This document shows, one piece after another, positions 1 through 38,745 of a stretch of 38,745 nt of DNA. The DNA comes from an uncultured Saprospirales bacterium (GTDB taxonomy: Bacteria; Bacteroidota; Bacteroidia; Chitinophagales; CAJXBJ01): contig CAJXBJ010000007.1 in NCBI GenBank assembly GCA_913050195.1, positions 1 through 38,745 of the forward strand, in the 5' to 3' direction. The notes under the pieces are model-generated. The model did not search any database. It had not been told where the DNA came from and worked only from the letters and a program-made list of their open reading frames with translations. Made by a program: the position numbers and the translations under genes. The first letter of the stretch is position 1; every line of letters begins with the position of its first letter.

Positions 1-59
1 TTTATTGTTGCTACAATAGCAAACAATTCCATTAATGCTCTTAGTAACTTACCACTCAT
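1..59 (-). CDS. 5' end of an unidentified protein (cut by window edge)
   Basis: An open frame on the minus strand starts with ATG at 59-57 and runs off the window. It gives 19 residues beginning MSGKLLRALMELFAIVATI, a plausible amphipathic N-terminus. The divergent spacing of only 33 bases to the kinase start would make this a shared promoter region. Too little is visible to name a product. It could also be a chance frame, although ATG placement at a divergent boundary favours a gene. Confidence 0.45.
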   Translation of the reverse strand, partial: MSGKLLRALMELFAIVATI

Positions 60-92
60 TGTTCAATTTGACTTATATTTACTTGAGACAAA

Positions 93-3000
93 ATGATTGA
101 CTTCTTAATCAAATATAATGCAAAAAAAGGATTCATTCCATTTAGTTTTCTTCTTTTCTATATAGCAACCAGATTAATTTCTGTTCACTACTTTGATATT
201 GATCAGAAAAAAATAGAGCTTGTTAAAGAATGTCAACAAAATTTGTTGATTCAAGAAAAAGAGATTCTAAGCTTTTTAGAGCCTATAAAGGATCTGACAA
301 AAGTAACTTCAGCAGAATCTGGGATGCTTAAAAATCCTTTTTTCGTTTTTAAAGGAGATAGTTTAATTCACTACAATAATCATAAGGCTTTTCTAGATAA
401 ATCATTATTTGATTTAGAGAAAAATAACTTTCAATTATGGCTAGGTAGAAATGGATATTATAGTGCATATAGAAAAGATGTTGAAGATCACATTGCTATT
501 GTGCTTATCCCAATACAGAGAAGGTATAGCATTAAGAATCAATACTTTTATTCAAAGCTTGTTTTAAATAAAAGAGCTAATGCAGAAGTAAATATTTGTT
601 TGGATAAGGACGTAAAGCATAAGATATATAATGGTAAAGGCAGTTTTTTATTTGGTGTTGATAATATCGTATTTAAAGATGCGGATGCGTGGTGGGAACA
701 TCTAAGCTTACTATTTGCTGTATTATTTTTAATAAGCATCCTCTGGTTGTTTTACTCAACCCTCAAATACTTGGATCAAAAAAAATATAATTATTGGATA
801 ATATTTTCACTTATTATTCTCTTAATTCCGCTAAGGTTTGTGTGTGTTTATTTTAAATTCCCAATAGTATTTTATGAGTTAGAACTATTTGGTCCAGGCT
901 ATTTTGCTTCTTCATTTTTGTGGCCTTCTTTAGGCGATGCATTTATTAATATTACTTTATTGATTTTTATTTTTTGGATAGTATTTAGGCTATTTGGTTC
1001 CTATTTATTTGAAAAGTTTACTAGTGCTAAGTTCTTGTTATTTCTAATATTCTTTTTTGTATCGTTTGAGTGGTTGTCTTTTTTTGTTAGTAGTCTAATA
1101 TTAGATTCAAACATTGATTTTAGCATAAATAACTTTTTTGAATTTGACGTAATTAATGTCTTTTTAATTTTCACACTTTCAGTTACTATAATTCTATACT
1201 ATCTCTTTTATAAGCAGATGGAGTGCATAATGGAAAAAGCTGTAAAGGAGCAAAAATATCTGCTTCTTATCATTAGTGTTTTTGGCTTTTTGTGGGTAAT
1301 TGGAGCACACTATGTTAAGAATGTGGAATATAGCTTTGAACCTAGTTTTATGACTTATGTAAAGCTTTTTCCTGGCTTAGGAGCACTGTTCTTAATTTAT
1401 AACACATTCTATATAAAGCGATTTAGTTTTATTAATAAAGCCTTTTATTTTATTAGCTTTTTTTCTGTCTTTTTTTCATTAGTGATTTTACATGCCAAGT
1501 CCCTCAAAAATGAAGATCAAAAATCATTGACTATTCAGAAAATTGCTGAAGGAAGAAATCCCTTGTTAGAATATCAGATACAGGAGGCATTAAGCAGGAT
1601 ACAAGAAAATGATCCTTTGTTTGACGATTACATGAGTACTAGCTTGAAGTTTGATGATTTATTAATTTATCTAAATAAAGAGTATAACAAAGATGCAATG
1701 TCTTCTCTTGTGTTTGAGGGGATTAATATTGACTCAGATCTTGATTTTATGTCACAGATGGATACAATTTCATTTGAGGAACATAGGTTGTTCTGGGGAC
1801 GAGATTCAAACCTTTTATCTACTTATATTGTTGAGATTAAACCTTCTAATTATGATGCCAACCTTTATTTAAAGCTAAGGTCTAAAGAGGTGAATCGGGC
1901 AAAAAGCTTGCTTCAGTGGGTTGAAAATAAATCTAGATTAGAAATAAATCACAAATTAAGTCAATATAGTTATGCCTTATATTATGAAGGAAGGCTGAAA
2001 AAAACCTATGGTGATATTAATATGCCTAAGGTTCTTAATGTGAATGATTTAAAGGTAGGTTATGAGCGTTATTTTAACTGGAATAATAAAGCATTTCTAT
2101 GTTATCAAATAAGTGAATCTCATGCTGTTGTTTTTTATTCAGACAAATATGGGTTTAAGGATCTCGTGTCTGTTTTTTCATATCTATTTAGTTTTCTGTT
2201 TTTTGAATCCGTTCTGCTATTTATCCTACTGTATATTATTTTTTATATTCTTTTTAAAGGACAATTTCTAAAGTTTGACTTTCCAAGGATGAACTTATTG
2301 TTGCGCAATAAGATTCATTTTCTATCTATAACTGTTTTAATGATGTCCTTTATTTTAGTTGGATGGAATACTATGCTTAATGTTCAAAAAGAGTTTGAGA
2401 AATACCATCAAAAAAGGATGGACCGAAAAGTGGGTTCATTAATGCGCTATTTATCTTTTATTCAAGAGGAGATTTCAGTTGATTTGAATGTTAGTGAAAT
2501 AGCGAAAACTATGAATCAATTATCTAAGGCTAACGCAATAAATATTAATCTTTTTAACAAGAATGGTAAGTTAATTTATACATCTCAAAATGAGGTGTAT
2601 ACGAAAGGTTTAGTTGGTAAAAGAATGCCGGCAAATATAAATACACACTTTGAGCAAAGTTCAGATCAGCGATATATAGTTAAAGAGGCTATAGGCGCAT
2701 ATCAGTTTTACTCTGCTTATTTTCCATTGTTTAATTCGATAAATCAGAGAATAGGAATGGTGAATGTGCCTTATTATGCAAGTATGAAAGAAAAAGAATC
2801 AGAAGTTAGTTCATTGTTATTGAATTTAAATAATCTTTATGTGGTGTTGTTCTTTGGCATTTCTTTATTGACCTCTTTTTTTACTTATCGAATTTCCCAA
2901 TCCTTGACTATGATTAATAATAATTTAAAGGAGTTTAAGATTGGAAAGAAAAATCCTCGCATAGAATGGTCATCAAATGATGAGATAGGAGCTCTAGTAA

Positions 3001-3737
3001 AAGAGTATAATAAAATGTCTAAAAAGCTTGAGAAAAGTGTTCAGCAATTAGCAAAGTCAGAACGTGAATCAGCTTGGCGAGAAATGGCGCGTCAAATTGC
3101 TCACGAGATAAAGAACCCTTTAACTCCAATGAAGTTGAGTATACAGCATTTAAGTAGAGCTGTTAAGGATGAAGATGCTGATATTGATGCATTGCTAAAA
3201 AAAGTGTCAAGGACAATGATAGAGCAAATAGATCATCTGTCCCATATTGCTTCTGAATTTTCTTCCTTTGCGCGTATGCCTCAGGCTAATAATGAACTTT
3301 TAAATTTAGCCAAGGAATGTGAGACCCTAATTACTTTATTTGAAAAAGATGTTAAAATAGAACTAGATATTCAAACAACAGGAGACTTTCCTGCTGTTTA
3401 TATGGATAAGAGTTATCTAATAAGGGTTCTAACGAACCTTTTAAAAAATGCATTGCAAGCGGTAGAGGAGAAGGAAAATCCTATTATTGAAGTGACATTA
3501 ACAGAAACCGAAAGCACTTATTTGATTAATGTAAAAGATAATGGAGTAGGAGTCGAAGAAGGAATGAAGGAGAAAATATTTGAGCCTAATTTTACAACTA
3601 AAAGTTCTGGGACAGGATTAGGGTTAGCTATGTGTAGAAGTATAGTTTTAAGTTGTGATGGAGATATCTATTTAGATGAATTGTATGAAGAAGGTGCTAG
3701 CTTTTTCGTGGAGCTTCCAAAATATCGTGAAAAGTAA
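93..3737 (+). CDS. Large membrane sensor histidine kinase (NtrY-like core)
   Basis: A 1214-residue sensor kinase. About a dozen hydrophobic segments are visible: one at residues 15-33, a run of about eight between 203 and 466, a pair around 717-780, and one near 921-940. They separate three probable extracytoplasmic parts (about 35-200, 470-715, 785-920). A HAMP-like linker (about 940-990) leads to the phospho-acceptor motif AHEIKNPLTPMKLS with His1004. The ATPase domain follows: N box NLLKNALQAV, G1 DNGVGVEEG, F box IFEPNFTTK and G2 GTGLGLAMCRSIV. The core resembles NtrY-type kinases, which autophosphorylate and pass phosphate to a response regulator. No regulator lies next to it, so it is an orphan here. 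The signal sensed is unknown. The start is ATG with no Shine-Dalgarno. TATATTTA (74-81) is one mismatch from the -7 consensus. Confidence 0.9.
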   Translation: MIDFLIKYNAKKGFIPFSFLLFYIATRLISVHYFDIDQKKIELVKECQQNLLIQEKEILSFLEPIKDLTKVTSAESGMLKNPFFVFKGDSLIHYNNHKAFLDKSLFDLEKNNFQLWLGRNGYYSAYRKDVEDHIAIVLIPIQRRYSIKNQYFYSKLVLNKRANAEVNICLDKDVKHKIYNGKGSFLFGVDNIVFKDADAWWEHLSLLFAVLFLISILWLFYSTLKYLDQKKYNYWIIFSLIILLIPLRFVCVYFKFPIVFYELELFGPGYFASSFLWPSLGDAFINITLLIFIFWIVFRLFGSYLFEKFTSAKFLLFLIFFFVSFEWLSFFVSSLILDSNIDFSINNFFEFDVINVFLIFTLSVTIILYYLFYKQMECIMEKAVKEQKYLLLIISVFGFLWVIGAHYVKNVEYSFEPSFMTYVKLFPGLGALFLIYNTFYIKRFSFINKAFYFISFFSVFFSLVILHAKSLKNEDQKSLTIQKIAEGRNPLLEYQIQEALSRIQENDPLFDDYMSTSLKFDDLLIYLNKEYNKDAMSSLVFEGINIDSDLDFMSQMDTISFEEHRLFWGRDSNLLSTYIVEIKPSNYDANLYLKLRSKEVNRAKSLLQWVENKSRLEINHKLSQYSYALYYEGRLKKTYGDINMPKVLNVNDLKVGYERYFNWNNKAFLCYQISESHAVVFYSDKYGFKDLVSVFSYLFSFLFFESVLLFILLYIIFYILFKGQFLKFDFPRMNLLLRNKIHFLSITVLMMSFILVGWNTMLNVQKEFEKYHQKRMDRKVGSLMRYLSFIQEEISVDLNVSEIAKTMNQLSKANAININLFNKNGKLIYTSQNEVYTKGLVGKRMPANINTHFEQSSDQRYIVKEAIGAYQFYSAYFPLFNSINQRIGMVNVPYYASMKEKESEVSSLLLNLNNLYVVLFFGISLLTSFFTYRISQSLTMINNNLKEFKIGKKNPRIEWSSNDEIGALVKEYNKMSKKLEKSVQQLAKSERESAWREMARQIAHEIKNPLTPMKLSIQHLSRAVKDEDADIDALLKKVSRTMIEQIDHLSHIASEFSSFARMPQANNELLNLAKECETLITLFEKDVKIELDIQTTGDFPAVYMDKSYLIRVLTNLLKNALQAVEEKENPIIEVTLTETESTYLINVKDNGVGVEEGMKEKIFEPNFTTKSSGTGLGLAMCRSIVLSCDGDIYLDELYEEGASFFVELPKYREK

Positions 3738-3748
3738 AGTATATTTTA

Positions 3749-3756
3749 TAGATTTG
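3749..3756 (+). promoter_or_regulatory. Bacteroidetes -7 promoter element for the transaldolase gene
   Basis: TAGATTTG matches the TAnnTTTG consensus exactly. It lies between the kinase stop and the transaldolase ATG, predicting a leader of about 25 bases. No clear -33 TTTG is seen at the usual spacing. Confidence 0.5.
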
Positions 3757-3784
3757 CGGCATCTAATAATCAAATAATATTTCA

Positions 3785-4444
3785 ATGAAATTCTTTGTAG
3801 ACACAGCAAACCTTGAGGAGATAAAAGATGTTCAAGCGTTAGGTATATTGGATGGAGTAACAACCAATCCTAGTTTAATGGCGAAAGAAGGTATCGCCGG
3901 AGATGAGAATGTTTTAAAGCATTATAAGGATATTTGTGATATAGTTAGTGGAGATGTAAGTGCAGAGGTTATTTCTACAGAGTTCGATGGGATGATTGAG
4001 GAAGGTTTAAAGTTAGCTTCATTAGATCCAAAGATTGTGGTAAAAATCCCTATGATTTCTGAAGGAATTAAAGCAATTAAACATCTCACATCTCTAGGTA
4101 TTAAGACTAATTGTACCTTGGTTTTTTCAGCAGGCCAAGCAATTTTAGCTGCAAAAGCAGGGGCGACTTATATTTCTCCCTTTATAGGGCGTCTAGATGA
4201 TACAAATGTTGATGGTATCGGTTTAATTCATCAATTGACTTCTATTTTCCAAATCTATGGCTTTCAAACTCAAGTGTTGGCAGCATCTATTCGTAATTCC
4301 TTACATATTGTGCGTTGTGCTGAAGTTGGAGCTGATGTTGTGACATGTCCAGCCAAGACTATTCATGGCTTATTTAATCATCCATTGACGGATATAGGAT
4401 TAGAAAAGTTTTTAGCTGATCATGCCAAAATGAATAAGTCCTAA
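3785..4444 (+). CDS. tal: Transaldolase, short TalC/Fsa-type family
   Basis: A 219-residue single-domain TIM-barrel enzyme of the TalC/FSA/MipB family. It begins MKFFVDTANLEEI and carries the DGVTTNPSL signature. The Schiff-base lysine is Lys87 in IVVKIPM. Two positions that separate transaldolase from fructose-6-phosphate aldolase can be read: Glu61 where E. coli FSA has Gln59, and Phe133 in SPFIGRLDD where FSA has Tyr131. Both are the transaldolase state, so transfer of dihydroxyacetone units in the non-oxidative pentose phosphate pathway is more likely than free aldolase activity. Automatic pipelines often call this family fructose-6-phosphate aldolase. It is monocistronic, with its own -7 element and a terminator shared with convergent secDF. 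Confidence 0.92.
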   Translation: MKFFVDTANLEEIKDVQALGILDGVTTNPSLMAKEGIAGDENVLKHYKDICDIVSGDVSAEVISTEFDGMIEEGLKLASLDPKIVVKIPMISEGIKAIKHLTSLGIKTNCTLVFSAGQAILAAKAGATYISPFIGRLDDTNVDGIGLIHQLTSIFQIYGFQTQVLAASIRNSLHIVRCAEVGADVVTCPAKTIHGLFNHPLTDIGLEKFLADHAKMNKS

Positions 4445-4474
4445 TAACTTCCCTTATTTAAGAATGATAAATAG

Positions 4475-4497
4475 AAAGGCCGTTAAGGCCTTTTTTT
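4475..4497. terminator. Bidirectional rho-independent terminator between tal and secDF
   Basis: The inverted repeat AAAGGCC / GGCCTTT (4475-4481 and 4487-4493) has a GTTAA loop and a T run to 4497. It serves the plus-strand gene well. The T run overlaps the secDF stop codon. Read on the minus strand, the same stem is followed by a weaker CTATTT tail. Confidence 0.75.
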
Positions 4498-7400
4498 ATC
4501 TCTTATTTCCTGGTAAATCTACAACCGTTGGAGTAGCAATAAATATGGAAGAATAAGTACCTGATATTACTCCAATCAGTAATGCAAATGCAAACCCTCT
4601 AATAACCTCTCCACCTAAAATAAAAAGGACTAATACTACAAAAAGAGTGGTAATAGATGTCATTAGTGTTCGACTAAGCGTTCTGTTAACCGCAGCATTA
4701 ATTACAGATTTAAATTCTGAGGTTTTGTGATCTTGTAAATATTCTCTAATACGGTCAAAAATAACTACCGTATCGTTTATTGAATAACCAATTATAGTTA
4801 ATAATGCGGCTATAAAAGCTTGATCAATTTCTAATGAAAAGGGTAATAAATTCTTGAATATTGAGAATAGGGATAATACTATAAATACATCATGGATAAC
4901 CGCAATTACTGCACCAGCACCATATTGCCAGCTAAATCTAAATAAGATATATAAAAAGATAATCGCTAGGCCAAAAATAGTTGCATAAGTTGCACTTCTT
5001 TGAAAGTCATCGGCAATGGTTGGTCCAACCATTGTTGATTGTAGTAATCCTCTTTCTTTGTTTTGGTCATCATTGAAAAATTCTGCAGATGAAATTTCAC
5101 TAGCAAAATTTGACTGTAGACCTTCATAAAGTTTTGATTTAATAGTCTCATCAGCCGCTGCCGAATTATCTTCAACTAAGTATGATGTTGTTACTTTGAT
5201 TTGATTATTTTCTCCAAAGGTTTTTACAACAGGAGCTTTGCCATCAAATTGTATCTTTAAGTTCTCGCTAATAGCATCCGTAGCAACATCCTGATCAAAC
5301 TTTACAATGTATGAGCGCCCTCCGTTAAAGTCAACGCCTAATTCAAAACCCTTTGAAGTCATGGAAAAAATTCCTGCGCCAATTATTAAGGCTGAAATAA
5401 CATAGCTCATTTTACGTTTTGTTACAAAGTCTATATTGAAATCAACAAACCATTTAGCCGTAGATTTAGATTGAAACTCAATGGCTTTCTCAGCATCCAA
5501 TAAATGCTCTAGAATTACTCGTGTTATTAATACAGCCGTTAAATAGGCCATTAGTATACCAACTAAAAGTACAGTTGCAAAGCCTTTAATTGGTCCACTA
5601 CCAAATATAAACAGTATTATTCCAGTAAATAGTGTTGTTAGGTTTGCATCAATAATTGCTGAATAGGATTGATTAAACCCTTGGCGAATTGAAGCTTTAA
5701 TGCTCTCACCGTTTCTTAATTCTTCACGAATTCTTTCAAAAATAATGACATTTGCATCTACACTCATTCCAATCGTTAATACTAAACCAGCAATACCTGG
5801 CAAGGTTAGTGTTGCATTAAAAGCAGCAAGAACACCTAAAATGAAAAAGATATTAATTAAAAGAGCAATATCTGAAATAGCACCACCTTTATTATAATAA
5901 AAGAACATAAATACTAGAACCAAAGCTAGACCAATAAGCAATGACATTAATCCAGCATTAATACTAGCTTTACCTAGGGAAGGGCCAACTATGTTTTCTT
6001 CAATAATCATTGTTTTAGCTGGAAGTCTTCCGTTTTTTAAAATAAGAATTAAATCATTTGCCTCACTTGTGGTGAACCTTCCAGTAATTGAAGAAATGCC
6101 ATTAGGTATTTCTTCTTGCACTGTAGGTGCTGAATATACTCGACCATCCAAAACTATGGCGATACACTCCTTATTGTTGGGGTCTTTGCTTGCAATAGCC
6201 GTTACTCTTCGCCATTTCTTAGCTCCTTCGGCATTCATAACCATCTGAATTCCGGCATTGCCATTTTCATAAATTATTTCTACATCAGTAATAACATCCC
6301 CATCAAGTGCTGGTTTTCTATTGCTTTTTAACTTAATAGCATGTAGTGATAAAATTCCATCTTCACTAGGCTTAGCGCCCCATAAAAGTTTAATGTTGCG
6401 TGGTAGTAGGGCTTGAGCTTCTTTGGATGAAATATATGAATTTACAATACTGGTGTCTTTTAGCTTAGCTCTTCCAACCACAGAGCCTGGGAAAATTTGA
6501 TTGTTTTGTCCAATGCTTGGGTATAGGTAAGTGAAAAGGCTTGGTGCACTAGGTCCCTCTTTTGTTTCTAATGAGTCTTCAATTTCTTCAAAGTCAGCAA
6601 GTAAGGCATCGTCATTATTTATATCAGCTGTGTCTATATTGTTAGTGATAATCTCATCAGAGATTTCTTCTTCCTTTGCTTCATTGTTTGATGCAGTATC
6701 TAAGCCTAAGCTAATTTGATTTTTCTTTAAAATGCTTTGATCTAAGCTTGCCAAATTATTAATCACCTCTTTATTGTCATAACAGTTCCAGAACTCTAAT
6801 TTTGCTGAAGACTGTAATATTCTTTTGATTTTTTCTGGATTATCAATTCCAGCAAGTTCAATGTAAATACGGTCTGATCCTGGTGCTCTATAAATATTAG
6901 GTTGTATGACACCAAATTTATCAATACGCGTTTTGATTACATTCTCTGTGTTGGCAATAGCATCTGAGCTTTCTTTTCTTAAATAACCCAATACCGCAGC
7001 ATTATCAGAATTTGGATTGATTTCATCATGATTGTCTCTAGTTGTAAATAAACGAGCCATAGGAATTTCACTATTAACTTCTTCCCAAACTAATCCAAAT
7101 AGGCTCAGGTAATCTTCTCCAGAGCTTCTCTGTCTTAAATTAGTTTCAACTATAGCTTTATTTAGAGCTGTACTTCTTGCGTCATTAGAAAGAGTCTTGA
7201 TTACATCTACCAATGAAACTTGGAGTGTTAAGCTCATGCCTCCTTGAAGGTCTAAGCCAAGATTTAGCTTGGTTTCTCTACATTGTTTATAGGTGTTGCC
7301 GAAAAAGGAAATAGGTCCCAAATAGATTTTTTCATTTGCCATAGAATCTAAGTAAAAGTGCTTTGCACCTTTAATTAGAAGTCTGACTGAGTCTAAGTTC

Positions 7401-7552
7401 TTACCATCCTTTAAAGCTTCTGAATATTTGTTTTCTGCAAAGCTTACTGCCTCCTTTTCAACCTGTGAACACAAATAAGTATTCACGACATAATACATAC
7501 ATACCAACCCTAGAACAATTGATAAAAATTTAATAAGCCCTCTTCCTTGCAT
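4496..7552 (-). CDS. secDF: Protein translocase fusion SecDF
   Basis: Fused SecD and SecF (1018 residues from the chosen start), the inner-membrane partner of SecYEG that uses proton motive force to pull proteins across. SecD half: an N-terminal membrane segment, the motif LGLDLQGGMSLTLQV, a periplasmic P1 region, then GMSVDANVIIFERIREEL in the transmembrane block. SecF half: GVDFNGGRSYIVKF, then GYSINDTVVIFDRIREYL. An acidic low-complexity insert rich in Asp, Glu and Asn lies near residues 275-335 in the P1 region. The ORF track starts at a TTG (7588-7586) that is part of a promoter element. The ATG at 7552 gives MQGRGLIKFLSIV, as expected for the family. It lies downstream of the T9SS cargo gene but has its own -7 element. 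Confidence 0.95.
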   Translation of the reverse strand: MQGRGLIKFLSIVLGLVCMYYVVNTYLCSQVEKEAVSFAENKYSEALKDGKNLDSVRLLIKGAKHFYLDSMANEKIYLGPISFFGNTYKQCRETKLNLGLDLQGGMSLTLQVSLVDVIKTLSNDARSTALNKAIVETNLRQRSSGEDYLSLFGLVWEEVNSEIPMARLFTTRDNHDEINPNSDNAAVLGYLRKESSDAIANTENVIKTRIDKFGVIQPNIYRAPGSDRIYIELAGIDNPEKIKRILQSSAKLEFWNCYDNKEVINNLASLDQSILKKNQISLGLDTASNNEAKEEEISDEIITNNIDTADINNDDALLADFEEIEDSLETKEGPSAPSLFTYLYPSIGQNNQIFPGSVVGRAKLKDTSIVNSYISSKEAQALLPRNIKLLWGAKPSEDGILSLHAIKLKSNRKPALDGDVITDVEIIYENGNAGIQMVMNAEGAKKWRRVTAIASKDPNNKECIAIVLDGRVYSAPTVQEEIPNGISSITGRFTTSEANDLILILKNGRLPAKTMIIEENIVGPSLGKASINAGLMSLLIGLALVLVFMFFYYNKGGAISDIALLINIFFILGVLAAFNATLTLPGIAGLVLTIGMSVDANVIIFERIREELRNGESIKASIRQGFNQSYSAIIDANLTTLFTGIILFIFGSGPIKGFATVLLVGILMAYLTAVLITRVILEHLLDAEKAIEFQSKSTAKWFVDFNIDFVTKRKMSYVISALIIGAGIFSMTSKGFELGVDFNGGRSYIVKFDQDVATDAISENLKIQFDGKAPVVKTFGENNQIKVTTSYLVEDNSAAADETIKSKLYEGLQSNFASEISSAEFFNDDQNKERGLLQSTMVGPTIADDFQRSATYATIFGLAIIFLYILFRFSWQYGAGAVIAVIHDVFIVLSLFSIFKNLLPFSLEIDQAFIAALLTIIGYSINDTVVIFDRIREYLQDHKTSEFKSVINAAVNRTLSRTLMTSITTLFVVLVLFILGGEVIRGFAFALLIGVISGTYSSIFIATPTVVDLPGNKR

Positions 7553-7585
7553 GCTTTTTTTGTTTTTGCGTAAAAATATAAGGCG

Positions 7586-7593
7586 CAAATATA
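7586..7593 (-). promoter_or_regulatory. -7 promoter element of secDF
   Basis: TATATTTG on the minus strand matches TAnnTTTG exactly. It lies between the upstream stop (7612) and the secDF ATG (7552), predicting a leader of about 30 bases. The final TTG of this element is the codon the ORF track took as the start. Confidence 0.6.
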
Positions 7594-7611
7594 AGTAATA
7601 TTTGATTAAAA

Positions 7612-9957
7612 TTACCTAGCCTTTTTGAGCAATTTATGCAGGCTTTTTTGGCCGTTTTCAGTGCTTATTATTAGATGATATAAGCCTTGCCCTGTTTTAT
7701 TGCTAATAGTGATTTTTTCACCTGAATAGAAGTGGCCAGATTGAATGTTTTGCCCCTGATTATTTAATATTTGATATTCTCCTTCAGCAAAGTCATTCAA
7801 TTTTATATAAATGAAGTCTTCAAATAAAGAAGGGAAGACCTTACTGAATGGCCTTCTATCTGAATCTATATAATTTGGAGCAGAGGTTGTTGTTAGATAA
7901 ATATGATCTATAGCTGCTTCAACTAGATGGCCTGGATTTATATCAGCTGCTGAGAAATAAATTTGCATTTGATTATTAAAGGATACGGTATTGTCTAAAG
8001 AAAGACTCATTGATGTCCAATCCAATGTTTCTAGAGAGGTATTAAAAATCTCAAAAGAATCAATCCCATTATAAATACCAACTGTAAAGAAATCATTGGG
8101 TGGCGAACCTTGGCCTCCCGTATTTCTAAACCAATAATGAAAGTTAAGACTTGCACTTGATATTTGACTTAGATCAAAAATGGGAGAGCTAAGGTGCGTA
8201 TAGCCATTATCAATATCATCATCATAATAGTCTTGACCTTGATTTCCGGTATAATAAGCCATTTCCCCTAAGTCAAAATCCACATCTATATAGGGTTGCA
8301 TCACAGATCCCTGATACCAAGTACCATTAGCTTTTCCTAATTCCCAATGACCTGAGCTTGCTCCACCTGAAGTTGTCCATCCAAAATCTAAAACAAAATC
8401 GTCGTAATAAGCAGGGCTTAAATAATAGTCTTGAGAGAAATAATTGCTATCAACAAAAATGCTATCACCTATTGTTTGATAACCCCATTTTCCTGCATAT
8501 AAGTTATATTGACCTTTGAATACTCCATTTATTTCATAGGAGCCATCAGTTAAGCTATTTACTTGGTAAGAAAAAGTGTCATTTTTAATAGCTACTTGGG
8601 CCATGTTTATTCCAGTTTGACTCGAGGAATCTTTAATGTTTCCTGCATTTATGTAAGTGCTTAATGGATTTAGACTTACGTTTAATATTGTTAAGGAGTC
8701 ATTTTGTAATATTACATTGTTTTCTACATGCGTATCATAGCCAGCTTTACTAAATTGAATAGAGTATGTTCCTGCAGTTGCATAGCCAGCTTTATAATTG
8801 CCGCTAATTAAACTGTTTTTGGTGGTATTAGTGTTAAGTATTTCAACAGTTACTCCAGCTAATGGAGCATTATTCGCTTGATCAGTTATATTTCCCTCCA
8901 AATAACAAGCTTTAACAAAAGAACACTCCACTATAACTAATCCATTTTCAATATCCGTACAAAGTAATTTTTGAGAGGGCAAAAATGGATATGCCCCCCA
9001 GCTGCCATTGAATCCATCACCATCGTATTGTGGAGAGCTATCATAATAACCAACTTCTATCATATTATCAGGTCTTGAAATATCTACAATCGTTAATCCA
9101 TCTCTATAATGAGAATTAATAATATAATCGCCAAGTACATGTGTGTTGTGAGGTATTACACCTGCGCTTTGGCTTGAATAATACCGGTCTAACTCCTCTA
9201 TGTTATAGATATCGGATATATCATATGAAGTTATTGGAGCATTGCTTTTTTCTTCAGTCACAAATAAATATTTGCTATCATCAGATAGCCAGCAATTATG
9301 TGCAAAAGCAACGGGGGTTATTTGATTAACAAGTTCTATTGGGTTGGTTTTGTCAGAGACATCAATAACGGAAAAGTGCCCTTCTAATATATTAGCAGCC
9401 CAAAGTGTGTCGTTCCGAACATAGCCATCATGAATGTAATAATCATCAAATGTTCCAACATGAACTGGGTTCCATGGATCACTTAAGTCAAGAATTAAGC
9501 ATCCTCCATTTCCAACATTAGCTCCAAAAATATAAGCATAGCCATTATCTATATATAGGTTGTGTGCGCTTGATAAACCTAGGCTATCTCCATCCCAGTC
9601 ATAATGTTGTTCAGAATTTGGCAAATTATTTAAGTCTATAACAAGCAGCCCATCGCCACCTTCATTAGTTACATATGCATGGTTCTGATGTGTTTTAAGA
9701 TCTCTCCAAATAGTTTGAGGCCCTGGCATAAAAAATAGTTCTACTGGATTTGAGGGGGTGCTTATATCAACAATTGAAGTACCATCCAAAACACCAACTA
9801 AGGCATATTCATTACCATTACTATCTACATGAGCCCATACATCACTTAGGGTTTTGCCAGAATAGGATAATTGTCCTATTAATGTTGTATTAAGCGTATT
9901 TTGTGCTTGAATTAATGAGCTTGCTATCAACCAAATAATTAAGATGAATCTACACAT
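7612..9957 (-). CDS. Secreted LVIVD-repeat (choice-of-anchor B) protein with T9SS sorting domain
   Basis: A 781-residue exported protein. Residues 1-19 are a signal peptide (hydrophobic core, AQ junction). About residues 25-345 hold LVIVD-type repeats, for example GTSIVDISTPSNPVELF, GGCLILDLSDPWNPVHVG and GLTIVDISRPDNMIEVG, expected to form a beta-propeller. Two carboxypeptidase-regulatory-like Ig folds follow (about 347-430 and 433-515). Next is a domain rich in aromatic residues and Gly that resembles MAM/lectin-like adhesion modules (about 520-695). The last 75 or so residues (from RPFSKVFPSLF to HKLLKKAR) look like a type A T9SS sorting domain. It is therefore probably exported by Sec, then carried across the outer membrane by T9SS and attached to the surface or released. 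The ligand is unknown. It starts 4 bases after the upstream gene's stop, so the two are probably cotranscribed. Confidence 0.88.
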   Translation of the reverse strand: MCRFILIIWLIASSLIQAQNTLNTTLIGQLSYSGKTLSDVWAHVDSNGNEYALVGVLDGTSIVDISTPSNPVELFFMPGPQTIWRDLKTHQNHAYVTNEGGDGLLVIDLNNLPNSEQHYDWDGDSLGLSSAHNLYIDNGYAYIFGANVGNGGCLILDLSDPWNPVHVGTFDDYYIHDGYVRNDTLWAANILEGHFSVIDVSDKTNPIELVNQITPVAFAHNCWLSDDSKYLFVTEEKSNAPITSYDISDIYNIEELDRYYSSQSAGVIPHNTHVLGDYIINSHYRDGLTIVDISRPDNMIEVGYYDSSPQYDGDGFNGSWGAYPFLPSQKLLCTDIENGLVIVECSFVKACYLEGNITDQANNAPLAGVTVEILNTNTTKNSLISGNYKAGYATAGTYSIQFSKAGYDTHVENNVILQNDSLTILNVSLNPLSTYINAGNIKDSSSQTGINMAQVAIKNDTFSYQVNSLTDGSYEINGVFKGQYNLYAGKWGYQTIGDSIFVDSNYFSQDYYLSPAYYDDFVLDFGWTTSGGASSGHWELGKANGTWYQGSVMQPYIDVDFDLGEMAYYTGNQGQDYYDDDIDNGYTHLSSPIFDLSQISSASLNFHYWFRNTGGQGSPPNDFFTVGIYNGIDSFEIFNTSLETLDWTSMSLSLDNTVSFNNQMQIYFSAADINPGHLVEAAIDHIYLTTTSAPNYIDSDRRPFSKVFPSLFEDFIYIKLNDFAEGEYQILNNQGQNIQSGHFYSGEKITISNKTGQGLYHLIISTENGQKSLHKLLKKAR

Positions 9958-9961
9958 GGAA

Positions 9962-11416
9962 TTAATTTAAAACGTTTAAACCCTCTTTATTAAATTGAAT
10001 GATTTTAATGTGTCTATTTTCATAACGTCGAACCTTGCTTCGTCGATTCATGCCTTTAAGTTTAAAAGTATTTGTGAAGCCTTCATGTTCAATTTCCAAA
10101 TATTCTTTTAGGTTCATATAAAGTAGTGGGTATAATGCAAGGATATGGTCATAACCTTGGTATGCATATTTATCTGGCAAACTTCCAATCAATTCCATAA
10201 ACTGATTGTTAAAAGTGTTTATTCCTTTTTTTGTATTCTCTAGCCAAATATTACTGCTTATAACTACATTGTTTCGACATAAATAATCAACATCTATACC
10301 TTTAAACTTTACCCAATGTGGCATTCCTACTATTATAAATCTATAAGATTCTTCAAGCAAGCTTAATTGACTTAATATATAATAACTATAAGAAAAATCA
10401 CTTGACGCCAACATTATCACATTTAGGGTGTCAGGCTTAAGCTTTATTTTTAATTCTTCCGGACTAGGTTTTTCTAATGTGAGTGTATCTGTATTAGGTA
10501 ACTTTGAAAAGAAACGGATAAAATCTTTTTCATATTTGTTTGGCTCCAGCTCATGAATCAATACCTTATGCTCTTTTATGTGTTCTTTTCGAATCCATTT
10601 CGAGAGTTCTAGAGCATGTGTCTCAACGGATGGGGATAACATTAAGTAATATGGACTAAGTAATGGAAGATGACTGACAGAAAGGGGAGAGATGTTTAGA
10701 ATTTGTTTGGTATGGCAGTATCTTAGTGTTTGCTTAAACAATTTGTTGTGAATTGGACCTATTAACATATCTAGGGAGTCTAGTGCTCCGCTTTTAATAA
10801 TTTCGGCAGTTTTTGCACTATCTCGTTCATTGTCTAAAATGATCATTTCTATTTGAAAGCCTTTCTTTTTTAAGCTATCTAATGCGAGTTCGACACCAGT
10901 AACATAGGACATGAATTGTTTGAATTCATTCCCATACTCTAAAGTAGGGTCTTCCAAGAATACTTTGTGTTTGACAGAAAACATAAAACCAATGCGCCTT
11001 TTTTGACTTTTGAGACTATCTTCAATTATGAACGATTCATTTTTATCATCTTCTGCTTTGGTATTAATGTTTTCCTTGGGTTCAATACTTAATTCAATGT
11101 TTTTATAAATACTTCGTTTTTGAAAAACTTGACTTAAATCTAATTTTTCTCGATGCATTAAATACCCATTGGATGTGATTTCCATTTCATAGTCTCCTGG
11201 CTTTACACGCGTGAAATAACTACCTGAGTTTTTTGAACTTCTTGTAATCGCAACTATTTTTCCGGTGCTACTTCGTTTGATTTTTATTTTTGCACTTATA
11301 CCTATTTTAGTTTCCTTATTTGTGACAAAACCTGCCACTACAATTTGTGCATTTAACAAATCTAGTGTGCAAATTAGTCCAAATAGTAGACCTATTTTAA
11401 GTATGCTTTTAAGCAT
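9962..11416 (-). CDS. Periplasmic protein: carboxypeptidase-regulatory-like domain plus PBP type 1 receptor-like domain
   Basis: A 484-residue protein. A signal peptide (MLKSILKIGLLFGLICTL to LNAQ) is followed by a small Ig-like regulatory domain (about residues 25-110 from the ATG, motif GDYEMEITSNGYL). A charged linker follows, then a region resembling the type 1 periplasmic binding fold of amino-acid ABC receptors and LpoA (motifs GVELALDSLKKKGFQIEM, MLIGPIHNKLFKQTL). Proteins with this receptor fold, usually carrying LysM domains, are found after guaA in other Bacteroidetes as far as I recall. Here no LysM motif is visible. No transporter genes are nearby, so a role in envelope or peptidoglycan homeostasis is only a guess. 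The ORF-track ATG (11431) overlaps guaA by 10 bases. The ATG at 11416 gives a cleaner signal peptide and a 5-base gap. Confidence 0.75.
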   Translation of the reverse strand: MLKSILKIGLLFGLICTLDLLNAQIVVAGFVTNKETKIGISAKIKIKRSSTGKIVAITRSSKNSGSYFTRVKPGDYEMEITSNGYLMHREKLDLSQVFQKRSIYKNIELSIEPKENINTKAEDDKNESFIIEDSLKSQKRRIGFMFSVKHKVFLEDPTLEYGNEFKQFMSYVTGVELALDSLKKKGFQIEMIILDNERDSAKTAEIIKSGALDSLDMLIGPIHNKLFKQTLRYCHTKQILNISPLSVSHLPLLSPYYLMLSPSVETHALELSKWIRKEHIKEHKVLIHELEPNKYEKDFIRFFSKLPNTDTLTLEKPSPEELKIKLKPDTLNVIMLASSDFSYSYYILSQLSLLEESYRFIIVGMPHWVKFKGIDVDYLCRNNVVISSNIWLENTKKGINTFNNQFMELIGSLPDKYAYQGYDHILALYPLLYMNLKEYLEIEHEGFTNTFKLKGMNRRSKVRRYENRHIKIIQFNKEGLNVLN

Positions 11417-11421
11417 GTTTA

Positions 11422-12954
11422 TTATTCCCATTCTATAGTTGCAGGGGGTTTAGATGAAATGTCGTAAACAACTCGGTTTACCCCTTTAACTTCATTGATA
11501 ATTTTATTAGATATCTCTTGTAAGAAAGTATGAGGTAGCAAACTCCAATCAGCAGTCATGCCATCCACAGAGTTAACTGCTCTCAATGCTACTACATATT
11601 CATAGGTGCGTTCATCGCCCATTACACCTACAGTTTTTATAGGTAAGATAATAGCTCCGGCCTGCCATACTTCATCATAAAGCTTATGTCTTTTCAGTCC
11701 TTCTATATAAATATGATCTGCTTCCTTTAAAATATCAAGTTTTTCACGGCTAATTTCTCCAATAGTTCGTATTGCTAAGCCAGGACCTGGAAAAGGATGT
11801 CTACCTAAAATTTCTTTAGGAATATTTAATGCTTTACCTACTTTTCTTACTTCATCTTTAAATAATAAGCGCAATGGCTCAATAATTTTAAGGTTCATTT
11901 TTTCTGGCAATCCACCAACATTGTGATGTGATTTTATTGTTGCTGCTGGTCCGCCAGTTCCAGCAGATTCAATCACATCAGGATATATTGTCCCTTGTGC
12001 TAAAAAATCAGCACCTTCAATTTCTTTAGCCTTCTTTTCAAATACTTCTATAAAGGTTCGTCCAATAATTTTTCTTTTTTCTTCAGGCTCACTAATTCCA
12101 TCCAAGGCATTTAAAAATTCATCCTCTGCTCTAACCCCATGAACATTGAGGCCAAGTCCTTGATATGTCTTTAAGACAGAGTCAAATTCATTTTTTCTTA
12201 ACAAGCCATTGTCAATGAATATAGAAGTTAGTTTATCTCCAATAGCTCTATGTATTAAGAAAGCCGCTACCGAAGAATCAACTCCCCCTGAAAGGCCTAG
12301 TATAACCTTTTTGTTTTCAAGTGTTTGTTGGATTTCTTTAACACTGCTTTCAATAAATGCATTTGGTGTCCATTCAGCCTTTGCATGGCAAATAGCAAAT
12401 AAATAGTTCTCTAGCATTTTAGCCCCATCTTTAGAATGGGTTACCTCCGGATGAAACTGCATACCATACATTGGGTGCAAATTATCTGCCATCTTATATG
12501 CAGCAACGGGGATACTATTGGTTTTAGCTAACAATTCAGATTTTTCTGGTAGTTGTTTTATGCTATCCCCATGACTCATCCATACTTCGCTTTCAACACT
12601 AATATCATGAAAAATAGGGTCTGACCCAATTATTGATATTAAGGCTCTACCATATTCCCGTTTATCACTTTTCTCAACATTCCCTCCATATTGATGCGCA
12701 ATCATTTGTGCCCCATAGCAGATCCCGAGTACGGGACAATATTGACTAAATGATTTAGCCTCTAATATTGGACTGCTTGAGTCTAAAACTGAGAATGGGC
12801 TTCCCGATAATATAATGCCCTTAATGTTCTGGGTGATTTCTGGTACTTTATTGTAAGGGTGTATCTCACAGTACACGTTGAACTCTCGAATTCGCCTAGC
12901 AATTAGTTGTGTATACTGCGAGCCAAAGTCGATTATTAGAATTTGATCATACAT
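11422..12954 (-). CDS. guaA: GMP synthase (glutamine-hydrolysing)
   Basis: A 510-residue cytosolic enzyme converting XMP, glutamine and ATP to GMP in purine synthesis. The class I glutamine amidotransferase domain has the catalytic Cys in [15 protein letters not shown] and His-Glu in [10 protein letters not shown]. The ATP-pyrophosphatase domain has the P-loop [16 protein letters not shown]. The C-terminal dimerisation domain contains [15 protein letters not shown] and ends in KPPATIEWE. The ORF track starts 25 codons upstream. The family N-terminus [17 protein letters not shown] begins at the ATG at 12954 and gives the standard length. It is probably first in an operon with the receptor-like and T9SS cargo genes. 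Confidence 0.97.
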
Positions 12955-13001
12955 TCCTGAAAAAATTAATGAGGCAATATTAATTGATTTAAGTAGTATT
13001 C

Positions 13002-13009
13002 CAAAATTA
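13002..13009 (-). promoter_or_regulatory. -7 promoter element of guaA
   Basis: TAATTTTG on the minus strand fits TAnnTTTG exactly, about 47 bases before the guaA ATG. It lies inside the spurious upstream extension of the ORF-track frame, which supports the shorter start. Confidence 0.45.
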
Positions 13010-13074
13010 TACCTCTCAATTATAACCATGCAATATTTTAAACTATAATGCTATGATTATCAAAATTTACACAT

Positions 13075-13082
13075 TAAATTTG
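13075..13082 (+). promoter_or_regulatory. -7 promoter element of the CAP/OmpA-like gene
   Basis: TAAATTTG matches TAnnTTTG exactly. It predicts a start near 13086 and a leader of nearly 70 bases, the longest among the genes here with such an element. Confidence 0.5.
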
Positions 13083-13095
13083 GGCATGAAATATG

Positions 13096-13137
13096 CTCAG
13101 TTGTAACCCTGAGAATAAAAGCGCGTAGAAGAACGCG
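13096..13137 (+). promoter_or_regulatory. Structured 5' leader with two small hairpins
   Basis: Two inverted repeats lie in the predicted leader: CTCAG (13096-13100) with CTGAG (13109-13113), and CGCGT (13122-13126) with ACGCG (13133-13137). The second is GC-rich in an AT-rich setting. No T run follows, so it is not a terminator. A role in mRNA stability or translation control is possible but unproven. Confidence 0.35.
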
Positions 13138-13154
13138 TTACAAAAGATGTAATT

Positions 13155-15635
13155 ATGATTAAACGTTTAGCACTTTATTGTATTGTTTTTTCTCTGAGTT
13201 TTGTGTCATTGTATGGTCAGACTCCGGAAACTACGATTAATCCAGATGAATTTAAGGCAGACTTTTTATTTAAGCTAATAAAAAAGAAAGTCAATGAAAA
13301 TAGATATGCATATAAATCTGATTCTCTGATTTATCATGCCGTATTTAATAATGCAGCAACTGCCCAGGCAGAATGGATGGTAGCCAATAAGAAAGAAGAT
13401 ATTGAGCAATTAGATGATCCAAAAATGCAAACTACCGTTTTAAGGGTTGCATCTTTTGGTGGTACAAATCACATAAAGGTTGTGGAAAATGTTAAGGCTG
13501 TCAAATATGCGAAAGGGAAGAATAGCCTGACTTATGCTAAAGTAGTAAATGAGCTATTTAAAAAATGGAAGAAGAAGAAGGATGTTCAAAATGCAATGAA
13601 GTATAAGGGTTTTGTATATGGTGGTTTAGGTATTGTTATAGATGCGGATCAGAAGAAAATATATATATCCTTAGTGATGGCTGAGAATAAGTCGTTAAAT
13701 GAAGGAGTTGCTTATAAAAAAAGTATAAAGCCTACTTACTCTAAAAAGAAATTTGGTTTAAAGGGTTATGATGAGGTATTATGCGAGGATTGTAAGACTT
13801 ATAAATATTTTAACCGTTTACAAGAAGGTTTATATGTTAAGAACGGTAAAGTATATATAAAATATCATGATATAAATCACGTGTTGGATATTATAACTGA
13901 AGCAAAAGATGGTTTTGGGGTGGATGTGATTCAGAAACAGCAATATCAATGTGATAAGCCAAATATTTATGATAATAATTTGCAGTCAAAGGGTATTATG
14001 GTTAAGCCTTTGTATCAGAAGAAACTTTTGAAAAAAAACACAGGTACTGAAGATGAATTGGATGTAATGATTGGTAAGTTTCCTAAGAAAGTAACTGGTG
14101 ATTATGAAATGAATTTATTAACTGTAAAAAATAAGTCAATTTGTAATGTCACAAAAAGATCTTTTTTAGAGATAAAAGATAATAAGGCAAAGAAGTCGTT
14201 AGAGATATTACCAGATACTATAGAGATATTGCCCGATACACTTGTTCCTGCAGGTCAGGAGCGTTACAAAGTTGGTTATGAGGATAAAACATTGACTTTT
14301 AAGATTCCATTTGAATATGCCAAGTATGATTACAGACCTGAGGATATTCAGCCATTTTTAGAAGCTTTGGAAGAACCTCACTTTATAATACATAAGGTAA
14401 CGATTTATGCGCATTCTTCTTTAGAAGGGGATTCACTATATAATGCAAAGCTTAGAACTAGGAGAGCTAAAAGTATTGTTAAATCAATGGAAGATTTCCA
14501 AAATAAGGGTATAAATGAAAGTATTGTTTTTGATGATTCGTGGGATCTTTTCCGTGAACAGGTTGTTGGTACTGAGTTTTCTGATTTAGGTAATTTGACA
14601 AAAATGGAGGCTAAGCGTGTATTAGCTACAAATCGTAAGACGCGTCGTTCGATTGAGCCATTATTGCAAGAAGAGCGTTTTGCTCGTATTGTTATGTATG
14701 TTACAGTAGATGATATTCAAGGTATGTCAGAGGAAGGCTATTTGACGAAAAAGGTTAATGATGCCATCCAAGAAGATGATTATACTTTAGCTTTGAAAAC
14801 ACAACGCTTTATCATTGAAAATGTATTGCAAAATAAGTACAGATATCAAGCTATTTTGGAGCAAGAGTTTCCGTACAGGCCTGAATATGCATCTTTAATT
14901 ATAAATCAGATTTGGGCTAGAAATAAGTTTGAAGGAGAGGGCTTGTTTACACCAGAATTGGCAGCTGAGTTTGATAGTCTTTATGCATTGGCTCCAGAAA
15001 ATGCATATGCACGATATAACAAACTATTATGTGGGATTAAAAAACAAGATTGGGCAACACAGAATGATATGGATAGTATCCAAGTAATGATAGATGCTCT
15101 CTACAGTACTATAATACCTGCTAAGGAGCTAAATAAGCTAAATATAAAGTATCAGTTTGGAATTTTGGATTGGTATGAGTCACAGGCAAAATTAAATAAG
15201 ATAGCCTTGGCCAAAGCCATTAATAAAATTAGAAAGTGTTTTAAAGCAGAAGAGGTTGATTGGAAAATGGCTTTAAAGGTTGCTACTTTATATGGTAAGC
15301 ATAGGTACTTTACGCAAGCGTTAAAGGCTTTAGAACCTTTTGTATTGAAGGTTGATTTGGAATCTGAAGAAATTAATGAAGAGCTTTTATTTACTTATAT
15401 TATTATTTCATCTCAAAAAGGTGATAATAGCTATTCAAAATCATTTAGAGATGCATTGCATAATGCAAGTAAGATTAATCAAAGCCGATACTGTCGTTTA
15501 TTTGGTGCTCCTTATCTTTCATTTCAGTTGTTAGATGATCCTTTAATTAAAAATTTGTATTGTAATACCTGTTCTGGTGAAGAAGGTGATGGAGAGGAAT
15601 CATCTGAAGAAGATACCGAAGAGGATAAAGAATAG
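13155..15635 (+). CDS. Envelope protein with CAP-like domain, OmpA-like domain and helical C-terminus
   Basis: An 826-residue exported protein. A signal peptide occupies residues 1-22 (SLSFVSLYGQ). About residues 30-185 resemble a CAP/SCP domain: a helix with VNENRYAYKSDSLIYHAVFNNAATAQAEWM, then VVENV, VVNELFKKWKK and GGLGIVIDADQKKIYISLVMA. The middle (about 190-350) is not recognised and includes the pair CEDCKTYKYF. Around 370-520 is an OmpA-like region with AHSSLEGDSLYN...RTRRAKSIV, the part of the family that binds peptidoglycan. Residues 540-790 look all-helical, possibly TPR-like. The tail is strongly acidic (GEEGDGEESSEEDTEEDKE). EILPDT is repeated in tandem near residue 350. A cell-wall-linked envelope role is inferred. 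prfB starts 7 bases after the stop. The domain calls are by eye and only moderately certain. Confidence 0.75.
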   Translation: MIKRLALYCIVFSLSFVSLYGQTPETTINPDEFKADFLFKLIKKKVNENRYAYKSDSLIYHAVFNNAATAQAEWMVANKKEDIEQLDDPKMQTTVLRVASFGGTNHIKVVENVKAVKYAKGKNSLTYAKVVNELFKKWKKKKDVQNAMKYKGFVYGGLGIVIDADQKKIYISLVMAENKSLNEGVAYKKSIKPTYSKKKFGLKGYDEVLCEDCKTYKYFNRLQEGLYVKNGKVYIKYHDINHVLDIITEAKDGFGVDVIQKQQYQCDKPNIYDNNLQSKGIMVKPLYQKKLLKKNTGTEDELDVMIGKFPKKVTGDYEMNLLTVKNKSICNVTKRSFLEIKDNKAKKSLEILPDTIEILPDTLVPAGQERYKVGYEDKTLTFKIPFEYAKYDYRPEDIQPFLEALEEPHFIIHKVTIYAHSSLEGDSLYNAKLRTRRAKSIVKSMEDFQNKGINESIVFDDSWDLFREQVVGTEFSDLGNLTKMEAKRVLATNRKTRRSIEPLLQEERFARIVMYVTVDDIQGMSEEGYLTKKVNDAIQEDDYTLALKTQRFIIENVLQNKYRYQAILEQEFPYRPEYASLIINQIWARNKFEGEGLFTPELAAEFDSLYALAPENAYARYNKLLCGIKKQDWATQNDMDSIQVMIDALYSTIIPAKELNKLNIKYQFGILDWYESQAKLNKIALAKAINKIRKCFKAEEVDWKMALKVATLYGKHRYFTQALKALEPFVLKVDLESEEINEELLFTYIIISSQKGDNSYSKSFRDALHNASKINQSRYCRLFGAPYLSFQLLDDPLIKNLYCNTCSGEEGDGEESSEEDTEEDKE

Positions 15636-15642
15636 ATATTGT

Positions 15643-16726
15643 ATGAATAGCGATGACTTTCAAGACTTGGAGAAGAGAGTGGTGGCACTAAACCACTATC
15701 TTTGACATTGCTAATAAGAAGATCCAAATAGAGGAAGACGAACGTAAGACTGGTGATCCAGACTTTTGGTCAAATCCAGAGATTGCGGAACAGTTACTTA
15801 AAGAAATTAAGCGTAAAAAGGGCTGGGTAACAGAATACGATAGTGCGGCATCAGCTTTGGAAGATTTAGAAGTAATTTATGCTTTTTACCAGGAAGGTGA
15901 GGCTGCTACACAAGAAGTAGATAGTCAGTATAAGAAGACCATTGGTTTAGTAGAAAAGTTAGAGTTTAAAAGGGCTTTTGGAAATCCTGAAGATCGTTAT
16001 AATGCGGTGCTCACCATTAATTCGGGAGCTGGTGGAACGGAGAGTCAGGATTGGGTTCAAATGTTGCTTAGGATGTATACAATGTGGGGTGAAAAGCAGG
16101 CCTTTAAGATTAAAGAAATAGATCTTCAAAAAGGAGATGTTGCCGGAATAAAGTCCGTCACTATCGAACTGGAAGGAGATTATGCTTATGGATATCTCAA
16201 GGGGGAAAATGGTGTTCATAGGTTGGTGCGAATTTCTCCCTTTGATTCAAGTGCAAGAAGACATACCTCATTTGCTTCTGTGTTTGTATATCCACTAGTA
16301 GAAGATGATATTCTTATTGAAGTTAATCCATCTGATATTGAGTGGGATACATTTAGATCTGGAGGTGCCGGAGGTCAAAATGTAAATAAGGTTGAAACAG
16401 CTGTAAGGCTCCGACACAAGCCGTCAGGAATTATTGTTGAATGTCAACAGGAGCGTTCCCAATTATTAAATAAGGAAAAGGCGATGCAATTACTTCAGTC
16501 GCGTTTATATGAACTGGAAATACGGAAGCGAGAGGAAGAAAAAGCTAAAGTAGAGAGTGGGAAGATGAAAATAGAGTGGGGTTCACAGATTAGAAACTAT
16601 GTTATGCATCCTTATAAATTGGTTAAAGATTTGAGAACTGGCTATGAAAGTGGTAATGTGCAAAGCGTAATGGATGGAAATTTAGATGAATTCATAAAGG
16701 AATACTTAATAAGTACAAATGACTAA
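15643..16726 (+). CDS. prfB: Peptide chain release factor 2, expressed through a +1 programmed frameshift
   Basis: RF2 releases peptides at UGA and UAA. The ORF track shows only the long second part (from 15857), but the gene starts at ATG 15643. Twenty codons ([20 protein letters not shown]) end at an in-frame TGA (15703-15705). Dropping T15703 after CTT restores the frame: [22 protein letters not shown] continues into the ORF-track frame, giving about 360 residues, normal for RF2. The anticodon-like SPF motif ([15 protein letters not shown]) and the catalytic GGQ ([18 protein letters not shown]) are present. The family mechanism is autoregulation: low RF2 leaves the UGA unread, and the ribosome slips +1. 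The gene overlaps arsC by 8 bases. Confidence 0.96.
15697..15706 (+). promoter_or_regulatory. RF2 recoding (+1 frameshift) site
   Basis: TAT CTT TGA C is identical to the classical prfB site around the slip codon: CTT in the P site, stop TGA, then C. The SD-like AGGGGG that stimulates the shift in E. coli is absent. The six bases before TAT are AACCAC. Confidence 0.95.
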
Positions 16727-17063
16727 AATAAGAATATATCATAACCCAAGATGTCGTAAAAGTAGAGAGGCTTTGGCCTTAATAGAAGGAAGGGGTGAAA
16801 TTGAAATTATAGACTATTTGAAAGAAGGATTTAATATTTCGGAATTAGAAACAGATATTAAAAAGGCCAATATTTCAATAGAGGCCTTTGTTAGAAAAGG
16901 AGAGGCGATATATAAATCAGACTACAAGGGAAAGGTATTAGATGAAAAGGGGTGGATAAAAGCTTTTGTAAAGCATCCAAAATTATTTGAGAGACCTTTA
17001 GTAGTTGTTAAAAATAGGTCGGTGCTTGGCAGGCCCCCAGAGAATGTGTTAAACCTTTTTTAG
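16719..17063 (+). CDS. ArsC-family thioredoxin-fold reductase
   Basis: A 114-residue protein of the ArsC/YffB/Spx family. The active-site loop is [13 protein letters not shown] with Cys12. The three arginines that bind arsenate in E. coli ArsC (60, 94, 107) have counterparts at Arg59 (FVRKGE), Arg92 (ERPLVV) and Arg105 (LGRPPE). This supports glutathione- or glutaredoxin-linked arsenate reductase chemistry more than an Spx role. No ars operon is nearby, and the gene is translationally linked to prfB by an 8-base overlap, so its real substrate is uncertain. Its stop codon interlocks with the stop of the convergent SirB1-like gene. Confidence 0.85.
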
Positions 17064-17965
17064 CTATTTCCTTTTGATTGCTCTATGTATTCTAAAAGTA
17101 GGTTTAATTCTTTGGTTTTTCCTTCATGTCCAACTTGATCAAAAGCATTACGGAGATGTGTAATTAATACTTGAATTATTTTTAATTTATTACACGGGAA
17201 AAAGAACTCGGGTTTTATCTCTTCTTCGGTGATTTTTGGATTGATTTTATTCAAGTAGGTAAGGATTTCCTTTTCAGTAAAAATTGCACCTCTGTTAAAG
17301 GGGTTAATATAAAATAATATATTCTCCTTTGTTTGTTCTTCAAATAGACTTAATGCTTTATCATCTTGGATATATGCTAAAATAAAGTGGAAAGGAAGGT
17401 TTACACCTTTTATGGGTAAATCGAGCATTTCAGCAATGCATAAATATAATATGCCTAATGAAATTGAATTCCCTTTTCTGCTTTCTAATACAATATTTAG
17501 AAAACAGTTCTGAGGGTCTAAATGATTTACTGAGTTTCCACTAAATCTGTGAACATTATAAAAAATATGATTGAAGACCTTTACTTTTTCTAAGGCTGTT
17601 AAGTCAGGGTTTATTTCTATCCAAATATCTGTTTTAATCTTTTCTATAATTGAAAGGACTTCTTGTTCGTCTAAGTCTGGATATTGGAAGCGGTTAATAA
17701 TTAAAGCACCCTTTAATAAATCTACTTCATCTGCTTCGAGCCACTCAATAAAATCTGATTCAATATGTTCAAATTGGATACGATGTATTAACTCTTCTAT
17801 CCGCTTTTGTAGATTTGGGTCAAGACAGTCTTCCCAAGCATTTTCTAGACTAGGTATTATTTCACTACCATAAGATCTTAATTTCTCAAAGACGTGCGCA
17901 TAAACCTCTGGATCTGGATCTTCCAGTAAGGAGATAAGTGCATTGAATTCTTTGAGATTTTCCAT
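17060..17965 (-). CDS. SirB1/transglutaminase-like core 2 family protein
   Basis: A 301-residue protein. The N-terminal ~75 residues are helical and HEAT-like (EDPDPEVYAHVFEKLRSYG). About residues 80-260 resemble the SirB1 / transglutaminase-like core 2 family: NCFLNIVLESRKGNSISLGILYL, then IKGVNLPFHFILAYI. The histidine of LPFHF is where the family has its conserved PGHF. No obvious catalytic Cys-His-Asp triad is seen, so enzymatic activity is doubtful. The start codon directly abuts the topA stop, so the two are surely cotranscribed. The function is not known. Confidence 0.82.
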   Translation of the reverse strand: MENLKEFNALISLLEDPDPEVYAHVFEKLRSYGSEIIPSLENAWEDCLDPNLQKRIEELIHRIQFEHIESDFIEWLEADEVDLLKGALIINRFQYPDLDEQEVLSIIEKIKTDIWIEINPDLTALEKVKVFNHIFYNVHRFSGNSVNHLDPQNCFLNIVLESRKGNSISLGILYLCIAEMLDLPIKGVNLPFHFILAYIQDDKALSLFEEQTKENILFYINPFNRGAIFTEKEILTYLNKINPKITEEEIKPEFFFPCNKLKIIQVLITHLRNAFDQVGHEGKTKELNLLLEYIEQSKGNS

Positions 17966-20263
17966 TTATTTTTTCTTCTTCTTTGCCTGATAGGCATCAA
18001 TGATTTCCAGACATTTTGTAAGATTTAGAGTCTTTGCATCAGTACCTTTAGGAATTGGAGTATTTTTCCCTTTGCACTTAATGTAAGGTCCGTATCGTCC
18101 ATTTAAAACCTGTATTTCTTCTTTTTCAAAAACCATTATTGGTTTATTTGCTTCATCTTTGGCTTTGATTATTTCGATGGCTTCTTCTAAAGTTGTTTCA
18201 AAAATATTTGCACCCTTACCTAATGAATAAAATTTATTTTTATAAAGAGCATATGGGCCATAACGTCCAATTGAAAGTTTTACGTCCTCATTATTAAACT
18301 GTCCAACTATTCTAGGAAGATCAAATAGCTTTAATGCTTCTTTAATCTCAATGGTATCTATATTTTGATTAGGCATTAGCTTTGCAAACTTTGGTTTGGG
18401 GCCATCTTCACTAGCTTCTCCAATTTGTATCATTGGGCCATATCTTCCTATACGTGCAAAAACTGGATTTCCGCTCTCTGGGTCTTTGCCTAATTCTCGA
18501 GTATAATTTACTCTTTCTACATCATGAGCTTCTTGAACAGTATTATGAAATGGCACATAGAAATCATCAATCATTTGATGCCATTTCATATTTCCTGAAG
18601 CAATTTCATCAAATTCTTTTTCTATACCAGCTGTAAAACCATAGTTCATAATATTTTCAAAGTGTTCATTTAGAAAATTAGTAACTAGCTGGCCAATTTC
18701 TGTTGGGAATAATTTGTTTTTTTCAGCCCCATAGCGCTCTTTTTGATCTTTAATTTGAACACTGTTGTTTTGAATGCTAAGAACTTTTATAATTCGTTCA
18801 TTGGCCTCTTTTGAATCTCGTTTAACATATTCCCTCTTTTGAATAGTGCTAATGGTTGGTGCATAAGTTGAAGGGCGTCCTATGCCTAACTCTTCCATTT
18901 TCCGAACTAGAGAGGCTTCATTGTATCGAGCTGGAGGGCGTTTGAATTTTTGTGTTGATATTAGTTCTGAGGCACTCAATGATTGCCCTTTCTCTAGCTT
19001 GGGCAATAAACCTTCTTTTGTTTCATTAGTATCCTCATCATCACTAACTGAATAGACCTTCAAAAAACCATCAAATGTAATTACTTCACCATTCGCCAAA
19101 TAATGGTAAGTATTGTTATTGTCAATGTTAACATGGATGTTTGTTTTTTCTACTTGAGCTTGTGCCATTTGAGATGCAATAGCTCTTTTCCAAATAAGTT
19201 GATAGAGGCGTTCTCCATCTTTATCACCGACTTCCGTAGTTGCAAAATTTGTGGGACGAATTGCTTCATGTGCTTCTTGAGCCCCTGCAGACTTTGTTTT
19301 AAATCGTCTTTCCTCAGCATAGTTCTCACCATATCTGTCTTTAATTTGAGCAATTGCCGTACTTATCGCTTGATCGGAAAGATTTACAGAGTCAGTTCTC
19401 ATATAGGATATATGTCCTGCCTCATAAAGCTTTTGTGCAACCATCATGGTTTTTGAGACAGAATAGCCTAATTTTCGACTAGCTTCTTGTTGTAGTGTAG
19501 AGGTCGTAAATGGAGGAGAAGGGGATTTTTTACCAGGTTTAATCTCTACTTTTTCTGCCTTATAAGTGTTTGTTTTAGTAGCTTCTAGAAAAGATTGAAC
19601 CTCCTCAATCGTTTTGAATTCATGGTTAAGTCTTGCATTAAATGTTTGACCCTTTTCATCCGTAAACAATGCAGTTGTTTTGTATGTATAGGCTGCATCA
19701 TAATTTTTAATTTCTTTTTCTCGTTCGACTATAAGCTTTACAGCAACAGATTGAACACGACCTGCTGAAAGGGTAGTTGCAGAGGCTACTTTTTTCCATA
19801 AAACTGGGGATAATTCAAAGCCAACTAAACGATCTAAAACTCGTCTAGCTTGTTGTGCATTAACAAGATTCAAATCGAGTTTTCTAGGTTCTTCAACAGC
19901 CTTTTTAATAGCACTTTTTGTGATTTCGTGAAAAACAATTCTTTTAACATCATGCACATTTAAACCCAACACCTCACATAAGTGCCAAGAAATAGCTTCC
20001 CCTTCTCGGTCTTCATCCGTCGCTAACCATATACTGTCTGATGTCTTAGCAACGTCCTTGAGTTCTTTAACTAATTTTGCTTTATCCTTTGGTACCACAT
20101 ACTTTGGCGTATATGTTCCATTCTCGTTATCAATTGTAATACCATTTTTTGCCAAATCCCTAATATGTCCAAAGCTTGATTTTACCACAAACTTATTATC
20201 CAAATACTTTTCAATAGTTTTGGCCTTGGCCGGTGACTCTACAATCATTAAATTTTTTCCCAT
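17966..20263 (-). CDS. topA: DNA topoisomerase I
   Basis: A 765-residue type IA topoisomerase relaxing negative supercoils. The Toprim domain starts at the N-terminus (LMIVESPAKAKTIEKYL), with acidic metal ligands Asp83, Asp85 and Glu87 in ATDEDREGEA. The catalytic tyrosine is Tyr287 in GHISYMRTDSVNLS. RPPARYNEASLVRKMEELG and GRPSTYAPTI are typical core motifs. Instead of the Cys4 zinc fingers of E. coli TopA, the C-terminus has three GRYGP-containing Toprim C-terminal repeats (ARIGRYGPMIQIG, SIGRYGPYALY, LNGRYGPYIKCKG) and a lysine tail. The ATG at 20263 fits the family. No exact -7 element is seen upstream. TAGCGTTG (20298-20291, minus) is a one-mismatch candidate. Confidence 0.96.
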   Translation of the reverse strand: MGKNLMIVESPAKAKTIEKYLDNKFVVKSSFGHIRDLAKNGITIDNENGTYTPKYVVPKDKAKLVKELKDVAKTSDSIWLATDEDREGEAISWHLCEVLGLNVHDVKRIVFHEITKSAIKKAVEEPRKLDLNLVNAQQARRVLDRLVGFELSPVLWKKVASATTLSAGRVQSVAVKLIVEREKEIKNYDAAYTYKTTALFTDEKGQTFNARLNHEFKTIEEVQSFLEATKTNTYKAEKVEIKPGKKSPSPPFTTSTLQQEASRKLGYSVSKTMMVAQKLYEAGHISYMRTDSVNLSDQAISTAIAQIKDRYGENYAEERRFKTKSAGAQEAHEAIRPTNFATTEVGDKDGERLYQLIWKRAIASQMAQAQVEKTNIHVNIDNNNTYHYLANGEVITFDGFLKVYSVSDDEDTNETKEGLLPKLEKGQSLSASELISTQKFKRPPARYNEASLVRKMEELGIGRPSTYAPTISTIQKREYVKRDSKEANERIIKVLSIQNNSVQIKDQKERYGAEKNKLFPTEIGQLVTNFLNEHFENIMNYGFTAGIEKEFDEIASGNMKWHQMIDDFYVPFHNTVQEAHDVERVNYTRELGKDPESGNPVFARIGRYGPMIQIGEASEDGPKPKFAKLMPNQNIDTIEIKEALKLFDLPRIVGQFNNEDVKLSIGRYGPYALYKNKFYSLGKGANIFETTLEEAIEIIKAKDEANKPIMVFEKEEIQVLNGRYGPYIKCKGKNTPIPKGTDAKTLNLTKCLEIIDAYQAKKKKK

Positions 20264-20411
20264 CGCAATGCTTTCTATTAGCTTTAATTACAACGCTAAA
20301 TTATGAATTTTAAACTTATACTAGATTTTAATACAATTAAGCTATACGAAATCAACTTTATTTAGTTGTTAAAAAAAGCTGGTTTGAGTCAATTTTGAAT
20401 AAAGGTATATG

Positions 20412-20419
20412 TATTTTTG
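20412..20419 (+). promoter_or_regulatory. -7 promoter element of purB, overlapping the ORF-track start
   Basis: TATTTTTG matches TAnnTTTG exactly and begins inside the ATG at 20409. The usual geometry puts transcription start at about 20423, so the real coding start must be downstream, at ATG 20424 or 20430. The mRNA would be nearly leaderless. Confidence 0.55.
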
Positions 20420-20423
20420 CCCT

Positions 20424-21767
20424 ATGGAAATGAATGCTCTTAATGCCGTGTCTCCGATTGATGGAAGATATGCAAATAAAACCTTAGAATTAGCGGATTA
20501 TTTTTCAGAATATGCACTTATTAAGTATCGTCTCAGAGTAGAGATCGAGTACTTAATTGCTCTTTCAAATTTTGAACTATGCTCAAGTTTGTCTTTTTCT
20601 GCGGAGCAAGTTTTAGAGCTTAGAAAACTTTATGCTGATTTCAGTCTTATTCAAGCAGCAGAAGTTAAAAAAATAGAGTCGGTGACAAATCATGATGTAA
20701 AAGCTATAGAGTATTTTTTAAAAGATGCATTAGAGCATTTAGGTTTAGGGGATATAAAAGAGTTTGTTCATTTTGCTTTAACATCTCAAGATATTAATAA
20801 TACTGCAGTCCCACTTTCTCTGAAGGAAGCTATTGAGCATGTGATTTTACCTTTGTGCAAAGAGGTTTTTAATGAAATATTAAAATCTAGTAAAGAATGG
20901 ATGGGTATTCCAATGTTAGCAAAGACGCATGGCCAGGCGGCTTCACCTACTAAGCTTGGTAAGGAGTTTTTGGTTTTTACATCTAGAATAGAAAAACAAA
21001 TTGAGCATATAGAGAGTATTGAAGTTGAAGGAAAATTTGGGGGTGCAACTGGGAATTTCAATGCGCATTTTGTCAGCTATCCTGATAAGGATTGGGTTGA
21101 ATTTTCAAATAATTTCTTAAAAAATCTTGGATTAAATAGACAAGCATATACTACTCAGATAGAACATTATGATGGTATGGCAGAGTTGATGGATACAATT
21201 AAGAGACTTAATGTAATATTATTAGACTTATGTAAGGATGTTTGGTCCTATATTTCTATGGGCTATTTTTCACAGTCCTTAATTAAAGGTGAAGTTGGTT
21301 CATCAACCATGCCACATAAGGTTAATCCAATTGATTTTGAGAATGCCGAAGGTAATTTAGGATTGGCAAATGCACTATTGGTTCATTTAAGTACAAAATT
21401 GCCAATTTCTAGATTACAAAGAGATTTGACGGATTCAACAGTGTTACGAAATCTTGGAATGCCATTTGGACATATTTTAATTGCTTTAAAGTCTATTAAG
21501 AAAGGATGGGCTAAGCTTAAAGTAAATGAAACAGCCATAATGGCTGATTTAGATAATAACTGGGCTGTTGTTGCAGAAGCTATACAAACTGTACTTAGAA
21601 GAGAAAATTATCCAAATCCATATGAGGTCTTGAAAGCATTGACCAGAACGAATGAACATATTACAAAGGATCATTTGTATACATTTATTGACTCACTAGA
21701 TATTGAGGATGAAATTAAGGTAGAATTAAAGGCCATTAGCCCTTACAACTATACGGGCGTCTATTAA
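20424..21767 (+). CDS. purB: Adenylosuccinate lyase
   Basis: A 447-residue enzyme of the fumarase/aspartase superfamily. It cleaves SAICAR and adenylosuccinate in purine synthesis. The N-terminus MEMNALNAVSPIDGRYANKT carries the family SPIDGRY. Also visible: FALTSQDINNTAVP, the catalytic-His region AKTHGQAASPTKLGKE and the signature loop GSSTMPHKVNPIDFENAEGN. The ORF-track start (20409) overlaps the promoter element. ATG 20424 is chosen, and ATG 20430 is equally possible. It is monocistronic and converges on ubiB with 19 bases between the stops. Confidence 0.96.
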   Translation: MEMNALNAVSPIDGRYANKTLELADYFSEYALIKYRLRVEIEYLIALSNFELCSSLSFSAEQVLELRKLYADFSLIQAAEVKKIESVTNHDVKAIEYFLKDALEHLGLGDIKEFVHFALTSQDINNTAVPLSLKEAIEHVILPLCKEVFNEILKSSKEWMGIPMLAKTHGQAASPTKLGKEFLVFTSRIEKQIEHIESIEVEGKFGGATGNFNAHFVSYPDKDWVEFSNNFLKNLGLNRQAYTTQIEHYDGMAELMDTIKRLNVILLDLCKDVWSYISMGYFSQSLIKGEVGSSTMPHKVNPIDFENAEGNLGLANALLVHLSTKLPISRLQRDLTDSTVLRNLGMPFGHILIALKSIKKGWAKLKVNETAIMADLDNNWAVVAEAIQTVLRRENYPNPYEVLKALTRTNEHITKDHLYTFIDSLDIEDEIKVELKAISPYNYTGVY

Positions 21768-21786
21768 AGAATTTTTATTTCTACAT

Positions 21787-23475
21787 TTATTTATATTTCC
21801 TTCGTCGTATTACAGACCAGGCTAAGACAATAGATATCCAACCAGCAATTGAGTAAAGAGTAACACTAATCTGGGGTAAACCTTTAATTGTATGCATTTC
21901 AGCCGTGACAGGCATTGTTGAAGTGATTGATCCCCCAACGATTAAGGCCGAAATAATTAAAGCAAGTACGATTCTATTTATGACGCTATCTAACTTTTTA
22001 AGCAAATAGCCATAACCTTGATGTTCTATTTCAAAATGAAGCTTACCCTTACGGGCCTTTTCCATGATGCTTTTTAATTCTCCAGGAAAGGAGTTCATCA
22101 TTGATGTTAGGTTAGAAAATCGATCCTCTAATTCAATATATATATTTTTAGGAGAGTATTGTTCCTTTACTATTTTAACGCCATAGGGTTCAATAACTTT
22201 ATAAGTATTGAATCCTGGATGCAACTGCTTGCCAATACCTTCTAATATGGCTAAACATCTGAAAATTAGAAATACGCTCCCTGGTGTTTTAAGCTTGTAT
22301 GTGAACATTACGGTCTGGAGTCGTGCAGTTAATTCAGCAACGCTTCCTTCTCCTACATCTTGATCGGAAAAATCTTCAATGATTTCATCTAGGTCGTAGG
22401 TAAACTGCCGCATATCATAAATCTCATGCTCTACAGCAAGTTTTTTTAAATTTATTGCCATGCGTCTAGCATCTCTTGAAGCTAAAGCAATAAATACTCC
22501 TGCAAATGAAATCTTATCTTTTGGCATGAGTTTTCCTATCATTCCAAAATCTAAAAGGCAGATTTTGCCATCCTTTCGAACAAGAACATTTCCTGGATGC
22601 GGATCAGCATGAAAATAACCCTTTTCAAAGATCATGCTTAGATAAATGTGCATTCCGTTTTCTAAGACTTTATGGATATCTATGCCCCATTCCGTTATTT
22701 GTGTTGCATTAGTGATTTTAACAGCATCTATGTACTCTGAAATCATCACTTTTTCAGTATTGTATTCCTTATAGCAATATGGTATATGTAGCCGTTTATC
22801 ATTTTTAAACATGCGTTGGAATCGCTCCATGTTTCTAGACTCAGTTTGAAAGTCTAGTTCCTTAGCCATAGTTCGCTCAAATAGGCTAACTATTTCTTTA
22901 GCATTTAATACACCTTGTTTTTTGAGGTAGCGATTCGTTCTTCTAACAGCATCATGAATAATTGCTATGTCCTGTTCTACCTTTTCTTTAATATTTGGTC
23001 TTTGCACCTTAGCTACAACTATATCTCCATTAAGTAGAATGGCTTTGTGAACTTGTCCTATAGAGGCAGTCGCTAAAGGAACTTCATCAAATTCTAAGAA
23101 AAGATCTTCAATAGTACACCCTAATTCTCCTTCAATAATGGTTTTGATTTCTTTAAATGGAACGGGTTTTACTTGGTCTTGTAATTTTTCAATCTCTTTA
23201 ATTAAAGGATCAGGCAGCACATCCGGTCTATTACTTAGAACTTGGGCCAATTTTATAAATGTGGGCCCTAGTTCTTCAGCAGCCATTCTAATGCGCTCCC
23301 AAGTAGTATGTTTTTGAACATTAGTGCTAGTGCGAAATCCAAGTATACGACCCTCTTCAGTAACAAAATTACGAAGAGTAGTGTTGGATACTAACTCTTG
23401 GAATCCATACTTAATCAACACCCGAATTATTTCTCGGATTCTTTTGAGGTTTTTTAAGGTTTGATTAAATAACAT
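21787..23475 (-). CDS. ubiB: ABC1/UbiB/AarF family atypical kinase
   Basis: A 562-residue membrane-associated protein-kinase-like ATPase of the UbiB/COQ8 family, linked to isoprenoid-quinone biosynthesis. Visible features: ELGPTFIKLAQVLSNRPD (the family KxGQ motif, here KLAQ), the loop ATASIGQVHKA, the nucleotide-binding lysine in VVAKVQRP, the catalytic loop FHADPHPGNVLV and the metal motif LLDFGMIGKL. Two membrane spans end the protein (about 505-525 and 535-555). The Gly-to-Ala change in KxGQ is unusual for the family. Menaquinone is the likely quinone in this lineage, and ubiE/menG lies elsewhere in the window. A -7 element and an upstream terminator make it a separate unit from the phasin-like gene. 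Confidence 0.93.
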   Translation of the reverse strand: MLFNQTLKNLKRIREIIRVLIKYGFQELVSNTTLRNFVTEEGRILGFRTSTNVQKHTTWERIRMAAEELGPTFIKLAQVLSNRPDVLPDPLIKEIEKLQDQVKPVPFKEIKTIIEGELGCTIEDLFLEFDEVPLATASIGQVHKAILLNGDIVVAKVQRPNIKEKVEQDIAIIHDAVRRTNRYLKKQGVLNAKEIVSLFERTMAKELDFQTESRNMERFQRMFKNDKRLHIPYCYKEYNTEKVMISEYIDAVKITNATQITEWGIDIHKVLENGMHIYLSMIFEKGYFHADPHPGNVLVRKDGKICLLDFGMIGKLMPKDKISFAGVFIALASRDARRMAINLKKLAVEHEIYDMRQFTYDLDEIIEDFSDQDVGEGSVAELTARLQTVMFTYKLKTPGSVFLIFRCLAILEGIGKQLHPGFNTYKVIEPYGVKIVKEQYSPKNIYIELEDRFSNLTSMMNSFPGELKSIMEKARKGKLHFEIEHQGYGYLLKKLDSVINRIVLALIISALIVGGSITSTMPVTAEMHTIKGLPQISVTLYSIAGWISIVLAWSVIRRRKYK

Positions 23476-23506
23476 ATTGTGACTTCACCGTACTTGTGAT
23501 AGGATG

Positions 23507-23514
23507 CAAAGTTA
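23507..23514 (-). promoter_or_regulatory. -7 promoter element of ubiB
   Basis: TAACTTTG on the minus strand matches TAnnTTTG exactly, about 31 bases before the ubiB ATG and just downstream of the phasin terminator. This gives ubiB its own promoter. Confidence 0.6.
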
Positions 23515-23529
23515 GGGTTTATAAACTAA

Positions 23530-23556
23530 AATAGCCAAGGTAAAACCTTGGCTATT
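23530..23556 (-). terminator. Strong hairpin terminator after the phasin-like gene
   Basis: A perfect 11-base inverted repeat (AATAGCCAAGG / CCTTGGCTATT) has a 5-base loop. On the minus strand it is followed by TTAGTTTATAAA, giving a T-rich tail. It lies 22 bases after the phasin-like stop and before the ubiB promoter. It is the most stable hairpin I see in the window. Confidence 0.85.
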
Positions 23557-23578
23557 CTTTATAATTTAGACTTTAAAT

Positions 23579-23893
23579 TTAAGCTGTTGCTTTAGTCTTT
23601 GTTCCTTTGCTTACTTTAGCTTCTAATTCAGCAACTTTTTTTCTTAAAGCATCCAATTCTTCATTGTGATCTTTTGAAACGTCAAATCGCTCAGCTAATC
23701 CATTGAATTTGTTTTCAAACTCTTTGATTTTGCTTCTTGTGTTCTCCCAAGCCTCATCAATTTTTTCTTTTCCTTCTTCTGTTGTGATTTTATTGTTTTC
23801 AACCATTTCAGTTACAGACTTTGTAAATTGCTCAGAAGCAGTAGAAGCTAACTCTACGCCAGCATAAAGGAATTTTTTAATTGCGTCTTCCAT
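23579..23893 (-). CDS. Phasin-like coiled-coil protein
   Basis: A 104-residue protein, helical throughout. The N-terminal ~35 residues are amphipathic (MEDAIKKFLYAGVELASTASEQFTKSV). A heptad-like segment follows near 75-95 (ELDALRKKVAELEAKV), then a Lys/Thr tail. The pattern fits the short phasin family (COG3937-like, granule-associated). Such genes are often found next to ubiB, as here. No polyhydroxyalkanoate synthase is in the window, so granule binding is not shown, and a chaperone-like or membrane-associated role is equally possible. Confidence 0.72.
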   Translation of the reverse strand: MEDAIKKFLYAGVELASTASEQFTKSVTEMVENNKITTEEGKEKIDEAWENTRSKIKEFENKFNGLAERFDVSKDHNEELDALRKKVAELEAKVSKGTKTKATA

Positions 23894-24158
23894 TGTTTTA
23901 TTATTTATATAATTAAGTTAATTAAGAATTTCACAATACTTTATGTCAAATACTATGCAAGTCAAATAAATTTGAGAATTAATATTTGAAAATAAATCGT
24001 AAAACGTTGAAAAACAACAATATAAGAGTTTTTGTGTCGGTTTTTTTGTTTTTTTGGATGCTGACAAAGTGTAAATATTACTGTCAAATCTGACAAACTG
24101 ACTGAAAAAATGTCATTTTTAGTTTTCGATTTCCTTTTTATCGGGGCATTAATTATAA
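23894..24158. other. Intergenic region between divergent phasin-like gene and priA
   Basis: This is the longest non-coding stretch between genes (about 265 bases), very AT-rich. It contains the tandem dyads described separately, a 16-base-spaced direct repeat GTCAAAT (23945 and 23961), and T-rich tracts near 24040-24056. TATAATTG (24154-24161) is one mismatch from the -7 consensus and would serve priA. No RNA gene or further reading frame is supported. Confidence 0.6.
24061..24118. promoter_or_regulatory. Tandem TGACA/TGTCA dyads, candidate operator
   Basis: Two 29-base units sit head to tail (24061-24089 and 24090-24118). Each begins CTGACAAA and holds TGTCA 20 bases after its TGACA (TGACA at 24062 and 24091, TGTCA at 24082 and 24111). 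TGACA and TGTCA are reverse complements, so each unit is a dyad with 20-base spacing. The inner pair forms the palindrome TGTCAaatcTGACA. One more TGTCA lies at 23944. The region separates the divergent phasin-like gene and priA. The binding protein is unknown. Confidence 0.5.
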
Positions 24159-26627
24159 TTGTTTACGTTGAACACACAATATGCTGATATAATTTTAATG
24201 AGTAAGTCCTCTGAGATTTTTACTTATGAAATTCCTACTCACTTAGAAAAGGAAATAAGCGTTGGAATTAGAGTAGAGGTGCCTTTAGGCAGGCGTCGTC
24301 AAATCGGCCTCGTATTAAATACTCACTATAATAAGCCAGAATTTACAACTAGACCTATTATTGATGTAATTGAGGTTTCGCCCTTGGTTAGCGCTAGACA
24401 ATTAGAGTTTTGGGCTTTTTTGGCAGAATACTATATGTGTCCAATAAATAAAATTGTTCAAGCAGCAATTCCTAAAATTCTTAAAGGTGAAGTTAATCGA
24501 TATGTTCAACTATCATCTGGTTTTAATGAAAGTGATGCTCTTATTCGTTATTCTAAATTAAAGGGAAAAAGAGGACAAAATGCGTGGGTATTAGTAAAAA
24601 CACTTTTGAGTAAAGGCAGGTGTGCTATAAAAGATGTAGAGCAACTGTGGTCAAAAAAATCTGTTATTGCTGATTTGAAATTTTTGGAAGCCAGTGGAGA
24701 TATTCTATTTGTTGAAAATCGATCATTTATTGAAACTAGAAATCTTGAAAGTATAATTTATGTCGTCTTACCCAATTCAGAGAATGAATTTGAGGATTTA
24801 TTGAAACAAAATAGGAGAGCAAAAAAGCAAATGGAATTACTTTCTTTGCTCTGGATAGATGGTTGTAAAAGATGGCCTAAAAAGTATTTTATAGAGCATT
24901 TCTCTTGCAGTATTGCAGTGTTTAGTGCTTTAAAGGAAAAAGGGATATTAATTGAAAAAAAAGAAGAACCTAAAGCTGAAATTATTGAGTCTTCTAAAGA
25001 ATTATTGTCTTTAACTGAAGAACAGGCCATTGCTTTAAATTCTATAAAGAATAGTTTTTCTAAAAATAAGAATGTCTTATTAAAGGGGGTTACATCTAGT
25101 GGAAAGACACTTATTTATACATATCTTTTGAAGTCAAGTCTAGAAATGAAAGGCGGGCAATGTTTATACCTACTGCCTGAAATAGCCATTACTACACAAA
25201 TTATTAAATACTTAGAGTTGTATTTTGGTGATAAGGTGCTGATTTATCATTCTAAATTAAATGCTAAAGAGAGAGGGCAGGCTTGGCAGCGTATAGCAAA
25301 TGGAGAGGCATGCGTAGTTTTAGGTGTTAGGTCAAGTGTTTTTTTACCATTTAAAAATTTGAAGCTCATTATTGTGGATGAAGAACATGACTTTTCATAT
25401 AAGCAGCAAGAGCCAGCTCCAAGATATAATGCAAGAGATTGTGCATTAGTTATGGCAAAGTATTTTAAGTCTAATGTGCTTCTTGGCTCAGCAACTCCAT
25501 CATTGGAGTCTTATTTTAATGCGCTCAAAGGAAAGTTCACACTTGTAGAATTAAACAAGCGCTATAGCTCCGTAGCCTTACCAGAAATATATTTGGTTGG
25601 TATTAATCAAATGTTGCGCAAGGGCGAATCTCGTCCAATATTGTCAGATGAACTAAGGAATGCCATGACTAAAAGTTTAATTCGCGGTAAGCAAGTAATT
25701 TTATTTCAAAACAGAAGGGGGTATGTGCCATTATTGAGCTGTACTGACTGTGAGTATATTCCTGTATGCAAACACTGTGACATCACTTTAACCTTTCATA
25801 AGAAGGCTAATATTTTAAAATGTCATTATTGTGGATTTAGTCAAAAAGCGGTTAGCGAATGTATTGAATGCGGATCTCCTAATTTGCGTATGCGTAGTTT
25901 TGGTACTGAGCGTATAGAAGAGTATTTGCAGATTGTTTTTCCGAATTATAGCATTGCTAGAATGGATTTTGATACAACGCAGAGTAAAAATGGACATAAG
26001 CATATTATTCAAGATTTTGAGAATGAAAAAGTTGATATTTTAGTCGGTACTCAAATGCTAACAAAAGGCCTTGATTTTGCAAATGTTGAAATTGTTGGAA
26101 TTCTTAATGCTGAATCATTACTTTATTATCCAGATTTTAGGGCCAATGAGCGAGCGTTTGCTTTGATGAAACAGGTAGCTGGTAGGGCAGGGCGTCGCAA
26201 TGAACGTGGTAAAGTATATATTCAAACTACAGACATTGAAAATGAAGTTTTACAGCATCTATTAATAGACGAGGTTCGTCCATTTATGCATTCAGAACTT
26301 AAGTTTAGAAAACTTTTTCATTATCCACCGTTTTTTAGGCTTATTCGTATAGAGCTAAGAGCTGAAAAGAAAATGCCTATGGAGCAAAAAGCAATTCAGT
26401 TAGCTTATGCATTAACGCAAATTAAAGGAATAGAAATCTTGGGCCCAGAGTCAGCAATTTTATCTAGAGTGAAAGGTTTTTATGGTATACATATATTGAT
26501 TAAAATAGATAAAGCAGTGACTAAAATAAAAAGTGTTAAGAGAGAATTAGCACAAATATTAGATCATAAAGCAAAGGAATATAAAAAAGTTAAAATTCGC
26601 TTGATGATAGATGTGGATCCATTCTAA
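24159..26627 (+). CDS. priA: Primosomal replication restart helicase PriA
   Basis: An 822-residue helicase that reloads the replisome at stalled forks. The N-terminal DNA-binding domain begins near QYADIILMSKSSEIFTYEIP. The Walker A motif is KGVTSSGKTLIY and the DEAH-type box is IIVDEEHDFSYKQQEP. The zinc region has four CxxC pairs: CTDC, CKHC, CHYC, CIEC. Late helicase motifs include GTQMLTKGLDFANVEIVG and QVAGRAGRR. There is no in-frame ATG before the conserved first strand (the first is at codon 14), and a TAA lies directly upstream at 24156. The start is therefore TTG, at 24159 or at 24168. The second fits the near-consensus -7 element at 24154-24161 and would give an almost leaderless mRNA. 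Confidence 0.94.
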   Translation: MFTLNTQYADIILMSKSSEIFTYEIPTHLEKEISVGIRVEVPLGRRRQIGLVLNTHYNKPEFTTRPIIDVIEVSPLVSARQLEFWAFLAEYYMCPINKIVQAAIPKILKGEVNRYVQLSSGFNESDALIRYSKLKGKRGQNAWVLVKTLLSKGRCAIKDVEQLWSKKSVIADLKFLEASGDILFVENRSFIETRNLESIIYVVLPNSENEFEDLLKQNRRAKKQMELLSLLWIDGCKRWPKKYFIEHFSCSIAVFSALKEKGILIEKKEEPKAEIIESSKELLSLTEEQAIALNSIKNSFSKNKNVLLKGVTSSGKTLIYTYLLKSSLEMKGGQCLYLLPEIAITTQIIKYLELYFGDKVLIYHSKLNAKERGQAWQRIANGEACVVLGVRSSVFLPFKNLKLIIVDEEHDFSYKQQEPAPRYNARDCALVMAKYFKSNVLLGSATPSLESYFNALKGKFTLVELNKRYSSVALPEIYLVGINQMLRKGESRPILSDELRNAMTKSLIRGKQVILFQNRRGYVPLLSCTDCEYIPVCKHCDITLTFHKKANILKCHYCGFSQKAVSECIECGSPNLRMRSFGTERIEEYLQIVFPNYSIARMDFDTTQSKNGHKHIIQDFENEKVDILVGTQMLTKGLDFANVEIVGILNAESLLYYPDFRANERAFALMKQVAGRAGRRNERGKVYIQTTDIENEVLQHLLIDEVRPFMHSELKFRKLFHYPPFFRLIRIELRAEKKMPMEQKAIQLAYALTQIKGIEILGPESAILSRVKGFYGIHILIKIDKAVTKIKSVKRELAQILDHKAKEYKKVKIRLMIDVDPF

Positions 26628-26670
26628 AAGATCGAATAATTTCTGTGATTTTTTCACTTATTTTGCAAGC

Positions 26671-28362
26671 ATGGAAAAACAAATTATTGAGTGTGTGCCT
26701 AACTTTAGTGAAGGCAGGGACCTGAATATAATAAAAGAAATCACGAATCAAATAGAAAGTGTTGAGGGAGTTCACTTACTGGATGTTGATCCTGGTCATG
26801 CGACAAATAGAACAGTAGTTACTTTTGTAGGATCTCCAGAAGAAGTGATTGAAGCTGCCTTCATAGCTGTAAAGAAAGCAGCAGAACTTATAGATATGTC
26901 AAAGCATAATGGAGAGCATCCTAGGTTTGGAGCAACTGATGTGTGCCCTTTGGTGCCCATCTCAGGAATCACTATGGAAGAAACGGTTGTTTATGCACGT
27001 AAATTGGCTAAGAGGGTTGGGGAGGAATTAGGGATAAGTGTTTATTGTTATGAGAATGCAGCATATAATGAGGAACGTAAGAATTTAGCCTATTGCCGCT
27101 CAGGAGAATATGAAGGTCTTAAAGAAAAGCTAATGACTGAAGAGTTCAAGCCCGATTTTGGACCATCAATATTGAATGTTAAGTCTGGAGCAACGGCTAT
27201 TGGTGCACGTGATTTTTTAATAGCTTATAATGTCAACCTTAATACGACCTCTACTAGAAGAGCAAATGCGGTAGCTTTTGATGTCCGAGAAAGAGGGCGT
27301 GTTAAAAGAGAGGGTAATAAATTAACTGGTAAGATTATACGTGATTCAGAGGGTAATCCTGAGAATATTCCTGGTTGTTTAAAAGCTGTTAAAGCTATAG
27401 GTTGGTATATTGAAGAATATGGTATAGCCCAAATATCAATGAATTTAACAAATGTTAGTATTACTTCAGTGCATGAAGCCTTTGATGCTGTATGTGAAAA
27501 GGCACAGGCAAGAGGTTTGAGAGTGTCTGGGTCGGAATTGGTAGGTCTTATGCCGCTTAAAACTATTTTGGATGCTGGACGTCATTATTTAAAAAAACAG
27601 GAACGCTCTGTAGGTATTTCCGACAGTGAGATAATCAAAGTTGCTGTCAAATCTATGGGGCTTGATGAGTTAGGCCCTTTTAATCCAAATGAAAAGATTA
27701 TAGAATATAAAATGGCTCAAAATGACTCTAAAGCCTTGGTTGAAATGTCCTTGGAAGCATTTAGTAGAGAAACTGCATCTGAGTCACCAGCACCAGGTGG
27801 AGGATCTATATCAGCATATGTTGGTAGCTTAGGTGCAGCTTTAGGAACGATGGTAGCAAATTTATCTGCGCATAAAAGAGGTTGGGATGATCGATGGGAA
27901 GAGTTTTCAAATTGGGCAGAAAATGGAAAATGTCATCATGAAAACTTATGTGCTCTAGTTGATGAAGATACTAAGGCTTTTAATAAGATAATGGATGCCT
28001 TTGCGTTGCCAAAAAGTAGCGATGAAGAAAAAGCCTTTCGTAAGAAAGCTATAGAAAATGCCACTCGCTATGCGATTGAAATTCCTTTTAGGGTAATGAA
28101 GGCAGCCTTAGGTTCTTTTAAACTAATAAAAGCAATGGCGGAATTTGGAAATCCAAATTCAGTATCAGATGCGGGAGTTGGAGCTTTGTGTGCAAGAGCT
28201 GCTGTAATAGGGGCCTATTTGAATGTTAAAATAAATTCAGCAGATCTAAAAAATGATTCTGAAATTGCTAAAATTCTAGAGGAAAGTGCCTTGATGGTCA
28301 AAGAGGCTAATAAGCTTGAGGCAGAGGTTCTAGATTTGGTTTACAAGACAATGGAAAATTAG
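26671..28362 (+). CDS. ftcD: Bifunctional glutamate formimidoyltransferase / formimidoyl-THF cyclodeaminase
   Basis: A 563-residue fused enzyme. Residues 1 to about 300 match glutamate formimidoyltransferase (IIECVPNFSEGRD, LDVDPGHATNRTVVTFVG, HPRFGATDVCPLVPI), passing the formimino group from formiminoglutamate to tetrahydrofolate in histidine breakdown. About residues 345-560 match the cyclodeaminase (SPAPGGGSISAYVGSLGAALGTMVANL), releasing ammonia. No other hut gene is near, so the rest of the pathway must lie elsewhere. The ORF-track start overlaps priA. ATG 26671 is the family start, and TTATTTTG (26658-26665), a one-mismatch -7 element, sits 5 bases before it. The stop abuts the convergent sugar-transferase stop. 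Confidence 0.95.
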   Translation: MEKQIIECVPNFSEGRDLNIIKEITNQIESVEGVHLLDVDPGHATNRTVVTFVGSPEEVIEAAFIAVKKAAELIDMSKHNGEHPRFGATDVCPLVPISGITMEETVVYARKLAKRVGEELGISVYCYENAAYNEERKNLAYCRSGEYEGLKEKLMTEEFKPDFGPSILNVKSGATAIGARDFLIAYNVNLNTTSTRRANAVAFDVRERGRVKREGNKLTGKIIRDSEGNPENIPGCLKAVKAIGWYIEEYGIAQISMNLTNVSITSVHEAFDAVCEKAQARGLRVSGSELVGLMPLKTILDAGRHYLKKQERSVGISDSEIIKVAVKSMGLDELGPFNPNEKIIEYKMAQNDSKALVEMSLEAFSRETASESPAPGGGSISAYVGSLGAALGTMVANLSAHKRGWDDRWEEFSNWAENGKCHHENLCALVDEDTKAFNKIMDAFALPKSSDEEKAFRKKAIENATRYAIEIPFRVMKAALGSFKLIKAMAEFGNPNSVSDAGVGALCARAAVIGAYLNVKINSADLKNDSEIAKILEESALMVKEANKLEAEVLDLVYKTMEN

Positions 28363-29781
28363 CTATTGTCCCTGCTTTCGTATAACTGTAAATAGAGTAT
28401 AGAACATTATTTTAAAGTCAAGTGCTAAGGACATATTTTCTATATAAAGAATATCAAATTTAAGGCGCTTAAGCATTTGTTTAATATCAGAAGCATACCC
28501 AAATTTAACTTGTCCTAAGGAAGTAATGCCTGGTCGTACTTTATGTAAAAAGCGATAGTGAGGAGCATGCTGAATAATTTGGTCAATATAATATTGTCGT
28601 TCTGGTCTTGGTCCAACTAAGGCCATTTCGCCTATTAATACATTGTAAAACTGTGGTAGCTCATCAAGTCTTAAGGCACGCATTGTTTTACCCCATTTGG
28701 TAATTCGACTATCATTGGTGGAGGCTAAACTAGGCCCTCTAGATTCAGCATTTGTAAACATGGACCTAAACTTTATGATTTTGAAAACCTTACCGCCCTT
28801 ACCAATACGTTCTTGTTTGTAAAATATTGGTCCTTTGGAAGAAAGTTTAACCCTTACAGCTACATAAATAAGTAATGGGAATAGTATGATTAATGCTGAA
28901 ATAGAACCGAATATGTCAATAATCCTTTTTAAAATCTTTTGCCACTTAGGTAATAAGTCTGGATATATTTCAATAAGTGGAGTCCCAAATACATTGTTAA
29001 TTCGGACATGTCCTGACATAATATCAAATAAGTCAGGGGTTATCTTTATTACTACATTGCAATTGGCGAGCTGCAATAGAATATTTTGAAGTTTGGGGTG
29101 CTCCGAGCTTTCAATAGCTATAATAACTTCTTCAATTTCATTTTCTACAATAATATTTTCAATAGCATTACTTTGCCCTAAGCACGTCAATTCATTCTCT
29201 AGTGGGCAAGCTTCGCCATTAATCTTTACAAAGCCTAAAAATTGATGGCCCATTGATGTTGTATTTTGTGCGAGTTCTTGATAGCATTCAAGGGCTTTTT
29301 TACTGCCGCCTAACACAATAGACTTAAATATAATATCTCCCTTTTTTACAAGATTTTTTGAATAGCTGGTTATAGGAATTCTCCATATAAGTAAGGCAAT
29401 AAATTGGATGCTAAATAAAGCAAAGAAGGTATAATAATATGCGGTAAAGTCATAAATGAGATCATCTAGTAAAATGCTAAAGAAAAGCAAAATGCATCCA
29501 GATAGTGTAAGTACAAAAATTCTTTTTAACTCCTTAAACCTTGATTTTCTAAAAACATCTTTATAGGACGAGAAAGTATAGTGTAGAGCCACCCAAAATA
29601 AAGGAATTGTAATGCAGCCAATTTGAAATTTAATATCAGAAAACATGGCCCACCAAACTTCTGAGCTTATGGCTAGTCCTTCAATTTCAACCTTTCTGAA
29701 AAAGAAAAATAGCATCCAACTCAATGCAGAGACTATTAAGTCGCCTAGGGCATAAACATATCTACCTATCCCTCGATTCAT
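28363..29781 (-). CDS. Polyprenyl-phosphate sugar phosphotransferase (WcaJ/PssY-like)
   Basis: A 472-residue membrane enzyme that starts exopolysaccharide or O-antigen-type glycan assembly by moving a sugar phosphate onto undecaprenyl phosphate. Four to five N-terminal membrane spans (about 1-130) are followed by a Rossmann-like CoA-binding-type domain (IIFKSIVLGGSKKALECYQEL, about 145-260). One more span (about 283-305) leads to the catalytic sugar-transferase domain: FYKQERIGKGGKVFKIIKFRSM, LDELPQFYNVLIGEMALVGPRPE, VRPGITSLGQVKFGY. It overlaps the lipoprotein gene by 4 bases (ATGA), so they are coupled. No glycosyltransferases, Wzx or Wzy are beside it, so this is not a full polysaccharide locus. 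Confidence 0.92.
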   Translation of the reverse strand: MNRGIGRYVYALGDLIVSALSWMLFFFFRKVEIEGLAISSEVWWAMFSDIKFQIGCITIPLFWVALHYTFSSYKDVFRKSRFKELKRIFVLTLSGCILLFFSILLDDLIYDFTAYYYTFFALFSIQFIALLIWRIPITSYSKNLVKKGDIIFKSIVLGGSKKALECYQELAQNTTSMGHQFLGFVKINGEACPLENELTCLGQSNAIENIIVENEIEEVIIAIESSEHPKLQNILLQLANCNVVIKITPDLFDIMSGHVRINNVFGTPLIEIYPDLLPKWQKILKRIIDIFGSISALIILFPLLIYVAVRVKLSSKGPIFYKQERIGKGGKVFKIIKFRSMFTNAESRGPSLASTNDSRITKWGKTMRALRLDELPQFYNVLIGEMALVGPRPERQYYIDQIIQHAPHYRFLHKVRPGITSLGQVKFGYASDIKQMLKRLKFDILYIENMSLALDFKIMFYTLFTVIRKQGQ

Positions 29782-30626
29782 TGCTTAAATCCAATTAATT
29801 TAAGGTTGTCAATATATATTTCTCCTTGTGTTTTGTTATTGTCAAGTACACCCCCAATAATTAGTTGATATTCATTGTTAGTATTGCCATAAATTTCAGT
29901 CGAAAGATTAATATATATTTTATTCCAATCTTCTTTATCCACTAAAGTAATTTTATAACGCTTAACCAAAAAACTACCATTGTCAACAAGAATACCTATT
30001 GAAAAATTATTCGAACATTTATAATCCATTTCTAAAAATAAAGTACTTCCTGCATTTGGGATTTGAAAGCTTTCTAATGATCTAATTTCAAACTCGTTAT
30101 AGGTCGTGTCCATGTAAATATAACCAGATGTGCTTCCTTCAAATGATTGCTCATTTTCAATTTTTATAAGGCTTGTATCACCAGAAAATTTTTCAAAACT
30201 GTTTCCAAACTCAAAATCTTCTAAAACATATAATTCTAGGTTCGATGGATCAAAATAGGATACAGTGATATCTAGGCTATCTATTACTCCAGGCCTTAGT
30301 TCCGTGGTTTGTTCACTAAATTTATAAAAAGGGTAGGTGATTCGGGTATTAACTTTACCATTATGTTTTATTCCAGCACCAATAGAAATACCATTACTGT
30401 CTTTTTTTAATACAGGTATTGTAGCAGGTAGGTCATAAACTCCAACCAGTTCACCGGCATGGTATATCCATGCATCTGTGATTTTTGAAGTATTAGGACC
30501 AAGACTATTATTTACAGATAGCTTTATGCTATCAATATAAATGTAACCTGGAATGTCTTCAGCTGGATTTATCCATTCACACGAATAAAATAGAGAACAA
30601 AGAAAGAGAGGGAAAATAAATTTCAT
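29778..30626 (-). CDS. Predicted outer-envelope lipoprotein, function unknown
   Basis: A 282-residue protein. The N-terminus MKFIFPLFLCSLFYSC is a lipoprotein signal with a lipidated Cys at position 16 (FYSC lipobox). The first ~130 residues contain the alternating strands expected of an Ig-like or jelly-roll fold (IDSIKLSVNNSL, ELRPGVIDSLDITVSYFD). The second half (LEDFEFGNSFEKFSGDTSLIKI to GEIYIDNLKLIGF) has the layout of a carbohydrate-binding or concanavalin-like jelly roll. It lies between an oxidoreductase and a sugar transferase, so sugar binding or surface glycan handling is a reasonable inference. I do not recognise the family. Confidence 0.75.
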   Translation of the reverse strand: MKFIFPLFLCSLFYSCEWINPAEDIPGYIYIDSIKLSVNNSLGPNTSKITDAWIYHAGELVGVYDLPATIPVLKKDSNGISIGAGIKHNGKVNTRITYPFYKFSEQTTELRPGVIDSLDITVSYFDPSNLELYVLEDFEFGNSFEKFSGDTSLIKIENEQSFEGSTSGYIYMDTTYNEFEIRSLESFQIPNAGSTLFLEMDYKCSNNFSIGILVDNGSFLVKRYKITLVDKEDWNKIYINLSTEIYGNTNNEYQLIIGGVLDNNKTQGEIYIDNLKLIGFKQ

Positions 30627-30653
30627 TTACAAAACGCTTATACGCCTTGTAAA
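30626..30653. repeat. Inverted repeat next to the lipoprotein start codon
   Basis: TTTACAA (30626-30632) and TTGTAAA (30647-30653) are perfect inverted arms with a 14-base spacer. They lie in the 42-base gap between the oxidoreductase stop and the lipoprotein ATG. It could be an operator or a small RNA hairpin covering the start. No T run follows. Confidence 0.3.
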
Positions 30654-30668
30654 ATTAACTGAAAGTGG

Positions 30669-31646
30669 TCAGACCAACACATTTTTTTCAATATTCTCCA
30701 TTACATCAAGAGCTACTTGCAATGCTCTAAATCCATCTTGCAATGTTGCAATTGGCTCTAGGTCAGACTCAATGCAATGGGCAAATGATTTTAATTCTTC
30801 AAAAATAGCATGGGAATCTTTAATATTAGGCTCACAAAGCTCAATAGTCTTATTGGGATGCTGTGGTTGGAAATTTTGCAGGATTTCTCCCATGTTTTTT
30901 TTCTTGTCAACAAGTTGAAATACTTTGCAACTTCTTTTGCCATAATCTATAGACACATATCGGTGTCTCTGAAATAAGCGCATTTTTTGTACATTTTTGA
31001 AAGCGATTCGGCTAGCTGTCAAATTAGCAACAGCACCGTTGTCAAATTCTAAACGAACATTTGCAATATCAGGACTGCCATTAACAACAGCAACCCCACT
31101 GGTTTTTATACGCTTTACATTTGCCTTTACTATTTTTAAAACAATATCAATATCGTGAATCATTAAATCTTGTATGACGCAAAAATTTGTCATACTTGGA
31201 TCAAAAGGGGAGATGCGGTCAACTTCAATGAACATTGGGTGCTCAATATAGGTGAAAGCAGACATAAAGGCTGGATTAAAGCGTTCTTCATTACCGACCT
31301 GAACTTTAACATTAGCTTCTTGTGCTAAGGACATTAGTCTCTTAGTTTCCTCTAAAGTATATCTGACTGGCTTTTCAATAAAAACATGCTTGGAGCTTTT
31401 TAAAGCAAGTTCTGCTAAAGCATGTGCTGGTAAAATATGGGATACAATATCTACAACATCGATTTGTTCAATAAGTGCTTCAAAACTTTCATATCTAGCT
31501 ATGTTGTATTTATTACTTACTTCAATACAAAGAATAGGGTCTGGATCAAAAAAGCCGATCAGTTCAAAACTGTCCTTGAGGGCAATTATGCTCTCAATAT
31601 GTTTTCGGCTTCGCTTGCAAGCCCCAAAAACCCCAATTTTTTTCAT
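30669..31646 (-). CDS. Gfo/Idh/MocA-family oxidoreductase with degenerate nucleotide-binding loop
   Basis: A 325-residue protein from the chosen ATG (MKKIGVFGACKRSRKHIES). The family lysine motif is intact (Lys92 in VFIEKPVRYT), as are VQVGNEERFNPAF and the IQDLMIHDIDIVLKI region expected for the catalytic His/Asp. The Rossmann loop, normally GxGxxG, reads G8-A-C10-K-R-S13, so the second and third glycines are Cys and Ser. Cofactor binding may therefore be altered. The ORF-track start is a TTG inside the -7 element. ATG 31646 is supported by the family start. It is first in an operon with the lipoprotein and sugar transferase, so sugar-nucleotide or sugar dehydrogenation is the likely context. 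Confidence 0.88.
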   Translation of the reverse strand: MKKIGVFGACKRSRKHIESIIALKDSFELIGFFDPDPILCIEVSNKYNIARYESFEALIEQIDVVDIVSHILPAHALAELALKSSKHVFIEKPVRYTLEETKRLMSLAQEANVKVQVGNEERFNPAFMSAFTYIEHPMFIEVDRISPFDPSMTNFCVIQDLMIHDIDIVLKIVKANVKRIKTSGVAVVNGSPDIANVRLEFDNGAVANLTASRIAFKNVQKMRLFQRHRYVSIDYGKRSCKVFQLVDKKKNMGEILQNFQPQHPNKTIELCEPNIKDSHAIFEELKSFAHCIESDLEPIATLQDGFRALQVALDVMENIEKNVLV

Positions 31647-31670
31647 ATTATTTCTTGAATAAGCTTTGAT

Positions 31671-31678
31671 CAAAATTA
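31671..31678 (-). promoter_or_regulatory. -7 promoter element of the oxidoreductase operon
   Basis: TAATTTTG on the minus strand matches TAnnTTTG exactly, 24 bases before the ATG. Its last three bases are the TTG the ORF track used as a start. Confidence 0.55.
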
Positions 31679-31749
31679 GAAAAAATAAAAAGTGTGAATT
31701 AAGAAAGATATCTACATGTCCTAGACTGTGTACATTGACGCAAGTTTGC

Positions 31750-31757
31750 TAAATTTG
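31750..31757 (+). promoter_or_regulatory. -7 promoter element of mtaB
   Basis: TAAATTTG matches TAnnTTTG exactly and ends 6 bases before the mtaB ATG (31764). It predicts an almost leaderless transcript. It lies inside the ORF-track extension, ruling out the upstream start at 31728. Confidence 0.55.
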
Positions 31758-31763
31758 CATTCC

Positions 31764-33077
31764 ATGTCTTCTACTAAATTTGCTTTTCATACCTTGGGTT
31801 GTAAACTTAACTTTGCTGAATCAACGGCTATTGGTCGCAAGCTTAAGAATGAGGGTTTATTAGAAGTCTCATTTAATGAAAAGTCCGATTTGTATATTAT
31901 TAATTCTTGTTCTGTTACAGAGAATGCAGATAAAGAATGTGCTTATTGGGTTCGTAAGGCTAAGCGGCAGGCACCAGAGTCGAAAGTGTTGGTAATTGGG
32001 TGCTATGCGCAATTAAAACCTAATAGTATTATAAATATACCTGGAGTAGATGCCGTGTTAGGAGCAAATGAAAAATTTAATATTCATTCATGGCTTGATC
32101 GTATTTTAGCCAAAGAAGGAGAATTAGTTGGTGCCTGTGATATTCAAGATGTTGGAGATTTTCATGAGGCTTATTCTCTAGGAGAGCGTACTCGAAGTTT
32201 TCTTAAGGTTCAGGACGGTTGTGATTACAGCTGTGCGTTTTGTACTATTCCTTTGGCAAGGGGAAAGAGTAGAAGTGATAATTTAGAGAACGTGTTGAAT
32301 AATGCCAAGGTATTAGTTGAGAAGGGTGTTAAAGAAATTGTTTTAACAGGAATTAATCTAGGTGATTATGGCAAAGGCCTTTCAGGAGGTAAGGGAAAGG
32401 AATTGAAATTTATTGACTTACTCAAGTCATTAGATCAATTACCAGGATTAGAGAGAGTACGCATTTCATCTATAGAGCCAAACCTACTTGAAGATGACAT
32501 TATTGAATTAGTCTCTGTTTCTAATAATATTGTTCCTCATTTCCATATTCCATTACAGTCGGGTTCAGATCGAATTTTAAAAAAGATGAAGCGCCGGTAT
32601 TTAACTAAGCTGTATAAAAATAGAATAGAAAAAATAAAGAGGCTTATGCCTCATTGCTGTATAGGAGTAGATGTTATTGTTGGATTTCCAGGAGAAGATA
32701 ATGAGGCATTTAAAGAGACTTATCATTTTTTAAAGGACTTGCCAATATCTTACTTGCATGTCTTTACCTATTCGGAAAGAAATAATACAAAGGCTATAGA
32801 AATGGGGGGTGTTGTGCCTAAGTCAATTCGAAAAGAACGAAGCCAAATGTTGCGTATTTTATCCGATAAAAAAAGACGCCAATTTTATGAGGATAGTTTG
32901 AAAAGCAGAAGGCCTATTCTTTTTGAAGATAAAGTTAAAAATGCCTATTTAGAGGGCTGGAGTGATAATTATGTCAAGGTAGTTGCGCCTTATGACAAAG
33001 CATTAATTAATAGCATTGTATACGCTGAGTTAAAAGCTATTGATTCAGAAGGAAGAGTAGAAGCTAATCTAGTATAA
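31764..33077 (+). CDS. mtaB: tRNA t6A37 methylthiotransferase MtaB
   Basis: A 437-residue radical SAM enzyme adding a methylthio group to t6A at position 37 of tRNAs that read ANN codons. The N-terminal UPF0004 domain holds the three cysteines of the auxiliary cluster (TLGCKLNFAES, NSCSVTENADKEC, VIGCYAQLKP). The radical SAM cluster is CDYSCAFC in VQDGCDYSCAFCTIPLARG. A TRAM-like tail ends the protein (LEGWSDNYVKVVAPY). The TLGCKLNF form and the length fit MtaB rather than MiaB or RimO. The ORF-track start is 12 codons too early. The lgt-like gene follows with 1 base between stop and start, so they form an operon. Confidence 0.93.
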   Translation: MSSTKFAFHTLGCKLNFAESTAIGRKLKNEGLLEVSFNEKSDLYIINSCSVTENADKECAYWVRKAKRQAPESKVLVIGCYAQLKPNSIINIPGVDAVLGANEKFNIHSWLDRILAKEGELVGACDIQDVGDFHEAYSLGERTRSFLKVQDGCDYSCAFCTIPLARGKSRSDNLENVLNNAKVLVEKGVKEIVLTGINLGDYGKGLSGGKGKELKFIDLLKSLDQLPGLERVRISSIEPNLLEDDIIELVSVSNNIVPHFHIPLQSGSDRILKKMKRRYLTKLYKNRIEKIKRLMPHCCIGVDVIVGFPGEDNEAFKETYHFLKDLPISYLHVFTYSERNNTKAIEMGGVVPKSIRKERSQMLRILSDKKRRQFYEDSLKSRRPILFEDKVKNAYLEGWSDNYVKVVAPYDKALINSIVYAELKAIDSEGRVEANLV

Positions 33078-33078
33078 T

Positions 33079-34257
33079 ATGTATCCGAGTATTTCCCATT
33101 TGTTGTATGATTTGTTTGGTTTAGATATCCCATTACCGATTCAAAGCTTTGGTTTTTTTGTTATGCTTGCTTTTATGGGAGGGGCACTAGTTTTGAAAAA
33201 AATATTTGAAGAGCGTTATTCAGTGGGTGATTTCCCGCCAGTTCATGAGAAAGTTGTAAAAGGAGGTGGGCTTGCCTTAAAAGATGTCCTTTCGCAAATC
33301 TTATTTGGATTCGTTCTAGGCTTTAAGCTTATTTATGCCTTAGGAGATTGGGTAGCTTTTTCTCAGAATCCACAAGGTATTATACTATCAGGAGAAGGGA
33401 GCTTGTTGGGAGGGTTGCTTTTTGCAGGCATTGCTTATGCTATGTTATGGCATGAAAATAAAAAGGAAAAAGAAGCATTTCCAGAGCCGAAGGAGGTGTT
33501 GTTAGAGAAAAAGCCATCAGATTTAGTGATGGAGATTACATTCTCCTGTGGTATGGCAGGATTTTTAGGTGCAAAGGTCTTTCATTTTTTAGAATATCCT
33601 GAGACTATACCAGATTTATTTACAGATCCAGCAGCGGCTGTATTCAGTGGGTTGACTTTTTATGGAGGTTTAATCTTTGGAGCACTTACTGCGTTTTATT
33701 ATTCTAAAAAGCTGAAGGTTTCTGTAATGAGTATTTTAGATGCAGCAGCACCAAGCTTAATGTTAGCTTATGGCATGGGTCGTTTAGGTTGTCATTTTTC
33801 TGGAGATGGCGATTGGGGAATAGTAAATAATAACCCTAATCCTGGTTTTTTGCCAGATTGGTTATGGGCATATAAATATCCTCATAATGTAAATGGAGAA
33901 GGGGTGCTGATAGATAATTGTGCACCTAATTGGGGGTATTATTGTTATGAGTTAGAGCATGCTGTATATCCTACGCCTTTATTTGAATTTATAATGTGTT
34001 TGGCCTTGTTTGCCCTATTGTATTATTTTAGAAACCACTGGAAGCTTATGCCAGGTGTATTCTTCTCATTTTATTTAGTGTTAAATGGTCTTGAGCGATT
34101 TTTAATTGAGAAGATTCGAGTAAATGTTGTGTATGATTGGGGTTGGATCCAGCCGACCCAAGCAGAATTAATTTCCTTTGCAATGATTTTGGTAGGCTTA
34201 ATAAGTTTTTTTGTGCTTAAAAAACGTGGAGTTACATCAACTCCCGCAAATGAATAA
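33079..34257 (+). CDS. lgt: Prolipoprotein diacylglyceryl transferase-like protein (long, divergent form)
   Basis: A 392-residue multi-span membrane protein, longer than the ~290 residues of E. coli Lgt because of hydrophilic inserts near 45-75 and 130-160. Lgt transfers diacylglyceryl from phosphatidylglycerol to the lipobox Cys. Family features: SGEGSLLGGLLFAGIAY, LTFYGGLIFGALTAFYYSKK, YGMGRLGCHFSGDGDWG (Arg235) and YPTPLFEFIM near the end. Where E. coli Lgt has the essential His103 (FHGGLIG), this protein has Tyr195 (FYGGLIF), and the following NxxxGE-type motif is replaced by GCHFSGDGDWG. This may be the normal form in this lineage or a paralogue with changed chemistry. The 3' end overlaps convergent tpiA by 26 bases. 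Confidence 0.85.
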   Translation: MYPSISHLLYDLFGLDIPLPIQSFGFFVMLAFMGGALVLKKIFEERYSVGDFPPVHEKVVKGGGLALKDVLSQILFGFVLGFKLIYALGDWVAFSQNPQGIILSGEGSLLGGLLFAGIAYAMLWHENKKEKEAFPEPKEVLLEKKPSDLVMEITFSCGMAGFLGAKVFHFLEYPETIPDLFTDPAAAVFSGLTFYGGLIFGALTAFYYSKKLKVSVMSILDAAAPSLMLAYGMGRLGCHFSGDGDWGIVNNNPNPGFLPDWLWAYKYPHNVNGEGVLIDNCAPNWGYYCYELEHAVYPTPLFEFIMCLALFALLYYFRNHWKLMPGVFFSFYLVLNGLERFLIEKIRVNVVYDWGWIQPTQAELISFAMILVGLISFFVLKKRGVTSTPANE

Positions 34258-34987
34258 GCTCTATAAAGTCTTCACTATTTAAAGAAGCCCCACCGATTAG
34301 GCCACCATCAACATCCTTTTGAGAGAAAATAGCTTGAGCATTACTAGGCTTGCAACTGCCGCCATAAAGAATTGAAATGGTCTCATTGTAGTGGCATATA
34401 GAACCTAAAAAACGGCGTATATATGCATGCATTTCTTGGGCCTGTTCTGGGCTTGCAGTTTCTCCAGTGCCAATCGCCCAAACTGGTTCATAAGCAATCA
34501 TACATTCTTTTAAAGACTTCTCCTGTAAACCATAAAGTGCAGTGTTTAATTGTTCTTTTACTACTTCGAAGTGTTTATTTTTTCTACGCTCCTCTAAGCT
34601 TTCACCACAACAAATAATTGGTTTTAGTTTCATCGATAAACATTGTTCGATTTTAGCGCGAATTAGAGCATCAGATTCTCCAAATAATTCTCTTCTCTCA
34701 GAATGTCCTAAAATCACATATTGAACACCTAAGTCTTGCAGTATTAATGGGGATATCTCTCCTGTAAATGCACCTTTTTTTGATTCGTGACAATTTTGTG
34801 CAGAAAGCTTTACATGCAAACAATTTAACTGGTTAATGCTGTATAGGTGAGTGAAGGAAGGTGCGACAATAACTTTTGTTTGTAAAGGCCTTTTTGCTAG
34901 ATAGTGCTCTATGTCTTCAACTAATTTAACCCCCTCTGGGATGCTAAGATTCATTTTCCAGTTACCAGCAATAATTTTTTCCCGCAT
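34232..34987 (-). CDS. tpiA: Triosephosphate isomerase
   Basis: A 251-residue glycolytic TIM barrel interconverting dihydroxyacetone phosphate and glyceraldehyde 3-phosphate. Substrate-binding Asn/Lys are in IIAGNWKMN, the catalytic His in VILGHSERR, the catalytic Glu and start of the mobile loop in AYEPVWAIGTG, and the phosphate-binding loops in LYGGSCKP and GLIGGASL. The ORF-track TTG start lies within the upstream gene. ATG 34987 gives MREKIIAGNWKMN and a 5-base gap, indicating cotranscription with the GlmU-like gene. Confidence 0.97.
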   Translation of the reverse strand: MREKIIAGNWKMNLSIPEGVKLVEDIEHYLAKRPLQTKVIVAPSFTHLYSINQLNCLHVKLSAQNCHESKKGAFTGEISPLILQDLGVQYVILGHSERRELFGESDALIRAKIEQCLSMKLKPIICCGESLEERRKNKHFEVVKEQLNTALYGLQEKSLKECMIAYEPVWAIGTGETASPEQAQEMHAYIRRFLGSICHYNETISILYGGSCKPSNAQAIFSQKDVDGGLIGGASLNSEDFIELIHLRELM

Positions 34988-34992
34988 ACAGA

Positions 34993-36177
34993 CTATTTTT
35001 CCCAAGTTCTATACTCAGCACTCGTATCAAATATGTGCTTTAAAATGGACCGTTCCCTTTTATCCAATTCTATTCCTCTTCTTCCCATAACAATTTCTGC
35101 AACTTCCATTGCTTTATCATATTTATAAGTCATAAAACCATTTTTACCACCCCAAGCAAATGATGGAATTATATTTCTTGGAAAGCCTTCTCCAAAAATA
35201 TTTGCACTTACACCAATTACAGTACCTGTATTAAACATGGTGTTTATTCCACACTTTGAGTGATCTCCCATTATTAAACCACAGAATTGTTCTCCTGTTT
35301 TAATAAATCGTTTTTCAGTGTAGGACCATAGCCTAACCTCAGCATAATTGTTTTTTAGGTTGCTCGTATTTGTGTCAGCCCCTATATTGCACCAAGCACC
35401 AATCACAGAATTTCCTAAAAAACCATCATGTGCTTTGTTAGAAAATCCTTGTATGACTACATTGTTTAATTCACCTCCTACTTTAGAGTGGGGTCCGATA
35501 GTAGTAGGGCCATATATTTTTGTCCCTAACTTAAGAGTACTTGATTCTCCCATTGATAAAGGTCCACGTATTATGGAGCCTTCCATTAAATTTGCGCCTT
35601 TTCCTAGATATACAGGTCCCTCACTACAATTAATTATACAAGCTTCTGCTGTAACCCCTTTTTCAACAAAAATATTATCTCCAATTATGGTATTTGTATT
35701 GCTTAGCTTTGCAGAATTTCGGCCATTCGTATAATTAATAAAGTCTTGTTTTAAAACAAGGCCATTCTTTGTAAAAATATCCCAGGGCCTTTCAATGGTA
35801 ATTAAAGGAGAGTTATAACTTATAAGTTGACATGAATTGTTTTCTATCAGTTCATTTAGGTTAAAGAATGTTTTACTTGGTTTTAAAGCAATAAGTTTAG
35901 AATTATAATTTAAGCCTTCCCCTGATTTTAGCTTTTTAATGTCGGCTAGTAATTCATCATTTGGGATAATAGAGCTATTTATATAAGTACATGGACCTTC
36001 CTCTAGTCTTGAATATTGTAAATAATCTTGACTGAGGATATATGGTTTTTCTACCAGTATTCTTTGCCACTTTTCTGCAATAGAGTCAATACCTATACGT
36101 AAGTCTGCAACGCTTCTAGTAAAGGTTAGTGGTAGGAGCTGTTCCCAAGAATAATCGTCAAAAAGGCAGTACTGCAT
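34993..36177 (-). CDS. Alternative GlmU-like sugar nucleotidyltransferase/acetyltransferase
   Basis: A 394-residue protein of the Bacteroidetes 'alternative GlmU' type (UDP-GlcNAc diphosphorylase / glucosamine-1-phosphate N-acetyltransferase family). The N-terminal ~150 residues are a reduced nucleotidyltransferase-like region opening YCLFDDYSWEQLLPLTFTRSVADLRIG. It lacks the classical LxAGxGTRM loop. About residues 165-350 form a left-handed beta-helix with hexapeptide repeats (TIIGDNIFVEKGV, VYLGKGANLMEGSIIRGPL, TTIGPHSKVGG, VIGAWCNIGADTNTSNL), as in acyltransferases. It probably makes UDP-GlcNAc for cell wall and LPS. The operon context is rpmE2 upstream and tpiA downstream. Confidence 0.87.
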   Translation of the reverse strand: MQYCLFDDYSWEQLLPLTFTRSVADLRIGIDSIAEKWQRILVEKPYILSQDYLQYSRLEEGPCTYINSSIIPNDELLADIKKLKSGEGLNYNSKLIALKPSKTFFNLNELIENNSCQLISYNSPLITIERPWDIFTKNGLVLKQDFINYTNGRNSAKLSNTNTIIGDNIFVEKGVTAEACIINCSEGPVYLGKGANLMEGSIIRGPLSMGESSTLKLGTKIYGPTTIGPHSKVGGELNNVVIQGFSNKAHDGFLGNSVIGAWCNIGADTNTSNLKNNYAEVRLWSYTEKRFIKTGEQFCGLIMGDHSKCGINTMFNTGTVIGVSANIFGEGFPRNIIPSFAWGGKNGFMTYKYDKAMEVAEIVMGRRGIELDKRERSILKHIFDTSAEYRTWEK

Positions 36178-36197
36178 AACAACCTATAAAGTCGCTA

Positions 36198-36470
36198 TTA
36201 TTTTGCAGCTTCTTTATTCTTATTGAATTTGGCATAACGCTGTTTGAATTTTTCAATTCTTCCAGCTGTGTCCACGTATTGCATCTTACCAGTGTAGAAA
36301 GGATGTGATTTATGAGATATTTCCAATTTAATCAGTGGATATTCATTGCCATCTTCCCATTTGATAGTCTCTTTACTCGCTGCAGTTGATTTTGACAGGA
36401 AACTATAGTCATTAGACATATCTTTGAAAACTACTAATCTATAATTCTCTGGATGTATATCTTTTTTCAT
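36198..36470 (-). CDS. rpmE2: 50S ribosomal protein L31 type B
   Basis: A 90-residue ribosomal protein. [21 protein letters not shown] and SKSTAASKE, then [24 protein letters not shown] are diagnostic. There is no cysteine, so it is the zinc-free paralogue, which in other bacteria replaces the zinc-binding form under zinc limitation. The ORF-track TTG start (36491) is part of the -7 element. ATG 36470 is the family start. It lies 20 bases ahead of the GlmU-like gene. Confidence 0.95.
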
Positions 36471-36488
36471 TTTACTGGATTTAGGGTG

Positions 36489-36496
36489 CAAAGGTA
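36489..36496 (-). promoter_or_regulatory. -7 promoter element of rpmE2
   Basis: TACCTTTG on the minus strand matches TAnnTTTG exactly, between the engB stop and the rpmE2 ATG, predicting a leader of about 15 bases. No Zur-like palindrome is evident beside it. Confidence 0.6.
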
Positions 36497-36513
36497 AGTA
36501 AAAAATGGAAAAA

Positions 36514-37107
36514 TCACCCCTTAATCAAGGAATTAATATAGGCTAAAATCTCATTTTGTCCTCTTTTGCGTAATGCAGAGCTTGAGAAGAATGGAGGTAG
36601 AGGGTCCCAGTATTCACTTAAAGTTGCGTTAAAGTGCTTTATTTGTTTACTTAAATCTTGCTGCTTTAACTTATCTGTTTTTGTTAGAACAATGCTAAAG
36701 GGTAATCCTGTTTGACCTAGCCAAATTAGAAAATCCTCGTCAACTTTTTGTAAAGAATGTCTGGCATCTAGTAATACAAAGGTTGTGATTAATGATTCTC
36801 TCTCTTTTAAATAGTTTGCTATCATTTTCTTTAAACTCTCTCTGTGTTTTTTAGATAGCTTAGCAAAGCCATATCCAGGCAAATCAATAATATGCCATTC
36901 TTCGTTTATGATAAATTGGTTAATCATTTGAGTTTTACCCGGAGTCGAGGAAGTCTTTGCTAATTTTGTTCGATTGGTTAACATATTTATTAGAGATGAT
37001 TTCCCCACATTAGAACGGCCAATAAAGGCGAATTCTGGTTTATTCGCTTTAGGCATTTTATGATTACTTGGAAAGCTTCCTATAAATTGGGCAGAATGTA
37101 TGATCAT
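36514..37107 (-). CDS. engB: Ribosome biogenesis GTPase EngB/YihA
   Basis: A 197-residue TrmE-Era-Obg-type GTPase needed for large-subunit assembly. G1 is [16 protein letters not shown], the switch threonine region is [14 protein letters not shown]3 is [10 protein letters not shown]4 is LTKTDK and G5 is SSAL. The ORF-track start is a TTG nine codons upstream. ATG 37107 ([17 protein letters not shown]) fits the family and lies 4 bases after a perfect -7 element, so the message is likely leaderless. It is divergent from ubiE across 48 bases. Confidence 0.96.
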
Positions 37108-37111
37108 GTCA

Positions 37112-37119
37112 CAAAAATA
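37112..37119 (-). promoter_or_regulatory. -7 promoter element of engB
   Basis: TATTTTTG on the minus strand matches TAnnTTTG exactly and ends 4 bases before the engB ATG. Transcription should start at or within a base or two of the A of ATG. Confidence 0.55.
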
Positions 37120-37138
37120 AAATTTAAAATGCAATAGC

Positions 37139-37146
37139 TATCTTTG
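37139..37146 (+). promoter_or_regulatory. -7 promoter element of ubiE-porT
   Basis: TATCTTTG matches TAnnTTTG exactly. Its TTG at 37144 is the ORF-track start of ubiE. The true ATG is at 37156, leaving a leader of roughly 6 bases. Confidence 0.6.
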
Positions 37147-37155
37147 TGCTCAGTT

Positions 37156-37890
37156 ATGAGTATTAAGCCCTACAATCAAGAAGCAAGTAAGAAGAAGCAA
37201 GTCGAGGAAATGTTTGATAATATTGCCTTTAAATATGATTTTTTAAATCACACTCTTTCGGGAGGTGTAGACTTTTGGTGGCGAAAAAAAGCCATTAATT
37301 TATTTGGCAAGAGATTAATTAAAAATGACAAGAAGTTACTTAGGCTTTTAGATGTAGCTACCGGTACCGGAGACTTAGCATGGGCTTTGTCTGTTTTAAA
37401 CCCGAAAGAAGTCGTTGGATTAGATTTATCTCAAGAAATGTTAAATAGAGCTTGTGAAAAATATTTAAATAAAGCCCCTTTTGAAATAAGCTTTGTAAAA
37501 GGAGATAGTGAAAAAATGGATTTTCAAAACGATGTCTTTGATGGTATTTGTGTTGCTTTTGGTGTTCGTAACTTTGAGACTTTAGAGAAAGGTTTGGGAG
37601 AGATGCTTAGGGTTTTAAATAAAAAGGGTGTTCTGATGATATTAGAGTTTTCTACTCCAGAAAATAGACTATTTAATGCGTTGTATTCGTTTTACTTAAA
37701 AAATATTTTGCCGATTATAGGTCGAGTTTTGTCAAAAGACCCAAGGGCTTACAAGTATTTGCAAGAATCAGTTCAAGCTTTTCCCTCAGGTAAGCGTATG
37801 GTAGCTATATTGGAAAAAGTTGGCCTTAGAGAGGTGCGCTATTTCCCTTTAACACTAGGAATATGTACGGTTTATATTGCCGAAAAATAA
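37156..37890 (+). CDS. ubiE: Demethylmenaquinone methyltransferase
   Basis: A 244-residue SAM-dependent C-methyltransferase, the last step of menaquinone synthesis (UbiE/MenG). EMFDNIAFKYDFLNHTLSGGVDFWWRK is the family N-terminal signature. The SAM site is LLDVATGTGDLAWAL, with VVGLDLSQEMLNRA following. VAFGVRNFETLEKGLGEMLRVL and LILEFSTPENRLFN-type motifs are present. The ATG at 37156 is chosen because the earlier TTG lies in the promoter. The 3' end overlaps porT by 28 bases, so porT is probably translated from the same mRNA. Confidence 0.95.
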   Translation: MSIKPYNQEASKKKQVEEMFDNIAFKYDFLNHTLSGGVDFWWRKKAINLFGKRLIKNDKKLLRLLDVATGTGDLAWALSVLNPKEVVGLDLSQEMLNRACEKYLNKAPFEISFVKGDSEKMDFQNDVFDGICVAFGVRNFETLEKGLGEMLRVLNKKGVLMILEFSTPENRLFNALYSFYLKNILPIIGRVLSKDPRAYKYLQESVQAFPSGKRMVAILEKVGLREVRYFPLTLGICTVYIAEK

Positions 37891-38552
37891 TACTATACAT
37901 TTGTTGCTATTTGAGCTTAGATTATGTTTGCGCTCAAAACCTACCTACTTATGATCGTAAGCCAGTACATTTTGGTATTACAATGGCTATCAATTCATCA
38001 GGTTTCAAGATTTATAAGGATATTAGCTTCCCCCAAAATGATTCTATTAATGTTGTTGAATCTGTCGCAGGCCCAGGTTTTAATTTAGGTATAATCTCAG
38101 ATTTGAGATTGACAGAGCATTTAAACTTGCGATTTATACCAGCCTTAAGTTTTGCTGAGCGTAGTCTGAAGTATTTAATGATTAAGGATCTAGAAATGAA
38201 GAAAACTGTCGAATCTACCTATTTAGATTTTCCTATACAGTTGAAATTTAAAACTGATCGAATTAATGATTGCCGTTTTTATACTCTAGGAGGGTTTAAA
38301 TATTCCGTTGATATGATTTCTAATGCTAAAGCAAGAAGGGCGGAAGGGAGACTTAAAACTGGGCGCCATTCTTTTTTTGTAGAGTATGGGACTGGTCTCG
38401 ATTTTTATTTTCAATATTTTAAGTTTTCTCTTGAGATTAAAATCTCAAATGGTATGAATAATACTATGGTTCCTGAGCCTGATAAACTTTATGCATCTGT
38501 TCTAGAAAAGTTATACCCTAGGACCTTTCTGTTTTCTTTGCATTTTGAGTAA
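37863..38552 (+). CDS. porT: Type IX secretion system protein PorT
   Basis: A 229-residue predicted outer-membrane beta-barrel of the PorT family, a component required for T9SS secretion and gliding in Bacteroidetes. A signal peptide is visible (IILYICCYLSLDYVCAQ), followed by alternating strands with Gly and aromatic residues: HFGITMAINSSGFKIYKD, GFNLGIISDLRLTEHLNLRFIPALSFAER, FYTLGGFKYSVDM, FFVEYGTGLDFYFQYFKFSLEIKI, and a C-terminal FLFSLHFE barrel end. The start lies inside ubiE. A later start would lose the signal peptide. ubiE-porT adjacency is known from flavobacteria. It links functionally to the T9SS cargo protein at 7.6-10 kb. Confidence 0.92.
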   Translation: MYGLYCRKIILYICCYLSLDYVCAQNLPTYDRKPVHFGITMAINSSGFKIYKDISFPQNDSINVVESVAGPGFNLGIISDLRLTEHLNLRFIPALSFAERSLKYLMIKDLEMKKTVESTYLDFPIQLKFKTDRINDCRFYTLGGFKYSVDMISNAKARRAEGRLKTGRHSFFVEYGTGLDFYFQYFKFSLEIKISNGMNNTMVPEPDKLYASVLEKLYPRTFLFSLHFE

Positions 38553-38745
38553 TAGAACATTTTTTTGTGCTTATCGTATAAAACCACTATTCTCTAGAGA
38601 AAACAAATAGATCTTTCGGCTATAATCATATAAGTGGAAATGTTATATTTGTATTAGTGATTTAAAAACTGCAGTATATCGAGAAATTGGTACATTTTCG
38701 AACCTATAGAGCATTATTAGTATTTCTATTGTTCAATTTAATTTC
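38553..38745. other. Non-coding end of window after porT
   Basis: About 190 AT-rich bases have no supported reading frame. Two features stand out: the perfect 12-base palindrome TTCTCTAGAGAA (38590-38601), without a T run, and an exact -7 element TATATTTG on the plus strand (38644-38651). The latter suggests transcription to the right toward a gene or RNA beyond the window. Confidence 0.4.

Follow-up and report, generated by a model that had tools for sequence, protein, structure and literature searches.

The prfB gene, which encodes RF2, lies on the forward strand of contig CAJXBJ010000007.1, within the 38,745-nucleotide stretch of DNA analysed here (the window), and is divided between two reading frames. 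The zero frame (15643..15705, +) starts at ATG 15643 and runs for 20 codons, with an N-terminal pattern RV..L..YL common to relatives, before it is closed by a TGA at 15703-15705. The body of RF2 follows in the +1 frame (15704..16726, +). It spans 340 codons, ends at TAA 16724-16726, and its 340-aa translation scores 491 bits against TIGR00020 (cut-off 370 bits). The two frames meet at the slip site CTT TGA C (15700..15706, +), in which the P-site codon CUU (15700-15702) is followed by the stop UGA and by a C at 15706. Joined by a +1 shift, they yield a 360-aa RF2 harboring SPF at residue 198 and GGQ at residue 243. The match of this fused protein to TIGR00020 reaches 501.9 bits, spans the junction and extends back to residue 7, as expected from the preliminary description, according to which a +1 shift past TGA 15703 restores a full RF2 with both motifs.

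The prfB SD-like element is the textbook case of a reading frame steered by pairing between mRNA and rRNA. The locus resembles the E. coli type (AGGGGG UAU CUU UGA C) in its short zero frame, its UAU CUU UGA C sequence, its RF2 body in the +1 frame, and a UGA that is read by the gene's own product. An early in-frame UGA with the RF2 body in +1, and the slip sequence CUUU with its following C, are thus both found here. In contrast to the E. coli type, no SD-like element stands 3 nt before the slip codon; such an element is usual for the class rather than required, since SD-less sites recur. The hexamer AACCAC (15691..15696, +) occupies the usual place of AGGAGG or AGGGGG, directly before the E-site codon TAT (15697..15699, +). 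Its predicted duplex with the anti-SD CACCUCCUUU has an energy of +2.0 kcal/mol, that is, no pairing, whereas the median of the 163 frameshift sites is -12.5, and the missing stimulator had been recognized correctly.

The MAG amounts to 2.03 Mb in 184 contigs; it is fragmented and 75.6% complete. A search of the whole of it returned no second prfB, and hence none of the single-frame copies that would have made this one suspect. No prfA match above cut-off was found in this 75.6% complete MAG either, an absence probably due to incompleteness. TGA is the stop of 50 of 325 genes (15%), and RF2 is therefore needed. Downstream, a 114-aa ORF (16719-17063) begins with an ATG at 16719, within the last prfB codons (prfB stop at 16724-16726), and given this overlap its translation may be coupled to that of RF2.

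The comparison drew on 190 prfB loci from two sources, named genomes and the organism's own order. A search of the organism's own genus and family returned this genome only, and among RF2 proteins with a named record the closest shows 65-66% identity. A CTTTGA-like site is found at the homologous codon in 163 of the 190 loci, the remaining 27 being single-frame. Among the frameshifted genes, 158/163 carry exactly CTTTGAC, and the E-site codon is TAT, TAC, TTT, or TTC at every site compared. The site is therefore the classical CUU-UGA-C one, as originally proposed, and its conservation at the homologous codon makes an inserted T in the assembly (at 15703) very unlikely.

Loss of the SD-like element is not confined to this genome. 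Of 104 frameshift sites from the order, 81 have a strong SD, 9 an intermediate one, and 14 a weak one. Within the class, 395 genomes were searched by pattern, and 12 prfB sites without an SD were recovered after a homology check. SD-less sites occur in about 20 Bacteroidia lineages (21 in the class tests below), a list drawn up from genus labels and a single gene tree. On an RF2 tree (204 rows, FastTree, one gene), SD loss requires 16 changes, of which at least 12 are forced by well supported branches. Lineage L189 has reached the same AACCAC independently. All 42 SD-less sites retain CTTTGAC exactly. The SD-like element has been lost repeatedly in Bacteroidia, while the slip site has been retained. 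SD-less sites also favour NAC or NAA before an E-site codon TAY: most have NAC, NAA, or NAG, and NAT never occurs. In the NAY lineages the base is C in 8/8 (product 3e-4, a post hoc figure).

On the ribosome side, the anti-SD of F. johnsoniae is released when Tyr54 of bS21 is mutated (PMC9976891). This residue is kept in the bS21 of the MAG, which aligns with the F. johnsoniae protein (7jil chain z) over residues 1-55. SD motifs are found upstream of 8 of 325 genes, compared with 6.0 expected in shuffles, which amounts to no SD signal. No rpsU-type extended SD is present upstream of bS21 in the MAG, bS18 is partial, and neither bS6 nor a 16S gene was found, both gaps probably reflecting the incompleteness of a MAG that is 75.6% complete. 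At the level of sequence, these features are consistent with anti-SD sequestration in this genome. The suggestion that sequestration, as reported for flavobacterial 30S subunits, would render a stimulator useless is therefore compatible with the genome, although the organism is established as a member of Bacteroidia and not as a flavobacterium.

A candidate hairpin lies immediately upstream of the slip site. Its 5' arm AGTGGT (15678..15683, +) and its 3' arm ACCACT (15692..15697, +), an inverted repeat already pointed out in the preliminary description, can pair without mismatch over 6 bp and close a loop of 8 nt, in a stem predicted at -8.5 kcal/mol (z -1.3). Five of these pairs, GUGGU/ACCAC, stop exactly at the E-site codon. 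Among shuffled sequences, 4-5% contain a stem of at least 6 bp; the figure is 8.6% for 40-mers taken from the window, and 19 of 182 prfB sites have such a stem. Under synonymous recoding with the genome codon usage, the stem ranks 0.26 by pairing and 0.19 by energy. Taken alone, it is chance-level and proves nothing. Nor is the exact stem conserved: among 182 prfB sites, no other has all six Watson-Crick pairs in this register. A stimulator 3' of the slip site was also considered and rejected, since nothing stands out in the predicted folds of 15706-15785 (z -0.28) or 15715-15800 (z -0.84).

The preliminary description had objected that the stem would sit in the ribosome channel. This objection is weaker than it looks, because the stem uses the same bases as the SD helix, and engineered hairpins adjacent to the E site work on 70S ribosomes, where they take over from the internal SD in stimulating the +1 shift on CUUUGA (Huang et al. 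2018, PMC6321510). In that system, a stable 12-bp stem gave about 60% of the internal SD effect, and a weakened variant did little (PMC6321510). The engineered mimic and the present locus share a hairpin by the E site, upstream of CUUUGA, and the +1 direction. The former, however, is an artificial, GC-rich stem assayed in vitro without RF2, whereas the natural candidate here comprises 5-6 bp and is much weaker.

Following the engineered hairpin result, the SD-less sites were examined as a class for hairpins adjacent to the E site, in a test devised after the data had been seen. The 42 nt immediately upstream of the E-site codon were folded and compared with a null of synonymous recodings that follow each gene's own codon usage. 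Excess pairing of SD-less sites peaks at -7 (+0.33) and -6 (+0.38), with partners around -25..-18, and in the same fold test SD-bearing sites display no excess at -7/-6. Over positions -10..-4, the 21 SD-less lineages, taken as one row each, have a mean rank of 0.25 (p about 1e-5; 3e-5 without the locus itself), compared with 0.58 for SD sites and 0.46 for in-frame genes. Stems of at least 5 bp ending at -6..-4 are found in 7/21 SD-less lineages versus 2.0 expected (p 1.5e-4). The signal depends on the window folded: with 33 nt (z -2.1) it is no better than that of in-frame genes (z -2.0), and with 45 and 57 nt it lies at z -3.2 to -5.5. SD-less sites are thus enriched in hairpins abutting the E-site codon, in a window-dependent manner. 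If the C at -6 and its neighbours pair in a hairpin, the preference for C before the E site is partly explained.

Other hairpins have been observed around these sites. In L133, L216, L217, L268, and L269, with the hexamers AAACAA, AAGCAA, or AAAGAA, a strong hairpin ends near -12/-13, at the ribosome trailing edge instead of beside the E site. The weak-SD site of L015 harbors a 9-bp hairpin (ACGCCUUGA/UUGAGGCGU) that abuts the E-site codon upstream of CTTTGAC and makes it the most promising natural site for a reporter test. The SD-bearing prfB sites, of which there are 118 among the loci, show a different upstream hairpin, with arms at about -29..-24 and -16..-11, that ends just 5' of the SD, and E. 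coli prfB (L276) folds in the same manner.

In the Algibacter/Psychroserpens/Winogradskyella group (Flavobacteriaceae), a 6-bp stem (-23..-18 / -11..-6) is 96% paired. In two of its pairs both partners have changed (C-G to U-A; U-A to C-G and A-U). The covariation score, in a count that also includes two rows from g92, an unrelated genus bearing the same kind of stem, is reached by 0/500 shuffles, and slid versions of the stem are at most 47% paired. Every stem position that changes is the third of its codon (CGC/CGT, CTT/CTA/CTC, CTA/CTT/CTG, AGG/AGA); these changes are synonymous, and the protein therefore does not explain them. Independent covariation events are few, roughly two to four, and compensatory changes are seen only in the Algibacter/Winogradskyella clade and g92. 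Together with the class enrichment, they make it likely that a cis hairpin substitutes for the SD in several lineages. The idea of the stem as a substitute stimulator thus finds no backing in the single sequence of this locus, but it does at the level of the SD-less class and of one clade.

Taken as a whole, the locus is very probably an autoregulatory +1 RF2 frameshift that works without SD-anti-SD pairing. We infer that the +1 shift occurs in this organism. When RF2 is scarce, a ribosome with tRNA-Leu on CUU would pause at the weak stop UGA-C, and the tRNA would slip from CUU to UUU, giving full RF2; when RF2 is plentiful, the 20-residue peptide would be released instead. In Bacteroidia, the anti-SD is tucked away on the 30S platform. 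Hidden in this manner, it would make the SD-like element dispensable, and hence repeatedly lost. The SD helix appears to be replaced, in several lineages without an SD, by a hairpin of the mRNA with its 3' arm ending 3-5 nt upstream of CUU, a role that GUGGU/ACCAC would take at this locus. Its 3' arm, lying on the nucleotides of the SD helix, would help to release the E-site tRNA or block backward movement, as has been proposed for the engineered hairpin (PMC6321510). A role of the hairpin in frameshifting here is plausible, judging from the class-level tests, though it falls somewhat short of an even chance.

A competing explanation, to which we would give slightly less than even chances, is that no stimulator is required: CUU-U would suffice together with a weak codon in the E site (UAU) and a slow stop (UGA-C), and the hairpins would be due to chance. 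An SD-less Winogradskyella prfB site is reportedly still shifted in F. johnsoniae, as efficiently as the site native to that species, in the work of Naeem et al. 2024 (RNA 30:136), which two later papers cite. To our knowledge, no substitute hairpin is described there. The chance-level stem of the present locus speaks for the same explanation, as does the third or so of SD-less lineages without an abutting hairpin (L133, L194, L216, L217, L262, L269). It does not account, however, for the enrichment of the class against the synonymous null or for the compensatory synonymous changes in one clade. Since the covarying clade includes the Winogradskyella site type, the activity reported for the latter may itself depend on a hairpin.

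The site could also be decaying, with a low demand for RF2 and autoregulation on the way out, so that SD loss would be a stage on the way to losing the frameshift or to very low RF2. Frameshifting is indeed absent from many Bacteroidia (PMC8710568), the share of genes ending in TGA in the MAG is just 15%, and lineage L268 adjoins an in-frame relative (L105) on the RF2 tree. The slip codon and stop would nevertheless be expected to go first, and they are intact at 42/42 SD-less sites; moreover, no shift means no RF2, yet 50/325 genes rely on TGA. Decay is therefore unlikely.

An altered anti-SD in this organism, pairing with another upstream hexamer, is very improbable. Among the three relatives with a readable 16S, the SD-weak G015 (L271) does carry UCUCC in place of CCUCC, and Weeksellaceae with UCUCA are without the prfB frameshift altogether (PMC8710568). 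The two SD-less relatives G030 and G704, however, keep the CCUCC core intact, so that anti-SD loss is not the cause of SD loss in them, and AACCAC would require GUGGUU in the 16S tail. With 2/3 of the readable SD-less relatives retaining CCUCC, an anti-SD change was rejected as a general cause of SD loss; lineage L274, which appeared anomalous, was left out. In G015, whose prfB site reads AAGCGG TTT CTTTGAC, the UCUCC anti-SD and the AAGCGG site may represent a coupled change. Finally, a pseudogene or an assembly error, with an extra T at 15700-15703 in an ordinary in-frame prfB, would suit a MAG fragmented into 184 contigs but can be dismissed as extremely improbable, given the CTTTGAC at the homologous codon of 158/163 relatives, the 340 open codons that follow, and the lack of another prfB in the MAG.

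Shifting without SD-anti-SD pairing thus stands as the best explanation. SD-less prfB sites as such are not new, the reported Winogradskyella case being a precedent that shares with the present locus its place in Bacteroidia, a retained slip site, and the lack of an SD; the two differ in lineage and in hexamer, which is AGACAR in Winogradskyella. The F. johnsoniae prfB (AGGAGGUAUCUUUGAC, PMC8710568) belongs to the same class and has a sequestered anti-SD and the same slip site but, unlike the locus described here, keeps a perfect SD; a work cited in PMC12421855 is given there as the source for its shifting at low efficiency with this SD. The SD-like element of prfB has been termed hyper-conserved (PMC12421855). 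In the literature searched, no earlier report was found of its absence recurring in about 20 lineages, or of a natural hairpin in its place.

That the RF2 mRNA-rRNA duplex of Bacteroidia has been repeatedly replaced by an mRNA hairpin at the same nucleotides, with this locus as one case, is a tentative proposal, to which we attach rather less than an even chance. Until now, only engineered constructs had demonstrated that a hairpin can replace an SD and, if the proposal is true, the SD-replacing hairpin would be the natural counterpart of the engineered SD mimic. Bacteroidia ribosomes hide their anti-SD, and for their frameshifting McNutt et al. have proposed unknown cis elements (PMC8710568). 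Some 20 SD-less lineages, together with a candidate hairpin in cis and compensatory variants found in nature, make the mechanism directly testable with short reporters in F. johnsoniae.
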